64,000 nt of DNA, from NCBI GenBank assembly GCA_022482785.1, contig JAKVON010000005.1, positions 62,001-126,000 of the forward strand, given 5' to 3'. Positions 1 to 64,000 of this stretch are shown here, in pieces. How positions within the stretch are numbered: the first letter of the stretch is position 1; every line of letters starts with the position of its first letter. Under the pieces are notes generated by a model. That model was given only the letters and a program-made list of their open reading frames with translations, had not been told where the DNA came from and ran no database searches. Origin of the DNA: Atopobiaceae bacterium. Lineage in GTDB: Bacteria > Actinomycetota > Coriobacteriia > Coriobacteriales > Atopobiaceae. Both the position numbers and the translations under genes were made by a program.

Positions 1-762
1 GAGGTTCATCATCGGGGTGTTGAGCGCGAGGATCTGCTCGACGCCGCGGAAGTCGCGGTAGACCTCGTCTGCGGCATGGCCGAACTTCTCCTTCTCGTAG
101 TCCTCGCGGACGTAGCTCTTGACCACGCGGATGCCCAGGATGTTCTCCTCGACAGACTCGTTCAGGGCGTCGTACTTCTTGAAGATGCGCCGGAAGATGG
201 GCATGGAGGTCTTGATGACCCAAAAGAAGCCCAGGCCCAGGAGCGGCACGATGGCGAGATAGACGAAGGCGAGCGGCCCCACCATGTAAAACGACATCGC
301 GAGCGCGAAGACGAGCATGATCGGGCAGCGGATGGCCATGCGGATGAGCATCATGTAGGCGTTCTGCACGTTGGTGATGTCGGTCGTGAGGCGCGTGACC
401 AAAGAGCTGGTCGAGAAGCGATCGATGTTAGCGAAGGAGAACGTCTGGATGTTGTAGAACATGTCGCGGCGCAGGTTCTTGGCGAGGCCGCACGAGGCGT
501 CGGAGCACGTGATGCCCGCGGCGGTGCCGAAGGCGAGCGAGGCGAGGGCCATGACGATCAGCATGATGCTGTAGTGGACGATGACGTCGAAGCCGCAGCC
601 CGCCTTGATGTTGTCGATGAGCAGGGCGGTGGCGTAGGGGATGGCGCACTCGAGCGCCACCTCGCCGATGACGAGGGCCGGCGTCGCGATCGAGGCGCGC
701 TTGTACTCGCGGACGCTCCTGCCGAGGGTCGACACGATCTGGCGGAAGGTCAGTTCCTGCAT
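1..762 (-). CDS. ABC transporter, N-terminal membrane domain (partial)
   Basis: Reading leftward from an ATG at 762, the frame stays open to the window edge (254 codons visible). The translation is an ABC-type exporter transmembrane domain: several hydrophobic helices, then the sequence ENILGIRVVKSYVREDYEKE, typical of the intracellular coupling region of MsbA/LmrA-like exporters. The nucleotide-binding domain would lie beyond the left edge. Its start overlaps the end of the MarR gene by 13 bases, which indicates translational coupling and suggests control by that regulator. In such marR-exporter operons a heterodimeric multidrug ABC pair is common; whether a second half-transporter follows cannot be seen. 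Substrate unknown. Confidence 0.85.
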   Translation of the reverse strand, partial: MQELTFRQIVSTLGRSVREYKRASIATPALVIGEVALECAIPYATALLIDNIKAGCGFDVIVHYSIMLIVMALASLAFGTAAGITCSDASCGLAKNLRRDMFYNIQTFSFANIDRFSTSSLVTRLTTDITNVQNAYMMLIRMAIRCPIMLVFALAMSFYMVGPLAFVYLAIVPLLGLGFFWVIKTSMPIFRRIFKKYDALNESVEENILGIRVVKSYVREDYEKEKFGHAADEVYRDFRGVEQILALNTPMMNL

Positions 763-1196
763 TCGAGCTCCTTCCAGTGGTTTGCGGTCTTCTCGAGCAG
801 CTCGAGGAGCTTGGCCCGCTCGTCTGGCGAGAGGGGGGCGAAGGCCTCGCCCTCGAATTCCATGTGCCGCTCGATGCTGGCCTTCGCGCGGTCGAGCCCC
901 TCGGCGGTGAGACGCACGACCATCTTGCGATGGTCCTCGTCGGAGCGGGTGCGCTCGACGAGGCCCTCGGCCTCGAGCTTGGAGATGGCCTCGGAGAACG
1001 AGCCGCTCTGGATGTCGAAGAGGGACTGGAGCTCCCCCTGGGGCATCTCGTCGCCCCGCTTGTGGAGCATGACGAGGATGTGCGACTGGCCCGAGCGGCC
1101 GCCGAAGTTGTAGTGGAGGTAGTGGCCGCAGAAGCCGAGGTCACGCAATATGAGGCGCTCCTGCGGGAGGTCCTCCGGGGGCTGTGTCCGGAACAT
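750..1196 (-). CDS. MarR-family transcriptional regulator
   Basis: A 148-residue winged-helix regulator. The central part (SHILVMLHKRGDEMPQGELQ, then SGSFSEAISKLEAEGLVER) matches the MarR DNA-binding helices, and DEDHRKMVVRLTAEG is the wing. The ATG at 1196 is chosen because AGAAAGGAG precedes it at good spacing; a longer open frame to 1295 would run through a promoter-like region. It is the first gene of an operon with the ABC exporter. A perfect 12-bp inverted repeat lies about 50-80 bp upstream and is a plausible autoregulatory operator. MarR proteins usually repress an adjacent exporter and are released by small ligands; the ligand here is unknown. Confidence 0.9.
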   Translation of the reverse strand: MFRTQPPEDLPQERLILRDLGFCGHYLHYNFGGRSGQSHILVMLHKRGDEMPQGELQSLFDIQSGSFSEAISKLEAEGLVERTRSDEDHRKMVVRLTAEGLDRAKASIERHMEFEGEAFAPLSPDERAKLLELLEKTANHWKELECRN

Positions 1197-1244
1197 GTGG
1201 CTCCTTTCTCGTCCGAGCAATGCTAACGCCACGAGAGAAAAAAG

Positions 1245-1277
1245 CAAGGTACCGAGATAAAAAACCTCGGTACCTTG
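1245..1277. promoter_or_regulatory. Perfect inverted repeat, candidate MarR operator
   Basis: Arms CAAGGTACCGAG (1245-1256) and CTCGGTACCTTG (1266-1277) are exact reverse complements separated by 9 A-rich bases. Each arm contains the palindrome GGTACC. It lies upstream of the marR-exporter operon, in the space shared with the pst operon. Without a T-tract it does not look like a terminator. Confidence 0.55.
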
Positions 1278-1312
1278 ACGATTCCGTGGGGCCACACGGT
1301 CCGCAGGGTTTT

Positions 1313-1348
1313 GTCAGCTGACGGTAAAGCCTGGTCAGAGCTAGGTAA
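1313..1348 (+). promoter_or_regulatory. Phased GT(C/A)A repeats upstream of pstS, candidate Pho box
   Basis: GTCAG-N5-GGTAA occurs twice, at 1313-1327 and 1334-1348, with a 21-bp period. The four GTCA/GTAA cores start at 1313, 1324, 1334 and 1345, i.e. every 10-11 bp. OmpR/PhoB-class regulators bind tandem direct repeats of 11-bp period, and this site precedes a pst operon that encodes such a regulator. No clear -35/-10 pair was identified; TAGCAT at 1389 is a possible -10. Confidence 0.4.
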
Positions 1349-1459
1349 CGACCCGCGTTCGAGCTCTCGGGACAGGACCTGCGCCTCCTAGCATTCAGGT
1401 CGAGAAAAGGCCTGTGGGCGGGTGCGCCCAGGGCCTCACACACCTCCGAAGGGAGAAGC

Positions 1460-2383
1460 ATGCACACGCACATCATCGATCGACGCTCTTTCGTGGCGGC
1501 TGCAGGGACGGCCGCCCTCGTGGCGGCCTGCGCGCTCGCGGGCTGCGGCCAGGGCGGCACGTCCGCCGCGACCACCGGCTCGCAGGCTTCCGGCTCGGTC
1601 ACCGCGGTGGGCTCGACCGCCCTCCAGCCGCTCGTCGAGGCCGCTGCCGAGCAGTACATGGGGAAGAACCCCAGCGTGCAGATCACCGTCCAGGGCGGCG
1701 GCTCGGGCCAGGGCATCACCCAGATCGCGCAGGGGGCCGTCCAGATCGGCGACTCCGACGTCTTCGCGGAGTCGAAGCTCCCCAACAAGTCGGACGCCTC
1801 CAAGCTCACCGACAACAAGGTGGCCGTCGTGGGCATGGGGCCGGTCGCGAACAAGGACGTCGCCATCGACAACCTCACGATGGACCAGCTCAAGGGCATC
1901 TTCACGGGCACCATCACCAACTGGAGCCAGGTGGGCGGCCCAAATGAGGCCATCACGGTGATCAACCGCGCCTCCGGCTCGGGCACCCGCGCCACCTTCG
2001 AGGACGCCGTGCTGGCAGGCACCGCCGTGCCCGACTCGTTCAAGCCCCAGGAGCAGGACAGCTCGGGCACCGTCGCCAAGATGGTCGCATCGACCCCAGG
2101 GGCGATCTCCTACCTCGCCTTCTCCTACTTCGACGACTCCCAGTTCAAGTCGCTCTCCGTCGACGGCGTGAAGCCCACGAAGGACAACGTCACGACCAAC
2201 CAGTGGAAGATCTGGGCCTACGAGCACATGTACACCTCCACCTCCCCGGATGCTGCGACCAAGGCCTTCGTCGACTACATGCTGGGAAGCGACGTCCAGG
2301 GTTCGCTCGTCGAGAAGAACGGCTACATCCCCGTCTCCTCGATGAAGGTCTCCCGCGACGCCTCCGGCAACGTGACGGTCTAG
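1460..2383 (+). CDS. pstS: PstS, phosphate-binding lipoprotein
   Basis: A 307-residue substrate-binding protein of the high-affinity phosphate ABC transporter. The N terminus has a signal sequence with Arg-Arg (residues 8-9), a hydrophobic stretch and a lipobox LAGC with Cys29 as the lipidation site, so it should be anchored outside the membrane. AVGSTALQPLVEA and GGGSGQGITQIAQG are the conserved PstS phosphate-pocket segments, and NRASGSGTRATFEDAV is the classic GSGTR loop. AAGGGAG precedes the ATG. It is the first gene of the pst operon, followed after 9 bases by pstC. Confidence 0.96.
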   Translation: MHTHIIDRRSFVAAAGTAALVAACALAGCGQGGTSAATTGSQASGSVTAVGSTALQPLVEAAAEQYMGKNPSVQITVQGGGSGQGITQIAQGAVQIGDSDVFAESKLPNKSDASKLTDNKVAVVGMGPVANKDVAIDNLTMDQLKGIFTGTITNWSQVGGPNEAITVINRASGSGTRATFEDAVLAGTAVPDSFKPQEQDSSGTVAKMVASTPGAISYLAFSYFDDSQFKSLSVDGVKPTKDNVTTNQWKIWAYEHMYTSTSPDAATKAFVDYMLGSDVQGSLVEKNGYIPVSSMKVSRDASGNVTV

Positions 2384-2392
2384 GCAGACGAC

Positions 2393-3298
2393 ATGTCCAA
2401 GCCTCTCGAAAAGCGGCGCCTCGAGAACGTGGGACTGGGCATCACGGGGGCCTGTGTGGCCCTCGTGGTGCTCCTCGTGGCGACCCTCGTCTTCATGGTG
2501 GCGAGCCGAGGCCTCTCCACCTTCGTCCTCGACGGCATCCCGGTTGGCTCGTTCCTGGGAGGCACGACGTGGAATCCCCACCAGACCGATGCCAGCGGGC
2601 TCCCGAGCGTGGGGGCGCTTCCCATGATCTCCGGCTCCTTCGCGGTCACGCTGCTCTCCTGCCTCATCACCCTGCCCTTCGCCATCGGCTCGGCCATCTT
2701 CGTGGTCGAGGTCGCCCCGGGGTTCGGCAGGCGCGTCTTCCAGCCCATAACCGAGCTCCTCGTGGGCATCCCCTCGGTCGTGTTCGGACTCGTCGGCCTC
2801 ACCGTCGTCGTGGCCTGGACCAGGGGCTGGGCGGGTGGCACGGGCTATGGCATCCTCTCGAGCTCCATCGTGCTCGCGTTCATGATTCTGCCCACGGTGA
2901 CGTCTTTGGCCACCGATGCGCTCGCCGCCGTCCCGGACGGCTACCGCGACGGCAGCTACGGACTCGGGTGCACGAGGTGGCAGACCGTCTGCCACGTGGT
3001 GCTGCCCAGCGCGGCCCCCGGCCTCATGACGGCCGTGGTGCTCGGCATGACGCGCGCCTTCGGCGAGGCGCTCGCGGTCCAGATGGTGATCGGCAACGCC
3101 GCGCAGATGCCCGAGAGCCTCGTCACGCCCGCCTCCACCCTCACGTCGGTCCTCACCATGGGGATGGGCAACGAGGCCATGGGGACGGTCTACAACGATG
3201 TCCTCTGGTCGCTCGCGCTCGTGCTGATGGCCATGTCGCTCGTGTTCATCCTCGTCATCCATCTCATCGGCAGAAGGGGGGCGGCCAAGCATGCCTAG
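2393..3298 (+). CDS. pstC: PstC, phosphate ABC transporter permease
   Basis: A 301-residue inner-membrane permease with about six hydrophobic helices. The EAA-like loop (GYRDGSYGLGCTRWQTVCHV, then VLPSAAPGLMTAVVLG and TRAFGEALAVQMVIGN) is the coupling site for PstB and is diagnostic of PstC. It pairs with PstA to form the transmembrane channel. The gap to pstS is 9 bases, and the 3' end overlaps pstA by 8 bases. Confidence 0.95.
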   Translation: MSKPLEKRRLENVGLGITGACVALVVLLVATLVFMVASRGLSTFVLDGIPVGSFLGGTTWNPHQTDASGLPSVGALPMISGSFAVTLLSCLITLPFAIGSAIFVVEVAPGFGRRVFQPITELLVGIPSVVFGLVGLTVVVAWTRGWAGGTGYGILSSSIVLAFMILPTVTSLATDALAAVPDGYRDGSYGLGCTRWQTVCHVVLPSAAPGLMTAVVLGMTRAFGEALAVQMVIGNAAQMPESLVTPASTLTSVLTMGMGNEAMGTVYNDVLWSLALVLMAMSLVFILVIHLIGRRGAAKHA

Positions 3299-4205
3299 TG
3301 CAAAGGGATCCGCGACGGCCTCGGCCCGCAGGGCCGACAAGGCGGCGACCGTCGTGCTCGCCTGCATCGTGGGCCTCATCTGCGTCGCCCTCGTCGCGAT
3401 CATCGTGGGCATCCTCGTGAGCGGGGCCGGCAAGCTCTTCGATATCAACTTCCTCACGGCCAAGCCCGAGCAGTTCAAGGAGGGCGGCGGCATCGGCCCC
3501 GAGCTCTTCAACTCGTTCTACCTGCTGCTCCTGACGCTTCTCATCTCCGTGCCCGTGAGCCTGGGCGCGGCGGTCTTCCTGGCCGAGTACGCGCCCGAAG
3601 GCCCCGTCACCACCGTCGTGAAGACGGTCATCGAGGCGCTCTCGAGCCTTCCCTCGATCGTGGTGGGCCTCTTCGGCTTCCTGTTCTTCGTGCTCACCCT
3701 GGGCTGGGGCTTCTCGATCATGAGCGGCGCGCTCGCGCTCACGATGTTCAACATCCCCATCCTGGTGCGCGTGATCCAGCAGGCCCTCGAGGCGGTGCCG
3801 CGCGACCAGCGCGACGCAGGCCTTGCCCTGGGGCTCACCCGTTGGGAGACGACGCTCCACATCCTCGTGCCCTCGGCCATGCCCGCCATCATCACCGGCG
3901 TCATCCTCTCGGCGGGCCGCGTCTTCGGCGAGGCCGCGGCGCTCATCTACACCGCGGGCCAGTCGGCGCCTGCCCTCGACTTCCTGAACCTCAACCTGCT
4001 GTCGACGAGCTGTCCCTGGAACGTGTGGCGTCCGGCCGAGACCCTGGCCGTCCACATCTGGAAGATCAACTCCGAGGGCGTGGTGCCCGACCTCACGGCC
4101 ATCTCGAACGGAACGGCGGCCGTGCTCATGGTGTGCATCCTGCTCTTCAACGTCCTGGCCCGCTTTGCCGGCAGGAGACTCGCGAGGAGGCTGACGGCGG
4201 AATGA
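3291..4205 (+). CDS. pstA: PstA, phosphate ABC transporter permease
   Basis: A 304-residue polytopic membrane protein, partner of PstC. It has the PstA signatures ALSSLPSIVVGLFGFLFFV and VPRDQRDAGLALGLTRWETT, followed by VPSAMPAIITGVILSAGR, the permease loop that docks on the ATPase. The start overlaps the end of pstC by 8 bases, and its stop overlaps the pstB start in an ATGA arrangement, so the operon looks translationally coupled. Confidence 0.95.
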   Translation: MPSAKGSATASARRADKAATVVLACIVGLICVALVAIIVGILVSGAGKLFDINFLTAKPEQFKEGGGIGPELFNSFYLLLLTLLISVPVSLGAAVFLAEYAPEGPVTTVVKTVIEALSSLPSIVVGLFGFLFFVLTLGWGFSIMSGALALTMFNIPILVRVIQQALEAVPRDQRDAGLALGLTRWETTLHILVPSAMPAIITGVILSAGRVFGEAAALIYTAGQSAPALDFLNLNLLSTSCPWNVWRPAETLAVHIWKINSEGVVPDLTAISNGTAAVLMVCILLFNVLARFAGRRLARRLTAE

Positions 4206-4968
4206 CGCAGGCAGACGATCTGCTCGTCACGCATGACGTGACGGTGTGCTATGGCTCGCACCAGGCCCTGAACCCCACCTCCCTCGCGTTTTCCGAGGGC
4301 GGCGTCACGGCCCTCATCGGTCCCTCGGGCTGCGGGAAGTCGACCTTCCTGCGCTGCATCAACCTCATGAACCGCGAGATTCCGGGGTGCCGCGTGGGCG
4401 GCGAGATCCTCTATCACGGAAACGACGTGAACTCCCGCTCGCAGGATCTCTTCCAGCTGCGCAAGAGCATCGGCATGGTGTTCCAGCAGCCCAACCCCTT
4501 CCACAAGTCCATCCGCGAGAACATCGTGTTCGCGCCCAGGCGCCATGGGGTCTCCGACAAGGACGAGCTCGATGCCCTGGTGGAGGACTCCCTCAAGGCC
4601 GCGGCCATCTGGGACGAGGTCAAGGACCAGCTCGACCAGAGCGCCTTCGCGCTCTCGGGCGGCCAGCAGCAGCGCCTCTGCATCGCCCGCACGCTCGCGA
4701 TGAGGCCCGACGTCGTCCTCATGGACGAGCCCTGCTCGGCGCTCGACCCCATCTCGACCTTCGCCATCGAGCAGACCATCCGCGACATGGCCGAGCGTGG
4801 CATCTGCGTCGTCATCGTCACCCACAACATGGAGCAGGCAGCCCGCGTCTCCGACCGCACCGCCTACTTCCTGCTGGGGGACATGGTCGAGACGGGGCCC
4901 ACGAAGGAGCTCTTCAGCCGCCCAAGGACAAGCGGCTCGACGACTACCTCACGGGGAGGTTCGGATGA
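4202..4968 (+). pseudogene. pstB: PstB (first copy), phosphate ABC ATPase, one apparent -1 indel near the 3' end
   Basis: Phosphate-import ATPase with Walker A GPSGCGKST, Q-loop VFQQPNPF, signature LSGGQQQR, Walker B VVLMDEP and H-loop THNM. The ATG at 4202 overlaps the pstA stop. The frame is open until about 4919, where CGCCCAAGG appears to lack one C. Restoring it gives the expected PstB ending [15 protein letters not shown] and a stop at 4966-4968, for about 255 residues. As given, the reading frame would run on into the next gene. The indel sits in a C run beside an otherwise perfect protein, so a sequencing or assembly error is more likely than true decay. Confidence 0.85.
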
Positions 4969-5726
4969 TGGCCGAGAACAAGATGGCGGTCGAGCACCTC
5001 GACCTGTACTACGACGACTTCCATGCCCTGAAGGACGTCTCGCTCGGGCATGGAGGAGAACCAGGGTGACGGCCCTCATCGGCCCCTCGGGCTGCGGGAA
5101 GTCGACGCTCCTGCGCTGCCTCAATCGCATGAACGACCGCGTCGAGGGGATGCCGCCACACGGGCTCGGTCCTGCTCGACGGCGAGGACGTGCACGAGGC
5201 CTATGACGTCTGCGACCTCAGGCTCAGGGTGGGCATGGTCTTCCAGCGGCCCAACCCGTTCCCGCTCTCGATCTACGACAACGTCGCCTACGGGCCTCGT
5301 CGCCACCTGCGCCTCTCGAGGGGCGAGACCGACGAGCTGGTGGGGCGCGCGCTTGGGGACGCCGGGGTGTGGGACGAGGTCAAGGACAAGCTCGACCAGA
5401 GCGCCCTGGGCCTGTCGGGCGGCCAGCAGCAGCGCCTCTGCATCGCCAGGAGCCTCGCGATCGGGCCGGACGTCCTGCTCATGGACGAGCCCACGAGCGC
5501 GCTCGACCCCATCTCCACGGCGATGGTGGAGGAGCTCGCCCGCGACCTCGCGGGCCGGTGCACCGTCGTCATCGTTACCCACAACATGCAGCAGGCGACC
5601 CGCATCGCCGACGCGACGGCGTTCTTCCTCCTGGGGGAGCTCGTCGAGGCAGGTCCCACCGCAGAGCTCTTCGCACGGCCGAAGGACCAGAGAACCGAGG
5701 ACTACCTCACAGGGAGGTTTGGCTGA
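4968..5726 (+). pseudogene. pstB: PstB (second copy), phosphate ABC ATPase, three apparent +1 indels
   Basis: A second, divergent PstB directly after the first (ATG at 4968; 4965 also possible). It begins MAENKMAVEHLDLYYDDFHA, then Walker [31 protein letters not shown] and the ending DYLTGRFG. Three extra G bases, near 5044, 5065 and 5147, each in a G run, break the frame; together they restore it. Removing them gives a continuous protein of about 251 residues including [15 protein letters not shown]. Two tandem pstB genes occur in several Gram-positive pst operons. The clustered homopolymer indels argue for sequence error rather than a dead gene, but this cannot be decided here. Confidence 0.82.
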
Positions 5727-6406
5727 TGATCGTCACCAGGGTTGGATACACCAGGCAGTTGAACGAGCTCTCCGAGCACTTCGCCCGGCTCGGCCAGCAG
5801 GTGATCGCAGACATCAACGCGAGCGCGCTCGCCGTCTGCGAGGCGGATGCCGGCTCCGCCGAGGGCATCGTGGAGGCGCGGCGCACGAGCGAGCGGCTCA
5901 GGCGCCTCATCGAGGACAGCTGCATGAGCCTCATGCTCCTCCAGCAGCCCCTCGCCCGCGACCTCCGGCTGGTCACCTCGTCGTTCCGGGCCGTCACCGA
6001 CCTCGCGCGCATCGACGAGATGTGCTCGGACATCGCGATCCTCTCGCTCGAGCTGCCGGCCGGCTCCGTCGCCCCCGTGGCGCAGATCGTCGGTCGCCTT
6101 GCCGAGGGCGCCGCTACAATGGTCGAGAGGGCCACGACGGCGTTCCTCGTCTCGGACGGCGGGATGGCGGAAGGCGTCTTCGCGACGGACGATGCCGTGG
6201 ACGCGCTCTACGAGGAGGCCCGCACGGCGGTCGTGAGCGTCCTGCGCGCCGATGGCGATGGCGGCGAGGGCCTGCCCGAGCTGCTCATGGTCGCGAAGTA
6301 CTACGAGCGCATGGGCGACCACGCCCAGGGAATCGCCGACTGGGCCGTGTTCAACGCGACCGGCCTGTACCGCGGCCGGGGGATAGGCGAGGTCGAGGAC
6401 GAGTGA
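5726..6406 (+). CDS. phoU: PhoU, phosphate signalling regulator
   Basis: A 226-residue all-helical protein with two PhoU repeats, for example LARDLRLVTSSFRAVTDLAR and LLMVAKYYERMGDHAQGIAD. The second contains the ERxGDH motif typical of PhoU metal-binding helices. PhoU links the Pst transporter to the sensor kinase and damps phosphate uptake. The ATG at 5726 overlaps the upstream pstB stop (TGATG). Its own stop overlaps the GTG start of the response regulator. Confidence 0.93.
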   Translation: MIVTRVGYTRQLNELSEHFARLGQQVIADINASALAVCEADAGSAEGIVEARRTSERLRRLIEDSCMSLMLLQQPLARDLRLVTSSFRAVTDLARIDEMCSDIAILSLELPAGSVAPVAQIVGRLAEGAATMVERATTAFLVSDGGMAEGVFATDDAVDALYEEARTAVVSVLRADGDGGEGLPELLMVAKYYERMGDHAQGIADWAVFNATGLYRGRGIGEVEDE

Positions 6407-7083
6407 TCTACTACGTCGAGGACGACAAGAACATCCGCGAGCTGACGGTCTACGCGCTCACGCAGGCCGGGCTCGACGCGAGGGGCTTCTCGGACGACGT
6501 GGCGTTCCGCTGCGCCTGCGCCGAGCGCACCCCCGACGCGGTGCTTCTCGACATCATGCTCCCCGGGACCGACGGCCTCGAGATACTGCGCCGCATGCGC
6601 GAGACCCCGAGCCTCGAGCAGGTCCCGGTCATGATGCTCACGGCCAGGGACACGGAGCTCGACACGGTGACGGCCCTCGACGGAGGGGCTGACGACTACC
6701 TCGCGAAGCCGTTCGGCATGATGGAGATGGTGAGCCGCGTGAGGGCGCTCCTGCGCCGCTCGGCGTCCCTGCGGCATGGGCAGGGCGCCGCCCGCCCGCT
6801 CGCCTGCGGCCCTCTCGTCATGTGGCCGGCCAAGCGCGAGGCGACGATAGCGGGCGAGCCCCTCTCGCTCACGATGCGCGAGTACGACCTGCTGTCGTTC
6901 CTCGCGGCAGACCCCGGCGTCGTCTACTCGCGCGAGACGCTCCTTCAGAGGGTCTGGGGCTGGGACTTCGACGGGGGCAGCCGCACCGTCGACGTCCACG
7001 TGCAGACGATCCGGCAGAAGCTCGGCGACCACGCGGACCTCATCGAGACGGTCCGCGGCGTCGGCTATCGGCTCAGGGGCTGA
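6403..7083 (+). CDS. PhoB/PhoP-like response regulator (OmpR family)
   Basis: A 226-residue two-domain regulator. The receiver domain has acidic residues D7 and D8, the phospho-acceptor D50 in DAVLLDIMLPG, a conserved T and K (LAKPFG), and is followed by an OmpR-type winged helix (SLTMREYDLLSFLAADPG, TVDVHVQTIRQKLG, GVGYRL). The start is GTG at 6403, overlapping the phoU stop; no in-frame ATG fits as well. The position after pst-phoU and before a kinase suggests phosphate control of this operon, probably through the repeats upstream of pstS. Confidence 0.92.
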   Translation: MIYYVEDDKNIRELTVYALTQAGLDARGFSDDVAFRCACAERTPDAVLLDIMLPGTDGLEILRRMRETPSLEQVPVMMLTARDTELDTVTALDGGADDYLAKPFGMMEMVSRVRALLRRSASLRHGQGAARPLACGPLVMWPAKREATIAGEPLSLTMREYDLLSFLAADPGVVYSRETLLQRVWGWDFDGGSRTVDVHVQTIRQKLGDHADLIETVRGVGYRLRG

Positions 7084-7088
7084 GCGGC

Positions 7089-8480
7089 ATGGCCGACTCG
7101 CGAGCCGAGCTGCCGTCCCTCTCGAGAAAGACGTTTCACGCGCTCGTGGCCGTCTCGGTGACGGCCGTCGTCGTGGCCGGCCTCGTCGCCGCCGCGCTGC
7201 TGCGTCAGGCGACCCTGGGCGATGCCGAGGCCGAGCTCGCCCGCGAGACGAGCGCGGTGGCCGCGGCGCTCGACCGGTCGGACGATCGGGTCTCTACCGC
7301 CCGGGCGATGGACCTCGACCAGGTGCGCCTCACGCTCGTGGCCGCCGACGGCACGGTGCTCTACGACAACCGGGACGACGCCGCGCGGATGGTCAACCAT
7401 GCCAGCCGCGAGGAGGTGGGGGAGGCCCTCTCGACGGGCGTGGGCTCCGCCGAGCGCATGAGCGCGACCGTGGGCTACGTGAGCATCTATCGGGCCGCCC
7501 TCCTGTCGACGGGCGAGGTCGTGCGCCTGTCGGTCGACAAGGCCGGGGCGATGGCGGCCTTCACCGCGATGGTCCCCGCGCTCCTCGCCCTCGCCGCCGT
7601 CCTCGTCGCCCTGAGCTACCTCGCGAGCCGCTCCCTCACCAGGAGGATCGTCGGGCCCATCGCAGCCATCGACCCGGCCGCCCCCCAGGCGACGGTCCCC
7701 TACGGCGAGCTCGTCCCCCTCGCCTGCCGCATCGACGAGCAGCAGGAGCAGCTCAGGGAGCAGATGTATCGTCTCGAGGACTCCGAGCAGATGCGGCGGG
7801 AGTTCACGAGCAACGTCACCCACGAGCTCAAGACGCCCCTCTCGTCGATCTCCGGCGCCGCGGAGCTCATCCGCGACGGCATCGCCAGGCCCGCCGACGT
7901 CCCGGACTTCGCCGGCCGCATCGTGGCCGAGTCCGCGCGCCTCACCGACCTGGTGAACGACATCCTGACCCTCTCGAAGCTCGACGAGTCGGAGCGTGCC
8001 GGCGCGCGCGAGCTTCTGGGCAGCACCGAGCGGGTCGACCTCCTCCAGGTCGCGAGGAACGTGTGCGACCGCCTGCGCACCGCATCCCGGGCGGCCGGGG
8101 TCACGCTCCGCGCGGAAGGGCAGGGCGCGACCGTCGTGGGCAGCGCCCGCCTCCTCGATGAGCTCGTCTACAACCTCTGCGACAACGCGATCCGCTACAA
8201 CCATCCGGGCGGCTCGGTCTCGGTCGAGGTCTCGACGGGCGACGGCGGGCCTGCGCTCAGCGTCTCCGACACGGGCATCGGCATCGCCGCCGACCAGCAG
8301 GAGAAGGTCTTCGAGCGGTTCTACCGGGTCGACGCCGGCCGCTCGCGCGAGAGCGGCGGCACGGGCCTCGGGCTCGCCATCGTGAAGCACGCCGCCCTCT
8401 TCCACGGGGCGCGGATCGACCTCGAGAGCGAGCCGGGAAAGGGGACGTGCGTCATCGTGACGTTCCCCGCCCAGGGTTGA
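7089..8480 (+). CDS. PhoR-like sensor histidine kinase
   Basis: A 463-residue membrane kinase. There is one helix near residues 20-40, an extracytoplasmic segment, and a second helix near 160-180. The HisKA motif NVTHELKTPLSSI has the phospho-acceptor His245. ATP-binding boxes follow: N box NLCDNAIRYN, G1 DTGIGI, F box FERFYRVD, G2 GGTGLGLAIVK. The ATG at 7089 lies 5 bases after the regulator stop. The 3' end overlaps the convergent hybrid kinase gene by 29 bases. It is inferred to sense phosphate status with PhoU and Pst, by analogy to PhoR. Confidence 0.9.
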   Translation: MADSRAELPSLSRKTFHALVAVSVTAVVVAGLVAAALLRQATLGDAEAELARETSAVAAALDRSDDRVSTARAMDLDQVRLTLVAADGTVLYDNRDDAARMVNHASREEVGEALSTGVGSAERMSATVGYVSIYRAALLSTGEVVRLSVDKAGAMAAFTAMVPALLALAAVLVALSYLASRSLTRRIVGPIAAIDPAAPQATVPYGELVPLACRIDEQQEQLREQMYRLEDSEQMRREFTSNVTHELKTPLSSISGAAELIRDGIARPADVPDFAGRIVAESARLTDLVNDILTLSKLDESERAGARELLGSTERVDLLQVARNVCDRLRTASRAAGVTLRAEGQGATVVGSARLLDELVYNLCDNAIRYNHPGGSVSVEVSTGDGGPALSVSDTGIGIAADQQEKVFERFYRVDAGRSRESGGTGLGLAIVKHAALFHGARIDLESEPGKGTCVIVTFPAQG

Positions 8481-11400
8481 GGGCGGTCCTGCCCGCCCGC
8501 GCGAGGCGAGCGATGGCCCCGAAGAGGTGGTCGGGGTCAAAGGGCTTGGCGATGTGCTCGTCCATTCCGGCGTTCCTGCAGTCGCGGACGTCCTCGGCGT
8601 AGGCGTTGGCGGTCATCGCGACGATGGGGACCGTCCGCGCATCTGGCCGGTCGAGGGAGCGGATGGCGCGCGTCGCCTCGAGGCCGTTCATGACTGGCAT
8701 GCGAACGTCCATGAGGATGATGTCATAGAAGCCCACGGGGGACGCCTCAAACGCCTCGAGTCCCCGTTTGCCGTCCTCGGCCAGCGTCACGATCGCCCCC
8801 CTCTCGCCGAGCAGGTGCGTGACAATTTCGGCGTTCAGGAGATGGTCCTCGCAGACCAGGACGTGAAGCCCGGAGACGTCGTCGTTCCCCCGCCCCCTGC
8901 TCGGGGCCGCGACGGCGTCCTGCCGCCGATCCGTGACGTCGAAGGCGGCGCAGAGGCGGAAGGTGCTGCCCTTTCCCGGCTCGCTCTCGACCGATATTGT
9001 GCCGCCCATGAGGTCGAGGAGGTTCTTGACGATGGAGAGGCCGAGGCCAGAGCCTTGACCTGCGGCGCGGTCGGCACGGCTCTCCTGGGTGAAGGGCTCG
9101 AAGAGGTGTCTCTGGAACTCCTTCGACATGCCGATGCCCGTGTCGGAGACCGTGCCGTCAAGGCGCATCCTGCCATCGGGCTGGAGGGTCTCGTCGACAT
9201 GGAGCGTCACGCCGCCGCCCTCGGGGGTGAACTTCACGGCATTCGAGAGCAGGTTGAAGAATACCTGGTTGACGCGAAGCTTGTCCATGAGGGGGGTGGC
9301 CTCGTTGACGATGGACCCGGTCGCCTCGAAGGCGATGCCCTTCTCGTCGCAGAGGGGCCTGATGAGGGTGTCGAGGTAGGTGAAGAACTCCGCGGCCGTG
9401 TAGGGCTCGAGGTGGAGCTCCATCCTTCCGCTCTCAACCTTCGAGAGGTCTAGGATGTCGTTCACCAGCCCCAAGAGGAAGCTGGACGAGGTGTCTATCT
9501 TGTCGAGACACTCGACGGTCCCAGGGGGGTTGTCGTACTCGCGCGCGATGCGCGTCATTCCCATGATTCCGTTCATGGGGGTGCGGATGTCATGGCTCAT
9601 CCGCGAGAGGAACTCGGACTTCGCCTCGTTGGCCGACTTCGCCTCCTGGAGCGCGCGGCTCAGTTCCTCGTTGCGCCTCTCCTCCAGGCGGGTCGATTCG
9701 GTGATGTCGGTACCCAGCGAGAGGATGGTGCCCCTCGCCTCGTCCAGGTAGCCGTAACGCATCTGCTTGCGGAGCCTCCGTCCGTCGGGGGTCCGGATCG
9801 AGAACGTGACGATGTATTCCGGCATGCCCGCGAGCACGCGGACGATCGTGTCGAGGGAAACCTCCTGGATGACACGGGGATAGTCATCGGGATCGACGAT
9901 GCGCCTGAAGGCATAGGCGGTGTCGCGGTCGTAGTCGAGGAATTTGTGGGGTGCGGTCGCCTCCATCGTGACGTTGATGAGGCGGTTCTGGCGCTTGGCG
10001 ACGTCGATGAGGGTGACGAACTCGTAGGCCGAGGAGATGATGCGTCGGTTCACCAGTCGCTGGGTCATCGCCTCGTCGATGTCGGTGGTGTAGAAGAAGG
10101 CGATGACGTCGCCCGTCTTGGGGTCGGGCAGCAGCACGATGCGCGTCTCCACCCAGATGAGGCCCCTGCCGGTCTGACGGCGGTATTCGAGGGACAGCTC
10201 GCGCCTTCCCTGCGCATAGGCATCCATCATGCCCGCATGGCTGCAGAGGAGCAGGAAGCGCTTGCGCTGGCCGGCGTCGGGGATCGATTTGGCGGCGCAG
10301 AGCAGTACGCTCTTCGTCTCCTTGTCCTGGACGGCGATCCTCCGGTCGACCGCCTCCGCCTCCCGCTCGACGGAGTCGTCCTCGACCTTTTCGTAGCGGA
10401 GGTTCTCGTCGTTGTTGAGCTCGATGGGGCGGTCTCTCGTCACGTTGAAGCACGACGTGGAGAGGATGTCGCCTTCGAGCGAGCGCATGCGGAGCCGCTC
10501 GTCGTCAAGCTGCCTCTCGGCCGCGATCCGGGCCTCTTCGCTGGCGCTCACGTCGGTGAAGACGACATAGGCTATTTCCGAGCCGTCTTCCTGGAGAAAC
10601 GAGCGGCCACGTCCCTGGAGCCAACGGTAGTCGGCCATCCCCTCGACTCGGTTGCGGTAGGTGAACGTCGCCTCGTGACGTTCGGAGAAGAGCTCGGCGA
10701 AGCCCGATCGCGCCTGGGCCAGGTCGTCTGGGTGCACGTATTCCCGGAGGAGCTGGTCGTTGTCCTCGCCGGTGCGCCCCACGGCCTCCAGGTCTCCGGA
10801 GACGTCGGAGCTTGATTCGCTCACCTCTTCCATCGTGACGAGCTCTCCGCGCTTGCGGTAGACGATGACCGAGACGGGCAGGCTGTCGATCATCTTCGCC
10901 ATGCGGGCGTTGGCCTGCGCGAGGCTCGCCTCGGTCCTGCGCTCCTCGCTTACGTCCTCCAGGTAGACGCACCAGGCGTCTCGGCCGTACCAGGCCATCC
11001 TGTTGACGTCGATGGTCGTGTGCCGGCCCTGGCAGGGCCAGTCGCTCCTCTCGAGCCGGAACACGCTCTCTCGCGAGCCGAATACCGGACAGTCGGCACA
11101 CGGGCGGGCGTGACCCTGGAAGTGCTCGTGGCAGGTGTGCCCGAGATAGCCGTCATCGCATCCCCAGAACCGCTCTCCGCTGCGATTGAGATAGAGCAGC
11201 TCGTGGGTATTCGCGTCGATGACATAGATGGCGGTCTTCGAGTGGTCGAGCATGTCGGAGTGCGCCCGCGTCTCCCGCGTGGTGTCGAGGAACTCGACGA
11301 GCACGAGCGGGCAGCCGTCCTGCTCGCCCATGACCTTGCCACGGACGTACATCCAGTGGTACCCGCCGGGCATGATCACCCGATAGCTGATCTCGACGTC

Positions 11401-11643
11401 ACGGCCGCTCTCGAGGGCTCCCGCAACGTTCCTCCTGATGTAGTCGCGGTCTCCCTCGAAGACGAGACGGAGGTTGTCGCCCGTTACGCGTCGCTCGTAT
11501 TCCTCGCGGGTGAATCCAAGAATCGAGGGGACCGATTCCGAGAAGTACGGCATGGTCATCGCCTCAGGATGAACCTGGTAGATGGCGAATGCGCCAGGCA
11601 GCAGGTTCGCGAAGCGCTCTATGTCCTCGAGGGCGAATCCCAT
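8452..11643 (-). CDS. Multi-PAS hybrid histidine kinase with receiver domain
   Basis: A 1063-residue predicted soluble hybrid kinase with no clear membrane helices. The N-terminal half holds several PAS-like sensor modules. The second carries the Cys-rich pattern CHEHFQGHARPCADCP, found in a PAS subclass. A HisKA domain follows with His684 in FLSRMSHDIRTPMNG, then an ATPase domain (N box NLLSNAVKF, DTGIGMS, GSGLGLSIVK) and a C-terminal receiver with the acceptor Asp in IILMDVRMPVMNG. Such kinases usually pass phosphate on to an Hpt protein; none is adjacent. The stimulus is unknown. Its stop lies within the convergent phoR-like gene. Confidence 0.9.
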   Translation of the reverse strand: MGFALEDIERFANLLPGAFAIYQVHPEAMTMPYFSESVPSILGFTREEYERRVTGDNLRLVFEGDRDYIRRNVAGALESGRDVEISYRVIMPGGYHWMYVRGKVMGEQDGCPLVLVEFLDTTRETRAHSDMLDHSKTAIYVIDANTHELLYLNRSGERFWGCDDGYLGHTCHEHFQGHARPCADCPVFGSRESVFRLERSDWPCQGRHTTIDVNRMAWYGRDAWCVYLEDVSEERRTEASLAQANARMAKMIDSLPVSVIVYRKRGELVTMEEVSESSSDVSGDLEAVGRTGEDNDQLLREYVHPDDLAQARSGFAELFSERHEATFTYRNRVEGMADYRWLQGRGRSFLQEDGSEIAYVVFTDVSASEEARIAAERQLDDERLRMRSLEGDILSTSCFNVTRDRPIELNNDENLRYEKVEDDSVEREAEAVDRRIAVQDKETKSVLLCAAKSIPDAGQRKRFLLLCSHAGMMDAYAQGRRELSLEYRRQTGRGLIWVETRIVLLPDPKTGDVIAFFYTTDIDEAMTQRLVNRRIISSAYEFVTLIDVAKRQNRLINVTMEATAPHKFLDYDRDTAYAFRRIVDPDDYPRVIQEVSLDTIVRVLAGMPEYIVTFSIRTPDGRRLRKQMRYGYLDEARGTILSLGTDITESTRLEERRNEELSRALQEAKSANEAKSEFLSRMSHDIRTPMNGIMGMTRIAREYDNPPGTVECLDKIDTSSSFLLGLVNDILDLSKVESGRMELHLEPYTAAEFFTYLDTLIRPLCDEKGIAFEATGSIVNEATPLMDKLRVNQVFFNLLSNAVKFTPEGGGVTLHVDETLQPDGRMRLDGTVSDTGIGMSKEFQRHLFEPFTQESRADRAAGQGSGLGLSIVKNLLDLMGGTISVESEPGKGSTFRLCAAFDVTDRRQDAVAAPSRGRGNDDVSGLHVLVCEDHLLNAEIVTHLLGERGAIVTLAEDGKRGLEAFEASPVGFYDIILMDVRMPVMNGLEATRAIRSLDRPDARTVPIVAMTANAYAEDVRDCRNAGMDEHIAKPFDPDHLFGAIARLARAGRTALNPGRGTSR

Positions 11644-11783
11644 GCGACTCCTTCAAGAGCTGGCCTGATTGTACCCGCCCGCCTTTGGCGGGCCGCGGGT
11701 CGAAGGACGGACGGTAGATGGAGTGGGCCTGGGCGCGATGGGCTATCCTTCATGTGTCCGCCGGCGTCTGGAAGGGGGCACGT

Positions 11784-12911
11784 ATGGCCAAGGACCGCAA
11801 CAACATCATCGAGTACGTCGAGACGGAGTTCGCGACGTTTGCCGAGAGGCCCTTCTCCGAGGTGGACAGCCTCGTGCTCGCGAAGCTCTCCTATCTGCAC
11901 TGGATGGCCGTCCCATGCATCCGCCACGAGTTCAGGGGCCAGGCGGGGCCGACCTTGCACGACCTCTACCGCGCCGAGTGGTTCGCCGGTCTCTTCGAGA
12001 CCCAGATGGATCGCGACCTCGACAGGCGCCTCCTCGCCGGCGTCGTCGCGAGCCCCCGCTTCCGGGACGTCTCGGTCGCGAACCACGTCGACGTCGTGGA
12101 CGAGGCGTGCGACAAGCAGTTCTCGGCCACCACGTTCGTGCTGCCCGACCAGGGCGCCTACGTGGCCTTCCGTGGCACGGACAACACCATCGTGGGCTGG
12201 AAGGAGGACTTCAACCTCGCCTTCGTCACCCCTGTGCCGTCGCAGAGGGCCGCGCGGGACTATCTGGAGAGGGCGGCACGGCACCTGCCGGGGACCCTCC
12301 GCGTGGGCGGCCACTCGAAGGGCGGCAACCTCGCGGTCTACGCGGCCGCCCGCTGCAGGCCCGAGTGCCAGGCCCGCATCGTGCAGGTGTACAGCCATGA
12401 CGGCCCGGGCTTCAACAGGAAGGCCCTCGAGCACCTCTCGAGCTCGGACATCTCCGGCCGCGTGAGCAAGTCCGTGCCAGAGTCGTCGATCGTGGGGATG
12501 CTCCTCGAGCACCAGGAGCCCTATCACGTGGTCAGGAGCGACGAGGTCGGCATCATGCAGCACGACCCGTACTCCTGGCTCGTCTCGGACGGGACCTTCG
12601 TGGCGGCCGACGGCATCGACGGCGGCGCGAGCCTCATGGACGAGACCCTCTCGGAGTGGATCGACGGCATGGATGCCGAGCACATCGAGCGGTTCACGAA
12701 TGCGCTGTTCTCGGTGTTCGGGGCGAGCGGCGCGAAGAAGTTCCAGGACATGACCATCGAGGACTACAGGGCGCAGGCAGAGGCCCTCGTGGGGATGGAC
12801 CCCGACGAGCGCAGAATGTTCCTCGAGACCCTGCGCACGCTGGCCTCCATCGGCGCGAGGAACATCGTGGGCGCTGCCCAGGCCGAGGTTCCGCGGCTGC
12901 CCATCGGCTAG
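11784..12911 (+). CDS. DUF2974 (Mbeg1-like) alpha/beta-hydrolase-fold protein
   Basis: A 375-residue protein with the lipase-like nucleophile elbow GGHSKGGNLAVYAA, the hallmark of the DUF2974/Mbeg1-like family, and an upstream strand AYVAFRGTDNTIVGWKEDF that resembles the oxyanion region of class 3 lipases. No signal peptide was seen, so it is probably cytoplasmic. The ATG at 11784 has GGAAGGGGG before it; the open frame extends upstream without a good ribosome site. It diverges from the hybrid kinase gene across about 140 bp, and its last 4 bases overlap the convergent HAD gene. The substrate is not known for this family. Confidence 0.82.
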   Translation: MAKDRNNIIEYVETEFATFAERPFSEVDSLVLAKLSYLHWMAVPCIRHEFRGQAGPTLHDLYRAEWFAGLFETQMDRDLDRRLLAGVVASPRFRDVSVANHVDVVDEACDKQFSATTFVLPDQGAYVAFRGTDNTIVGWKEDFNLAFVTPVPSQRAARDYLERAARHLPGTLRVGGHSKGGNLAVYAAARCRPECQARIVQVYSHDGPGFNRKALEHLSSSDISGRVSKSVPESSIVGMLLEHQEPYHVVRSDEVGIMQHDPYSWLVSDGTFVAADGIDGGASLMDETLSEWIDGMDAEHIERFTNALFSVFGASGAKKFQDMTIEDYRAQAEALVGMDPDERRMFLETLRTLASIGARNIVGAAQAEVPRLPIG

Positions 12912-13720
12912 GCCAGCACGAAGCGCTCGAGTACCTCGGCCACGCCCTCGTCCCATTTGTCCTGGCACACGTAGTCACAGCTCGGGACCACGCCGGGATT
13001 GACGTTGGCGACGCCGCAGCCCGTGCCCGCCGCCTCGATCATCGAGAGGTCGTTGAAGTTGTCGCCGATGGCGATCGTGTCGGCGCGGTCCACGCCCAGC
13101 TCGCGGGCGAGCTCGACGAGCCCGAAGCCCTTGTCGATGCCCTTGCGGTTGAACTCGATGTAGCGCTCCGAGGAGTAGCTCACCGAGCAGCCGCCGGAGA
13201 GGTCGGCGAAGTCGCGCTCCATCCGCAGGCGGTACGCCTCGTCCTCGTTCTCGAAGAGGATCTTCGCGATGCGCTGGCCCTTGAGGAAGTCGAGGCTCGT
13301 GTCGTCGAACTCCTCCCAGTCCTGACGGCCGCGCATGTAGGCGGCCTCGCGCTCGTTGAGGTTCCTCACCCAGACGGTGTCCTCGGTGTAGACGTGGGTG
13401 CAGACGTCATAGCCGAGGGCACGGTGGAAGAGGGCCTCGGCCTGCTCGTGCTCGAGGCCCTTGAAGAAGCGCACCCGGTTGCCGTCATTCTCGGAGAGGA
13501 TCGCCCCGTTGTAGGAGATCACAAATTCGCCCGGCCTCTGGAGCAGCCCGACGTCTGCGAGGGTGCCCTGCACGGTCACATAGCCGCGGCCCGTCGCAAG
13601 CACGAACTTGTGGCCTGCTGCCGTCGCGGCCCGTATGGCCTCGATGGCCCGGCCACCTATCTCGAGGGAGGGCGGGATGAGGGTCTCGTCCAGATCGCAG
13701 GCGATGATCTTGGCGGTCAT
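12908..13720 (-). CDS. Cof-type HAD-superfamily phosphatase
   Basis: A 270-residue HAD hydrolase. Motif I is IIACDLDETLIPP, a variant with DLDET in place of the common DLDGT. Motif II is FVLATGRG and motif IV is IAIGDNFNDLSMIEAAG. Together with the C2-type cap length they place it in the Cof/YkrA-like group that dephosphorylates sugar phosphates or nucleotides. The ATG at 13720 is preceded by AAAGGAG. It lies downstream of metG on the same strand with a 40-bp gap, so the two may be co-transcribed. Substrate cannot be predicted. Confidence 0.88.
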   Translation of the reverse strand: MTAKIIACDLDETLIPPSLEIGGRAIEAIRAATAAGHKFVLATGRGYVTVQGTLADVGLLQRPGEFVISYNGAILSENDGNRVRFFKGLEHEQAEALFHRALGYDVCTHVYTEDTVWVRNLNEREAAYMRGRQDWEEFDDTSLDFLKGQRIAKILFENEDEAYRLRMERDFADLSGGCSVSYSSERYIEFNRKGIDKGFGLVELARELGVDRADTIAIGDNFNDLSMIEAAGTGCGVANVNPGVVPSCDYVCQDKWDEGVAEVLERFVLA

Positions 13721-13760
13721 GGGCACTCCTTTGCTTCGTAGCCGGTGCCGGCGGGCTATC

Positions 13761-15794
13761 TTATCTGCCCGACTGGCTCTCGTGGCGCTCGAAGAAGTCG
13801 AAGCGGGGCGGGAGGGGCACGATGGCATGGTCGCCCGGCTCCTCGCCAGCCATGCGGGCCAGCTCGGAGGGGGTAGAAAAGGCGTGCTCCCAGGAGAAGA
13901 ACGTCTCGGGCCCGAAGGCGAAGTGCTCGCAGATCCTCTCGCATCCCTCGGGCACGGCCGGATGGAGGAGCAGCGTGATGCACCTGAGGGCGCAGAACGC
14001 ATCGGCCAGGGCGGCGACGTAGGCCTCGTCGTCGCCCTTGGCGGCCTTGCTCGCCGCGTCCCAGCGCTTGTTGGCACCACGGGCGAAGTCCTCCACGCCG
14101 GAGAGCGCGCGGGTGAAGTCGAGGTCGTGCATGCTGCGCTCGAAGGCCAGCATCGCCTCGCGGCAGCCCACGACCACCTCTTCCGCCGGCTCCTGTGCGG
14201 GCAGCCTCCCGCCGCAGGCGTTGGCGGCCCCGTAGAAGCACGAGCGGGCGAGTCGGTTGAAGATGTTGGTGAGAAACGCGCTCTCCTTGAGGGCGGGGTC
14301 CACCACGCGCGGGTCATCCCGCACGAGCAGGTCGGGCTCGCCGTTCTTCCCCTTGCGCGAGACCGACGTGTCGTAGGGCTTGGGCGCGAACGAGACGGCC
14401 TTCTGCCCCAGCCCGAGCGAGAGCCAGTGCATGCGGAGCTGCTCGGCCGTGTAGTGATCGAGCAGCTCGGAGGCCATAGGGGGCTTGATGGCGCCCGAGC
14501 TCGAGGCCTTCTTGTTCATGAAGAGGATGTGGTAGTTGGCGACGGGGGTGCACTGCCTGAGACCCCAGCCCATCGCCTCCCACATCGCGGGCTGCGCGAC
14601 GCAGTAGAAGTAGATGTTGTCCTGGCCGATGAACTGGAATACCTGCGAGTCGTCGGCGCACCACCAGTCGTGCCAGTCGGCGCTCGAGTAGCGGCCCGCG
14701 GCGCTCGTGGCCAGCACGGTCTCGACGAAGGAGATGGGCGCCCAGAGGCTCTCGGGCCAGCACCACACGGTGAGGCCGGTGGTCCCGGCGAGGTCGGGCG
14801 CGGGCACGCCCCACTCGATGTTGCCCGTGATGCGGAAGGGCAGCAGGCACTTGCCCGTGCGGAAGCGGATGCCCGCCTCGTCGAGCAGGTCGCGGGCGCG
14901 GTCGCGCTCCTCCCAGCCGGAGAACGCCACCGTGAAGCTCGTCTGGGCGCCCTCCGCCTCGTGCAGCTCGTGGGCCGGAAGCCTCGGCGCGACCTCGTCG
15001 AACGCCGCGCGCGCCTCGTTCTTGACGTAGATCACCGGGGTCGCGAGCGACTCGCGCACCGTCTTCGTGACAACGGGGCGGACCTGCGGGTCGACGTCCC
15101 ACTCGTCCATGAGGGCCTCGAGCGATTCCTGGTAGCGCGGCAGGTCGAAGTACCAGTTGTCGACCGGCCGGAGCTCGGGGGTGGTGCCGGTGAGCTGCGA
15201 GACCGGCGCGATGAGGTCCGCGGGGTCGAACTGGTGGCCGAGGTCGCACTCGTCGGCGTAGGCCTTCTCGCTCTTGCATCCGCGCACCGGGCAGCGGCCC
15301 ACGACCTGCCGGCCGTTCAGGAACTGGCCGGCCTCCGCGTCGTAGAACTGCTTCGTGGCGCGCTTCGCGAGGACGCCCTGGTCGTAGAGGCGCGAGATCC
15401 ACTCGGCGGAGAGCCTCGCATGGAACGGCTTGGCCGGCTCGAGGCCAGACCCCGCGTAGAGGTCGAGCGAGATGCCGTAGGCGTCGAGGGCGGCCTTCTG
15501 GGCGGCATGGTTCGCCGAGACGTAGTCCACGATCGTGCCGGCGAAGCCCTCGTCGGCGACCTTCTTGCGGTAGCCCTCCATGATGGGCGAGCCGTAGCAG
15601 TCGGTCCCGGAGACGAAGACCACGTTCTCGGCGCCGATGCGGTCGCGGAGGAACCGGGCGTAGAAGTCCGCGGGCACGAACACGCCGCCGATGTGCCCGA
15701 AGTGCAGCCCCTTGTTGCCATAGGGCATGCCGGCGGTGACGACGGCGCGTGCGGGGAAGCTTGGGCGTGTGGTGCTCTCATCTGCGTGCGGCAT
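13761..15794 (-). CDS. metG: Methionyl-tRNA synthetase (class I) with atypical KMSKS loop
   Basis: A 677-residue class I aminoacyl-tRNA synthetase of the MetG type: HIGH signature HFGHIGG (residues 31-37) in AGMPYGNKGLHFGHIGG, a zinc-binding insertion CPVRGCKSEKAYADECDLGH, and WCWPESLWAPISF near the active site. Where KMSKS is expected the sequence is NKKASSSG, so the second lysine is replaced by serine. Human TyrRS also works with a KMSSS loop, so loss of activity cannot be assumed. No C-terminal tRNA-binding (EMAP) domain is seen. It could be the housekeeping enzyme or a divergent paralogue. Confidence 0.85.
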   Translation of the reverse strand: MPHADESTTRPSFPARAVVTAGMPYGNKGLHFGHIGGVFVPADFYARFLRDRIGAENVVFVSGTDCYGSPIMEGYRKKVADEGFAGTIVDYVSANHAAQKAALDAYGISLDLYAGSGLEPAKPFHARLSAEWISRLYDQGVLAKRATKQFYDAEAGQFLNGRQVVGRCPVRGCKSEKAYADECDLGHQFDPADLIAPVSQLTGTTPELRPVDNWYFDLPRYQESLEALMDEWDVDPQVRPVVTKTVRESLATPVIYVKNEARAAFDEVAPRLPAHELHEAEGAQTSFTVAFSGWEERDRARDLLDEAGIRFRTGKCLLPFRITGNIEWGVPAPDLAGTTGLTVWCWPESLWAPISFVETVLATSAAGRYSSADWHDWWCADDSQVFQFIGQDNIYFYCVAQPAMWEAMGWGLRQCTPVANYHILFMNKKASSSGAIKPPMASELLDHYTAEQLRMHWLSLGLGQKAVSFAPKPYDTSVSRKGKNGEPDLLVRDDPRVVDPALKESAFLTNIFNRLARSCFYGAANACGGRLPAQEPAEEVVVGCREAMLAFERSMHDLDFTRALSGVEDFARGANKRWDAASKAAKGDDEAYVAALADAFCALRCITLLLHPAVPEGCERICEHFAFGPETFFSWEHAFSTPSELARMAGEEPGDHAIVPLPPRFDFFERHESQSGR

Positions 15795-15886
15795 GGGGTT
15801 CCCTCTCGAGCTGGTGACGTGCGGTCAACATCGTCAAGTATCCCACAACGGCGCAGAGGGTTCCCCGGACGGGGTATGCTCTAGCC

Positions 15887-16915
15887 ATGCAGCCTATCCG
15901 CGACATAGACCTCTTCCACGAGAGGCCCCTGCTCCTGAGCATGACCAGGGGCTCGTTCGTCCTCATGGCCGTGGGCGTCGGCGTGCTCGCCGCATGGCTC
16001 GTGGGCGGGTGGCCCCACGAGGAGATAGGCGTTCCATGGGCCGCCCTCACCACGCTCGCGATCGTCGGGTCGTCCCTGGTGCACGAGGTCATCCATGCCG
16101 CCGCCTTCAAGGCCCTCGGCGGTGACGACGCCCATGTGCGCTTCGGGAGCCACGCCGGGATGCTCTACGCCTCCTCTCCCGGCCTCGTGCTGCCGAGGGG
16201 GCGCTTCGTCGTGGTGCTCCTCGCGCCCGCCGTGGCGGTGAGCCTCGCCTGCTTCGCCGTCGGGGTCGTCGCGAAGGTCCCGCTCGCGGGGTTCCTCGTC
16301 CTGGCCATGCACCTCTCGAGCTGCGCGGGCGACCTCGTCATCGCCCGCGAGGTCTTGGGATGTCCCGAGGCGACCATGGTCGAGGACACCGAGGGCGGGG
16401 TGCGCCTCTGGCGGGGAGACCCCACGACCGCTGAGTGGACCTCGCCAGGTGGTAAAGTAGCGGGTAATGACAGCAGCATGCTCGACGTCGCCGGGAGGCA
16501 TCATGAGCGTCTCGATGCGGTCCAGTTCTCGTACAAGTACATCGGCCAGGGCACGTACTCCACGCGCCACGACCTCTACCACTGCACCTTCACCAGGGGC
16601 GACGCGAGCGAGACCTTCCCCTTCCAGAAGATCACCAAGACCTTCGGCGAGCCCGAGAAAAACGAGGTCCTCGCCCGCATCTGCCGCGACGCGAACGACT
16701 ACATGAGCTGCGCGGACGTGAACGAGTTCAAGGAGAAGTTCCGCATCCAGAAGATGTTCCTGGCGATTCGCGCCTACGATGGCTGCGAGCGCGAGTACCA
16801 GCAGCTCATCGAGCTCTTCGGCACGGAGCGCGAGCTTCGGCAGGCCATCCGCGAGCTCGGCATCCACGAGGAGAGCGACGAGACCAAGAACAAGGACCAC
16901 TTCAAGTTCATGTAG
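15887..16915 (+). CDS. DUF3267-like zincin membrane protein with unrelated C-terminal domain
   Basis: The first 185 residues form a four-helix membrane protein with HEVIHAAAF, an HExxH zinc-protease motif within the second helix as in DUF3267 putative zincins. Residues from about 205 onward are soluble, charged and of unknown family (for example YKYIGQGTYSTRHDLYHCTF). The junction, around 16440-16505, looks intergenic: both other frames carry stops, TAAAGT resembles a -10 box, and GGGAGG stands before an ATG at 16503 in another frame. One missing base near 16520 would make the C-terminal part a separate gene. So the feature may be two genes joined by an indel rather than a true fusion. Confidence 0.6.
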   Translation: MQPIRDIDLFHERPLLLSMTRGSFVLMAVGVGVLAAWLVGGWPHEEIGVPWAALTTLAIVGSSLVHEVIHAAAFKALGGDDAHVRFGSHAGMLYASSPGLVLPRGRFVVVLLAPAVAVSLACFAVGVVAKVPLAGFLVLAMHLSSCAGDLVIAREVLGCPEATMVEDTEGGVRLWRGDPTTAEWTSPGGKVAGNDSSMLDVAGRHHERLDAVQFSYKYIGQGTYSTRHDLYHCTFTRGDASETFPFQKITKTFGEPEKNEVLARICRDANDYMSCADVNEFKEKFRIQKMFLAIRAYDGCEREYQQLIELFGTERELRQAIRELGIHEESDETKNKDHFKFM

Positions 16916-16922
16916 GCGCGAC

Positions 16923-16953
16923 GGCCCCGGCGCCCCGCGTGGGGGCCGGGGCC
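16923..16953. terminator. GC-rich hairpin between convergent genes
   Basis: GGCCCCGG and CCGGGGCC form a long GC stem (with one bulge) around a small loop between the ends of the zincin gene (+) and paaK (-). No T-tract follows on either strand, so termination by this hairpin alone is uncertain. Confidence 0.35.
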
Positions 16954-16960
16954 GGATTCG

Positions 16961-18193
16961 CTACTCGAAGCGGCGGTCGTGGATGCGCTTGGACTTCTTC
17001 TCGGAGCGCGGGAGCACGCCCATGGGCACGGCCTGCGGGATCACGGTGAGGCCGATCCTGCTCTTGAACAGGGCGCGCATGCGGTTCTCTATCGCCTCGA
17101 ACTCCTGGGGCGCGGCGGGGCTCTCGAACGAGACGGTCATCTCGTCCTTGCCCTCGGCGTGCTCGATGACCACCTGGTACTCGCTCGAGGCGCCATCAAC
17201 TTGCGCGATGACCTCCTCCACCTGGGCGGGGAACATGTTGACGCCCTTGACCTTGAACATGTCGTCGGTGCGTCCCACGATCGTGTCGATGCGGGTCATG
17301 TCGCTGCCGCACCTGCACCTCCCCGGGATGATGCGCGAGAGGTCGTGGGTCCGGAAGCGGATGAGCGGCGCGCCCTCCTTGCGGAAGGCGGTGAGGACGA
17401 TCTCGCCCTGCTCGCCGTCCGGGACGTTCTCGCCGGTGGCCGGGTCGACGACCTCGATGTAGACGTAGTCGTCCCAGCAGTGCATGCCCTCGTTGTACCG
17501 GCAGGAGATGCCGATGCCGGGGCCGTATATCTCGGTGAGGCCGTAGATGTCGTAGAGCTCGACGCCCAGCTCGTCGGCGATGCGGTCGCGCATCTTGGAG
17601 CCCCAGCGCTCCGAGCCGATGACGCCCTTCCTGAGCGCGATCCTGTCCTTGAGCCCGCGCTGCTGGATCTGCTCGGCCAGGAGCAGGGCGTAGGACGAGG
17701 TGGCGCAGATGACGGTGGACTGGAGGTCGACCATCATGCGGAGCTGCTTGTCGGTGTTGCCGGGGCCCATCGGGATGGTCATGGCGCCCATGAGCTCGGC
17801 TCCCAGCTGGAAGCCGATGCCGGCGGTCCAGAGGCCGTAGCCCGGCGTGATCTGCAGGCGGTCCTTGGGCGTGATGCCCGCGTACTCGTAGCAGCGGGCG
17901 AACATGACGGCCCAGTCGTGCACGTCGGCGGCGGTGTAGGGGATGATCACGGGCGTGCCCGTGGTGCCCGACGACGAGTGGATGCGCACGATCCTCTCGT
18001 CGGGGACCGCCGCGAGCCCCAGCGGGTAGGCGTCGCGAAGGTCCGCCTTCGTGGTGAAGGGGAGGCTCCGGAACTCCTCCTCGGTCCTGATGGCGGCGAC
18101 GTCGATCCCCTCGAACTTCTTTGCGTAGAAGGGGCTTCTCTGCTTGATGTCGGAGAGCTGCTTGGTGATTCCTGCGAGTTGCTCGGGCTTCAT
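16961..18193 (-). CDS. paaK: Phenylacetate-CoA ligase family protein
   Basis: A 410-residue adenylate-forming enzyme. The AMP-binding P-loop reads IHSSSGTTGTPVI; YDIYGLTEIYGPG and TRIDTIVGRTDDMFKVKGVN are the A5 and A8-type motifs of PaaK. It activates aryl-acetates to CoA thioesters. The ATG at 18193 is preceded by AGGAGAAAGG; the frame extends 13 codons further without a site. It follows iorB on the same strand. IorAB converts aryl-pyruvates to aryl-acetyl-CoA and PaaK-like ligases often accompany it, so together they probably interconvert aromatic amino acid derivatives, CoA esters and free acids with ATP gain. Confidence 0.9.
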   Translation of the reverse strand: MKPEQLAGITKQLSDIKQRSPFYAKKFEGIDVAAIRTEEEFRSLPFTTKADLRDAYPLGLAAVPDERIVRIHSSSGTTGTPVIIPYTAADVHDWAVMFARCYEYAGITPKDRLQITPGYGLWTAGIGFQLGAELMGAMTIPMGPGNTDKQLRMMVDLQSTVICATSSYALLLAEQIQQRGLKDRIALRKGVIGSERWGSKMRDRIADELGVELYDIYGLTEIYGPGIGISCRYNEGMHCWDDYVYIEVVDPATGENVPDGEQGEIVLTAFRKEGAPLIRFRTHDLSRIIPGRCRCGSDMTRIDTIVGRTDDMFKVKGVNMFPAQVEEVIAQVDGASSEYQVVIEHAEGKDEMTVSFESPAAPQEFEAIENRMRALFKSRIGLTVIPQAVPMGVLPRSEKKSKRIHDRRFE

Positions 18194-18250
18194 GGACGGG
18201 CCTTTCTCCTGGGGGATGCGGATGGCTGGCATGGGGCGTGGGTCAGGCGG

Positions 18251-18856
18251 CTAGCTTTGCCATCGCCTGCCCGCCATCTCGGCGCCCAGGGAGAACGCCA
18301 TCCGGTTCATCTCGAGGAACGCGGGCTTGACCAGCTTCCCGAGGGCGGCGTCGAGGCTGGCGCGGGAGATGCCCAGGCGCCCCGTCGCGAAGGCGGCGCC
18401 CATGAGGGCCATGTTGACCACGCGCGGGCTCTTGCAGCTCCTGCAGACGCTCTCGCAGTCGAGCACGAGGGCGCCGCAGGCCCCCTCGAGGTAGGCACGC
18501 GCGGCGGAGCCGTCGTACGGGGAGTTCGCGAGCGCCGCTGTCACGGGGATCTGCGCCGCCGCGGCGGTGATGACGATGCCGTCCGTCCCGAGGTAGGGGA
18601 GGGCCCGTACCGCCTCGCCGGGCTCGAAGGAGACGATGAGGTCGGCGGCATGCGCGGGGACGAGCGAGCTCGCGCACCGCTCCCCGCCCTCGGTGGAGTA
18701 GCGCACGTGGCTCATGACCGAGCCGCCGCGCTGGGCCATGCCGATGGTCTCTGCCGCCCGCACCGTGCGCCCCTCGTCGAGGGCAGCCTGGGCCAGGAGC
18801 TTCGATGCCAGGACGATGCCCTGGCCGCCCACGCCGCAGAAGATGACGTTTCTCAT
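18251..18856 (-). CDS. iorB: Indolepyruvate:ferredoxin oxidoreductase, beta subunit
   Basis: A 201-residue gamma-type 2-oxoacid oxidoreductase subunit with the N-terminal motif VIFCGVGGQGIVLASKLLAQ and GMAQRGGSVMSHVRY, both characteristic of IorB. The start ATG at 18856 overlaps the iorA stop by 4 bases, so the subunits are translationally coupled. With IorA it oxidatively decarboxylates aryl-pyruvates from aromatic amino acid transamination, passing electrons to ferredoxin. Confidence 0.93.
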   Translation of the reverse strand: MRNVIFCGVGGQGIVLASKLLAQAALDEGRTVRAAETIGMAQRGGSVMSHVRYSTEGGERCASSLVPAHAADLIVSFEPGEAVRALPYLGTDGIVITAAAAQIPVTAALANSPYDGSAARAYLEGACGALVLDCESVCRSCKSPRVVNMALMGAAFATGRLGISRASLDAALGKLVKPAFLEMNRMAFSLGAEMAGRRWQS

Positions 18857-20724
18857 CGGGAGCCTCCCTTGCGGATGGCCCCGAAGTGGCACACCTGCGA
18901 GCACAGGCCGCATCCGTAGCAGAGCGCGGGGTCTATCACGACCTGCCGCGAGCCGTCCTTGTCCGTGCGGCGCGTGATCGCGGGGCAGCCGATCTGGTTG
19001 ATGCACGACTTGCAGTTGGTGCAGCGGCTCTCGTCGACCTCGTAGGGCGCCGAGGGCTTGGCCATCCAGATGCAGGGCGACTTGAAGATGACGGCGGAGA
19101 GGTGCGGCGCGGCCACGGCCTCGGCCACGGCGGCCTCCGCACGCTCGAGGTCGAGCGGGTCGGCCGTGATCACGGGGTCGGCCCCTGCGGCGCGCAGGAA
19201 GTCCTCGATGCGCAGCGCGTGTGCCGCCGCGGCCGGCCCCGGCCGGCACTCCTCCTCAGAGCCGCTCATGAGCACGCCCGTGCCGGGATGGGGCTGGTGG
19301 CCCGTCATGGCCGTGGTGGAGTTGTCGAGCACGACGAGGGTGATGTCGTGCTTGTTGTAGTGGGCGTTCACGACGCCCGTGATCCCCGAGGCGAAGAAGG
19401 TGGAGTCGCCGATGAAGGCGACGTGCTTGGCGTCCGGCTCGGCCACGTGCATGCCCTGGGCGATGGTGACGTCGGCACCCATGCACAGGCAGGTGTCCAC
19501 CATGTCGAGCGGCATGGCGTTGCCCAGCGTGTAACAGCCGATGTCTCCCGTGAAGAAGGCCTTCTTGCCGCGGAGCGCCCGCTTGACGGCATAGAACGAG
19601 CCGCGGTGCGGGCATCCCGCGCACAGTACCGGCGGCCGGACGGGCAGCTCGGGGGTGTCTGCGGGAAGGACGGGGGGCTCGGGGGCCTCGACGCCGAGGA
19701 AGGCATCGAGCTGCCCGCGGACGAGCGCGGCGGAGTTCTCGCCTGCGCCCGCCGTGTCGCCCGTGAGCTTGCCGCGCACGTCCGTGGGGAGATGGTGCTT
19801 GCCGCAGAGGTAGGTGAGCTCGGTCTCGATGACGGGCTCGAGCTCCTCGAAGCAGATGACCTCGTCGAGCCCCTCGAGCACGGAGAGGGCGAATGCCTCG
19901 GGGAACGGGTAGGGCGTGGCGACGGTCGCGAGCCGATAGCTCGCATCCGCGAACTCGGGCGAGGAGAGGGCGTCGCGAACGTAGGCGGCGCTCACCCCTC
20001 CGCAGACGATGCCGCGGCGCGGCGCCGCGCCGCGGGACTCGACGGAGTTGAGCGAGCCATCCGAGAACTCGTCGCCGAGCCTGGGCATCTCCTCGTTCAT
20101 CTGGAGGTGGCGCTGGTGGGAGAGGCGCGGGAAGATGACCCAGCGCGGGCTCCTCTCGAAGCCTGCGATGGCATGGGGCTCGTAGTCGAAGTCGAGGGCG
20201 ATGGCGGCGCGGGCATGGCAGATGCGGGTGGTGGGCCGCACGATGACCGGCGTGTCGTAGCGCTCGGAGAGCTCGAAGGCGTACGGCATCATCTCGTAGG
20301 CCTGCTCGGGGGTGGTGGGGTCGAGCACCGGCACCTTGGCGAAGCGCCCGAACAGGCGCGTGTCCTGCTCGGTCTGCGAAGAGATGGGGCCGGGGTCGTC
20401 GGCGACGAGGCAGACGAGGCCGCCCTTGACCCCGATGTAGGAGAGGCTCATGAGCGGGTCGGAGGCGACGTTCATGCCCACCTGCTTCATGGTCACGAGC
20501 GAACGCGCGCCGGAATAGGACGCGCCTGCCGCCACCTCGAGCGCGGCCTTCTCGTTGGTCGACCACTCGACGTGGACGGGGCCTGGGTTGTTCTTCGCGA
20601 TGGTCTCGAGCACCTCGGTCGAGGGGGTGCCGGGATATCCCGCCACCACGTTCACGCCCGCCCTGAGCGCCCCGAAGCCGATGGCCTCGTTGCCCATGAG
20701 CATCCGTGGGGTCTTGTCTGGCAT
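18853..20724 (-). CDS. iorA: Indolepyruvate:ferredoxin oxidoreductase, alpha subunit
   Basis: A 623-residue protein combining the pyrimidine-binding domain (N-terminal GNEAIGFGALRAGVNVVAGY), the thiamine pyrophosphate-binding domain (FTGDIGCYTLG and GDSTFFASGITG) and a C-terminal 2x[4Fe-4S] ferredoxin domain (CTNCKSCINQIGC and CYGCGLCSQVC). This is the full IorA layout. It is the promoter-proximal gene of iorA-iorB-paaK. The enzyme is oxygen-sensitive and typical of anaerobes that ferment amino acids. The first 130 bp upstream carry two hairpins. Confidence 0.95.
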   Translation of the reverse strand: MPDKTPRMLMGNEAIGFGALRAGVNVVAGYPGTPSTEVLETIAKNNPGPVHVEWSTNEKAALEVAAGASYSGARSLVTMKQVGMNVASDPLMSLSYIGVKGGLVCLVADDPGPISSQTEQDTRLFGRFAKVPVLDPTTPEQAYEMMPYAFELSERYDTPVIVRPTTRICHARAAIALDFDYEPHAIAGFERSPRWVIFPRLSHQRHLQMNEEMPRLGDEFSDGSLNSVESRGAAPRRGIVCGGVSAAYVRDALSSPEFADASYRLATVATPYPFPEAFALSVLEGLDEVICFEELEPVIETELTYLCGKHHLPTDVRGKLTGDTAGAGENSAALVRGQLDAFLGVEAPEPPVLPADTPELPVRPPVLCAGCPHRGSFYAVKRALRGKKAFFTGDIGCYTLGNAMPLDMVDTCLCMGADVTIAQGMHVAEPDAKHVAFIGDSTFFASGITGVVNAHYNKHDITLVVLDNSTTAMTGHQPHPGTGVLMSGSEEECRPGPAAAAHALRIEDFLRAAGADPVITADPLDLERAEAAVAEAVAAPHLSAVIFKSPCIWMAKPSAPYEVDESRCTNCKSCINQIGCPAITRRTDKDGSRQVVIDPALCYGCGLCSQVCHFGAIRKGGSR

Positions 20725-20763
20725 GTGCCGCTCCCGTGCTGTGCCCTGGTTCTGTCAGGGCGA

Positions 20764-20790
20764 CTCGGTTAGCTCACCAGTCTAGCCGAG
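20764..20790 (-). promoter_or_regulatory. Hairpin upstream of iorA
   Basis: CTCGGTTAG and CTAGCCGAG pair with one mismatch around a loop of about 8 bases, 40 bp before the iorA start. It could be a leader structure or operator. No known riboswitch or attenuator pattern was recognised. Confidence 0.3.
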
Positions 20791-20796
20791 ATGGGC

Positions 20797-20840
20797 GCGC
20801 CCGGACAAACGGGAAACCGCCCGACCGTTTGCCCGGGCGC
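20797..20840 (-). terminator. 16-bp inverted repeat downstream of ohyA
   Basis: Arms at 20797-20812 and 20825-20840 (core CCGGACAAACGG / CCGTTTGCCCGG) match 15 of 16, with a 12-base loop. It lies just after the ohyA stop on the minus strand. There is no clear U-tract, so it is either a terminator needing other factors or an operator for iorA. Confidence 0.4.
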
Positions 20841-20857
20841 CGGGCGCAGGCCCGCGC

Positions 20858-22713
20858 TCAGATGACGCCGTGGCGCCTGAGGACCTTCTCGACGTCGGTC
20901 CCCTTGACCTTGCGGAGCACCGCCTCGAGCGCCTTCCTCTCGACGAAGTTGAGCTGCATGCTGGTCAGCGGCTCGCCGTCGCGGAGCTTGACCGTCGCGT
21001 CCGCCAGGCAGCGCACGTCGTAGACCGAGCCCCACACCTCGGGCACGCCGCGGTCGACGTCGAGCAGGGTGTAGACGGCCTCCATGCCGGTGCGGATGGA
21101 GTACTCGGTGGTGAAGATCGTGTCGCGCGGGGTCTCGGCGAACTGGCCGAGGAAGGCGAAGTTCACGGCGCCGTCGGGCACGACCTTGGGGCGGTCGGTG
21201 TCGTTCCTGGGCATGAAGAAGGAGGTCACGTAGGGCATCATGCAGGGCACGGTGTTGGCGTGGCCCTCGGCGAGCTCGACGATCCTGTCCTCGGGCACGC
21301 CCATGTGGTAGAGCCACTCCTCGCACATCTCGGCGCCGGTGCACTCGCGCATGGTCTTTCCCACGAAGTCGCCCGGCTTGTCCGAGAACAGGGCGTACAC
21401 CCACACGACGCACTGGCCGGCAGGCTGGCCCTTGAACTGGGGCTGGCGGTTGATGGTCCAGGAGAGGAGCCACGAGGAGTCGCGCGCGGTGACGATGCCC
21501 CCGGTCACGACCTTGCCCGAGAGCGGGTCCCGGTGGCAGATGTCCTGGATGTAGGGGAGGATCTCGCCGTCGAGCGTGGTCACGGTGGCACTCATCCAGT
21601 TGGACCGCTCCGGGTCGCAGCAGAACTTCTCTGGCCGGCCGAACGAGCCGTCCGGGGCCTGCGCGGCGATGCGCTTCCAGAGGTCCCAGCCGCCGCCCGC
21701 CTCGATCTGGGGCTTCATGGCGGCGGGGGTGTGCTTGGTCGCCGAACGTGGCGTTCTCCACGTTGCCGCCGTTGGTCACGAAGACGAGGTCGTTCTCGGT
21801 GAGGGGGATCGACTCCTCCTTGCCCGAGGCGGGCGCGGGCTCGCCGGCCTCGCCCGCCGAGACGTCCGAGCCGGCGCCGGTGCGCTCGACCACGATGCGG
21901 CGCGCGACCTTCTTCGCCGGCTCGTGGTCGGTCGCGGGTACGATGTCGAAGTCGATGTCGACCACGCGCGCGCCGTACTCGATCGTGACGCCGTGCTCCT
22001 CGAGGTATTTGGTGAGGGGCAGGATCATCGACTCGTATTGGTTGTACTTGGTGAAGCGCAGGGCGGTGAAGTCTGGCAGGCCGCCGATGTGGTGGACGTA
22101 GCGCTGCAGGTAGCGTTTCATCTCGAGCGCGGAGTGCCAGTTCTCGAACGCGAACATGGTGCGCCAGTACAGCCAGAAGTTGGTGTCGAAGACCTCCTTG
22201 TCGAAGATCTGGTCGATGCGCTTGTCATAGAGGTCCTCGTCGGGGGTGAGGAAGAGCTTCGAGACCTCCTGCGCGGCCTTGTCGGAGAGGCCGAACTTCT
22301 TGTCGGTGTGGGCGTCGGCGCCCTTGGTGCTCGGTGGCGCGGCAGAGCGAGTAGTTGGGGTCCGCCTTGTTGAGCCAGTAGTACTCGTCGAGCACGGTCA
22401 CGCCGTCCGTCTCGATGGACGGTATGGAGCGGAAGAGGTCCCACATGCACTCGAAGTGGTTGTCCATCTCGCGCCCGCCGCGCATGACGTAGCCCTTGCC
22501 CGGGTACTGGTAGCCGTCGCAGGCGCCGCCCGCGAGCGGACGCGCCTCGAGCATGTGGATGCGGCTGCCGTCCATCTGGGCGTCGCGCACCAGGTAGCAG
22601 GCTGCGGAGAGGGCCGCGAGGCCGGTGCCAACGATGTAGGCGGACTTCGCGTCGACGCCCTCCGGCTTCCTGGGACGGGCAAACGCCTCGTAGTTCCCGC
22701 TGCTGTAGTACAT
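20858..22713 (-). pseudogene. ohyA: Oleate hydratase, two apparent +1 frame breaks
   Basis: Three consecutive pieces in different frames make one oleate hydratase (myosin-cross-reactive antigen family, FAD enzyme that adds water to the cis-9 double bond of oleate). The N part begins [19 protein letters not shown] with the FAD motif [16 protein letters not shown], the middle begins near FAFENWHSALEMKRYLQRYV, and the C part starts at TPAAMKPQIEAGGG. Breaks lie near 22321-22330 and 21735-21740, each with one extra C in a CCAAG context. Repaired, the protein has about 617 residues, somewhat long for the family because of an acidic linker around the second break. Sequencing error or recent inactivation are both possible. 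Confidence 0.8.
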
Positions 22714-22789
22714 ATGGGCCTCCTTGGGAGGGCCTGCGGCCCTCGTCGCGCGTCGTCGTACTAGAAGCTTTCCCCAACGGGAGGGGATG

Positions 22790-22832
22790 AACCAAAACGA
22801 TTCGCCGGAAGGCGGCGTCCTGCCTTCGGCGG
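22790..22832 (-). terminator. Probable intrinsic terminator of the S24 regulator gene
   Basis: On the minus strand a GCCGAAGGC / GCCTTCCGGC stem is followed by AATCGTTTTGGTT. It lies 8 bases after the stop of the regulator gene at 22840, separating it from ohyA. Confidence 0.5.
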
Positions 22833-22839
22833 CGGACCG

Positions 22840-23501
22840 TCAGGCCTGCGCGCTGCCGAACTCCTCGGCAGGCTGGCACCAGACCACGGTCCCGATGACG
22901 TGGACGTCGCCGACGTCCAGGACGAAGTCGTCCTCCCTCGTCGCGACGCTGTCGACGGAGAGGACCACCTTGGTCTTGCCCTTCCACGAACCTGCGTATG
23001 GAGGGCGGCCTGCCCTCCGAGGAGGAGACGACGATGGAGCTCTGCCGCGGGCGGGCGTCCGGGTCGACGACGGCATGGAACCCTCGGGGGAGGACCGCGT
23101 CCATCGTGGAGTCCTCGACGACGACGGCGAAGGAGCGCGGGTGGCGATGGGCGACGCCGGAGGGAATCTCGATGCGCATGGGCCCGTCGTGGGGCACACT
23201 CCGACCCATCGAGGTCCTGAAGGCTGCGAACGGGGACGAGGCACGAGGCGCCGGCATCGTCCGCGGCCTCGTGGCCTGCCTTCGCGGCGAGGCCGTTCGA
23301 CTCCGACCTGAGGTCGTCCACGCTGAGGCCGAAGTGCTCGCGAAGGGTCTCCACGTTGCTGCTGCGCACGTTGCCGATGGCCCCGGTCTCCCACTTGTTG
23401 ACCGTCTCGCGGGTCACCCCGACGATGTCGGCAAGCTCCTGCTGGGTGATTCCGCCGTTCAGCAGCCTGAGCGCATGGATGTTCTCACCTATAACGCTCA
23501 T
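22840..23501 (-). pseudogene. XRE-type regulator with S24 (LexA-like) C-terminal domain, two apparent +1 frame breaks
   Basis: The N terminus (ATG 23501, preceded by GGGGAGGG) is a helix-turn-helix: GGITQQELADIVGVTRETVN, then WETGAIGNVRSSNVETLREHFG. After a break near 23205-23215 the frame continues PMRIEIPSGVAHRHPRSFAV then VVEDSTMDAVLPRG, matching the S24 motif with a serine before Met, and after a second break near 22988 it ends KTKVVLSVDSV, GDVHVIGTVVW. Repaired, it has about 219 residues. Such phage-type repressors can self-cleave after DNA damage. It diverges from a low-GC accessory block, which it may control. Confidence 0.7.
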
Positions 23502-23610
23502 CGAACCCTCCCCGATAAGTGCCTGTAACATCTCACATCTCATTAGAGTTGATGATACTGTGCAATGACAGAGACTTTTAAGTTCATATATTGAAGTCAG
23601 GGGGCACACC

Positions 23611-23832
23611 ATGGCGAAAGAGAACTCCCAGATAGCGGAAGCGCGCCTGGCAAGCGCGCTCACACTCGGCGACGCCTCGAGGATCACGGGCCTCAGCAGC
23701 TCCGTATACGAGCACCAGGAGGAGCACCCGCTCGAGTTCTCTCTCGGGGAGCTGCGAGCACTCTCGTCAGAGCTCAACTCCGATGGCAAGCGCATCCTGA
23801 GGGAGTGGGTACTCACGTTCTTCGGGCTGTGA
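23611..23832 (+). CDS. Small putative HTH-like protein
   Basis: A 73-residue protein. TLGDASRITGLSSSVYEHQE resembles the helix-turn-helix part of small Cro-like proteins and LGELRALSSELNSDGKRILR a following helix pair. AGGGGG precedes the ATG. It diverges from the S24 regulator across 109 bp of AT-rich DNA that includes a tandem CATCTCA repeat, a layout reminiscent of a repressor/Cro pair. Function unproven. Confidence 0.55.
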   Translation: MAKENSQIAEARLASALTLGDASRITGLSSSVYEHQEEHPLEFSLGELRALSSELNSDGKRILREWVLTFFGL

Positions 23833-23878
23833 GCCTTGCTTTCAGGGTCAGCCTCGTCCTAACCGTTCGCCGATGCAC

Positions 23879-23929
23879 TAATGAAATTAAACATCACTTA
23901 CAAGATGATAGTGATGCTTTATTTCATTA
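23879..23929. promoter_or_regulatory. 19-bp imperfect inverted repeat before an accessory gene
   Basis: Arms 23879-23897 (TAATGAAATTAAACATCAC) and 23911-23929 match at 17 of 19 positions around a 13-base spacer. The repeat ends 4 bases before the GAAAGGAG ribosome site of the gene at 23945, so it would fold in the 5' leader or bind a dimeric regulator at the promoter. Confidence 0.5.
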
Positions 23930-23944
23930 ATCTGAAAGGAGACC

Positions 23945-24391
23945 ATGGTGGATCTTAAGTGGGAGATTCCAGCAGATAGGCTTATTGACGAGATACAGAT
24001 TACGGGGGTACCGGCAGAAGCCATCGATCCGATGATGGACAAGGTCGCATCTCGTGTCGAAAGCGAGATGGGCGATCAGGCTGGAATGCCAGTGAATGTC
24101 ACGCGGGGCAGGTTGGTTTCGAACCATCTCTTCAAGGAGCCATCCGAGACCCCCATGCTCCTCGTGGAGTCGACATCCCATCAGGAATACGCGAAGATCG
24201 TCCTCTCATTCAAGAGGGTCGGAGCAGTCCTTGATTTCAAGGCTGGCCAGTATGGCTCAACGAGTGGGAACTACCAGAAGGTCCAGGCGCACAAGCTCTT
24301 CGCGAACAAGGAGGCGGCCGAGGAGGAAGACATGTTCTACTCCTGCCTCGTTGGTGCCGCCGAGGCCGCAGTTCGCTCGATGACGGAATAG
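23945..24391 (+). CDS. Hypothetical protein (accessory)
   Basis: A 148-residue soluble protein with no family recognised. It is mixed alpha/beta, with MLLVESTSHQEYAKIVLSFK and GAVLDFKAGQYGSTSGNYQK as the best-structured parts and an acidic C-terminal helix. Codon use is less GC-biased than that of neighbouring core genes (ATA, AGA and TTT appear), which suggests acquisition. GAAAGGAG at 6 bases before the ATG supports the start. A large inverted repeat sits directly upstream. Confidence 0.65.
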   Translation: MVDLKWEIPADRLIDEIQITGVPAEAIDPMMDKVASRVESEMGDQAGMPVNVTRGRLVSNHLFKEPSETPMLLVESTSHQEYAKIVLSFKRVGAVLDFKAGQYGSTSGNYQKVQAHKLFANKEAAEEEDMFYSCLVGAAEAAVRSMTE

Positions 24392-24463
24392 GCGTCTGCC
24401 GGAGCCTCATATGACGGATCGGAGGCGGTGCTCTTCCGCTGGTGCTGTTTTCTCCGGTGACCG

Positions 24464-24571
24464 GTGACCCTGCCCTTCCGTCTGACCTCGAGCCTGTTAT
24501 TCGCCGTCTGCGGCGTTGCGCTCGTGCTGATGGCCACCACGCCGATGCTCATAGTCGAGAGAATCCCATGA
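24464..24571 (+). CDS. Possible 35-residue membrane peptide
   Basis: In the 240-bp gap between two accessory genes a GTG-initiated frame encodes a short peptide whose core LLFAVCGVALVLMATTPMLI could span the membrane. The ribosome site is weak. Nothing else is evident in this gap, and the frame could be chance. Confidence 0.2.
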   Translation: MTLPFRLTSSLLFAVCGVALVLMATTPMLIVERIP

Positions 24572-24632
24572 GGCGTCCGAGGGCGTGGGCCGATTGCGGC
24601 TCGCGCTGATGACGTGGGAGAAAGGCGAACGC

Positions 24633-25196
24633 ATGAACCTAGGTGGTGCTGAATCACGGGGAAACGGGGCTGCGTCCGGTTTGTCGTTCTACCTAGACGA
24701 GGAAATTATTAGACGCGGGGACGCAAGGCTTCATGGAGGCAACTTCGTCGAGGCGCTTCCCTATGCGGAGGAGCTGATTCGGCGCCACCCCGACGGCCAG
24801 GCAGGCTGGCAGATGAAGGCCTACGCGCTCTTTCAGAGCAATCCCGCAGGAGCGTTGGAGGCAATAACGGAGGCTTTGGAGAACGCTGCTGATGTGAGGT
24901 CGTGCGGTATCTTTCTTGCCGATCGCGCTGAGTTTTTGTATCAGCTTGGAAATTACAAGGAGGCCGAGGCGTGCCTTCGTGTGTGGTGGGAGGAGGTCCA
25001 GAGAGGCGAATGCGACAAACAGGATGAAAAGATGATGCTATACGCGCTTACGCTTCGTAGGCTCGAACGCTACGAGGAGGGCGTACGGCTGCTCTCCGGC
25101 TATTCGCCGTCAGACGAGGAATGGCGCAAGGTCCTTGCCGACCTTCGAGATGAGCTCGAAGGCAGGACCTCGCTTGAGGATAGCAAGTACCTATAG
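24633..25196 (+). CDS. TPR-like repeat protein
   Basis: A 187-residue soluble protein. RGDARLHGGNFVEALPYAEE, GWQMKAYALFQSNPAGALEA, RAEFLYQLGNYKEAEACLRV and ALTLRRLERYEEGVRLLSGY form successive helical hairpins with the small-residue spacing of tetratricopeptide repeats, which mediate protein-protein contacts. GGAGAAAGG precedes the ATG at 24633. It precedes a Cys-rich miniprotein and a coiled-coil membrane protein in the same orientation with short gaps, so the three may form an operon. The partner is unknown. Confidence 0.7.
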   Translation: MNLGGAESRGNGAASGLSFYLDEEIIRRGDARLHGGNFVEALPYAEELIRRHPDGQAGWQMKAYALFQSNPAGALEAITEALENAADVRSCGIFLADRAEFLYQLGNYKEAEACLRVWWEEVQRGECDKQDEKMMLYALTLRRLERYEEGVRLLSGYSPSDEEWRKVLADLRDELEGRTSLEDSKYL

Positions 25197-25229
25197 GTCG
25201 ATCGGAAATGTCAGAGAAGGGAACGCCCC

Positions 25230-25400
25230 ATGCCAGAATGCCCTGAGTGCAAGGATGCAAGCTCGTCGTACTTCGATTTGTCCTATAAGCCCTATTGCAA
25301 AATCGTTGAGAATTCGGTTCCCAAGAGTAAGTTCGATTGCTATTGCAATAAATATCCACGGTATAAGGAGTGCGACTACTACAAGAAAAAATATCGATAG
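25230..25400 (+). CDS. Cys-rich miniprotein (56 residues)
   Basis: A short frame beginning MPECPECKDASSSYFDLSYK, with Cys-x2-Cys at the N terminus, then Cys23, a later CYC pair and a final cysteine before a Tyr/Lys-rich tail (ECDYYKKKYR). The spacing suggests a small zinc- or disulfide-stabilised fold. AGAAGGGA lies about 6 bases before the ATG. It sits 33 bp after the TPR gene and 146 bp before the membrane coiled-coil gene. Low-GC codons match its accessory neighbours. The antisense membrane-like frame over this region lacks a ribosome site and was not called. Confidence 0.6.
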   Translation: MPECPECKDASSSYFDLSYKPYCKIVENSVPKSKFDCYCNKYPRYKECDYYKKKYR

Positions 25401-25546
25401 GGGCATGCGACCCAAACGAGACGATGCGATCTTGACCACTCCTGGCCGGGTCGAATCGTCGTCTGCGGGTGCTTGTGCGGCGAGCGTGCCGTAGGCGTGC
25501 GATACCCACAAGAACGCCTTTCCGGCCCGAAGGGGAGACATCGAGA

Positions 25547-26632
25547 ATGGCCGATGAGAGTCCTTCCGTGAAACAACTCTTGGATTTTCTTGAGACTGCG
25601 ATCTGTGCGGAGGCGCAGATATACGAGTTGGAGACAGCCCAGAGAAACATGAAGGTCATCATCGAGGCGATTGAATCGAGGATGAGCGGACGCACGAAGC
25701 CCCTCGAATCGTACATTCCATCTGCCTCCGTCGGCACAGACGACACGATGAGACTCGAGCCCTATCCCGAATATCACGAGGGGCCTCTGCCCAGCAAGAA
25801 CATGTACGTGCATGATGACGCCTCTGGGTCATCAGGGTGTCTCGGTAGCGTCGTAGGCGCAATTCTTGGTTTTCTGAGCTGCTATTTCATTGGGTTACGA
25901 GATACGATGATGCACGGTTTCGATGTGGGATATGTCCTGTCGATTACGTTGCGTGGTGCCGTCATCGGCTTCCTTGCCCTCTTCCTTGCGAAGAAGCTAA
26001 AACATTCGAATGAGGTGTCTTCGTACGAGGACGCCCTCAGGAAAGCACAGGCGGAGGAAGCAGAGCGAAAGGCCGCCTATGACGAGCGCATTCAAGAGCT
26101 GAGGGACTCGGACGAAGCGCTCGTCGACGTCATCAGGAGCAGGATGCTGTCCCTTGACGTGCTGATTGCCAAGTGCCGGGAGCCTCTCAGGAACCTCTAT
26201 GAGAACGGGCCAATCTACGAGGACTACCAGAATCTCCCCGCCCTGTGCCAGCTTCGTCAGTATTTGAGGTCGGGAATCTGCTCGGAGCTGACCGGTCCCG
26301 ATGGTGCCTACCGCACATACGAGATCGATAAGGGGATGAATAGAATCAACACCAACCTCGTGGCGATTTGCTCCCGGCTCGAATCCATCCAGCAGAGCCA
26401 GGAGAAGCTCTACGAGACCCTCTCCAACGTCAACGATAATCTGAAAAGCCTGAATACGGGCGTCGAGGGCTGCGTGCGACTCGTGGACTCCATTGGAATG
26501 CAAAACGAGCTGCAAACCTATTACGTCAAGAAGGCGGCAGAGGATGCCAACGTTCTCAAGCGAATTGAGGTCTACAACAGGAAGTGGCTGAATTTGCCTC
26601 CTGGCGTGTTCCCTTGGGATGCGTACAGATAG
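25547..26632 (+). CDS. Membrane protein with long cytoplasmic coiled coil
   Basis: A 361-residue protein. Residues 1-50 are helical; two membrane helices follow near 97-116 (GSVVGAILGFLSCYFIGL) and 127-150 (GYVLSITLRGAVIGFLALFL). Residues about 155-200 (RKAQAEEAERKAAYDERIQE) and 280-335 form coiled coils. AAGGGGAGA precedes the ATG. It is the last gene of the accessory group; 11 bases beyond its stop begins a high-GC remnant of another gene. No enzymatic motif was found. A scaffold or sensor linked to the TPR and Cys-rich proteins is one guess. Confidence 0.7.
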   Translation: MADESPSVKQLLDFLETAICAEAQIYELETAQRNMKVIIEAIESRMSGRTKPLESYIPSASVGTDDTMRLEPYPEYHEGPLPSKNMYVHDDASGSSGCLGSVVGAILGFLSCYFIGLRDTMMHGFDVGYVLSITLRGAVIGFLALFLAKKLKHSNEVSSYEDALRKAQAEEAERKAAYDERIQELRDSDEALVDVIRSRMLSLDVLIAKCREPLRNLYENGPIYEDYQNLPALCQLRQYLRSGICSELTGPDGAYRTYEIDKGMNRINTNLVAICSRLESIQQSQEKLYETLSNVNDNLKSLNTGVEGCVRLVDSIGMQNELQTYYVKKAAEDANVLKRIEVYNRKWLNLPPGVFPWDAYR

Positions 26633-26642
26633 GCGACGCGGG

Positions 26643-26774
26643 CGGTTCCTGGCCGACCAAGCCGACTACCTCCGCCGCCTCGGACGTGACGAGGAGGCCG
26701 ATGCGAGCCTCGCGGCATGGCGGGAGGCGTGGCGGGAGGACGGGCCCGTCTCCGGCGGCCGCACCCGAGCCTAG
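26643..26774 (+). pseudogene. 3' remnant of a high-GC gene
   Basis: This frame encodes FLADQADYLRRLGRDEEADA, then SLAAWREAWREDG and stops at 26772. Nearly every third position is G or C, as in core genes, yet there is no start or ribosome site and the frame is lost upstream where the accessory block ends. It is best read as the tail of a gene whose 5' part was displaced by the accessory insertion. The family is not identifiable from 43 residues. Confidence 0.4.
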
Positions 26775-26789
26775 TCCCTTCCCGGCCCG

Positions 26790-27596
26790 CTACTGCTCGT
26801 CCGCCGCGAGCTCGCTCACACGGGCGTGCACGCTCTGGGTCTGGTCGACCTCGCCCGAGAACACCCCGATCTCGAGGACGCAGTCGCCGTAGTCGCGGCC
26901 GTTGGCGATCTTGACGTAGGAGTCGTCGATGGCGCAGTCGTTCGTGGGGTCGAGGCCGTGCCAGCGTCCGGCCTGGTAGATCTCCATCCATGCGTGGGTC
27001 GCCCCCTCGGCGGCGTAGACCCCGGCGACGTACTTGGCGAGCAGCCCCAGGGCCCGGCAGACCGAGACCGCCACCTGCGCGTAGTCCTGGCATACGCCCC
27101 TTCCGCCCGCGAGGGCCTCCTCCGCGCTGGTCCTGACGGTGGTCGCCCCAGGGACGTACGCGATCCTCTCGTGCACGACCGAGCAGACATAGCGGGCCTG
27201 CTCGAGGGGGGAGTCCACCCGACGCGAGGTGCCGATGGCGGCACGTACCTCGCCCGAGAGGGCCTCGAGCGCGGGCCCCTGGCGGGTGAGGGCGCTCTGG
27301 TAGCGGTAGAGGGGCTTGTAGGGGCTCGGCCTCGCGAGCGACTGGTCGACGAAGGCTATCGCGCTCATGTGGTACGAGAAGCTCGCATGCGCCTCGGGAA
27401 TGTGGCCCACCATGACGTGGTTGTGGAACGAGTCCACCTCCTCGAAGGTGGGACAGGCGGGGTCCATGTCGAACGCGAGGTCGCAGATGCGCTGCTGGGG
27501 CAGGTCGGGCGGGATGCACCGCAGCTGGAAGCGATGGTCGCGCACCGGGGCCGAGAAGCCGAGCCTCGTCTCGTACTCGAGGGCGAGCTTCCTCAT
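26790..27596 (-). CDS. Transglutaminase-like cysteine peptidase-fold protein
   Basis: A 268-residue protein. The bacterial transglutaminase N-terminal beta region (ALEYETRLGFSAPVRDHRFQ) precedes the core: catalytic Cys in GGRGVCQDYAQVAVSVCRAL, His in EGATHAWMEIY, Asp in GLDPTNDCAIDD. Its ATG overlaps the stop of the alpha-E gene by 3 bases. Together with alpha-E and circularly permuted ATP-grasp genes this forms a conserved bacterial operon, linked by comparative genomics to synthesis and cleavage of a peptide-like product whose identity is not established. Confidence 0.88.
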   Translation of the reverse strand: MRKLALEYETRLGFSAPVRDHRFQLRCIPPDLPQQRICDLAFDMDPACPTFEEVDSFHNHVMVGHIPEAHASFSYHMSAIAFVDQSLARPSPYKPLYRYQSALTRQGPALEALSGEVRAAIGTSRRVDSPLEQARYVCSVVHERIAYVPGATTVRTSAEEALAGGRGVCQDYAQVAVSVCRALGLLAKYVAGVYAAEGATHAWMEIYQAGRWHGLDPTNDCAIDDSYVKIANGRDYGDCVLEIGVFSGEVDQTQSVHARVSELAADEQ

Positions 27597-28312
27597 GCCG
27601 AGACGTCCTTGAGCCTGGAGCCGCGGCCCGACCGCTTCCCGACGCACGCGTCCGCGAGGCGCGTGGCCAGGGCGCAGTCGTACCCCCGGGAGCCGATGGC
27701 CTCGGCGAGCGAGGAGAGCGTGGCCCCGAGGGGAAGGCACTCGGGCGACTCGATGCCCTCGAGGAAGATTCCGATCCTGCCGAGCGCCTCGTCGAGCGCC
27801 GCCTGGGGCCTCCCGAAGCGGCAGCACAGGTCGGCCCGCTCGACGTACTTGCCGACGCCTATGAGCGACTTCACCTCGAGCGGCGCGTCGCCGTCCTCGA
27901 CGGCGCCCCAGAAGGCGAGGATGTCGTCGCAGACGGTCCTGTGGCGGACGAGCCGCGCCGCCGGCTCCTTCGACTTCCGGAGGTTGAGCAGGGCGAGCTC
28001 GATGTAGCTCGTGGTCGCGGTGCCTAGCTCGGGGCGCAGGAGGATGGCGTTGCCGAAGGCGGCCCTCATGTCCGAGCAGACCGAGGAGGGGTCCGTGTAG
28101 TCGTAGAGCATGTCGAAGAGGCGCTCCTCGGTCCCCTTGTCCCCCTCGGCCTCGTAGTCGCAGGCATCCCAGAACGCGGAGAAGTCCTGCGTGTCGAGGT
28201 CGACGTTCGCGTCGAAGGCGCGGAAGAACTCCTCCAGCTCCGTGAAGACGCGCTCCGTGTAGCGGCCGAGCCAGAGACACTGGTCGGCTTTGGTCAGCGT
28301 GAGAGTACCCAT
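27593..28312 (-). CDS. Alpha-E domain protein (DUF403)
   Basis: A 239-residue all-helical protein. LWLGRYTERVFTELEEFFRA is the diagnostic N-terminal ExxR-type motif of alpha-E proteins; VGKYVERADLCCRFG repeats the pattern later. This family occurs almost only beside circularly permuted ATP-grasp and transglutaminase genes, as here. Its ATG (28312) lies inside the 3' end of the upstream ATP-grasp gene (19-base overlap) and its stop overlaps the transglutaminase start. Biochemical role unknown. Confidence 0.88.
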   Translation of the reverse strand: MGTLTLTKADQCLWLGRYTERVFTELEEFFRAFDANVDLDTQDFSAFWDACDYEAEGDKGTEERLFDMLYDYTDPSSVCSDMRAAFGNAILLRPELGTATTSYIELALLNLRKSKEPAARLVRHRTVCDDILAFWGAVEDGDAPLEVKSLIGVGKYVERADLCCRFGRPQAALDEALGRIGIFLEGIESPECLPLGATLSSLAEAIGSRGYDCALATRLADACVGKRSGRGSRLKDVSA

Positions 28313-29630
28313 GTGTCCTTGAAGCCTCCTCCCTGTGACGAGTTGACGACCATCGATCCGGGCGTGTTGGAATAGCGCGTGAGGCCGCTCGCCCAGACCC
28401 GGCAGCTCTTGCCGGTGAGCACGAAGGCGCGCAGGTCGGCCATGCGGCGGCAGGGCCTGCCCCCGGCGTCGACGCTCGGCAGGTCCTTGAAGTCGACGAC
28501 CTCCTGCGCGATGAAGCGCCTGCGGTCCGCCTGGATGGAGCGGCGGAGCCTCTCGAGCTCGTCGGGGGCGAGGTCGCGGCCGAACACCACGCCATAGCCG
28601 CCGGCCTCGGCGACGTCCTTCAGCACGAGGGACTCGAGGCGCTCCATCACGTAGGCGTAGTCGTCGTCGAAGAAGGGCAGGTAGGTCGGCGCGTTCTTGA
28701 GAATCGGCTGCTCGCCCAGGTAGTAGTGGATCATGGAGGGGACGAAGTAGTAGATGCCCTTGTCGTCTGCCACGCCGTTGCCGGGCGCGTTCACGATGGC
28801 GACGTTTCCCGCCCGGTACGCGGCCATGAGGTTGGGGACGCCGATGACCGAGTCGGGGTTGAAGCAGAACGGGTCGAGGTACTCGTCGGAGATGCGGCGG
28901 TAGACGACGCCGACCTTGTGCTTCGCGCCCGAGTAGTCGCAGAAGTAGAGCTGGTTGTTGTCGACCACGAGGTCGTTCGGGTAGGCCAGGGTGGCCCCGG
29001 TCTGCTCCGCGAGGTAGGAGTGCTCGAAGAACGCAGCGTTGTAGCGGCCGGGCGTCAGGACCACGGGGATGCCGCCGCACGAGCTGTAGCGCATCGCCCG
29101 GGCGAGCAGGTCGGGGTAGTCGCGGTTGTCCACGACGTCGTTGGCGGCATAGACGTCGGGGGCGACGCGCCTCGTGATGTTGCGCGCGATGAGGGGATAC
29201 GACGCGCCCGAGGGGATGCGCAGGTTGTCCTCGAGCACGTACCACGTGCCGTCCTTCGCCTGGACGAGGTCCTCGCCCGCTATGTGGGCGTAGATGCCCG
29301 AGGGAGGCGTGACCTCGTTCACCTGGGGCAGGTAGCCGGAGCTCGAGTAGACGAAGTCCTCGGGGATGACGCCGTCGCGTATGACCTGCTTCTCCGAGTA
29401 GACGTCGCGGAGGAACGCGTTCAGCGCGCGCACCCGCTGTGAAAGGCCGGCGGAGAGCCCCTCCCACTCAGACGCCCCGATGATGCGGGGAATCGGGTCA
29501 TAGGGAAGATCTGCTCCCTGAACTCGCCGCCCTTGTAGACGCCGAAGCGGACGCCGTCCCTCGTGAGGTCGCGGTTGATGTCCGCCCGCCTCTCGACGAG
29601 TGGCCCGATGCCCGATGGTCTCTCGCACAT
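28294..29630 (-). pseudogene. Circularly permuted ATP-grasp protein, one apparent -1 indel
   Basis: The 5' part (ATG 29630) reads MCERPSGIGPLVERRADINR and GVYKGGEFREQIFP; then the frame shifts to continue YDPIPRIIGASEWEGLSAGL through to the stop. One C appears missing from the CCC run near 29507. Repaired, it is about 445 residues and matches the CP_ATPgrasp (DUF404/DUF407) family: NAFLRDVYSEKQVI, GIYAHIAGEDLVQ, VLEDNLRIPSGASYP, NAPGNGVADDKGIYYF. The family is predicted to form amide or peptide bonds with ATP. First gene of the alpha-E/transglutaminase operon. A homopolymer error is the likeliest cause. Confidence 0.83.
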
Positions 29631-29780
29631 ACGCCCTCCTTCCGGCAGTCCCCTTTCCGCTTGGGAGAACCATAGGCGGCCCGCGGCGGGAAGGTGGCGG
29701 GCGGAGGGGGCTGTTAACAATCGAGGGGAGGGTTTTAACGGCGGGGAAACGGGCTGTCTACGGCCGGGCCACAAGAGAGG

Positions 29781-29804
29781 GGCGGCCCCGCGAGCGGGGC
29801 CGCC
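29781..29804 (-). terminator. Perfect 10-bp GC hairpin
   Basis: GGCGGCCCCG and CGGGGCCGCC pair exactly around CGAG, 34 bases after the stop of the small membrane gene at 29838. No T-tract follows. The rest of 29631-29837 holds only the leader of the ATP-grasp gene. Confidence 0.4.
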
Positions 29805-29837
29805 TCGAGCGAGATGCCTTGCCGCGCGTGCCAGGTC

Positions 29838-30140
29838 CTACGCGGAATAGAAGGAAAAGGTGCCGCCGTGCTCCTTGGCATAGTCGAAGACGGTCGTATA
29901 GGTGCCCGTCGCGACGAGCACGACGATGATGGCAATGCCGATGAGCAGCCAGATGAGCTGGGCCCGCGCCCAGTTCTGCTTCGACTCCTCGGTCCTCGAG
30001 CTGAAGCTCCAGACGAGGACCATGATGAACCCCACGATCGGGATCCAGGAGAGGAACAGCGTCCCCATCCACCCGCCGATGCCGGTGGGCTCCTGCTCGT
30101 CCATGTCCACGAAGGTGTTGTCGGTGCTGTGCTCTGCCAT
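29838..30140 (-). CDS. Small two-helix membrane protein
   Basis: A 100-residue protein: polar N terminus, helix 1 (WMGTLFLSWIPIVGFIMVLV), a charged loop (SSRTEESKQNWARAQLIW) and helix 2 (LLIGIAIIVVLVATGTY). The GTLFLSWIPIVGFI-NWARA pattern recurs in small uncharacterised membrane proteins of Gram-positive bacteria, often annotated hypothetical. AAAGGGAG lies before the ATG. It diverges from a PAS-GGDEF gene across 250 bp in which no clear promoter was recognised. Function unknown. Confidence 0.75.
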   Translation of the reverse strand: MAEHSTDNTFVDMDEQEPTGIGGWMGTLFLSWIPIVGFIMVLVWSFSSRTEESKQNWARAQLIWLLIGIAIIVVLVATGTYTTVFDYAKEHGGTFSFYSA

Positions 30141-30390
30141 GATGACTCCCTTTCCCTGGTGCGGATCAAGCTCGTTTGGAGGGTCGTGCGCTACCCTGAC
30201 TGTACTCGAAAAGGGCATTCGTGCGAGCGTCCCGACGGCCGCTTGCCGCGAACGGTCGTGCCGCCTCGCGCCGTCCCCGCATACGCCTTCTGCGGATAGC
30301 TCACGCGATTGCTCTTGACCGAAGGGCAAAAGGGCCGAAGAATCGAAGGAGGGCGGCGTTTCCGCCCCGCGGCGGCGAGGATGGTCTCAC

Positions 30391-32145
30391 ATGGTTGGTC
30401 ATCGGCTCATACAGGGCATGCCCTTTCACGACTACCGGGCGATTCGCCTTGCCGCCTGGTCGAACCTCCTGGGGTTCTCCTCCGACTGCTTCTACGTCAA
30501 GGACGACGAGCAGGCCTACGTGGACGCCTCGCGCTCGTTCGCCGTCATGCAGGGCTTCCGCTCGCCTGCCCAGCTCATGGGCAAGAGGGACGCCGACTTC
30601 ATGACCGATCCCGAGGAGCTCGCCCGCTGCCAGCACGCGGACCAGCTGGTCCTCGAGGAGGGCCGCACGCTCCACTCGGGCCCCACCCCCGTCACCGACA
30701 AGGACGGCAAGGTGGTCTACTACTCCTCCACGGTGACGCCGCTGCGCTCCGGAGGCGACATCATCGGGCTCTTCTGCATCATGCTCGACGTCACCGAGAG
30801 CGTGACCGCCAACCAGGAGCTCGACAAGCTGTCGCAGACCGCCAAGGAGGACTCGCTCACGGGCCTGCTCAACCACGAGGCGGCGATGCTCAGGATCCAG
30901 GCCTACTTCGACTCCGGCGACAGCATCGGGCTCGACGCGCTGTTCATGATCGACATCGACGACTTCAAGAGCGTGAACGACACCTTCGGCCATCCCGTGG
31001 GGGACAAGGTCATCCGCGACTTCGCCCGCGTCATCGCGTCCTCGTTCAGGAACGACGACATCGTGGGGCGCGTGGGCGGCGACGAGTTCCTCGCCCTCAT
31101 GCGCAACGTCAAGACGCGCGCCGACGTCCGCCGCAAGGCGCAGGACCTCATCGAGGCCCTCCAGTACACCTGCGAGGCCGACGCCTGCACGCGCGACCTC
31201 ACCGGCAGCGTCGGCGTGAGCATCCACGAGGCCGGCGAGTCCCTCGCAGACCTCTACTCCCGGGCCGACAACCAGCTCTACCGGGCGAAGACCTCGGGCA
31301 AGAACCGCTACTCGATCGACGGGGTCGCCGCCGAGGGAGACTCGGCCGCAGAGCTCGCGAGCATGCTCGCGGGCAAGACCCGCACCGCCGTGCACCTGCG
31401 CTCGCTTTTGCAGAACATGGACGGCTTCATGCTGATCTGCGAGGTGGGGGAGGACATCAGGTTCACGTACGCCTCCCCGGGCGCCCACGAGTCCATCCGC
31501 GCCGACGTCACCGCCGACGGCGATGCCGGCGAGGTCCTCGGGGCGATTCTCCCCGAGGACCGCATCCGCGTGGAGCGCGCCATCCATAAGGTCGCCGACC
31601 AGGGCGGCCGTCTCGACATCGCCTATCGCGTGCTCCCGCGCGGCAGCGAGGTGCCCTGCTGGCGCACCGCGCGCGGCTCGATGCTCCCTCCCGACGGGAG
31701 CGGCGTCGGCAAGATGCTCGTCGTCGTGCAGGACTCCACCGCCTTCAACCACGCGGAGATAGAGATGAGGACCGCCTGGTGCATCGCCGAGATGGCGCTC
31801 GCCCACACGGGGGCCACGATCTGGCGCTACGACCTCGAGAGCCAGGTGCTGGAATGCCTGAGCAGGGGCGCGGGCTCGGTCATGGAGTCTGACCTCTACA
31901 CCGACGACATCGCCAACCTCCGCGACGACGCCCACATCGCCGAGGGCTCGAGGCCGTCGTTCCAGATGCTGCTCAAGGCGACGAAGGAGGGGGTCACCGA
32001 GGCCGAGGCCGACATCGAGTTCATCACCAAGGACGGCTCGACCTACCTTCGGCATTGCATCGTCCGCTCGATATACGACGACAACAAGCGCCCCGTCTGC
32101 TCGGTGATGACCGCGATACCCGTCGCCGGGAGGCAGGTCTCCTAG
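30391..32145 (+). CDS. PAS-GGDEF-PAS diguanylate cyclase-like protein
   Basis: A 584-residue soluble protein. An N-terminal PAS module (FYVKDDEQAYVDASRSFAVM; TPVTDKDGKVVYYSSTVTPL) is followed by a GGDEF domain: DSLTGLLNHEAAML, MIDIDDFKSVNDTFGHPVGD and intact RVGGDEFLALM. One or two more PAS-like modules follow to the C terminus. The intact signature suggests cyclic-di-GMP synthesis, but GGDEF domains can also be purely sensory. The ATG at 30391 was kept; one at 30418 is an alternative. Its stop overlaps the convergent Cys-rich gene by 4 bases. Confidence 0.87.
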   Translation: MVGHRLIQGMPFHDYRAIRLAAWSNLLGFSSDCFYVKDDEQAYVDASRSFAVMQGFRSPAQLMGKRDADFMTDPEELARCQHADQLVLEEGRTLHSGPTPVTDKDGKVVYYSSTVTPLRSGGDIIGLFCIMLDVTESVTANQELDKLSQTAKEDSLTGLLNHEAAMLRIQAYFDSGDSIGLDALFMIDIDDFKSVNDTFGHPVGDKVIRDFARVIASSFRNDDIVGRVGGDEFLALMRNVKTRADVRRKAQDLIEALQYTCEADACTRDLTGSVGVSIHEAGESLADLYSRADNQLYRAKTSGKNRYSIDGVAAEGDSAAELASMLAGKTRTAVHLRSLLQNMDGFMLICEVGEDIRFTYASPGAHESIRADVTADGDAGEVLGAILPEDRIRVERAIHKVADQGGRLDIAYRVLPRGSEVPCWRTARGSMLPPDGSGVGKMLVVVQDSTAFNHAEIEMRTAWCIAEMALAHTGATIWRYDLESQVLECLSRGAGSVMESDLYTDDIANLRDDAHIAEGSRPSFQMLLKATKEGVTEAEADIEFITKDGSTYLRHCIVRSIYDDNKRPVCSVMTAIPVAGRQVS

Positions 32146-32366
32146 CCGCGCTCGTAGCCGATTCGCTCGGCCGCCTGCCTCGCGTTTATCTCCGAGATCT
32201 CCATCTCGCCCGCGACGTAGGGCTCGTAGACCTCATAGGGGTCCCCGGTGCCCATGCTGCAGGCCCCGCAGAAGTCGCAGCTGCCCTTGCCGCAGAAGTT
32301 GAGCGACTCCTCGATGATGCGCCTGCGCTCCTCGCGCGTGGTGTCCTTGATCAGGGTGCTTCTCAT
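32142..32366 (-). CDS. Small Cys-rich protein (74 residues)
   Basis: MRSTLIKDTTREERRRIIEE leads into the cysteine cluster NFCGKGSCDFCGACSMGTGD, with four cysteines able to bind a metal, and a helical tail EISEINARQAAERIGYERG. GGAGGGA stands before the ATG at 32366. A family of small proteins with this CGxGSCDFCxxC core is common in Clostridia and Actinobacteria, but I know no function for it. Divergent from queH, with TATGAT at 32414 as a possible -10. Confidence 0.72.
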   Translation of the reverse strand: MRSTLIKDTTREERRRIIEESLNFCGKGSCDFCGACSMGTGDPYEVYEPYVAGEMEISEINARQAAERIGYERG

Positions 32367-32520
32367 GCCATTCCCTCCGTCGGCCGTCCGTCCCCTTATT
32401 CCCACTCTGTTGATATGATATAAGCGCGGGACCACTTGGGGGCGACGGGGGAGGGACACCTCGCGCTCTCCATCCCGGTGCCGTACACTTGCATCTCCGC
32501 GACGAGGGAGGGGGTGACGT

Positions 32521-33165
32521 ATGGGACGCAAGCGCCTTCTGCTCCATGCGTGCTGCGCGCCCTGCTCCCTCGAGCCCGTGCGCATCCTGCGCGACGAGGG
32601 CTTCGAGCCCACCATCTGCTGGACGAACCCCAACATCCAGCCTCCCGCCGAGCACGACAAGAGGCTCATGACGCTCGTCCGGTGGGCGCGCCAGGCGAAG
32701 GTCGAGCTCCTCGTGTGCGGGTGCGACCGCGGGAAGTGGGACTGGGCCGTCGCGCCCCATGGCTTCGACCGGGAGGCGCGGTGCCGCGCCTGCTACGCCC
32801 TGCGCCTCGCGGAGACCTGCCATGTGGCGAGCTCCATGGGCTTCGGCTACGTGTCCACGACGCTGGCGGTCTCTCCCTACCAGCTCTTCGACGCCTGCGC
32901 GGACGTGCTCGAGAGGCTCGCGCACGCCGAGGGCGTCGTGCCGGTCGTCCAGGACTTCCGCACCCGCTACCCAGAGGCGACGAGGCTCTCCCGCGAGCTG
33001 GGGATGTACCGCCAGAACTACTGCGGCTGCCGGTTCTCGGCGGCGGAGGCGGCGCTCGAGCGGCACGAGCGCCGGGACGAGCGCAAGCTCGCCCACGCCG
33101 TCGAGCGGGCCCAGGCAGCCCACGCATGTCGAGACCTGACCGAACCGAGGGGATTGCGCGCATGA
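32521..33165 (+). CDS. queH: QueH, epoxyqueuosine reductase
   Basis: A 214-residue protein of the DUF208/QueH family, the non-orthologous replacement for QueG, which reduces epoxyqueuosine to queuosine in tRNA. Conserved cysteine motifs are present: LLLHACCAPCSLEPVRIL at the N terminus, CGCDRGKWDW, RCRACYALRLAETC and the C-terminal YCGCRFS, binding an iron-sulfur cluster. A GAGGGGGTGACGT ribosome region precedes the ATG. The stop overlaps the queA start (ATGA), so the last two steps of queuosine synthesis are coupled. Confidence 0.93.
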   Translation: MGRKRLLLHACCAPCSLEPVRILRDEGFEPTICWTNPNIQPPAEHDKRLMTLVRWARQAKVELLVCGCDRGKWDWAVAPHGFDREARCRACYALRLAETCHVASSMGFGYVSTTLAVSPYQLFDACADVLERLAHAEGVVPVVQDFRTRYPEATRLSRELGMYRQNYCGCRFSAAEAALERHERRDERKLAHAVERAQAAHACRDLTEPRGLRA

Positions 33166-34274
33166 GAACCGACGACTTCGACTATCCGCTGCCAGACGAG
33201 CTGATCGCCCAGGCTCCCGCCGAGCCGCGCGACTCCTGCCGGCTCCTCGTGCTCCACCGGGCCGACGGGCGCTGCGAGCACAGGGCCTTCACCGACGTCA
33301 TCGACTTCCTCGATCCGGGCGACCTGCTCGTCGCGAACAGGACGAGGGTGCTCCCGGCCCGCCTCGTGGGCCACAAGGCGCAGACCGGCGGCGTCGCGGA
33401 GACGCTCCTGCTCAAGCGCCGCGAGGACCTGGACGCCCTGGGGGGCGTGTGGGAATGCCTGGTGACGCCGGGAAGGCGCCTGCGGCCCGGGGCGACGGTC
33501 GAGTACCGCGCCGGAGGCCTCCATGCGCCCCTGGGCGCGCCCGTCGTGCTCAGGGGGACCATCGAGGAGTTCGTGCCGGACTCTCGGGGAGGCCGCGTCG
33601 TGCGGTTCGAGCCCATGGGCGGCCGCACGCTCGACGAGGCCATCCACGAGGCCGGCCATGTCCCGCTGCCTCCCTACATCACCGGCTACGAGGGCGATCC
33701 CGAGAAGTACCAGACGGTCTACGCGATGCGGGAGGAGCACTCCGCGGCGGCGCCCACGGCGGGCCTGCACTTCACGCCGGCGCTGCTCGAGAGGTGCCGC
33801 GCCAAGGGCATCGGGTGGGAGACCGTCGAGCTCGAGGTGGGAATCGACACCTTCCGCCTGGTCGAGGAGGACGATCCCACCCAGCACGTCATGCACACGG
33901 AGCGCTACCACGTGCCGCAGCGCGTGGTCGACGCGGTCCATGCCACGAAGGCGGCCGGGCACAGGGTGGTCGCCGTGGGGACGACCTCGGTGCGCTCGCT
34001 CGAGAGCGCCTGGGACCCGGAGGCGCCGGCGGCCGACGGCGCGCGCGGGGACATCGTCGAGCGGCTCGACGCCACCACGAACCTCTATCTCATGCCCGGC
34101 TCGACCTTCCATGTGGTCGACGCCATGATTACGAACTTCCACGTCCCCCGCTCGACGCTCATGATGCTCGTGAGCGCCTTCGCCACGCGCGACCAGATCA
34201 TGGCCGCCTACCAGGAGGCCATCGACATGCGCTACCGGTTCCTCTCGTTCGGGGACGCGATGCTCATCGAGTAG
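33162..34274 (+). CDS. queA: QueA, SAM:tRNA ribosyltransferase-isomerase
   Basis: A 370-residue enzyme that transfers and isomerises the ribosyl part of S-adenosylmethionine onto preQ1-modified tRNA to make epoxyqueuosine. Diagnostic segments: FDYPLPDELIAQAPAEPRDS at the start, DLLVANRTRVLPARL, EHSAAAPTAGLHFTPALLER, NLYLMPGSTFHVVDAMITNF and HVPRSTLMMLVSAF. The ATG at 33162 overlaps queH by 4 bases. tgt, which inserts the precursor base, lies 4.4 kb downstream on the same strand. Confidence 0.96.
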   Translation: MRTDDFDYPLPDELIAQAPAEPRDSCRLLVLHRADGRCEHRAFTDVIDFLDPGDLLVANRTRVLPARLVGHKAQTGGVAETLLLKRREDLDALGGVWECLVTPGRRLRPGATVEYRAGGLHAPLGAPVVLRGTIEEFVPDSRGGRVVRFEPMGGRTLDEAIHEAGHVPLPPYITGYEGDPEKYQTVYAMREEHSAAAPTAGLHFTPALLERCRAKGIGWETVELEVGIDTFRLVEEDDPTQHVMHTERYHVPQRVVDAVHATKAAGHRVVAVGTTSVRSLESAWDPEAPAADGARGDIVERLDATTNLYLMPGSTFHVVDAMITNFHVPRSTLMMLVSAFATRDQIMAAYQEAIDMRYRFLSFGDAMLIE

Positions 34275-34394
34275 GGCGCCGCGCGCCTTCGGGCAGGAAG
34301 GCCCCCCTCGTCGGCCCTGGCCCTCCCCGGTCGGGCCACCACGTTCGGGCTCTCGTCTCATACCATGGGATGCACCGGTGTCCGTTGCGCTTGT

Positions 34395-34400
34395 TATACT
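34395..34400 (+). promoter_or_regulatory. Extended -10 promoter element before the membrane GGDEF gene
   Basis: TGTTATACT (TATACT at 34395-34400 with TG one base upstream) lies 58 bp before the gene at 34458, in an otherwise featureless 183-bp gap after queA. No convincing -35 was seen. Confidence 0.4.
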
Positions 34401-34457
34401 GTCCGGAATCTGGCAGCATGACGTAGCGCCACCCCGGACGAACAAGCGAGTGATGAG

Positions 34458-36155
34458 ATGGACAGCCCGAAGAAGCCAACTGGAGGAATCTCCCTCGGCC
34501 GCCTCGCCGAGGCGCTCGTCGTCGTTGGCGCGGCCTTGCTGCTCTGCGTCGCCCTGGCGATACGGGGGACGGAGGACTACGCGGTCGCGTCGCCGGGCCA
34601 GGAGCTTTCCAGCTGGGAGGAGGCGGGCGCGGACGGGCAGGTCGTCGACCGGTCCGTGCCCATCTCGCTCGACGGGGGTGGGGAGGTGTCGCTCAGCACG
34701 GTCCTCCCCGAGGTCAGGGACGGGCAGTCGCTGATGGTCAAGGTCAATTTCTCGTCCATGGACGTGAGGGTGGACGGGGAGACGGTCTTCTCGGTCGGCG
34801 CGACGAGCCTCGGGCCGATTCGTACGATGGTGGGCAACTACATCGCCTTCGTCCCCCTCCATGCCGACTACAGCGGCAGGACCGTGCAGTTGGACGTGAC
34901 CAAGAGAGACCCGCTCTTCGCCTCGGCGATCAAGCATGCCACGGTGATCGACTCCTCCGACTACCTGGTCGTCCAGGCCCATGCCTTCCTCGCCAACCTG
35001 GTCATAGCCACCCTGTACTGCATGCTCGGCCTCCTGATGTTCGCCCTCTGGCTCGTCCTCTCCCTGCGTGGCATCAACCTGGACAGCCACGAGAGGGGAG
35101 CCTATGCCTACGCCGGCCTCTTCCTCCTGTCCGTCGGGATATGGACCATCTCCGACGTCCACCTCCTCGGGGTGTTCCTGCATCGCCTCACCGCCTCCGG
35201 GCTGATCAACTACCTCGCCTTCGGCCTCATGCCGATCGGGTGCCTGGGCATGACGAGGCACCTCTACGCGCAGCCCGGCCGTGCCCCGGGACTGCTCCTC
35301 GGGCTGGCACAGCTCAACTTCGTCGCCCAGTGCGCCCTGTTCCTCGCCGGCATGGTCGACCTTCCCCAGATGCTCCCGGCGACCCAGGTCATATGCGTCC
35401 TCGCCATCCTCGTGTTCGTCATTGAGACCGTGGCCGACATGAGACGCCATCCGGTCGCGGGGAAGCGGGTCAACGTGATCACGGCGGTCGTCGCCGCGGC
35501 CGCCTTCGTCGTCGCCATTGTCCTCTATGCCCTGGACATGTCGACCTTCTCGTGGCTCACGCTCGCCATCGTCGTCATCGTCACGAACATCGTCCTCCAG
35601 CTGCTCTCGGCGGCCTACCAGATGATGCGCGACGGCATCAAGCTCGACGAGATGCGCGTCCACGCCTATACCGACGACCTGACGGGTCTCGGGAACCGGA
35701 GGGCCTATGCGGAGGAGGTCGACAGGATACGCCGCCTCGACGACCGCTCGCGTCTCGTGCTCGGCCAGATCGACGTCAACGGCCTGAAGAACACGAACGA
35801 CTCGCTCGGGCATGCGGCCGGCGACGAGCTGCTCAGGGTCGTCTCGCACTGCATCTCGTCATGCTTCGGCCCGTTCGCGAAGTGCTACCGCATGGGGGGC
35901 GACGAGTTCTCCATCCTCGCCTTCGCCGATGGGGACACGTATGGGGCGGCGGAGAGGCGGCTGAGGGACGAGCTCGCCCGCTGGCAGGGCGAGTACGTGC
36001 GGTCCCCCTCCATCTCGATGGGCAGCGCCGCCCAGGCGGACCATCCCGGCGCGTCGGTCACCGAGCTCGAGAGGGAGGCGGATGCGGAGATGTACCAGGA
36101 GAAGCGCATCTACTACTCCGACTCGGGGACCGACCGGAGAAAGCTGCCGCGTTAG
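34458..36155 (+). CDS. Membrane-bound GGDEF protein (7TMR-DISM-like sensor)
   Basis: A 565-residue protein. Helix 1 near residues 15-35, a beta-rich extracellular domain to about 165 (ISLDGGGEVSLSTVLPEVRD; VNFSSMDVRVDGETVFSVGA), then about seven membrane helices (170-395) and a cytoplasmic GGDEF domain: DDLTGLGNRRAYAEEV, GQIDVNGLKNTNDSLGH, YRMGGDEFSILAF. The extracellular plus seven-helix layout resembles 7TMR-DISM receptors. The intact GGDEF suggests cyclic-di-GMP synthesis. The ligand is unknown. Confidence 0.87.
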   Translation: MDSPKKPTGGISLGRLAEALVVVGAALLLCVALAIRGTEDYAVASPGQELSSWEEAGADGQVVDRSVPISLDGGGEVSLSTVLPEVRDGQSLMVKVNFSSMDVRVDGETVFSVGATSLGPIRTMVGNYIAFVPLHADYSGRTVQLDVTKRDPLFASAIKHATVIDSSDYLVVQAHAFLANLVIATLYCMLGLLMFALWLVLSLRGINLDSHERGAYAYAGLFLLSVGIWTISDVHLLGVFLHRLTASGLINYLAFGLMPIGCLGMTRHLYAQPGRAPGLLLGLAQLNFVAQCALFLAGMVDLPQMLPATQVICVLAILVFVIETVADMRRHPVAGKRVNVITAVVAAAAFVVAIVLYALDMSTFSWLTLAIVVIVTNIVLQLLSAAYQMMRDGIKLDEMRVHAYTDDLTGLGNRRAYAEEVDRIRRLDDRSRLVLGQIDVNGLKNTNDSLGHAAGDELLRVVSHCISSCFGPFAKCYRMGGDEFSILAFADGDTYGAAERRLRDELARWQGEYVRSPSISMGSAAQADHPGASVTELEREADAEMYQEKRIYYSDSGTDRRKLPR

Positions 36156-36219
36156 CCTCGGCCGTCCGCCCCTCCCATGCGCATGCGGAGAGGGGGCCGG
36201 GAGCTTCCCCGCGTACCGT

Positions 36220-37566
36220 CTAGTGGGGGATGACCAGCCACAGGACGAGCAGCACGATGAGGGCGACGGCGACGACGATGGCGATGAAGACGGCGCGCTC
36301 CTGCCTCGTGTGCTCGCGGAGCGTCTGCTCGTTCTGGGCGAGGAGGTCGACCTGGCGCTGCTGGACCTCGAGGGCGGCCTTCTCGTCGGAGACGCGCTCC
36401 GCGAGGTCCCGGGTGCTCTCGGGGGTCGAGTGGATGTCGTTGGCCTCGTCAAGGAGCGCCTGCGCGGTGTCGATGCGGTCCTGGGCGGCCTTGAGGTCCT
36501 TCGTGACCTCGCGGATGCGCATCTCCTTGGTGACGGCCTCGTTGTCGAGGGTGGCCTCCTCGGTCTCGGCGTCCTGGAGCAGCTTGTCGTACTCGGCCTT
36601 CCTCTGGTTGGCCTCCTGCCGGGCGGCGTCGGCGGCCTTCTGGGCCGACTCGAGCGACTGCTTCTGCGTCCAGAGGTGCGTCTGGGCGTTGTCGACCGTG
36701 CGCTGGGCCTCCGCCGTGATCGAGGTGACCTCGTCGCGTGCCGTCTTGAGGTGCGCCATCTCGGCGGCCACCGTCGAGTTGAGCTCGGACACGGGCTTGC
36801 TGGAGCTGGGGTCGCGCTTGAGAGCCGCGAGCTCGTCCTGCAGCTTCGCGAGGCGTACCTGGGCGTTGTCGACCGCCCGGGTGGCGGTCGCGACGCGCGC
36901 GTCGCGCCGGTTGGAGGCATCCTGCACCTGGGCCTCGGCGTTGCGCACGGCGCGCTTGGCGTCCGCCAGGGACTTGCTCGCGTCGTCGGCGCGGCTCCTC
37001 GTCGACTCGGCGAGGTTCTTGTAGGGGCGGAGCTCCTGCTCGTGGTCGGCCTTCAGCTGCTCGAGCTGCCTGGCGAGCTCCTCGTGCTTCGCGTCGAGCG
37101 CGTCTATCTCCGCCTGCGCGGCGTCGTGGTCCTTCGTGGCGTCGGCGAGCTCTGCCGACTGCTCCTGGACGATGGCGTCGAAATGGGCCTCGATGTCGTT
37201 CCTGTGGTCGAGCTCGGCCTGGTCGGCGGCAAGGTCCTGCTGGATGCTGGCCATGTGGTCGCGCGCCGTGCTGTGCTCCTTGCTCGCCGCGTGGACCTGC
37301 CTCATGGCGGCAAGCCCGCTCTTGAGGCGATCCTTCGCCGAGCCTGCGGCCTTGCTCGAGGCGTCGAGGAAGGCGGCGCCCGTGCCCTTGGGGTTCGCGT
37401 CGGCGGCGTCTGCGGCGGGCTCTGCGCCCTGCGCAGACGCCGCCGGGCCGGAGGCCGCGGAGGGAGTGGGGGAGGGCTCGTCGGCGATGCTGACCTTCGG
37501 CAGCTTCGAGCGAAGGCCGCTCCTCGCGCGGGTGTCGTTGTCGGGTGCTTGCGTGTCCTCGGCCAT
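36220..37566 (-). CDS. C-tail-anchored coiled-coil protein
   Basis: A 448-residue protein. Residues 1-80 are disordered and Ala/Pro rich; about 90-420 form an almost continuous coiled coil rich in Ala, Gln, Glu and Lys (for example QQDLAADQAELDHRNDIEAH); the C terminus is a single membrane helix (AIVVAVALIVLLVLWLVIPH). Topology would leave the coil in the cytoplasm. GGAGAAGGAG precedes the ATG. Similar architecture occurs in cell-shape or division scaffolds, but nothing specific is recognisable. The 290-bp region upstream, shared with a HAD gene, shows no clear signal. Confidence 0.75.
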   Translation of the reverse strand: MAEDTQAPDNDTRARSGLRSKLPKVSIADEPSPTPSAASGPAASAQGAEPAADAADANPKGTGAAFLDASSKAAGSAKDRLKSGLAAMRQVHAASKEHSTARDHMASIQQDLAADQAELDHRNDIEAHFDAIVQEQSAELADATKDHDAAQAEIDALDAKHEELARQLEQLKADHEQELRPYKNLAESTRSRADDASKSLADAKRAVRNAEAQVQDASNRRDARVATATRAVDNAQVRLAKLQDELAALKRDPSSSKPVSELNSTVAAEMAHLKTARDEVTSITAEAQRTVDNAQTHLWTQKQSLESAQKAADAARQEANQRKAEYDKLLQDAETEEATLDNEAVTKEMRIREVTKDLKAAQDRIDTAQALLDEANDIHSTPESTRDLAERVSDEKAALEVQQRQVDLLAQNEQTLREHTRQERAVFIAIVVAVALIVLLVLWLVIPH

Positions 37567-37857
37567 AGGGACGCTCTCCTTCTCCCTCGGAAACGTACGA
37601 GACGGCCAGTCGTGCAAAGACGACGGCCCTCCCTTGTGCCTATGCCCCATTTTCACCCATTGGGCGACGGAATGTGCGGGCGCGTCCGCCAAATTGGCGA
37701 GTTTGGCCGAATCGTCCAGGACGGCGTGGCGCGGGCGCGTGGCCGTGGGGCTTGCTATCTGTGTTAGGTTTCTGTCGAGCCGAGGCCAGCGCACCGACGG
37801 CGCGCCCTCTTGGGCCATGATGTCTAAACCGGCATCTCGAGGATGGGAACAGGCGGA

Positions 37858-38688
37858 ATGACGGGCATAGACCTCGTTGCGTTCGATCTCGATGGCACGA
37901 CCATCAACAACCATAGACCGATGACCAGGCGCGTCGCCGATGCCTTCGCCGCCGCGAAGGCATCTGGCGCGGCGACGTCGGTGGTGAGCGGGCGGCCTAC
38001 CGACATGCTCGGGTCGCTGCTCGGGGCGGAATGGCTCGACTGGAGGATCACGGTGAACGGCGCCTGCGTCACCGACGCGCGCACCGGCGAGGTGAGGAGC
38101 CGACGCCCCCTGGCCTACGACGACGCCCTCGAGGTACTCGCGACCGGTGCCCCCTTCGACGCCGCCTGGAACGTGTTCCTGCCGGACGGCTCCTATTTCG
38201 AGCGCAAGTGCTACTCGTACATGGTGAGCAGGGACAAGGGGAGCCGCCCGAGCCTGCATGGGCTCAGGAGGCTCGTCTCGGGGGTCAGGAGCGTGGGCTC
38301 TGCCGAGAAGGTCGTGCGGACCCATCGTTCCGACGTCGACAAGATCGGCGCGAGCTTCCCCTCGCCGGAGGCGTGCCAGGCGGCCGCGGCGGCCTTCGAG
38401 GACAGGGGAGGCCTCGAGGTCGTGCACATGGGCCCCGAGGAGCTCGAGCTCACGCGCGCGGGCGTCACGAAGGGCTCGGCCCTCGGCGAGCTCTGCCGCG
38501 CCTCGGGCATCGACGAGCGCAGGGCCGTCGTCTTCGGGGACTCGGGCAACGACGTTTCGCTCACGGGACGGCCCTGCACCTTCGTCGCGGTCGCGAACGC
38601 GACCCCCGAGATAGCCGCTGCCGCGGACGACCACTGCCCCTCCGTCGACGACGACGGCGTCGCGCAGTGGATCGAGGCACGCCTGTAG
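37858..38688 (+). CDS. Cof-type HAD-superfamily phosphatase
   Basis: A 276-residue HAD hydrolase with motif I LVAFDLDGTTINN, motif II TSVVSGRPTD, and motifs III/IV TKGSALGELCRASG and VVFGDSGNDVSL. The large cap between them identifies the Cof group acting on sugar or nucleotide phosphates. The ATG at 37858 follows AGGCGG; another in-frame ATG at 37843 lacks a ribosome site. It ends 21 bp before tgt and may be co-transcribed with it. Substrate unknown. Confidence 0.87.
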   Translation: MTGIDLVAFDLDGTTINNHRPMTRRVADAFAAAKASGAATSVVSGRPTDMLGSLLGAEWLDWRITVNGACVTDARTGEVRSRRPLAYDDALEVLATGAPFDAAWNVFLPDGSYFERKCYSYMVSRDKGSRPSLHGLRRLVSGVRSVGSAEKVVRTHRSDVDKIGASFPSPEACQAAAAAFEDRGGLEVVHMGPEELELTRAGVTKGSALGELCRASGIDERRAVVFGDSGNDVSLTGRPCTFVAVANATPEIAAAADDHCPSVDDDGVAQWIEARL

Positions 38689-39846
<1,158 letters not shown>

Positions 39847-39901
39847 GGGGCGGCCCTCTGCCGTCGCCGGGGCGACGCTGGACATCACGGCGTGAATGAC
39901 A

Positions 39902-39910
39902 TGCTAGACT
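39902..39910 (+). promoter_or_regulatory. Extended -10 promoter element before secD
   Basis: TGCTAGACT in the 144-bp gap between tgt and secD. A CGTCGC/GCGACG hairpin just after the tgt stop (about 39857-39872) may end the tgt transcript, so secD likely has its own promoter. Confidence 0.35.
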
Positions 39911-39990
39911 GTTGAGGTTACGAACGAGCGGCCTCCCGAGCCTCACCCCAGACTCCCGGGTGCGCCCTGACCATATCGAGGGGGAACCAC

Positions 39991-41556
39991 ATGCCAGACT
40001 CACATGACGACGGTCGCCAGACCGGCGTTGCCCGTTGGAACGAGGGGGCGAAGTCCTCGGGATCGTCCGACGCGGAGGGCAAGTCGTCGGCCTCAAAGGA
40101 ACGCGGCCGGGAGAAGGCCAGGCAGAAGGCGAAGGAGAAGACGAAGTCGGCTCCTCGCGCGCACCGTCCCGCCTCGAAGGCGACGCGGGAGCCCAAGCGC
40201 TGGGCGACCACCCTCGTCGTCCTCGCCGCCGTCTGCGTCGCCTGCGCGATCATGTTCACGCCGCTCTCCGAGAAGATCACGAAGGGCCTCGACATCCAGG
40301 GCGGCGTCTCCGTCATCATGACCGCGAGCACCACCGACGGCTCCGCGGTGACCTCGGACGACATGGCGACGGCCACGAGCATCATCCAGAACCGCGTGAA
40401 CTCGCTCGGCGCCTCGGAGGCCACGGTCCAGCGCCAGGGCACCAACTCCATCCTCGTGCAGATCCCCGGCGCCACCGATTCCGAGCAGGCCGTCAACACC
40501 ATCGGTCAGACGGGCAAGCTCGAGTTCGTGAAGCTCCAGGACGTCGGCGACGCCGACGCCCTCGCCGAGATCGCCGCCGGGCAGGAGAACGTCCAGCTCA
40601 AGGAGGGCACCTACACGGCGTTCATGACGGGCGACAACATCCAGTCCACCTCCGTCGGCCAGTCCACCGGCACCTCCGGCTACGTGGTCGACATTACCCT
40701 CGACTCCGAGGGCACCCAGAAGTTCGCGGAGGTCACCAAGGAGCTCGTGGCGACGCACGGCCAGATCGCCATCGTGCTCGACGGCGTGGTCAACTCCGCC
40801 CCGGCCGTGCAGAGCGAGATCACGGGCGGACAGGTCCAGATCAGCGGCAACTACACCGTCACCCAGGCCAAGGCCCTGAAGACGGTCCTCGACTCCGGCT
40901 CCCTCCCCGTGAAGCTCACCTACTCCGAGAGCCGCGTGGTCGGGCCTACGCTCGGCCAGGACTCGCTGCACCAGGGCCTCATCGCCATCGGCGTGGGCAT
41001 GGCCATCGTCATCATCTACCTCTTCATCTTCTACCAGGGGCTGGGGCTTCTCACCTTCGGCTCGCTCGGCGTGTTCGCGGTTATCTACCTCGGGCTCCTG
41101 GCCGTCCTCTCCCATTACGGCGCCTTCGCCCTCTCGCTCGCCGGGCTGGCCGGCATCGTCCTCACGATCGGCATGGCCGCGGACTCCTCGATCCTCGTGC
41201 TCGAGCGGTTCCGCGAGGAGATACGCATGGGCAGGACCGTGCGGAACGCCTCCATCACGGGCGTGAAGCACGGCATCGGCACCTCGGTCGACGCCGACGT
41301 CGTGACGCTCGTCTCGGCGCTGGCCCTCTTCTTCATCGCCGTCGGGCCCGTCAAGGGCTTCGGGCTCACCCTCTCGCTCGGCATCGCCTGCGACATCATC
41401 ACGATGTACTGCTTCAAGGCGCCCGCGCTCAGGCTGCTCGCCCGTGGCACCATCCAGAAGAACCCCTCGTTCTGGGGCATCCAGAGCGACCTCGACGAGG
41501 CTGGCCGCACCGAGGGCGATGCGGAGTCCGGGAAGGGGGGTGTCGCCAATGCGTAG
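39991..41556 (+). CDS. secD: SecD, protein-export membrane protein
   Basis: A 521-residue RND-type translocase accessory. A charged Lys/Arg-rich N-terminal tail of about 65 residues precedes helix 1; GLDIQGGVSVIMTA is the SecD signature, followed by the P1 periplasmic-type domain (GYVVDITLDSEGTQKFAEVT; GQIAIVLDGVVNSAPAVQSE) and five membrane helices including GIVLTIGMAADSSILVLERF. It uses the proton motive force to assist late steps of Sec export. The 3' end overlaps secF by 8 bases. Confidence 0.95.
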   Translation: MPDSHDDGRQTGVARWNEGAKSSGSSDAEGKSSASKERGREKARQKAKEKTKSAPRAHRPASKATREPKRWATTLVVLAAVCVACAIMFTPLSEKITKGLDIQGGVSVIMTASTTDGSAVTSDDMATATSIIQNRVNSLGASEATVQRQGTNSILVQIPGATDSEQAVNTIGQTGKLEFVKLQDVGDADALAEIAAGQENVQLKEGTYTAFMTGDNIQSTSVGQSTGTSGYVVDITLDSEGTQKFAEVTKELVATHGQIAIVLDGVVNSAPAVQSEITGGQVQISGNYTVTQAKALKTVLDSGSLPVKLTYSESRVVGPTLGQDSLHQGLIAIGVGMAIVIIYLFIFYQGLGLLTFGSLGVFAVIYLGLLAVLSHYGAFALSLAGLAGIVLTIGMAADSSILVLERFREEIRMGRTVRNASITGVKHGIGTSVDADVVTLVSALALFFIAVGPVKGFGLTLSLGIACDIITMYCFKAPALRLLARGTIQKNPSFWGIQSDLDEAGRTEGDAESGKGGVANA

Positions 41557-42529
41557 CCACTTCAAGCGCGAGATCCCCTTCATCGGCGCCCGTCGCGTCT
41601 TCCTCACCATCTCCGCCTGCCTCGTGGTCCTGGCCATCCTCGGCATCGCCGTGCGCGGCCTCGTGTTCGGCATCGAGTTCTCCGGCGGCACCGAGATAGA
41701 CTTCCGCTCCACCGGCGACATCACCATCGAGCAGATGAGGGATGCCCTGGCCTCGAACGACGAGGGCACCGCCACCGTCCAGACCACGGTCACCGACGGC
41801 GCCGAGGGCTTCCTCGTGCGCAGCGAGACCACCGACCCCACCGTCGCGACCGCCCACGCGGACGCGGTCGCCTCCGGCCTCTCCCTGGCCGCCGACTCCT
41901 ACCAGGTCACCACGATCGGGCCCGACTGGGGCGCCAACGTCACCCAGTCGTCGGCCACGGCCTTCCTCGTGGCCATCGCCCTGATCATCGCCTACGCCTC
42001 CTGGCGCTACGAGTTCAAGATGTCGCTCGCCGCGGTCATCGCCCTCCTGCACGACCTCGTGATCACCGTCGGGATCTACGCCTGGACCCAGACGGCCATC
42101 ACCCCGAACGTCGTGGCCGCCCTGCTCACCATCATGGGCTACTCGCTCTACGACACGGTCGTCGTGTTCCACCGCACGAAGGAGAACTCGCTGCAGCTCC
42201 ACGACGGAGTCCACCGCACCTACTTCCAGATCGCCAACTTCTCGATCAACGAGGTCTTCGTGCGCACGATCAACACCTCCATCACGAGCCTCGTGCCCGT
42301 CTTCGCCATGCTGTTCTTCGGCGGCTCGACGCTCAAGGACTTCGCCTTCGCCATGTCCATCGGCCTGGTCCTGGGAAGCTATTCCTCGATCGCCGTCGCG
42401 AGCCCCATCCTGGCCATCTGGAAGACGAGCGAGAGCAAGTGGTCCAAGCTCGAGGCCAAGTACGGCGAGCGCGCGCTCGCCCCTGAGAGCGCCAAGGACG
42501 TCGACGCGGCTGCCGGGACGGGCGAATAG
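41549..42529 (+). CDS. secF: SecF, protein-export membrane protein
   Basis: A 326-residue partner of SecD. Helix 1 is followed by FGIEFSGGTEIDFRSTGDIT (SecF signature), a short external domain, and helices with YEFKMSLAAVIALLHDLVIT, LLTIMGYSLYDTVVVFHRTK and NTSITSLVPVFAMLFFGGST. AGGGGGGTGTCGCCA supports the ATG at 41549. Its stop lies 5 bases before the recJ fusion gene, implying one transcript. Confidence 0.95.
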   Translation: MRSHFKREIPFIGARRVFLTISACLVVLAILGIAVRGLVFGIEFSGGTEIDFRSTGDITIEQMRDALASNDEGTATVQTTVTDGAEGFLVRSETTDPTVATAHADAVASGLSLAADSYQVTTIGPDWGANVTQSSATAFLVAIALIIAYASWRYEFKMSLAAVIALLHDLVITVGIYAWTQTAITPNVVAALLTIMGYSLYDTVVVFHRTKENSLQLHDGVHRTYFQIANFSINEVFVRTINTSITSLVPVFAMLFFGGSTLKDFAFAMSIGLVLGSYSSIAVASPILAIWKTSESKWSKLEAKYGERALAPESAKDVDAAAGTGE

Positions 42530-42534
42530 CCTCG

Positions 42535-45500
42535 ATGTCGGGGCTTGCCGACAGTCCCCGGTGGGAGGTCCTGCGCTCCGACCCCACGGCAGAGCGGGGC
42601 CTCTCCTCGGCATTGGGCATCCCGCGCCTCGTGGCGCGCGTCCTGGTGTCGCGGGGAATCGCGGACGAGGCCCGTGCGCGCGAGTTCCTCAGTCCCTCCC
42701 TGGCGAGGGACTGGGCCGACCCTGCCGTGATCCCCGGGCTGCTCGACGCGGCCGGGAGGGTCGAGCGTGCGATCGACTCCCACGAGCGCATCGCCGTCTT
42801 CGGCGACTTCGACGTCGACGGCATGAGCTCGACCTGCCTGCTCACGCTCGGCCTGCAGGAGCTCGGCGCCGACGTCCATCCCTTCATCCCCCATCGCTTC
42901 GACGAGGGCTACGGCCTCTCGCGCGAGGCGCTCAACCGCGTCATCGAGTGCTGCCACCCCGACCTCATCGTGACGGTCGACAACGGCATCGCCTCGGCGA
43001 GCGAGGCGGAGTGGCTGCTCTCCCAGGGCATTGACGTCGTCGTGACCGACCACCACGAGCCTGCCGACCTCGTTCCGACGGGCATTCCCGTGGCCGACCC
43101 CAAGCTCCTCCCCGCCTGTCCCTCGCGCGAGCTCGCGGGGGCGGGCGTCGCCCTCAAGCTCGTGCAGGAGCTGGGGACCCACTTCGGCAGGCCCGAGCTC
43201 TGGCGCCGCTTCACGGACGTGGCGACCCTCGGGACCATCTCCGACATGATGCAGCTCTCCCAGGAGAACCGGGCCCTCGTCGCGGACGGCATCGCGCGGA
43301 TGCGCGAGACCACCCGCCCCGGCCTGGTCGCCCTCGCGGCGGTCTCCGGCGTGGAGCTGGCCACCATCAGCTCCTCCGCGCTGCCCTTCTCCCTCATCCC
43401 GCGCCTCAACGCCGCGGGGCGCATGGGCGAGACGAACGTCGCCTTCGAGCTCCTCCTCACCGACGACGTCGCCCGCGCCGCCAAGCTCGCGGGCCGCCTC
43501 GAGTCCATCAACCAGGAGCGCCGCGAGATCGAGGGGGAGCTCGCGTCGGAGGCCATGGCCATGGCCGAGGCCACCTACGACGGCGGCCGCTCCATCGTGG
43601 TGGGAGGGGAGGGCTGGCACGAGGGGGTCAAGGGCATCGTGGCCAGCCGTCTCGTGAACCGCTTCCACGTCCCCTCGCTGCTGTTCACCATCTCCGACGG
43701 CGTCGCGCACGGCTCGGGCCGCTCGGTAGGCTCGGTCGACCTCTTCCATGCGGTCGAGCAATGCTCCGACCTGCTCATCCGCTTCGGCGGGCATGCGGGT
43801 GCCGTCGGGGTCACGGTCGACGCCGCCAACCTCGATGCCTTCCGGGACCGCCTCGAGGAGGTGCTCCAGACGCTTCCCGCCGCGGAGTTCCTCGACCGCG
43901 GGCAGATCGCCGCGGAGGTGGGCCTGGGCGAGCTCGACATCTCGTCGATCGAGTCTCTCGAGATGCTCCAGCCGTACGGCCAGGGCAACAAGGTCCCGCT
44001 GCTCGCCGCGACCGGCGTCACGATGAAGGCGCGCGCCCGTGTGGGCGGCAGTGGCGACCACCTGCGATTCGTTGCCACGGACGGCATCCACTCGGTGCCT
44101 GCCATCATGTTCCGGGCACCCGACATCGAGCGCGCGAGCGACTACGACGGCGCGGTCGACCTCGTATTCGAGGCCGTTGCCGAGACCTGGCAGGGCCGCA
44201 CGAAGCCGAAGCTCATGGTCAAGGACATCATCTACCGCACGGCGGACGCCTCGGCTCCCGCGGCCGGCGAGGCCGAGCCGGACCTGGTCGAGGATCTCTT
44301 CGCCCGTGCCCCCGAGATACTCTCGCGCGACGAGTATGCCGGCATCGCCGAGGCCACGAGCTTCTTCACCAAGGTCGTCGGCATCAGCTTCGACGGGCGC
44401 CAGGCCGTCGCCGGCAAGCTCGTGGTGGGCGAGGCCCTGCTGGTCGAGCACCAGAAGGACAACCCGGCGGACGAGAACGCCATCGCCCTCGTGAGGGGCA
44501 CCGGCGAGCAGGTCGGGTTTCTCCGCAGGCAGATAGCGGCCGCCCTCGCGCCCCTGGTCGACGGCGGCGCGGCCTACGTCTGCCACGTGCGCGGCATCAC
44601 GGGCGGCCAGGATCGCTCCATAGGGGTGAACGTCCAGGTGGAGAGGCTCGACGTGAACGGGGTCGCGCCTGACGAGGCGGCCGAGCGCGGCCGTGCCGAG
44701 CGCGTGCGCCTCTCGCGCCTCTCCCGGCCAGAGCTCACCTCCGAGCTCCGCCGCGCGCTGATCGGCGGGCATGACCTCCTGCCCGCCCAGGCCGCCGCCC
44801 TGGACAAGCTCGACTCGGGCGTCTCGACGCTCGTCGTCATGGCCACGGGGCGCGGCAAGTCGCTCGTCTTCCACGTCCATGCGGCACGGGAGGCCATCGC
44901 CGGGGGAAGGGCGAGCGTCTTCGTCTATCCCCTCCGCGCGCTCGTCGCCGACCAGGACTTCCATCTCACCGAGACCTTCAGCAAGCTGGGGATGCAGGTG
45001 CGCGTCCTCACCGGCGAGACCCCCCTCGACGAGCGCGACGAGGTCTTCTCGGCGCTCGCCTCGGGCGGCGTCGACGTGGTCCTCACCACCCCCGAGTTCC
45101 TCGCGATCCACGTGCGTCGCTTCTCGGAGGGCGGTCGCGTCGGCTTCGTGGTGGTCGACGAGGCCCATCACGTCGCGGGCGCCAAGGGCGGGAACCGCGC
45201 CGCGTACGGCAGCATGCCCGAGGTCCTCGCCGAGCTCGGGCACCCGCGCGTGCTGGCGGCGACGGCGACCGCCTCAGACGAGGTCGCCGCCGAGATATGC
45301 CGCCTTCTCGGCATAGAGCGCGGGGAGGTCGTGGTCGACGAGACGGTTCGCTCGAACCTCGCGCTGGTCGACGCCCGCGAGGTCAAGGACCGCGAGGCCG
45401 CCCTGGTGAGCTGCGTCTCCTCCGGGGAGAAGACCGTCGTCTACGTCAACTCCCGGGAGCAGTCCATCGTGCTCGCGCGCACGCTGCGCCGTCGCATCCC

Positions 45501-46209
45501 CGAGCTGGGCTCCAGGATCGCGTTCTACAACGCGGGGCTCACCCGCGTCGACCGCGACCGCGTGGAGGAGGCCTTCCGCTCGGGCCAGCTGAGCTGCATC
45601 GTCTCGACCAGCGCCTTCGGCGAGGGCGTCAACCTGCCCGACATCCGCAACGTGATGCTCTACCACATGCCCTTCGGCTCTGTCGAGTACAACCAGATGA
45701 GCGGCCGCGCGGGCAGGGACGGCGCACCGGCACGGGTCCACCTGCTCTTCGGCTCGCGCGACTCCCGCATCAACGAGCGCATCCTCGAGTCGTCCGCCCC
45801 CGGGAGGGCCGACCTGGTGACGCTGTACCGCGCCCTCAGGACCATCTCCTCCCGGACGCGCGCCCAGGAGGGCTCCGACTCCTTCTCGCTCTCGAACTCG
45901 GACATCGCCTCGGTGTGCCTGGACATCGACTCCCGTGCGACGCTCGACGAGAGGGCCGTCTCGTGCGGCATCTCGACCTTCCGGGAGCTCGGTTTTCTCA
46001 CCACGAGCGGCTACGGGTCGGCCCGTCGGATTACCATGATCGAGAGCCCCGAGAAGATGGAGCTCAACCGCTCCATCCGCTACCTCGAGGGGGTGCGCTC
46101 CCGAGGCGACTTCGAGAGGTTCCGCGACTGGGTCCTCTCGTCGACGGCGGACGACCTGCTCGCACGCATCAACCGGCCCATCGTGCCGGGGTTCGGGCAG
46201 AGGGTGTAG
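42535..46209 (+). CDS. recJ: RecJ exonuclease - HIRAN - RecQ-like helicase fusion
   Basis: A 1224-residue three-part protein. Residues about 20-560 are RecJ: AVFGDFDVDGMSSTCLL, IVTVDNGIAS, DVVVTDHHEP (the DHH motif), and the DHHA1 region SVDLFHAVEQCSDLLIRFGG. About 600-700 fit a HIRAN domain (FTKVVGISFDGRQAVAGKLV; NPADENAIALVRGTGEQVGF), known for DNA-end recognition. About 745-1100 form an SF2 helicase: ATGRGKSLVFH, VVVDEAHHVAG, ATATA, and motif VI QMSGRAGRDGAPARV, RecQ-like. RecJ normally works with RecQ as separate proteins, so nuclease and unwinding are joined here. No frame break was seen. Confidence 0.88.
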   Translation: MSGLADSPRWEVLRSDPTAERGLSSALGIPRLVARVLVSRGIADEARAREFLSPSLARDWADPAVIPGLLDAAGRVERAIDSHERIAVFGDFDVDGMSSTCLLTLGLQELGADVHPFIPHRFDEGYGLSREALNRVIECCHPDLIVTVDNGIASASEAEWLLSQGIDVVVTDHHEPADLVPTGIPVADPKLLPACPSRELAGAGVALKLVQELGTHFGRPELWRRFTDVATLGTISDMMQLSQENRALVADGIARMRETTRPGLVALAAVSGVELATISSSALPFSLIPRLNAAGRMGETNVAFELLLTDDVARAAKLAGRLESINQERREIEGELASEAMAMAEATYDGGRSIVVGGEGWHEGVKGIVASRLVNRFHVPSLLFTISDGVAHGSGRSVGSVDLFHAVEQCSDLLIRFGGHAGAVGVTVDAANLDAFRDRLEEVLQTLPAAEFLDRGQIAAEVGLGELDISSIESLEMLQPYGQGNKVPLLAATGVTMKARARVGGSGDHLRFVATDGIHSVPAIMFRAPDIERASDYDGAVDLVFEAVAETWQGRTKPKLMVKDIIYRTADASAPAAGEAEPDLVEDLFARAPEILSRDEYAGIAEATSFFTKVVGISFDGRQAVAGKLVVGEALLVEHQKDNPADENAIALVRGTGEQVGFLRRQIAAALAPLVDGGAAYVCHVRGITGGQDRSIGVNVQVERLDVNGVAPDEAAERGRAERVRLSRLSRPELTSELRRALIGGHDLLPAQAAALDKLDSGVSTLVVMATGRGKSLVFHVHAAREAIAGGRASVFVYPLRALVADQDFHLTETFSKLGMQVRVLTGETPLDERDEVFSALASGGVDVVLTTPEFLAIHVRRFSEGGRVGFVVVDEAHHVAGAKGGNRAAYGSMPEVLAELGHPRVLAATATASDEVAAEICRLLGIERGEVVVDETVRSNLALVDAREVKDREAALVSCVSSGEKTVVYVNSREQSIVLARTLRRRIPELGSRIAFYNAGLTRVDRDRVEEAFRSGQLSCIVSTSAFGEGVNLPDIRNVMLYHMPFGSVEYNQMSGRAGRDGAPARVHLLFGSRDSRINERILESSAPGRADLVTLYRALRTISSRTRAQEGSDSFSLSNSDIASVCLDIDSRATLDERAVSCGISTFRELGFLTTSGYGSARRITMIESPEKMELNRSIRYLEGVRSRGDFERFRDWVLSSTADDLLARINRPIVPGFGQRV

Positions 46210-46243
46210 CAGGCGCCATGACGGGAGAGGGGAGCGATGTGCC

Positions 46244-48613
46244 ATGACCGATGAGATGCTCCTGCCCGACGACTCCGCGCCGCGCCCCTTCGAGCCGGCC
46301 TCTCCCGACGTCGGCGCCGACAACTGGCCCCTGCTCGTCGAGACCTGCGCCCGCTACCTCTCTCCCGCCGCCTTCGCCAAGGTCAACGACGCCTATGCGT
46401 TCGCGGCCGAGATGCATGCCAACCAGCGCCGCCGCTCCGGCGAGGCCTACATCAACCATCCCGTCGAGGTCGCGCTCATCCTCGCCCATGACCTCCACAT
46501 GGACGAGGACGTGATATGCGCCGCCCTGCTCCACGACACCGTGGAGGACACGTCGACCTCGCTCGAGGACGTGTCGGGACGCTTCGGCCAGACGGTCGCC
46601 GAGCTGGTCGACGGGGTCACCAAGCTCACCTCCATCGAGGTGGACTCGATGGACGCCAAGCAGGCCTTGAACCTGCGCAAGATGTTCCTCGCGATGTCCA
46701 AGGACATGCGCGTCGTGATCATCAAGCTCGCGGACCGACTGCACAACATGCGCACGCTCGCCGCGCTTTCCCCCGACCGGCGCATCTTCAAGGCGCGCGA
46801 GACCATGGACGTCTACGCGCCCCTCGCCGACCGCCTCGGCATCTCCTCGATCAAGTGGGAGCTCGAGGACCTCTCGTTCTTCTACCTCGAGCCGGAGGAG
46901 TACCAGCGCATCGCGCGCATGGTCCAGGACTCGCGCGAGCAGCGCGAGCGTGACACCGACGAGGCCATCAAGACCCTCGACGACGAGCTCAGGCATGCCG
47001 GCCTCTCCGGCTACCAGATAACCGGGCGCCCGAAGCACCTCTGGAGCATCTACCAGAAGATGCGCCGCAAGAACCAGGAGTTCTCCGACATATACGACCT
47101 CATCGCCCTGCGCGTCATCACCCAGAGCGTGGGCGACTGCTACTCGGCCCTCGGGGCCGTCCACTCGCTCTGGCACCCGCTGCCGGGACGTTTCAAGGAC
47201 TACATCTCGCTTCCCAAGCCGAACGGCTACCAGTCGCTCCACACCACCGTCGTCGGCCCCGACGCCCGTCCCCTCGAGATCCAGATCCGCACGCTCGACA
47301 TGCACGAGCAGGCCGAGTACGGAATCGCCGCCCACTGGCTCTACAAGAAGGCGGGCAACTCGAAGGGGGTCATGAACCCCGAGGACAAGAGCATCGACTC
47401 CCAGATCAACTGGATCCGCCGGAGCCTCGACTGGACGGTCGACGGCGAGATAGACGACCCCCACGAGTTCCTCAACAGCCTCCGCGTCGACCTCTTCGAG
47501 GACGAGATCTTCATCTTCACGCCGAAGGGCGAGGTCATGAGCCTCCGCAAGGGGGCCACGCCGCTCGACTTCGCCTACGCGGTGCATACCGAGGTGGGCA
47601 ACCACTGCGTCGGGGCCAAGGTGAACGGGTCGGTGGTCCCGCTCACCACGGAGCTGGTCATGGGCGACCGCGTCGAGATCCTCACCAACAAGAACGCCAA
47701 GCCCTCGCATGACTGGCTCGCCATCGTGGCCACCCCGTCGGCGCGCTCGAAGATCAGGCGCTACTTCACCACCGCCTCGAAGTCGGACGACGCCGAGGCC
47801 GGACGCGCCGAGCTCGCACGCGAGCTCAGGAAGCGCGGCTACGGCATCTCCACGCCACGCTCGGCGAAGGCCCTCGCGAAGGTGGCCGAGCAGCTCACGT
47901 TCAAGACCATGGACGACATGCTCGCGGGCATCCACACCGGCAAGGCGGCTCCCGTCGCCGTCGCGAACAAGGTCCAGGCCATCCTCGAGGAGGGCACCCC
48001 TGCGGCCCGCGCCGCCGCCCAGAAGGCCGCCGAGGAGGCGGCCGCCCAAAAGGCCGCGTTCACCGAGGACACCCCGATGGCGCCCCCTCGCCAGGTGCGC
48101 CAGCGCGACCAGGCCGCCGGCAAGCGTCGCAGCAGCTGCGGCGTGGTGGTCAGGGGCGACCCCGACCTCCTCGTGCATCTCGCGCACTGCTGCAACCCCG
48201 TCGCCGGCGACGACATCGTGGGCTTCATCACGCGCGGCCGAGGCGTGTCGGTGCACCGGAGCAGCTGCCCCAACGTGAAGGGGCTCATGGAGCACCCGGA
48301 GCGCATGATCGAGGTCGAGTGGGACGCCTCTGGTGCCACGCAGTTCCAGGTGGAGATCGTCATCGAGGCGACCGACCGCATGGGGCTGCTCAAGGACGTC
48401 ACGATCGCCCTCAACGACGCCGGCGGCAACATCCTCTCGGCTGCCACGCAGACGAGCTCGGAGGGGGTCGCCCGCCTGCGCTTCCTGATCGCCATCTCGG
48501 ACGCCAGCATCCTCGACGCCCTGCTCGCCTCGGTGAGCCGCGTCCCGAGCGTGTTCGACGCCCGGCGCATCATGCCCGGCGAGGGGTCGAACCAGATGAA
48601 GAGGAGGGTCTAG
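46244..48613 (+). CDS. rel: Rel, bifunctional (p)ppGpp synthetase/hydrolase
   Basis: A 789-residue long RelA/SpoT homologue. The HD hydrolase domain has HDTVEDT and KLADRLHNMRTLAAL; the synthetase domain has GYQSLHTTVVGPDARPLEIQ and EQAEYGIAAHW. The TGS domain (DEIFIFTPKGEVMSLRKGAT) and a C-terminal ACT domain (ATDRMGLLKDVTIALNDAGG) follow. Intact HD residues and the synthetase loop imply both activities, as usual when one Rel serves the cell. A GGGAGAGGGGAG site precedes the ATG. Confidence 0.95.
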   Translation: MTDEMLLPDDSAPRPFEPASPDVGADNWPLLVETCARYLSPAAFAKVNDAYAFAAEMHANQRRRSGEAYINHPVEVALILAHDLHMDEDVICAALLHDTVEDTSTSLEDVSGRFGQTVAELVDGVTKLTSIEVDSMDAKQALNLRKMFLAMSKDMRVVIIKLADRLHNMRTLAALSPDRRIFKARETMDVYAPLADRLGISSIKWELEDLSFFYLEPEEYQRIARMVQDSREQRERDTDEAIKTLDDELRHAGLSGYQITGRPKHLWSIYQKMRRKNQEFSDIYDLIALRVITQSVGDCYSALGAVHSLWHPLPGRFKDYISLPKPNGYQSLHTTVVGPDARPLEIQIRTLDMHEQAEYGIAAHWLYKKAGNSKGVMNPEDKSIDSQINWIRRSLDWTVDGEIDDPHEFLNSLRVDLFEDEIFIFTPKGEVMSLRKGATPLDFAYAVHTEVGNHCVGAKVNGSVVPLTTELVMGDRVEILTNKNAKPSHDWLAIVATPSARSKIRRYFTTASKSDDAEAGRAELARELRKRGYGISTPRSAKALAKVAEQLTFKTMDDMLAGIHTGKAAPVAVANKVQAILEEGTPAARAAAQKAAEEAAAQKAAFTEDTPMAPPRQVRQRDQAAGKRRSSCGVVVRGDPDLLVHLAHCCNPVAGDDIVGFITRGRGVSVHRSSCPNVKGLMEHPERMIEVEWDASGATQFQVEIVIEATDRMGLLKDVTIALNDAGGNILSAATQTSSEGVARLRFLIAISDASILDALLASVSRVPSVFDARRIMPGEGSNQMKRRV

Positions 48614-48615
48614 CC

Positions 48616-49242
48616 ATGGCGGAGGCCGAGAGGCCGCAGGTGCGGCAGTTCGTGGTGGGCCCGCTCGAGACGAACTGCTACGTCGTCATCGACGGCGACA
48701 AGGCCCTCGTGGTCGATCCTGGCGCCAACGGCGCCGACATAGCCGCTGCCCTCTCCGGGCTCGACGTCGAGCTCATCGTGGCGACGCATGGGCATGGTGA
48801 CCACGTGGGCGGCGTCGCCGCCCTCAAGCAGGCGACGGGAGCCCCGTTCGCGATCTCCGCCGCCGACGCGGGACGCGCGCAGAGCGCCGCCGACAACTCG
48901 AGTCACGACTTCGGCTATGACGCGAACGCCCCCGCGCCCGACCGCCTGCTCGCGGAAGGAGACGTGGTCTCCGTGGGCGGCCTGGGCTTCTCGGTAATCG
49001 ACTGCCCTGGCCACACTCCCGGTGGAATCGCCCTCTACGGCAATGGCGTCGTCTTCGTCGGGGACACCCTGTTCGCCGGGTCGTGCGGCAGGACGGACCT
49101 CGATGGGGGAGACGCGGACGCCCTGCGCCGCACCCTCATGCGTCTCAAGGGGTCGATCGCCCCCGACACCCTGGTGCTCCCCGGCCATGGGGAGGCAACC
49201 ACCATGTCTGCCGAGCTCGCAGGGAATCCGTATCTACGATAG
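48616..49242 (+). CDS. Metallo-beta-lactamase-fold hydrolase (glyoxalase II-like)
   Basis: A 208-residue MBL-fold protein. The metal motif THGHGDHVGG (HxHxDH) is intact, with the later ligand His in DCPGHTPGG, Asp in VFVGDTLFAG and His in LPGHGEATT. This matches the short glyoxalase II-like/YcbL group, usually cytoplasmic. The ATG at 48616 starts 2 bases after the rel stop, so it is co-transcribed with rel, an arrangement common in Gram-positive genomes. Natural substrate not known. Confidence 0.9.
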   Translation: MAEAERPQVRQFVVGPLETNCYVVIDGDKALVVDPGANGADIAAALSGLDVELIVATHGHGDHVGGVAALKQATGAPFAISAADAGRAQSAADNSSHDFGYDANAPAPDRLLAEGDVVSVGGLGFSVIDCPGHTPGGIALYGNGVVFVGDTLFAGSCGRTDLDGGDADALRRTLMRLKGSIAPDTLVLPGHGEATTMSAELAGNPYLR

Positions 49243-49251
49243 GGGGTCCGC

Positions 49252-49677
49252 ATGGGCGACAGGGGGCCGTTGCTGCCGGACGAGGCGACGCTCGGGCAGG
49301 TTTCCGCCTTCTTCGAGCGCGACCGGTTCGCGACCGAGAGCTGCCATCCACGGGTGGTCGAGGCGTCGCACGGGCATTCCGTCGTGACGATGGACATCCT
49401 CGAGGGCCATCTCAACGGCATGGACAACCTCATGGGAGGCGTCGTGTTCACCCTGGCGGACTATGCCTTCGCCATCGCCTCGAACATCGGACAGGCCCCG
49501 ACCGTCTCCGCGAGCGCGAACGTCGACTTCATGGGAAGAGCGAGGGGCACGCGGCTCGTTGCCGTCTGCGACCTCGAGCGCGATGGCCGCACCCTGTGCT
49601 TCGCCACGGTGCGCGTGACCGACGACGCCGACGTCGACGTCGCCCGCATCAGCTTCGTGGGGTGCCGGCAGGGGTAG
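49252..49677 (+). CDS. PaaI-like hotdog thioesterase
   Basis: A 141-residue single hotdog domain. NGMDNLMGGVVFTLADYAFA corresponds to the active-site helix region of PaaI/YbgC-type acyl-CoA thioesterases (usually with an H-G-G before the helix; here NLMGG), and SASANVDFMGRARGTRLVAV to the following strands. It probably hydrolyses an aryl- or acyl-CoA. It could serve the paaK/iorAB pathway, but no direct link is visible. Last gene of the rel group; a hairpin follows. Confidence 0.85.
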   Translation: MGDRGPLLPDEATLGQVSAFFERDRFATESCHPRVVEASHGHSVVTMDILEGHLNGMDNLMGGVVFTLADYAFAIASNIGQAPTVSASANVDFMGRARGTRLVAVCDLERDGRTLCFATVRVTDDADVDVARISFVGCRQG

Positions 49678-49688
49678 CGGCGACGACG

Positions 49689-49719
49689 GATGCGGGCCGA
49701 AGCCCGCATCTGCTATAGT
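49689..49719 (+). promoter_or_regulatory. Hairpin and extended -10 in front of tRNA-Leu
   Basis: GATGCGGGC and GCCCGCATC form a perfect 9-bp stem with loop CGAA (49689-49710), likely ending the upstream transcript. TGCTATAGT immediately after it (TATAGT at 49714-49719) is a good extended -10 placed about 20 bp before the mature tRNA 5' end. Confidence 0.5.
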
Positions 49720-49739
49720 CTCGCTTGCAGCTCGCTTAG

Positions 49740-49825
49740 GCCCGAGTGGCGGAATGGCAGACGCGGAGGTCTCAAAAACCTCTTGTGGCAACACAGTGCG
49801 AGTTCGAGTCTCGCCTCGGGCACCA
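49740..49825 (+). tRNA. tRNA-Leu (anticodon CAA)
   Basis: An 86-nt class II tRNA with encoded CCA. Acceptor arms GCCCGAG and CTCGGGC pair fully. The anticodon stem GAGGT/ACCTC encloses loop CTCAAAA with anticodon CAA, reading UUG. A long variable arm (TTGTGGCAACACAG region) and the T-arm GCGAG-TTCGAGT-CTCGC follow. Its 3' half (49772 onward) is also the antisense end of the serine recombinase gene, so it is the attachment site of the element to its right. Confidence 0.95.
49772..49825. other. Element/chromosome junction (att site) in tRNA-Leu
   Basis: The recombinase frame enters the tRNA gene at 49825 and ends at 49772 with the residues WCPRRDSNSHCVATRGF, the antisense translation of the tRNA. 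The element therefore joins the chromosome at or near the tRNA 3' end. No second copy of the tRNA 3' segment was found in the window, so the far attachment site lies beyond the right edge. Confidence 0.6.
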
Positions 49826-51349
49826 ACTGGATATAAGTCGAACCTTCCCTCCCGGGACGTCTCCCAATTCGGATTCGATCCCGAGGGAGGTCTCGACTTC
49901 CAACAGGGACGTGTCGTCAGCCGAAACGTTCATGATTACCACGGCCTCCGACTCGTAGAGCCATACCTTCGAGACGAAGACGCCGATGAGCTCCGAGTCG
50001 CTCAGATACCCGTTCCGGGCGGCCGCGAAAAAGAGCATGATCTCATCCTCGGTGAGACCGTCCCTCAGGCTCTCAAGCTCATCGATGCGCCTCTCGATGC
50101 CTTCCTCCTGCTTCATGATGGCGTCCATGCGCTCCTTTACCGCCGTATAGGGCATTCCGTCCTCCACGGCCGCAACGAGCCTCTCGCGGGCTCTCTGGAC
50201 CTCTCGAAGCTCCTTGCGGGCCGCAGACACGGACGAACGTCCCGCGTTGTCCCCCTGCCACTCGACATGCCTCTTCGCGAGGTGCTCGCAGAGGACCTGA
50301 TCTGTGAGCATGTCTCGCACCGACTTGCTCACGGCCCCCTCGATCCTCTCCTTCTGCATAGACCCCGAGCACGATTTGGACTTTCCCTTGCATGCGTAGT
50401 AGTGATAGACGGTCCCCTTGCTTCCCCTTGCCATCATCCCGTGCATGGGGTTGCCGCACGTCGCGCACCACAGCTTCCCAGAGAGGTCGTAATCGGCTTT
50501 GGCGGCATTCCTGCGGCGCCGGCCTATTCGCGCCATCACGGCCCTCTTGGTGGCCATGGAGACGATCTCTGGCATTCCTCCCTCGACTCGCACGAGCGGG
50601 ACGGGCGACCCGTCCTGACCAATGACTACGTTGCCGCGACTGTCCCTCTTCTTCCCCCAGCGGTAGACGCCCGCATACTTCTCGCTCTTGAGGATCGACA
50701 GCACGAAGTTGTAGTTCGGCTTCGCCCCCTGCATCGTGCGCACTCCCATTTCGTTCAACTCTTCGGCTATGCGGCACACGCTCTTGCCGGCAAGATAGTC
50801 GGAGTGGATCTTCCGCACGATCTCGGCCTGCCCCTCGTTCACGGTGATCTCGTCGCCCTGATGGCCATATCCGAAAACGGCATCTCCCAGGTACTGGGTC
50901 TTGCGAGCCTTCCCGGACATGCCGCGCATCGTGTCCTCTGCCGACTGTTGGCTTCTGATTTGGGCGAAGAGGGCATTCAGGGCCTTGTTCGAGGTCGCCT
51001 CGATGGAGTCGCCGGTAATGTTCTGCCTGACCGCCTCGAACTCGACTCCCGCCTCTCGCATGATGTGGAGGTAGTAATACTGCTCTTCGATGTTTCGGGC
51101 GAAACGGTCCATCTTCCAGACGAGGATCACGTCGAAGGACCCTGCCTTCGCGTCCTCGATCATCTTGAGGAACTGCGGACGGTCGTCGCTGCGGCCGGTC
51201 ATGGCATAGTCGCAGTATTGGGCGACGATGATGTAGCCCTGGTGCGAAGAACAATAGCTATTCGCCTCGAACAGCTGGTCCTCGATCGACTCGTCTCTCT
51301 GACGGTCGCACGAGAAGCGAGCGTAGACGGCGACCCTCGTCCTCTTCAT
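49772..51349 (-). CDS. Large serine recombinase (integrase)
   Basis: A 525-residue site-specific recombinase. The catalytic domain starts RVAVYARFSCDRQRDESIED with the nucleophilic Ser and continues to VWKMDRFARNIEEQYYYLHI. A recombinase domain (GYGHQGDEITVNEGQAEIVR), a zinc ribbon (LWCATCGNPMHGMM then YYACKGKSKSCSG) and a coiled coil follow. The ATG at 49349+2000, i.e. 51349, has AAGGTGA about 10 bases upstream; a TTG at 51358 is possible. The last 17 or so residues and the stop are supplied by the antisense strand of the tRNA-Leu gene, so its C terminus depends on integration. It likely integrates and excises this element. Confidence 0.93.
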   Translation of the reverse strand: MKRTRVAVYARFSCDRQRDESIEDQLFEANSYCSSHQGYIIVAQYCDYAMTGRSDDRPQFLKMIEDAKAGSFDVILVWKMDRFARNIEEQYYYLHIMREAGVEFEAVRQNITGDSIEATSNKALNALFAQIRSQQSAEDTMRGMSGKARKTQYLGDAVFGYGHQGDEITVNEGQAEIVRKIHSDYLAGKSVCRIAEELNEMGVRTMQGAKPNYNFVLSILKSEKYAGVYRWGKKRDSRGNVVIGQDGSPVPLVRVEGGMPEIVSMATKRAVMARIGRRRRNAAKADYDLSGKLWCATCGNPMHGMMARGSKGTVYHYYACKGKSKSCSGSMQKERIEGAVSKSVRDMLTDQVLCEHLAKRHVEWQGDNAGRSSVSAARKELREVQRARERLVAAVEDGMPYTAVKERMDAIMKQEEGIERRIDELESLRDGLTEDEIMLFFAAARNGYLSDSELIGVFVSKVWLYESEAVVIMNVSADDTSLLEVETSLGIESELGDVPGGKVRLISSWCPRRDSNSHCVATRGF

Positions 51350-51381
51350 GGGATACAATCACCTTGCCTTTCAGCGGGCAG

Positions 51382-51421
51382 GTCCCCTCGTTATGCTTGG
51401 CGGCAACGGGGGGACTTTTTT
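51382..51421 (+). terminator. Strong intrinsic terminator on the + strand
   Basis: An 11-bp stem GTCCCCTCGTT (51382-51392) / AACGGGGGGAC (51405-51415), with one G-U pair and a 12-base loop, is followed at once by TTTTTT (51416-51421). It faces away from all nearby genes, which are on the minus strand, so it would stop transcripts entering from the tRNA side, antisense to the recombinase. Confidence 0.7.
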
Positions 51422-51422
51422 G

Positions 51423-52406
51423 CTATCTATCGGACTTCCTGGCCATGGCCCTTCTGGCCATGGCCACGCACCCGAATGCCGGCACAGAGATGAAGACGAC
51501 GAAGAGAGGGATCTGCCCGGAAAGGTCTCTACCGAGAACAAGCTCTGACACGAGCCCAAGAATGAAGAAGGCGGAGACGAGACCGAGGACGACGGATGTC
51601 AAGGTGTCCAGCACGATCTTCCACCCGACATTCGCGTGGCTTTCCGCCGCCCTGGAAGTCTTTCTTTCGAGCCTCCTTTGGGCGGTCTCGGACCTCCTCG
51701 CTTCCTTTCTCGCCCTCTTCTCCTCTATCTCGGCCTGCTTCCTCTCCCGCTTCTCGCGCTCTGCTCGCTCGAGGGCCTGCTTCCTCTCCCTCTCCTCTTC
51801 CTCCTGCCTCAGCACCGCGTCTTTCTTCTCCTGGGCGGCAACGTACGGCCTAAGCCACTCGTCGTCGTCCAGTAGGGCGTAGAAGCATCGGATTGTGGCC
51901 ATGGCGTCCTGCGACGAGTCGTGCGGGTCGAACTTGATGTGGTAGTGGTGGCAGGCCGTCGTCAGCTTCACGAAGGTGTAGTCGCCGTAGTAGTCGTTCC
52001 ATTTCCCATGGGCCCTGGCATACTCGGGCATGACGTCGAACCTCTTGGTAGTACCGATTCCGATTCCCGCAGAACCGAGCATCTGGACGTCGAAGTCGAG
52101 ATTGTACCCGACGAGCACATCGGCATTCGAGATGATATCCCTCACCCGGTCGGCGACGTCCTCGACCATCGGCTTGTCTTTGACGTCAGCAGGGGATATC
52201 CCGTTTATCTCCTGGGCCTTAGGCCATCTCTTCCGGTGCGCCGGCTTGATGAGGCTGTCGAACAGGACGTTGCCGTCACCATCCACGAAGGACATCTGCA
52301 GGATCTCGTCCTTGTCGGGGTCAAGGCCGGTCGTCTCCGTATCAACGCAGACGACCTTGTCGTGTGGGACGGACTTGAGCTCATTGACGTCATCCATGTC
52401 CACCAT
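51423..52406 (-). CDS. DEDDh exonuclease with coiled coil and C-terminal membrane helices
   Basis: A 327-residue protein. Residues about 15-190 form a DnaQ/RNase T-like 3'-5' exonuclease with all key residues: VVCVDTETTGL (D22, E24), GYNLDFDVQML and HDSSQDA (HxxxxD). Residues about 190-255 are a highly charged coiled coil (EEEERERKQALERAEREKRE). The C terminus has two hydrophobic helices (DTLTSVVLGLVSAFFILGLV and IPLFVVFISVPAFGCVAMA). The nuclease would thus be tethered to the membrane inside the cell, which is unusual. The ATG at 52406 has GAAGGTG upstream. It lies between the recombinase and repressor, in a position where phages often keep accessory genes. Confidence 0.85.
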   Translation of the reverse strand: MVDMDDVNELKSVPHDKVVCVDTETTGLDPDKDEILQMSFVDGDGNVLFDSLIKPAHRKRWPKAQEINGISPADVKDKPMVEDVADRVRDIISNADVLVGYNLDFDVQMLGSAGIGIGTTKRFDVMPEYARAHGKWNDYYGDYTFVKLTTACHHYHIKFDPHDSSQDAMATIRCFYALLDDDEWLRPYVAAQEKKDAVLRQEEEERERKQALERAEREKRERKQAEIEEKRARKEARRSETAQRRLERKTSRAAESHANVGWKIVLDTLTSVVLGLVSAFFILGLVSELVLGRDLSGQIPLFVVFISVPAFGCVAMARRAMARKSDR

Positions 52407-52423
52407 GGGCGCACCTTCAATCA

Positions 52424-52786
52424 CTAGGCGATCTTCTCGCTCACACCAGTCGGAGTATCGGGTTCGTTTCGCCCCTCACCGAGCCTGATCCCCCTGACGG
52501 AATTTGCCGCCGCATCTTTCCCGGAGTCGCTCAAAAGCTCATAGTCCCTGTTCATAGACCTTTGCCTGTTGTCCGAGAAGGATCCGACATAGTCGGTCCT
52601 GCCAACAAGCTCGTCGAGAGAGCAGTCGAGCAGATCTGCAATCACACAAGCCTGCTCGAGGCTCATCATCCGTTCTCCCGCTTCCCATGACTTGATTCTT
52701 CTCTCGGGAATTCCGAGCGCATCGGAAAAGTCTTTTCTCGAGGCGAATCCAGACTCTTTTCGAAGCCTTAGTAGCTGGAGTTCCAT
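52424..52786 (-). CDS. Phage-type XRE repressor
   Basis: A 120-residue protein with an N-terminal helix-turn-helix (RKDFSDALGIPERRIKSWEA, then RMMSLEQACVIADLLDCSLD) and a 45-residue tail without a recognisable peptidase domain. Divergently transcribed from a similar small HTH gene across a 174-bp region with four operator-like sites, it is inferred to be the immunity repressor. A -35/-10 pair TTGAAC-N17-TACGAT reads leftward toward it. GGAGAGCT precedes the ATG. Confidence 0.85.
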   Translation of the reverse strand: MELQLLRLRKESGFASRKDFSDALGIPERRIKSWEAGERMMSLEQACVIADLLDCSLDELVGRTDYVGSFSDNRQRSMNRDYELLSDSGKDAAANSVRGIRLGEGRNEPDTPTGVSEKIA

Positions 52787-52815
52787 AGCTCTCCAATCGC
52801 CTGTTTACATGCGAA

Positions 52816-52844
52816 ATCGTACACGCAGAGTGACTTTAGTTCAA
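52816..52844 (-). promoter_or_regulatory. Leftward repressor promoter with embedded operator
   Basis: On the minus strand TTGAAC (52839-52844) and TACGAT (52816-52821) are separated by exactly 17 bases. The spacer holds CACTCTGCGTG (plus-strand positions 52822-52832), one mismatch from the operator in the rightward promoter, so the regulator could occlude its own promoter. Confidence 0.65.
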
Positions 52845-52862
52845 CCTACGGACACAAATTGA

Positions 52863-52891
52863 TTGACACGGCCACTTTGCGTGTCTATCCT
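52863..52891 (+). promoter_or_regulatory. Rightward early promoter with embedded operator
   Basis: A consensus TTGACA (52863-52868), 17-base spacer, and TATCCT (52886-52891). Operator CACTTTGCGTG occupies 52873-52883 in the spacer. It drives the Cro-like gene and the early gene train. Confidence 0.7.
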
Positions 52892-52945
52892 CTGGACTGT
52901 AATCACTTAAAGTGTCCCTACATGGAGGGGAAGTCACTTTAAGCG
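52873..52945. promoter_or_regulatory. Three operators at exact 31-bp spacing
   Basis: CACTTTGCGTG (52873), CACTTAAAGTG (52904, a perfect palindrome) and CACTTTAAGCG (52935), each followed by TC, start 31 bp apart, i.e. three helical turns. With the leftward copy at 52822 this gives four sites of consensus CACTTNAAGTG-like sequence. Confidence 0.7.
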
Positions 52946-52960
52946 TCCAGGAGGTGAGTA

Positions 52961-53194
52961 ATGGACCGCAAAGAGGTTGGCCGGAGGATAAGGAGCTGGA
53001 TCGTCGACTCTGGGAAGTCTCAGGAACAGGTTGCAGAGGAGATGGGCGTCTCGTTCGGAGCCCTGAAAAGCTGGATTTACGGGAACCGGACGATTTCCCT
53101 CGACCAAGCCGTTCTGATAGCCAACTACTTCCAGAAGCCGCTAGACGAGCTTGCTTGTCGCAGGCGCGCGAAGGACATGGCGATCGTCTCATGA
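52961..53194 (+). CDS. Cro-like small HTH protein
   Basis: A 77-residue XRE protein: KSQEQVAEEMGVSFGALKSW is the helix-turn-helix, followed by RTISLDQAVLIANYFQKPLD. An almost ideal AGGAGGTGAGTA stands before the ATG. It is the first gene rightward of the operator region, opposite the repressor, the usual place for Cro. Its stop overlaps the next start (ATGA). Confidence 0.85.
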   Translation: MDRKEVGRRIRSWIVDSGKSQEQVAEEMGVSFGALKSWIYGNRTISLDQAVLIANYFQKPLDELACRRRAKDMAIVS

Positions 53195-53379
53195 ATTCCG
53201 CTGGAGAAGTCAGAGACTTCCAGACCTTCTTCGACATGCAGGTTCACCCGTTGATGCTCAGGTGGAAGGAGGACGGAATGCCGGCCGGAAAGGCCGATGG
53301 GGAAAGGAAGGGGCCCGGAGCAGAAGCGTTTGGAGACGCTGCATCCGAGCCCGAGGCAAAGCGCCTGGTCGCGCTTTAG
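53191..53379 (+). CDS. Hypothetical early protein (62 residues)
   Basis: Starts with an ATG overlapping the stop of the Cro-like gene. EVRDFQTFFDMQVHPLMLRW is a plausible helical segment; the rest is Ala/Gly/Glu-rich and probably disordered. Family not recognised. It is called because of translational coupling and the absence of any other frame. Confidence 0.5.
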   Translation: MNSAGEVRDFQTFFDMQVHPLMLRWKEDGMPAGKADGERKGPGAEAFGDAASEPEAKRLVAL

Positions 53380-53394
53380 GAAAGGCTATCACAA

Positions 53395-53574
53395 ATGGGA
53401 GATTCAAGAGACTGGACTGACGATTGGCCAATCGTAGGAGACATCGTGCTCATGGGCAGAGACGTCCATGAGGCGATTGTCTCCATGGGACCCAGGGAGT
53501 GGGCACGCATTTTCTTTTATGCCCTCTCCCTCTATGTAGTTCTTTTCGCCGGATGCCTTTGGGCGGCGATGTGA
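53395..53574 (+). CDS. Small membrane-anchored early protein (59 residues)
   Basis: An acidic N terminus (MGDSRDWTDDWPIVGDIVLM) leads to a C-terminal membrane helix (IFFYALSLYVVLFAGCLWAA). GGAAAGG lies about 7 bases before the ATG. It sits between two early genes with small gaps. Not recognised; tiny membrane proteins in phage early regions can act as superinfection or host-takeover factors, but nothing here shows that. Confidence 0.55.
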   Translation: MGDSRDWTDDWPIVGDIVLMGRDVHEAIVSMGPREWARIFFYALSLYVVLFAGCLWAAM

Positions 53575-53576
53575 CG

Positions 53577-53807
53577 ATGGCCGGTGAATCGAGGGTCATC
53601 AACCTTCCAGGTCTATACGAGCTCGCCGATGACATCGAGAGGGTGAGCAACAGGGACAGGTACGTGATCCCCTGCGACTACTTTGGGTGCGACCGGTGCC
53701 TCGACTGCCGCGCCTACGATTCGACTAACTGTGTCCATACGGCTATAGACGACGTCCTCAGAAGGTTGCGAGAGTGCGGCATTCGTCCCGACGGTCGTGA
53801 TTCCTAA
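53577..53807 (+). CDS. Hypothetical early protein (76 residues, Cys-rich)
   Basis: Begins MAGESRVINLPGLYELADDI. Cysteines in IPCDYFGCDRCLDCRAYDST could bind a metal. The ATG lies 2 bases after the previous stop, and its stop shares one base with the next start (TAATG). Unknown family; codon use (AGG, ATA) is like the other element genes. Confidence 0.6.
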   Translation: MAGESRVINLPGLYELADDIERVSNRDRYVIPCDYFGCDRCLDCRAYDSTNCVHTAIDDVLRRLRECGIRPDGRDS

Positions 53808-54142
53808 TGGCCACATATAACCAGCGCGGATGCATGCTTTGGGCGGATCGAAAGAAGTACTCGAAAGAGCTTGGCCATCCGATTACAGACATCGAAATCA
53901 GGTTGATGCCGTATCTCATGACCTGTGCTATGGACCAGAGAACCGTCGACAACCCCTATGAGTTCAGAAGCCATGTCAGTCGTGAAGAGTGGGACATCCT
54001 CGTCGACTGGGTGATGGAAGGAAAGCTGTCCCTAAATCCCTGCGTGTCATTTTCAGGTGAGTTCCTTCACAAGGTCGTAGTCCCCGTTATCGAGGGTTCG
54101 TATCTCGTTTGTCTTGAGGGCGAGACGTCCCATGAGTCTTGA
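53807..54142 (+). CDS. Hypothetical early protein (111 residues)
   Basis: A mixed protein beginning MATYNQRGCMLWADRKKYSK, with SREEWDILVDWVMEGKLSLN in the middle. No domain recognised. The start overlaps the upstream stop by one base and the end overlaps the next gene by 11 bases, so it belongs to the coupled early operon. Confidence 0.65.
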   Translation: MATYNQRGCMLWADRKKYSKELGHPITDIEIRLMPYLMTCAMDQRTVDNPYEFRSHVSREEWDILVDWVMEGKLSLNPCVSFSGEFLHKVVVPVIEGSYLVCLEGETSHES

Positions 54143-54530
54143 CCAGACGTCAGCGCCATATGACCTCACCGTCTCTCAGGTCATTTCCGAGGAACGCAGG
54201 GCTTCCTATCCGTACCCGCTCAGGGTCCAGGACAGGAGGGCGCTGTTCGATGAATGGTGCTCAAAGAATCCCGACGCGCTGCGCGAGATCGAGTCGCATG
54301 CGATGGCCATCGAGGGTCTCGGTCGCAGGGTTTCTGCCAAATGGCTCATAGAGTTCCAGCGCTACGAGGGAAGGGCGACTCTCCACGGAGTCCCGTTCTG
54401 CGACATGCAGGGGATGGGAAGGTGCTACGCGATAAACAACACGGACACGCCCCTCCTGGCGCGCTGGCTCAAGGCCCGACATCCCCAGATGAGGATCGAC
54501 ACGAGGAGGTCCATGTATGACGAAGCATAG
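54132..54530 (+). CDS. Hypothetical early protein (132 residues)
   Basis: Starts MSLDQTSAPYDLTVSQVISE. The middle, LREIESHAMAIEGLGRRVSA then KWLIEFQRYEGRATLHGVPF, resembles small phage DNA-associated proteins of unknown function. It overlaps both neighbours (11 and 14 bases). No catalytic motif found. Confidence 0.65.
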   Translation: MSLDQTSAPYDLTVSQVISEERRASYPYPLRVQDRRALFDEWCSKNPDALREIESHAMAIEGLGRRVSAKWLIEFQRYEGRATLHGVPFCDMQGMGRCYAINNTDTPLLARWLKARHPQMRIDTRRSMYDEA

Positions 54531-54840
54531 CCGGCATTGCGCGATCTGCGGAAAGAGGATGGAAGACGATGAGAAGGGTTGGGTGAGGATCTCTCCCGTG
54601 AGGTCCGGAAGACCAAGCGACCAGGACAGCAAGTTCGCATGTCCGCAGTGCGCTGGAGACGGCGGCAAGGAGGCGGTCAAGTCTTGGACACTCGAATCAG
54701 AGCTCAAGCATGCATGGTCGGCAGCGAACGCCATCCATCCTCTCGAGGCGAGAGACCACATAGAGAGGGCTCTCGCCCTTGTGGGCATCCAATTACCCGA
54801 AGAGGCGAGAAACGACTTCTCAGGCGGCGAGAAGCGATGA
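54517..54840 (+). CDS. Zinc-ribbon early protein (107 residues)
   Basis: CAICGK near residue 8 and CPQCAG near residue 43 form a probable four-cysteine zinc site. A helical C-terminal half (SELKHAWSAANAIHPLEARD) follows. It overlaps the previous gene by 14 bases, and its TGA overlaps the next ATG. Probably a nucleic-acid-binding phage protein; the exact role is unknown. Confidence 0.65.
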   Translation: MTKHSRHCAICGKRMEDDEKGWVRISPVRSGRPSDQDSKFACPQCAGDGGKEAVKSWTLESELKHAWSAANAIHPLEARDHIERALALVGIQLPEEARNDFSGGEKR

Positions 54841-55046
54841 AAGAGAGGACGGTCTCCATCCCCGTAGAGGGTCACGAGCTCGTGCTGATGGAGGACGGGA
54901 CCTTCTGCGACCGACACATCGTGGACAGGGACCGGCCCGGAGGCATGGACGTGTTCGCGAGACACCCGCTCGGAAGGTTCGATGACATTCAGGCGGCGCG
55001 CAGGGCCTGGGAGCTCAGGCTGTCGGCGCTCGGAATAGGGATCTAG
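54837..55046 (+). CDS. Hypothetical early protein (69 residues)
   Basis: Short alpha/beta protein beginning MKERTVSIPVEGHELVLMED, with RHPLGRFDDIQAARRAWELR as a helix. The ATG overlaps the upstream stop (ATGA). No family recognised. Confidence 0.55.
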   Translation: MKERTVSIPVEGHELVLMEDGTFCDRHIVDRDRPGGMDVFARHPLGRFDDIQAARRAWELRLSALGIGI

Positions 55047-55055
55047 GTGGTATGG

Positions 55056-55322
55056 ATGCCAGACGAAAAGAAACCGATAGACACGGGATCGATGATGAGC
55101 CCAGAGGAGTACGAGCTCCTTACCGGACGACCGGCGCCGGGGGTCAAGCCAAATCTCAAGACGTACACGTTCGAGTTCGACCGATCAGACCATGTGCTCG
55201 CCGCCCCATACAAGATCGTGGTCGTCTGCGATCCGAAGGACGACAGACCTTACGAGCTCGTCAGCAAGCTCATCAGGGGGCAGGGGTGGCACGGGAACCT
55301 GTCCGTATCCGGATCTATGTAG
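55056..55322 (+). CDS. Hypothetical early protein (88 residues)
   Basis: MPDEKKPIDTGSMMSPEEYE, then a beta-rich segment KTYTFEFDRSDHVLAAPYKI. The ATG at 55056 was chosen because AGGTGG lies 5 bases before it; a GTG at 55047 is in frame. Sits 15 bases before the ParB-like gene. Unknown family. Confidence 0.6.
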   Translation: MPDEKKPIDTGSMMSPEEYELLTGRPAPGVKPNLKTYTFEFDRSDHVLAAPYKIVVVCDPKDDRPYELVSKLIRGQGWHGNLSVSGSM

Positions 55323-55337
55323 AAGGGAAGATGCGAA

Positions 55338-56624
55338 ATGGCAAACATGACGAAGAGGGCCGTCGCGCTTTGCGACCTGTCCCCAAGCGACCTTAATCCA
55401 CGCAAGGACTTCGGAGACATCCACGCGCTGGCGAACGCGATCCGCGCGACCGGAGGAGAGCCGGTCAACCCGATCGTCGCTGTCAAGGACGGGACGAAGT
55501 TCCGGATCGTCGACGGCGAGAGACGGTACCGCGCACTCGAGGAGATCTACGGAGAGACTGACCCCGACCACCTCGTGGACATACTCGAGGCTTGCGACTA
55601 CGACGATGCGCTCGACCTCATAGCGATGATCGCGACCGACTCGAAGCAGAGGCTCACAGAGAAGGAGATAGCGGCAGGAGTCCAGGGAGCGTTCAAGCTC
55701 GACATCGATGGGGACTTCGTCGCCCTCGCGACGAACAGGAACCCGGACTCGATCAAGCGCGCCCGTAAGGTGTTCGAGACGCACAAGAACGACGAGGTAC
55801 CACTCCAGGCGACCTTCGACGCGATGATCATCGCGGGAGAGTTCGACGACCCCGACGAGCAGCGGGAGATCATCGAGTCAGAGGGCTCCTACTACACACC
55901 CAAACAGGTCGCCGACCGGATCCGCAAGAAGCACAAGTCGGCCAAGAAGATAAGCGACATGAAGGATGCGATCTGTCTCCCGGATTCGTGCTTCGAGGAC
56001 GATGACGACCCAGACTACAGGGCATCCGACGTGGGCCTCACATACGTCTCGGAGATAAGGTCCGTCAAGGCAGCCAAGGAGTTCGCGAAGGAGCGCGAGC
56101 AGGACGTACCAGGAGACCACGAATGGCACGTGTACGTGACGTCATCTGGCGGGACCCTGAGGGTCTACGAGAAGGAGAAGGGCAAGAAGAAGGGGAAGGA
56201 CAAGAGGAAGGTCGAGGCCGAGCGCAGGCAGCAGAGGATCGATGCGAACCTCACCCTCATCTATTCGATGATGACACGCTCGTCCGAGTACCTCGCGGCT
56301 GAGCTCGCCGGGGGAAAGAGGCTCCAGCACCTCATGTCGGTGGTGTCGGAGGACAGATACAAATGCAACCAGATCAAGAAGGTTTCAGGAGACCTGTACG
56401 AGCTCCAGGCTGGATCAGACCCGTCGTTGCACGAGCAGGCAAAGTGGATAGACCAGGGAATCACATCGAACGACTGGCAGATGGTTGGCGGATATGACCT
56501 CTCATGGGGATCAGGCGCAAAGAGCGTCGTGAGGATGTGGGACGTCGCCGTGCTCGAGGGCATGGAGGCAACCGAGGAAGACTCGAACCTCGCAAAGAGC
56601 GTGCGCACTGGGAAGCTGGCCTGA
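55338..56624 (+). CDS. ParB/Spo0J-like N-terminal domain protein
   Basis: A 428-residue protein. Residues 1-80 match the ParB N-terminal domain: LSPSDLNPRKDFGDIHALAN, PIVAVKDGTKFRIVDGERRY, RALEEIYG. Residues about 95-190 form a helical region that could hold the helix-turn-helix; a Lys-rich stretch near 280 (EKEKGKKKGKDKRKVEAERR) and an acidic C-terminal half follow. No ParA partner is adjacent, so partition is not certain; phage ParB-like proteins may be nucleases or CTP-dependent regulators. GAAGGGAAGATGCGAA precedes the ATG. Confidence 0.78.
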   Translation: MANMTKRAVALCDLSPSDLNPRKDFGDIHALANAIRATGGEPVNPIVAVKDGTKFRIVDGERRYRALEEIYGETDPDHLVDILEACDYDDALDLIAMIATDSKQRLTEKEIAAGVQGAFKLDIDGDFVALATNRNPDSIKRARKVFETHKNDEVPLQATFDAMIIAGEFDDPDEQREIIESEGSYYTPKQVADRIRKKHKSAKKISDMKDAICLPDSCFEDDDDPDYRASDVGLTYVSEIRSVKAAKEFAKEREQDVPGDHEWHVYVTSSGGTLRVYEKEKGKKKGKDKRKVEAERRQQRIDANLTLIYSMMTRSSEYLAAELAGGKRLQHLMSVVSEDRYKCNQIKKVSGDLYELQAGSDPSLHEQAKWIDQGITSNDWQMVGGYDLSWGSGAKSVVRMWDVAVLEGMEATEEDSNLAKSVRTGKLA

Positions 56625-56625
56625 C

Positions 56626-56988
56626 ATGGACACAACCTCCGAATCCTGCAGGTCCCACTTCGAGTCATGCGGGCTTAACTACGAGGGACTGCGCAAGGAT
56701 GACATATGGCTGCTCCAGGCGATCCTAGCCAGGTCGGTTAGGACGTCCGATTCCACGACCATAGACGACCTCCACATTAGCAGGAAGGTCGACATCAAGA
56801 CCAACGATGATGGCAGCCTCATCGGGGCCTACATCTACATCAGCGGATCCTACTTCAAGAAAAGGGAGGCCGTCTCGTTCAACGAGGACGGCTTCATCGG
56901 ATTCTGCGGATGGGCCGACAGCAACAACAGCAGGCCAATCTACGAGGGGTTCGAGGCATGGGTCGACCAAGTCTCGGGCCTCGTGTGA
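56626..56988 (+). CDS. Hypothetical protein (120 residues)
   Basis: Begins MDTTSESCRSHFESCGLNYE; the C-terminal half looks beta-rich (GAYIYISGSYFKKREAVSFN; EDGFIGFCGWADSNNSRPIY). It starts one base after the ParB-like gene stop, so it is coupled to it. Family not recognised. Confidence 0.6.
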   Translation: MDTTSESCRSHFESCGLNYEGLRKDDIWLLQAILARSVRTSDSTTIDDLHISRKVDIKTNDDGSLIGAYIYISGSYFKKREAVSFNEDGFIGFCGWADSNNSRPIYEGFEAWVDQVSGLV

Positions 56989-56989
56989 C

Positions 56990-57184
56990 ATGGCTTCCAG
57001 GACGAGGGGGACGGGAAGGGTGTCACCCGACGACCTGAACGTCGCAATGTCGCTGCATGCGGAGGGCCTCAGCTGGGATGAGGCAGCAAGAAGGATAGGG
57101 ATATCCGTACGGCACCTATTGAGGGTCAGAAGCGGATTGACATCCACCAGAGGAGGTGATGGTTCGTGCCGAGGAACCGGATGA
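56990..57184 (+). CDS. Small HTH protein (64 residues)
   Basis: RVSPDDLNVAMSLHAEGLSW then DEAARRIGISVRHLLRVRSG is a recognisable helix-turn-helix of the resolvase/Hin-like kind. It starts one base after the previous stop. Its end overlaps the following gene by 19 bases. Likely a DNA-binding helper of the replication protein next to it. Confidence 0.6.
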   Translation: MASRTRGTGRVSPDDLNVAMSLHAEGLSWDEAARRIGISVRHLLRVRSGLTSTRGGDGSCRGTG

Positions 57185-57780
57185 TCAGCAAGGAGTTCTG
57201 GGACTCCGAGGACATGGCGTCATGCTCTCGAGACGCCCAGCTTCTTGCGATAGCCCTGCTCAACTACGCAGACGATTCGGGACGCCTGATGCTCAGCTCT
57301 TCGAGGTTCGGGTGCAAGAAGCTGCGTTCATTCCTCTTCAGCTTCGGTGAGACGACCGACGACGAGATCCTAGAGCTCGTGAGGGAGCTCATGCAGGTCG
57401 ACTTCCTCCGAGCGTGGTCGTCACGTGGTGACATCTATGCGGAGATATCGACCTTCGGCCAGTATCAGTCGATCAACAAGCCCACGCCATCCAGGCTCCC
57501 GGTTCCCCCGTGGATGGAGCAGGGAGAGGGCACGGAGATCTGCGCCGAAGACGTGAGGCCAACCGATTCTGAGGTCTCTGACTCAACGGATGAAGATGTC
57601 GAAAAGTACGACTCCCGTAACGCTACTGAACAACTACGGGAGGACTACCAACCAAAAGAAAAGAAAGGAAGAGAAGAGAAGGACGGACGTCTTCAGACGT
57701 ACGTCCGTCCTTCTCGTCACGTTAAGGGAGACAGGTGCGGGCCTCAGATTGTCGAAAACAAGAGATCTGGATTCTCGTAG
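57166..57780 (+). CDS. Phage replication-organizer-like protein
   Basis: A 204-residue protein with a GTG start at 57166 (AGGAGGTGATG upstream). MISKEFWDSEDMASCSRDAQ and LLAIALLNYADDSGRLMLSS resemble the N-terminal winged helix of phage DnaD-like or replisome organizers; ISTFGQYQSINKPTPSRLPV is the family's conserved link. The C-terminal half is charged and low complexity, and its DNA contains a 15-bp perfect inverted repeat that might be an origin element, as in other phage initiator genes. No partner DnaC-like ATPase is adjacent. Confidence 0.7.
   Translation: MPRNRMISKEFWDSEDMASCSRDAQLLAIALLNYADDSGRLMLSSSRFGCKKLRSFLFSFGETTDDEILELVRELMQVDFLRAWSSRGDIYAEISTFGQYQSINKPTPSRLPVPPWMEQGEGTEICAEDVRPTDSEVSDSTDEDVEKYDSRNATEQLREDYQPKEKKGREEKDGRLQTYVRPSRHVKGDRCGPQIVENKRSGFS
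57676..57715. repeat. Perfect 15-bp inverted repeat inside the replication gene
   Basis: GAGAAGGACGGACGT (57676-57690) and its exact complement at 57701-57715 enclose CTTCAGACGT. It lies in the low-complexity 3' half of the gene. No T-tract follows, so it is not an obvious terminator. Candidate origin or regulatory hairpin. Confidence 0.5.
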
Positions 57781-57822
57781 GGATCTCCTGGAGGCTTGGA
57801 CACCGACGGAGGGGAAATCGAC

Positions 57823-58101
57823 TTGGGACTCGATGCTTTGAACGACAAGGAACTCGCAGACCTGGAGAGGATCAGGAGCTCGTCGAGGATAGCGAGGGAC
57901 GTGCTCTCCAACTCGCTCGACTGGATATCCGGGATGCACGAATGGTGCGACCAGCACGGAAGGCATGACACGGGGCTCATAAGCATCAGCCACGAGACCG
58001 TAGACAGGATCGAGGGAGACATGGCCACAGCGATCGCGACCCTTTCGTTCGGAATAGGAGACTCCGGGTCTCCGGATGGAGGTGAATCCCATGGGGAGTA
58101 A
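57823..58101 (+). CDS. Hypothetical protein (92 residues)
   Basis: Helical protein: GLDALNDKELADLERIRSSS, DVLSNSLDWISGMHEWCDQH. The TTG at 57823 was chosen because GGAGGGG lies 8 bases before it; another TTG at 57796 is in frame. The end overlaps the next gene by 11 bases. Unknown family. Confidence 0.55.
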   Translation: MGLDALNDKELADLERIRSSSRIARDVLSNSLDWISGMHEWCDQHGRHDTGLISISHETVDRIEGDMATAIATLSFGIGDSGSPDGGESHGE

Positions 58102-58294
58102 AGGGATCGTCTGCGACCCGAAGATGGTCGCATTCAGGCATGCGTGCGTGGAGGTCGTGACGAACGACTGGCATTCGCTCGAAGAGGTCAAATGGGATGG
58201 ATCGACGTTCGCTGGCTGGTCCGATGACGAGGAGTTCAGGTCAGAGCTCGGGAGATTCATCGTCAAGAGGGACGTCGGTGGGTTCGATGCCTAA
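58091..58294 (+). CDS. Hypothetical protein (67 residues)
   Basis: MGSKGIVCDPKMVAFRHACV, then WDGSTFAGWSDDEEFRSELG. GGAGGTG stands 6 bases before the ATG at 58091; an ATG at 58076 is in frame without a site. Its stop overlaps the tyrosine integrase start by 8 bases, so it might be an excisionase-like helper by position, though no HTH is visible. Confidence 0.55.
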   Translation: MGSKGIVCDPKMVAFRHACVEVVTNDWHSLEEVKWDGSTFAGWSDDEEFRSELGRFIVKRDVGGFDA

Positions 58295-59483
58295 GGTCGT
58301 CATCAAGCACGACAGGGACGGGATCAGGTTCTGTCAGCCATACCTGGGTATCAACCGGGTCACCGGAAGACCGCTCCGTCCATACAAGCGCTTCCCCCAG
58401 GCGGAATCAGACGAGGAGGCGGCCGTCCTCGCAGAGCGGTGGATGGAGGGCATCACCGCTGCGTCGAAAGTCGGGACCAGCAGGAGGTTCGGAGAGCTCA
58501 TGGAGCTCTACGTCTCCGGGCTCGATCGCACGGGGACGAGCCCCAACACGATCAGGACCTACAGGACGATCCTGAGGTGCTACGTGGGGCCCAGGATAGG
58601 GTCCAGGACGATAGACGACCTGACCCCCATGGACTTCGCCATGCTACAGGATGACGTCCTGGAGCATGGATCGAAGACCGGTGGGAGGATATCGGGATCT
58701 ACCGTCTCGCGCATGCACTGGTTCCTGTCCGGGGCCTTCAAATACTTCTGCTCGATCGGACTTGCCGACTCGAACCCGGTCTCGATGATTGACAAGCCAT
58801 CTCCAGGATCAGGAGACGCGACGGCCTACGACTGGGAGGAGTTCGAAGCCCTAAGCACGACCCTGGAGTCTGAGCTGGAAGACAGCTCTTCCACCAGATC
58901 TGCCAGATACAGGAGAAACCGTCTGATGGCAGCTTGGATAGCCCTTCACACGGGACTCAGGGTAGGAGAGGTATGCGCGCTCAGGAGATGCGACGTGATC
59001 GTTCCGAGGTCGATGGTGTCCGTCAGCGCGACCGTCGTCGAGATGAAGGGAAAAGGCGCCGTTAGGAAGCCGATCCCGAAGACTTTGACGTCCAGGAGGA
59101 ACGTCTCCGTGACGAAGTCAGACCTCGAGACGATAAAGGTCCATGTCGACTGGCAGAGATCGTATCTAGGGAAATCAGGAAAGAACACACCGATCTGCAC
59201 CGTGGACGGATCGTTCATGCGCCCATCGACCGTCTCACGAGCGTTCTCGGAGATCAGGGACGAGATAGGGCTGCCGCCCGACACCAGCTTCCACACGCTT
59301 CGCCACACGCACGCCACGTGGCTTCTCGTGTCCGGGATGGACCCGAAGACCGTGGCGGAGAGGCTTGGACACGCGAACGTCACGACCCTACTGCGTCTCT
59401 ACGCACACGTCCTCCCGGGACGAGATGCCCAGGCCGCGGAGGCGTTCTCAAGCCTAAGCGAGAGGGCGGTGAAAGGACTGTGA
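58287..59483 (+). CDS. Tyrosine recombinase (phage integrase family)
   Basis: A 398-residue recombinase. The N-terminal part has an arm-type region and a SAM-like core-binding domain (RRFGELMELYVSGLDRTGTS). The catalytic domain has all key residues: Arg in HTGLRVGEVCAL, HxxR in SFHTLRHTHATWLL, His in RLGHANVTTLL and the nucleophile in RLYAHVLPG. It is transcribed with the early genes in the middle of the element, far from the tRNA junction, while a serine recombinase sits at the junction. It may belong to a nested element or act as a resolvase. Confidence 0.92.
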   Translation: MPKVVIKHDRDGIRFCQPYLGINRVTGRPLRPYKRFPQAESDEEAAVLAERWMEGITAASKVGTSRRFGELMELYVSGLDRTGTSPNTIRTYRTILRCYVGPRIGSRTIDDLTPMDFAMLQDDVLEHGSKTGGRISGSTVSRMHWFLSGAFKYFCSIGLADSNPVSMIDKPSPGSGDATAYDWEEFEALSTTLESELEDSSSTRSARYRRNRLMAAWIALHTGLRVGEVCALRRCDVIVPRSMVSVSATVVEMKGKGAVRKPIPKTLTSRRNVSVTKSDLETIKVHVDWQRSYLGKSGKNTPICTVDGSFMRPSTVSRAFSEIRDEIGLPPDTSFHTLRHTHATWLLVSGMDPKTVAERLGHANVTTLLRLYAHVLPGRDAQAAEAFSSLSERAVKGL

Positions 59484-59507
59484 GCATGGTCCCAAAGGTC
59501 AGGTGCT

Positions 59508-59516
59508 CTGAGTGCG
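59508..59516 (+). repeat. 9-bp target-site duplication, left copy
   Basis: CTGAGTGCG, repeated exactly at 60996-61004 on the other side of the insertion sequence. Confidence 0.85.
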
Positions 59517-60995
59517 GATCGTGTCGCGAAAGTTGGTGTAGGCACGTTTCCCAGCTAGGTACTTCGGGCTAAGGGGAACGGCCATCGCCCTAGAATCTCA
59601 AACAGCGACGTATTGAGACTAGGAGAGGCGATGACCGCTATGGCAATCATAGGCGATGCGCGGGATGGTGTGACACCGGGGCTGCCCCGGTTCGATGACG
59701 GGATGGTGAATGTCGGCGAGCTGGCCAGGACGCTCGCCGAGTCGATCGTCAACGAGGTGATGGACGTCGAGGCCGACCTCGAGTGCGAGGGAGGCAACCA
59801 GAGGAACGGCTACCGCGAGCGCTCGCTGCTGACGAGCGTCGGCACGATAACCCTACGCATACCCAAGCTCAGACGCGGGTCCTACTTCCCCGAGGACGTG
59901 GTGGAGCGCTACTCCAGGACGGACCGAGCGATCGTGGCGGCCGTGGCCGAGATGGTCACCTGCGGGGTCTCGACGAGGAAGGTCGAGCGCGTGGCCGCCA
60001 AGCTCGGTGTCGACCGGCTCGGCAAGGACGCCGTCTCCCGCATGTGCGCCACGCTCGACGAGACGGTCACCGACCTGCAGGGCCGCGTCTTCCATGACCT
60101 CCGGTTCCCGTACCTGTGGCTCGACGCCACCTACATCAAGGCCAGAGAGGGCGGGCACGTCAGCTCGGTCGCGGTGGTGACGGCGATAGCGGCCGCCGAC
60201 GACGGACACCGATACCTCGTGGGCGTCGACGCCGTCGACACGGAGTCGTACGCGTCATGGCTGCTCTTCCTGCGGGGCCTGCGCGACCGCGGCGTCACGG
60301 ACACGCTCTGTGTGACTTCCGACGCGCACGAGGGCCTGAGGCACGCCATCGAGGAGACGTTCCCGGGTGCCGCCTGGCAGCGCTGCATCGTCCACCTCGA
60401 GCGAAACTGCTGCTCGCTCGCCAGGACGAGGCACCAGCGCGCCCTCGTGGGGCAGCTCCTGTCCGCCGTCTTCGCGGAGCGGGACCCAGCGCTGGTCCGC
60501 GAGCTCTACCACCTGGCGGCCGACGAGGTCGGTGCCATCTGCCCCGCGGCAGGCGAGCTTCTGGAGGATGCCGAGGCGGACGCGCTCGCCTACCTCGACT
60601 TCCCCTACGAGCACCACATACGCCTCAGGACGAACAACGTGCAGGAGCGCACCAACCGTGAGATCAAGCGCAGGAGCCGCGTCGTGCAGGTGTTCCCGTC
60701 GAGGAGGAGCCTCCTCAGGTACGTCGGTGCCGCCCTTGCCGAGATGGACGAGGCCTGGCAGTCCAGGCGCTGGTTCTCCGCAGGGTCCGTCCAGGAGGCC
60801 TTCGAGCGGGAGGAGCAGAGGAGACCTGCACCAGCACCGACCTACGAGGGGACGGCGGCCGAACACGCGGCTGCCATCATCCGGCTGGTGAAGGCCGACG
60901 GCGTTGACTCGAGGAGGAGGGCGGCATAGGATGCGTTAGTAGCAGGCGGGTTCACGGGCGAAGGCACCGCTTACACCAACTTTCAAGACGCTACC
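59517..60995 (+). mobile_element. IS256-family insertion sequence (1479 bp)
   Basis: One transposase gene flanked by terminal inverted repeats of about 27 bp: left end 59517-59543, right end 60969-60995, 21 of 27 matching, including an identical 13-bp core GAAAGTTGGTGTA. A 9-bp duplication CTGAGTGCG borders both ends, in the 8-9 bp range of IS256 elements. The intact ends, duplication and open frame suggest recent, possibly still active, insertion. Confidence 0.85.
59631..60929 (+). CDS. IS256-family (mutator-type) transposase
   Basis: A 432-residue DDE transposase. GNQRNGYRERSLLTSVGTIT is the zinc/HTH region; catalytic residues are the Asp in LWLDATYIKAREGG, the Asp in CVTSDAHEGLRHAI and the Glu in NNVQERTNREIKRRSRVVQV. 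CIVHLERNCC is the conserved C/H motif between them. The ATG at 59631 has AGGAGAGG close upstream; a TTG at 59613 is in frame. GC content is higher than in the surrounding element genes, as in the host core. Confidence 0.93.
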   Translation: MTAMAIIGDARDGVTPGLPRFDDGMVNVGELARTLAESIVNEVMDVEADLECEGGNQRNGYRERSLLTSVGTITLRIPKLRRGSYFPEDVVERYSRTDRAIVAAVAEMVTCGVSTRKVERVAAKLGVDRLGKDAVSRMCATLDETVTDLQGRVFHDLRFPYLWLDATYIKAREGGHVSSVAVVTAIAAADDGHRYLVGVDAVDTESYASWLLFLRGLRDRGVTDTLCVTSDAHEGLRHAIEETFPGAAWQRCIVHLERNCCSLARTRHQRALVGQLLSAVFAERDPALVRELYHLAADEVGAICPAAGELLEDAEADALAYLDFPYEHHIRLRTNNVQERTNREIKRRSRVVQVFPSRRSLLRYVGAALAEMDEAWQSRRWFSAGSVQEAFEREEQRRPAPAPTYEGTAAEHAAAIIRLVKADGVDSRRRAA

Positions 60996-61004
60996 CTGAG
61001 TGCG
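60996..61004 (+). repeat. 9-bp target-site duplication, right copy
   Basis: CTGAGTGCG, matching 59508-59516. Confidence 0.85.
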
Positions 61005-61251
61005 CCTGGTGCCAGTTCTGCAGGTGTTGGAACGGAGCCGTGGCCGGAACGAGAGTAGACGTCTTCCGGATCCATCTGTGCATGTACTTCGAGCCTAAGG
61101 ACGCACCGAAAAAAGCATGCAAATCAGAGGTGTGGGAAGTCTTCAGGAAATGGTTCGAATCAGGAGAGGTCAGAGCCAGATTCGAAGAGCTGACAGACAC
61201 CGAAGAAGCAAAACAGAAGTAATTATCAGGAAAACGGGAAAGGGAGGGGTT

Positions 61252-61503
61252 TTGAGCAACAAGAGAATTCCAAGCCTCGTCGAGATGCGCGGGTGCCTTG
61301 AGCCTGACCGTGTGACCAATTACGACAAGCTCTTCGGAACTCCAGAGAAGACGGCAGAGACACTGAGCCTCATTTGTTACGGATTCGAAGGCGAGTGCAT
61401 CTGCGATGAGTGCCCGATGAACGATGGGGCGGGAATTTGCCTGATGTGTGGCGACGCAGCAGCCTATCTGAGGAAGGAGGCGGACCATGGCGATAGAGGT
61501 TAA
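61252..61503 (+). CDS. Cys-rich small protein (83 residues)
   Basis: TTG start at 61252 with AGGGAGGGG just before it. [20 protein letters not shown] precedes a cysteine cluster [20 protein letters not shown], then a helix ([15 protein letters not shown]). Two CxxC pairs suggest one zinc site. Overlaps the next gene by 17 bases. Family unknown. Confidence 0.6.
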
Positions 61504-61765
61504 GGACATCGTCGCAAAGTGGCTCGTCGAGCACGGTTACGACGGGCTTGTGGACGATTACGGATGCGGGTGCGACGTCGATGACTTGATGCCGTGCTGC
61601 GATGACTGCTGCATCACATGCGAGGCCGCTACAAAGACTGACTGCTCCACGTGTGCGAAGCAGGACGAGTGCTTCGAGCAGGAGGACTGCAAACAGCCAT
61701 GGTTGATGATTTCCGGGCACCAAAAGTGCTCGAGATACGTGAAAGAGGTGACAGATGGGGAGTGA
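61487..61765 (+). CDS. Very Cys-rich small protein (92 residues)
   Basis: Contains about 15 cysteines, e.g. [20 protein letters not shown] and [20 protein letters not shown], giving room for two or more metal sites. The N terminus [20 protein letters not shown] is helical. It overlaps both neighbours. No family recognised; similar small Cys-rich proteins are frequent in phage accessory blocks. Confidence 0.65.
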
Positions 61766-62003
61766 CCATGTTACCGACCCCGGGAAAAAGGTCGGGCTCA
61801 AGCCATGTCCGTTCTGCGGATCGTTAGGCGGAGAGGCTGTGACGCTCCATTACCAAATCTGGTGTAACGACGCGAGGCATGAGGACGACGAGCACACCAT
61901 CTGGTTTGTCTCATGCGAAAAGTGTGGGATGGAAGGGCCTCGCAAGTGGTCGAGGAAAGAGGCCATTGACGCATGGAACAGGAGGCATGTGCATGAAGCA
62001 TGA
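61755..62003 (+). CDS. Lar-like restriction-alleviation zinc protein
   Basis: An 82-residue protein with the Lar pattern: [20 protein letters not shown], a second pair [14 protein letters not shown] and the ending [11 protein letters not shown]. Lar of the Rac prophage modulates type I restriction in E. coli; most family members are uncharacterised phage proteins. It overlaps both neighbours by about 11 bases. Confidence 0.75.
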
Positions 62004-62319
62004 GTCCAAGATTCCGATCGCGATAAACGCCAAAGTGAGCAAGTTTGACCACGAGGCGTTCATCGGAGAGGGCGGAACCTTCTATGCCGTAAGCAAGGAG
62101 AGGTATTCGCTCGAAGAGGCCACAGCGATAGCAGAGAGGGAACTCGAGTGCCCTGTGGTGCTGCTCGAAGTGGATTGGGTAGCGAGACACCGAGCCGGCA
62201 TAGACGATTGGGGAGATCCGCGCGTCGGGTGGTGGCTTGATGATGGACCACTTCCGAGGAGCTGCCCTGTGTGGTCTTTCGAGCCACGCGACTCTAGAAG
62301 GGATGGAGATGCAGCATGA
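61993..62319 (+). CDS. Hypothetical protein (108 residues)
   Basis: [46 protein letters not shown] lies 8 bases before the ATG at 61993; an ATG at 61987 is too close to it. Trp/Arg-rich C-terminal half (VDWVARHRAGIDDWGDPRVG). No family recognised. Confidence 0.6.
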   Translation: MKHESKIPIAINAKVSKFDHEAFIGEGGTFYAVSKERYSLEEATAIAERELECPVVLLEVDWVARHRAGIDDWGDPRVGWWLDDGPLPRSCPVWSFEPRDSRRDGDAA

Positions 62320-62537
62320 AGGTCAAAGCTATCAAGGAATTTTCAGTAAGCCTTTTCGATGATGACGGTGCCATCGTGGAAAACGAGTTCTATGACGTCT
62401 CGTGTGGAGAAGTGTACGAGGTGGCATACGAGACTCCTGAAGGGATCGTGCGTCTCGATTCAGAAACTGGATGGCTTGAGATTTCCAGAGATCATCTTGC
62501 GGAGTGCTTCGAGGTGATATCTGATGCCAGAGACTAG
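62316..62537 (+). CDS. Hypothetical protein (73 residues)
   Basis: Small acidic beta-rich protein: MKVKAIKEFSVSLFDDDGAI, SCGEVYEVAYETPEGIVRLD, which resembles SH3-like phage proteins in pattern only. ATGA overlap with the previous gene; overlaps the next by 14 bases. Confidence 0.6.
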   Translation: MKVKAIKEFSVSLFDDDGAIVENEFYDVSCGEVYEVAYETPEGIVRLDSETGWLEISRDHLAECFEVISDARD

Positions 62538-62826
62538 AGAAGTGACCGTCTTCTCAGACGATATTTTCGAGCCAGAAGACTTTAAGCGGCGCGTGTTGAG
62601 CGTGACGGTTGATGAGCTGCAACATAAGTTTCAATGGGCTATGAACAGCGCTATCGCATGGGGAAGCCTAGATGGACTTACCGTTTCCGAGCGTACATGT
62701 CACCGTGTGACTGGCGTCAACCATGGGTGCTGCTCCGAATGTGGTCACGAGCTGTACATTAACCAGCCTAACGGTGACGACGGTCGATACTGTCCAGGGT
62801 GCGGAGCTCGGGTGGTCGAGGAATGA
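62524..62826 (+). CDS. Zinc-ribbon protein (100 residues)
   Basis: Helical N-terminal half (RRVLSVTVDELQHKFQWAMN) and a C-terminal zinc ribbon with CCSECGHELY and YCPGCGARVVEE. Starts within the end of the previous gene and its TGA overlaps the next ATG. Probably nucleic-acid binding; role unknown. Confidence 0.65.
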   Translation: MPETREVTVFSDDIFEPEDFKRRVLSVTVDELQHKFQWAMNSAIAWGSLDGLTVSERTCHRVTGVNHGCCSECGHELYINQPNGDDGRYCPGCGARVVEE

Positions 62827-63251
62827 ATGTATATCTTTCTGGACCGATGTCAGGTATCAGAGACAACAACCGTACCGGGTTCATCGCTGCCAACATCGCA
62901 CTCGAAAACTCCGGAGTCTGCGCGGGTGGAAAGATATACAACCCGGCAATCGAGGTACCCGGATACGCCACGAGGGAAATGGCCATGGCATATGACCTGA
63001 AGATGCTCACGACGTACGAGACTGTCGAGCAGACATTTGTCGACGACAAGATGCGAATCTACAAGTCGACAATGGCTATGAAGCCCTTGTATGACTGCGT
63101 CTGCCTGCTTAATGGATGGATGGAAAGCGAGGGTTCGAAGATAGAGGTATCGGTCGCTCGATACCTTGGAATCAAGGTCATGACGATTGACCAGCTGCTG
63201 TCTGGATTCCAGTTCGGACCAATCGATAGGTTTGTCGATGAGCAAGATTAA
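62823..63251 (+). CDS. DUF4406 / nucleoside 2-deoxyribosyltransferase-like protein
   Basis: A 142-residue protein beginning MNVYLSGPMSGIRDNNRTGF, the signature of the DUF4406 family related to nucleoside 2-deoxyribosyltransferases. CVCLLNGWMESEGSKIEVSV matches the second conserved block (LxGWxxSxGAxxE). Such phage proteins may act on nucleotides or nucleotide-derived signals. The start overlaps the previous stop by 4 bases. Confidence 0.8.
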   Translation: MNVYLSGPMSGIRDNNRTGFIAANIALENSGVCAGGKIYNPAIEVPGYATREMAMAYDLKMLTTYETVEQTFVDDKMRIYKSTMAMKPLYDCVCLLNGWMESEGSKIEVSVARYLGIKVMTIDQLLSGFQFGPIDRFVDEQD

Positions 63252-63489
63252 GACGTCTCTGAAGAGCAGACGGATCGTCAGGAAGAACAGGGAGTTCTTC
63301 GAAACGATGACTAGGTACGGTCTGACGGCAGACGAGCTCCGGGCGTGGCTGTTGATTGAGGATCGTCTGAGAATGCTCGGAAGAGCCGTCTGCGTTTCCT
63401 TAGAAGATGCGGCAAGAAAAATGTCTGATGCGGCAAGGGCCTTGAACGACTCCTACCTCATGCAACAACACGACAGTGAAGACGATTAG
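63238..63489 (+). CDS. Hypothetical protein (83 residues)
   Basis: Basic helical protein: MSKIKTSLKSRRIVRKNREF, LTADELRAWLLIEDRLRMLG. Overlaps the previous gene by 14 bases. No family recognised. Confidence 0.55.
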   Translation: MSKIKTSLKSRRIVRKNREFFETMTRYGLTADELRAWLLIEDRLRMLGRAVCVSLEDAARKMSDAARALNDSYLMQQHDSEDD

Positions 63490-63508
63490 GATCCGTCGGG
63501 GGGACCAA

Positions 63509-64000
63509 ATGGACCAAGAAGCGACAGGGGTCAGGAAATGGGATGCCAGGTCCTGGCTCAACGAGGTCCGGAAGAGCGAGAGGTTCGTTGAGGCGGAGAA
63601 GCGAAGGGCCTCTATCGCGAGGTCGAGGGTAGATGACCCATCGATATGCGACCCGCTGTCAATCAGCCCTGGGCCTAAGAACTCGGTCTCAGACCCAATG
63701 TCCGTGGTCGACACCGCAATCGACGCAGAGCTCGACCTGAGGGAGATCGTGGGTGCTGCTCAGGGAGAAGTAGACGACTGCATGAGGTGCATAGCCGGTC
63801 TGCATCGCTTCGGGAAGCATGACGAGGCATATGCCGTCCAGCTCAGGGTTTTGGCAAAGGATGACCGGACGGGGAAGAGGCTCTCGTGGTCACAGGTGTC
63901 GTCGAGGATGATCGGAGTGTCTCCTCGTCAGGCTAGGAGGTATTACGACATGGCGGTTGACCTTATGGAGAGCGTGGGACCGGCACGGGCCAAGTCGGGA
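63509..64000 (+). CDS. Late-gene-regulator-like protein (partial)
   Basis: Starts MDQEATGVRKWDARSWLNEV after a GGGGGG ribosome site and stays open to the window edge (164 codons). The helical region RLSWSQVSSRMIGVSPRQAR then RYYDMAVDLMESVG looks like a sigma-70 region 4/ArpU-type helix-turn-helix, as in phage late regulators that end the early operon. The incomplete C terminus prevents a firm call. Confidence 0.55.
   Translation, partial: MDQEATGVRKWDARSWLNEVRKSERFVEAEKRRASIARSRVDDPSICDPLSISPGPKNSVSDPMSVVDTAIDAELDLREIVGAAQGEVDDCMRCIAGLHRFGKHDEAYAVQLRVLAKDDRTGKRLSWSQVSSRMIGVSPRQARRYYDMAVDLMESVGPARAKSG

Follow-up and report, generated by a model that had tools for sequence, protein, structure and literature searches.

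In phage lambda, operators lie over both promoters of the switch. The OR regions of lambda, P22 and 434 resemble the locus described here in that the repressor and Cro genes diverge, both promoters carry operators and the sites are graded. A lambda-type OR contains three sites at about 23-24 bp between the promoters, whereas the present locus contains four at 51/31/31 bp, with the extra sites downstream in the lytic leader rather than between the promoters. No counterpart of the second lambda cluster (OL) was found here in 60 kb, and the repressor, unlike that of lambda, is short and without a peptidase domain. Measured from the predicted start of the leftward promoter P_rep, the centre of the second site (O2) would be about 69 bp upstream, unlike lambda OR2. 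The initial annotation had called the design different from that of lambda, which is true of the ladder of sites, the single cluster and the short peptidase-free repressor, but the operator over each promoter is lambda-like.

Phi11 has three homologous operators (PMC3991615). In TP901-1, OR is central, OL lies over PL and OD is located in distal mor, and this topology is common to phages with differing operators (PMC7250872). The CI/MOR switches of TP901-1 and phi13 share with the present locus a divergent repressor and small HTH protein, an operator over the lytic promoter, and a topology that persists as operator sequences differ (PMC7250872, PMC8516035). The TP901-1 CI is also peptidase-free, like the repressor here (PMC7250872). 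TP901-1 has its central OR and an OD in mor, whereas the present locus has one site in each promoter spacer and two in the leader. The rep/tec switch of Lactobacillus delbrueckii phage mv4 likewise has an operator between the lytic -35 and -10 boxes (PMC10848424, citing Coddeville 2007). There mv4 is described with single independent operators, whereas the sites here are four and phased. Operators within promoter spacers are already known (mv4, lambda); what is new is the downstream ladder and its conservation. The present switch falls outside both the lambda and the TP901-1 types, because defining features of both were looked for and not found. No lysogeny switch from Coriobacteriia, a class of gut and rumen actinobacteria, was found described in literature searches.

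Candidate operators and promoters

The window, that is, the whole stretch of 64,000 nucleotides of Atopobiaceae DNA that was analysed, encodes a lysogenic repressor candidate of the XRE/HTH_3 type, Rep (120 aa; 52424-52786, minus strand; Pfam HTH_3, E=8e-08). Divergent from it is the gene for a Cro-like HTH_3 protein of 77 aa, the first of the lytic operon (52961-53194, plus strand; Pfam HTH_3, E=8.9e-11). The intergenic spacer is AT-richer than its surroundings. All four candidate operators, given here on the plus strand, are located between these two genes. O1 (52822-52832; CACGCAGAGTG, minus strand CACTCTGCGTG) lies in the spacer of the predicted leftward promoter P_rep, and O2 (52873-52883; CACTTTGCGTG) in that of the predicted rightward lytic promoter P_cro. 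O3 (52904-52914; CACTTAAAGTG) falls within the predicted early cro transcript, and O4 (52935-52945; CACTTTAAGCG) in the cro leader, just 5' of the ribosome-binding site. Their centres, at 52827, 52878, 52909 and 52940, are separated by steps of 51/31/31 bp. Each site is an 11-bp odd near-palindrome with the half-site C[AG]C[GT][CT], and O3 is a perfect palindrome, CACTT-N-AAGTG. Likeness to O2 is smaller for O3 and O4, at about 77% over 13 nt.

P_cro (52863-52891, plus strand; TTGACA-17-TATCCT) matches 10/12 consensus positions and is the sole promoter returned by a consensus scan. P_rep (52816-52844, minus strand; TTGAAC-17-TACGAT) matches 8/12, and was accepted as a promoter because its hexamers recur in relatives. 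The description of both as consensus promoters with 17-bp spacing thus suits P_cro and is generous for P_rep. Each spacer holds one candidate operator, as had been claimed, but the offsets differ: O1 is flush with the -10 box of P_rep and O2 is 2 bp away from that of P_cro, so that the two placements are not identical. The predicted transcription starts lie near 52809 on the left and near 52898 on the right, which places O3 at about +6 to +16 and O4 at about +37 to +47 of the cro transcript. At 10.5 bp per turn, 30, 31 and 32 bp correspond to 2.86, 2.95 and 3.05 helical turns and the 51-bp step to 4.86 turns; the same-face spacing seen by the initial annotation is therefore approximate. The 31-bp steps that it called exact are so here, but relatives use 30-32 bp. 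The surroundings of the switch showed no SOS box.

The layout was scored as four 11-mers in either orientation within a preset range of distances (d1, 47-55; d2 and d3, 28-34). The locus scores 52, and in 2000 dinucleotide-preserving shuffles (mean 36.6, sd 1.8, maximum 46) this value was never matched. The four sites first noticed in the sequence are confirmed at their stated positions. A position weight matrix was trained on this switch and on one relative (L002). Its best four matches in 60 kb of the contig are O1-O4 (scores 13.9-17.7; next 11.7). Since these sites belong to the training set, the ranking informs on the absence of other sites: no comparable second cluster was detected in the 60 kb covering the prophage, and no site was found between the two -35 boxes or inside cro. 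A looser IUPAC pattern is not rare, with 15 matches in 64 kb against 16 expected. The unusual feature is the clustering and spacing of the sites, rather than the frequency of the pattern.

Conservation of the layout among relatives

Rep homologues were gathered from viral contigs as well as from genomes sharing the family, order or class; named relatives among the records are Olsenella, Eggerthellaceae and Atopobiaceae, which point to Coriobacteriia as the probable host class. Matches of Rep in phage and plasmid records, partial and at 33-38% identity, were left out of the comparison. A total of 51 non-redundant regions upstream of Rep homologues were scored uniformly against shuffles. The present switch reaches z=9.7, and three other regions exceed 7: L071 (steps 52/32/31, z=7.8), L053 (51/30/30, z=7.3) and L002, which is the same as L007 (51/30/30, z=7.2). 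A further switch, L121, was found via its Cro homologue, its rep lying off the contig end. It has steps of 51/31/31 and a different, 15-bp operator, GATACGTnnTGTATC; its z is 7.0 when scored with 11-bp sites and 10.1 with 15-bp sites. L070 is weaker, with steps of 51/32/31 in the 15-bp form and z=3.7 in the 11-bp test. Unconserved spacing in close relatives had been named at the outset as grounds for rejecting the switch; the spacing is conserved in L002, L053, L071 and L121, and less clearly in L070.

Sequence conservation follows the layout. Rep identity is about 50% among this switch and its four-site relatives, and Cro homologues encoded opposite Rep share 52-57% identity in L007 and L053 and 40% in L071. 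In regions of this switch, L002 and L053 aligned on the layout, identity is 77-80% in the sites and 71-79% in the promoter hexamers, against 30-34% in the other 56 intergenic positions, which is close to unrelated DNA. In L002, L053 and L071, O1 fills the space between the hexamers of a TTGAAN...TAnnnT promoter and O2 that of a TTGnnn...TATnnT promoter, each spacer being 17 bp long. Across this switch, L002 and L053, O1 reads CACGCAGAG[TCA]G (10/11 positions the same) and O4 reads CACTT[TA]AAG[CA]G, the O4 of L002 and of L053 matching that of this switch at 9-10/11 positions. The place of O4 is kept in L071, and the exact 31-bp spacing in L121. The O2 of this switch is the exact reverse complement of that in L002, a flip that a symmetric dimer would be expected not to notice and that would fit graded sites. 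What the sequences show is the sites, the promoter-like hexamers and the order of the genes, together with a geometry and a place of each site that are conserved.

In two relatives the operators have been replaced as a set with the geometry kept, namely in L071 (CACGTnnnGTG) and in L121. The recognition helix of the L071 Rep also differs (VPERQIKAW vs IPERRIKSW). A coordinated change of letters at fixed geometry is what an operator set co-evolving with its repressor would predict. Because phages of the same bacterial class keep the geometry with different operator sequences, the layout as such seems to have a function.

This ruler does not hold everywhere: elsewhere in the Rep family the layout differs or is missing. 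A three-site version near 51/31-32 without a clear O4 is present in several more distant relatives, among them L080 (52/32), L092 (51/33) and L130; L073 has 63/21, L091 has 36/30, and some loci have no layout. The four-site layout is absent from the Clostridia loci of the genome scan and from L006, L122, L128 and L129. A free scan of distances from 20 to 70 bp found 31/31, 32/31, 51/30 and 52/32 again among the better loci, and returned other layouts as well. The pooled histogram of distances across loci has peaks at 20, 32, 53, 57, 62 and 84 bp, which supports steps of 31-32 and 84 (52+32) bp, yet shows other layouts in the family. L008, with a displaced O4 (30/21), was considered as a counter-example, but its cro-like gene appears frame-broken. 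An extra small gene whose product has a hydrophobic C-terminus lies between switch and cro in L008 (1-1500) and L121 (175-669). L006 carries three Rep-like genes in tandem within one 4-kb contig. Terminases are present in the virus records of L053 and L002. In the genome with L071 (G283) nothing matched the terminase family phrog_9, so that switch may come from a satellite, from a defective prophage or from a phage whose terminase is of another kind.

Proposed working of the switch and alternative readings

No S24/LexA-like autocleavage or other peptidase domain was detected in the 120-aa Rep, which matched HTH families alone. Against the RstR-type repressor model NF041951 it scores 39.4 bits, below the curated cut-off of 80. 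The AlphaFold model of Rep (pLDDT 87.7) has an N-terminal HTH followed by a C-terminal two-helix hairpin (residues 73-83 and 87-103). Its Foldseek neighbours include the DNA-binding domain of ImmR (7t8i), SinR and the phi106 repressor (9sf2, with AimX). ICEBs1 ImmR and the phi106 repressor have a similar N-terminal HTH fold, with weak match E-values, and the phi106 match extends loosely over most of Rep. Most matches have E>0.001, and just the best one, 3op9, falls below this value. The helical hairpins of SinR serve dimerisation or partner binding. The helical hook of TP901-1 CI serves the same purposes (PMC7250872). In view of these roles in both proteins, the switch could plausibly be induced by a small antirepressor, which might be Cro itself.

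We consider it highly probable that the locus is an immunity switch in which Rep represses P_cro via O2, with O3 and O4 as a phased ladder, and in which O1 governs rep. Rep made from P_rep would bind O2 as a dimer and cover P_cro. O3 and O4, spaced at three turns within the cro leader, would add Rep molecules on roughly the same face of the DNA. These could strengthen or sharpen repression through side-by-side contacts, by obstructing the polymerase at the start and on the first part of its path, or both. At O1, on the -10 box of P_rep, Rep may limit its own synthesis, or Cro may silence rep in the lytic state. Cro, the product of the first lytic gene, would compete for the same sites or act on Rep. 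Binding by Rep and Cro is inferred, and likewise which protein occupies which site, the cooperativity and the induction. The core of the initial annotation, a Rep/Cro switch with four operators that mask both promoters, is well supported by comparison with relatives; the cooperative binding that it suggested is a matter of inference.

Several alternative readings were weighed against this one. Chance repeats in an AT-rich intergenic region could be suspected from the composition of the spacer and from the excess of repeats at many spacings in the wider locus set. With 0/2000 shuffles reaching the score and the layout recurring in diverged relatives, this explanation is refuted and its probability is negligible. 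O3 and O4, palindromic within the predicted transcript, might instead act as RNA hairpins of the cro leader and not as DNA sites. This is very improbable: O1 and O2, which lie upstream of the predicted starts, contain the same word in register with O3 and O4, and the O2 orientation flipped relative to L002 is neutral for a DNA site bound by a dimer.

It is less improbable, but still unlikely, that O1 and O2, perhaps with O3, are the sole operators, O4 being a chance or relic copy and cooperativity playing no part. The three-site loci L080, L092 and L130 would suit such a reading, but O4 is retained in place and sequence in L002 and L053, in place in L071 and at 31 bp in L121. Somewhat more weight, though well short of an even chance, is given to a switch of the TP901-1/phi13 CI-MOR type, in which the Cro-like protein would act mainly on Rep, binding it as an antirepressor or co-repressor instead of competing for operators. 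Rep is without a peptidase domain, as reported for TP901-1 CI, and the TP901-1-type topology stays while the operator sequence changes (PMC7250872). There is also a loose resemblance of the Rep hairpin to SinR and to the phi106 repressor, both of them under the control of small partner proteins. Speaking against this type, no site was seen between the two -35 boxes or, in the motif scan, inside cro, unlike OR and OD of TP901-1, and Cro matched no MOR-type family.

A broader proposal, less likely than not, can be put forward tentatively. The 51/31/31 spacing might be a selected ruler in phages of one bacterial class, on which a chain of repressor dimers, joined through their hairpin domains, would extend on a single face of the DNA from P_cro into the leader of the lytic operon. 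New immunity types could then arise by free exchange of the operator sequence and the recognition helix. The loci form a natural switch set with one geometry and several operator alphabets, in which it can be tested whether spacing or sequence carries the decision. The set bears on how a phage changes its immunity type without rebuilding its switch, and the switches may be usable as orthogonal promoter parts.

The surrounding prophage

The gene content identifies the switch as the immunity region of a siphovirus-type prophage next to a tRNA-Leu gene (49740-49825), which ends the leftward gene set. The reading frame of a serine integrase of this set (49740-51358) enters the tRNA-Leu gene, the last residues of the integrase being encoded by antisense tRNA-Leu. 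This overlap probably marks the left attachment site. No direct repeat of the tRNA-Leu region of at least 13 nt was found within the 60 kb read, and no ImmA-type or arbitrium gene was seen adjoining the switch.

To the right of the switch are small genes and genes encoding a ParB-like protein, a replication-initiator-like protein, a tyrosine-type integrase and an IS256-like transposase. The tyrosine-type integrase (58197-59483), within the rightward lytic set, is a second integrase besides the serine integrase and is perhaps a nested element or relic. The IS256-like transposase gene (59613-60929) is inserted between the early and the structural genes; lytic growth of the prophage may no longer run to completion. 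Farther downstream on the same contig are genes encoding the small and large terminase subunits, a head protease, an HK97-type capsid protein, a major tail protein and a tape measure protein. In the leftward set, directly after rep, a DnaQ-like exonuclease with a hydrophobic C-terminal stretch is encoded (51423-52424), possibly by a prophage accessory gene. Homologues of this exonuclease (41% identity) are present in L040 and L144 and absent from the other switches examined.
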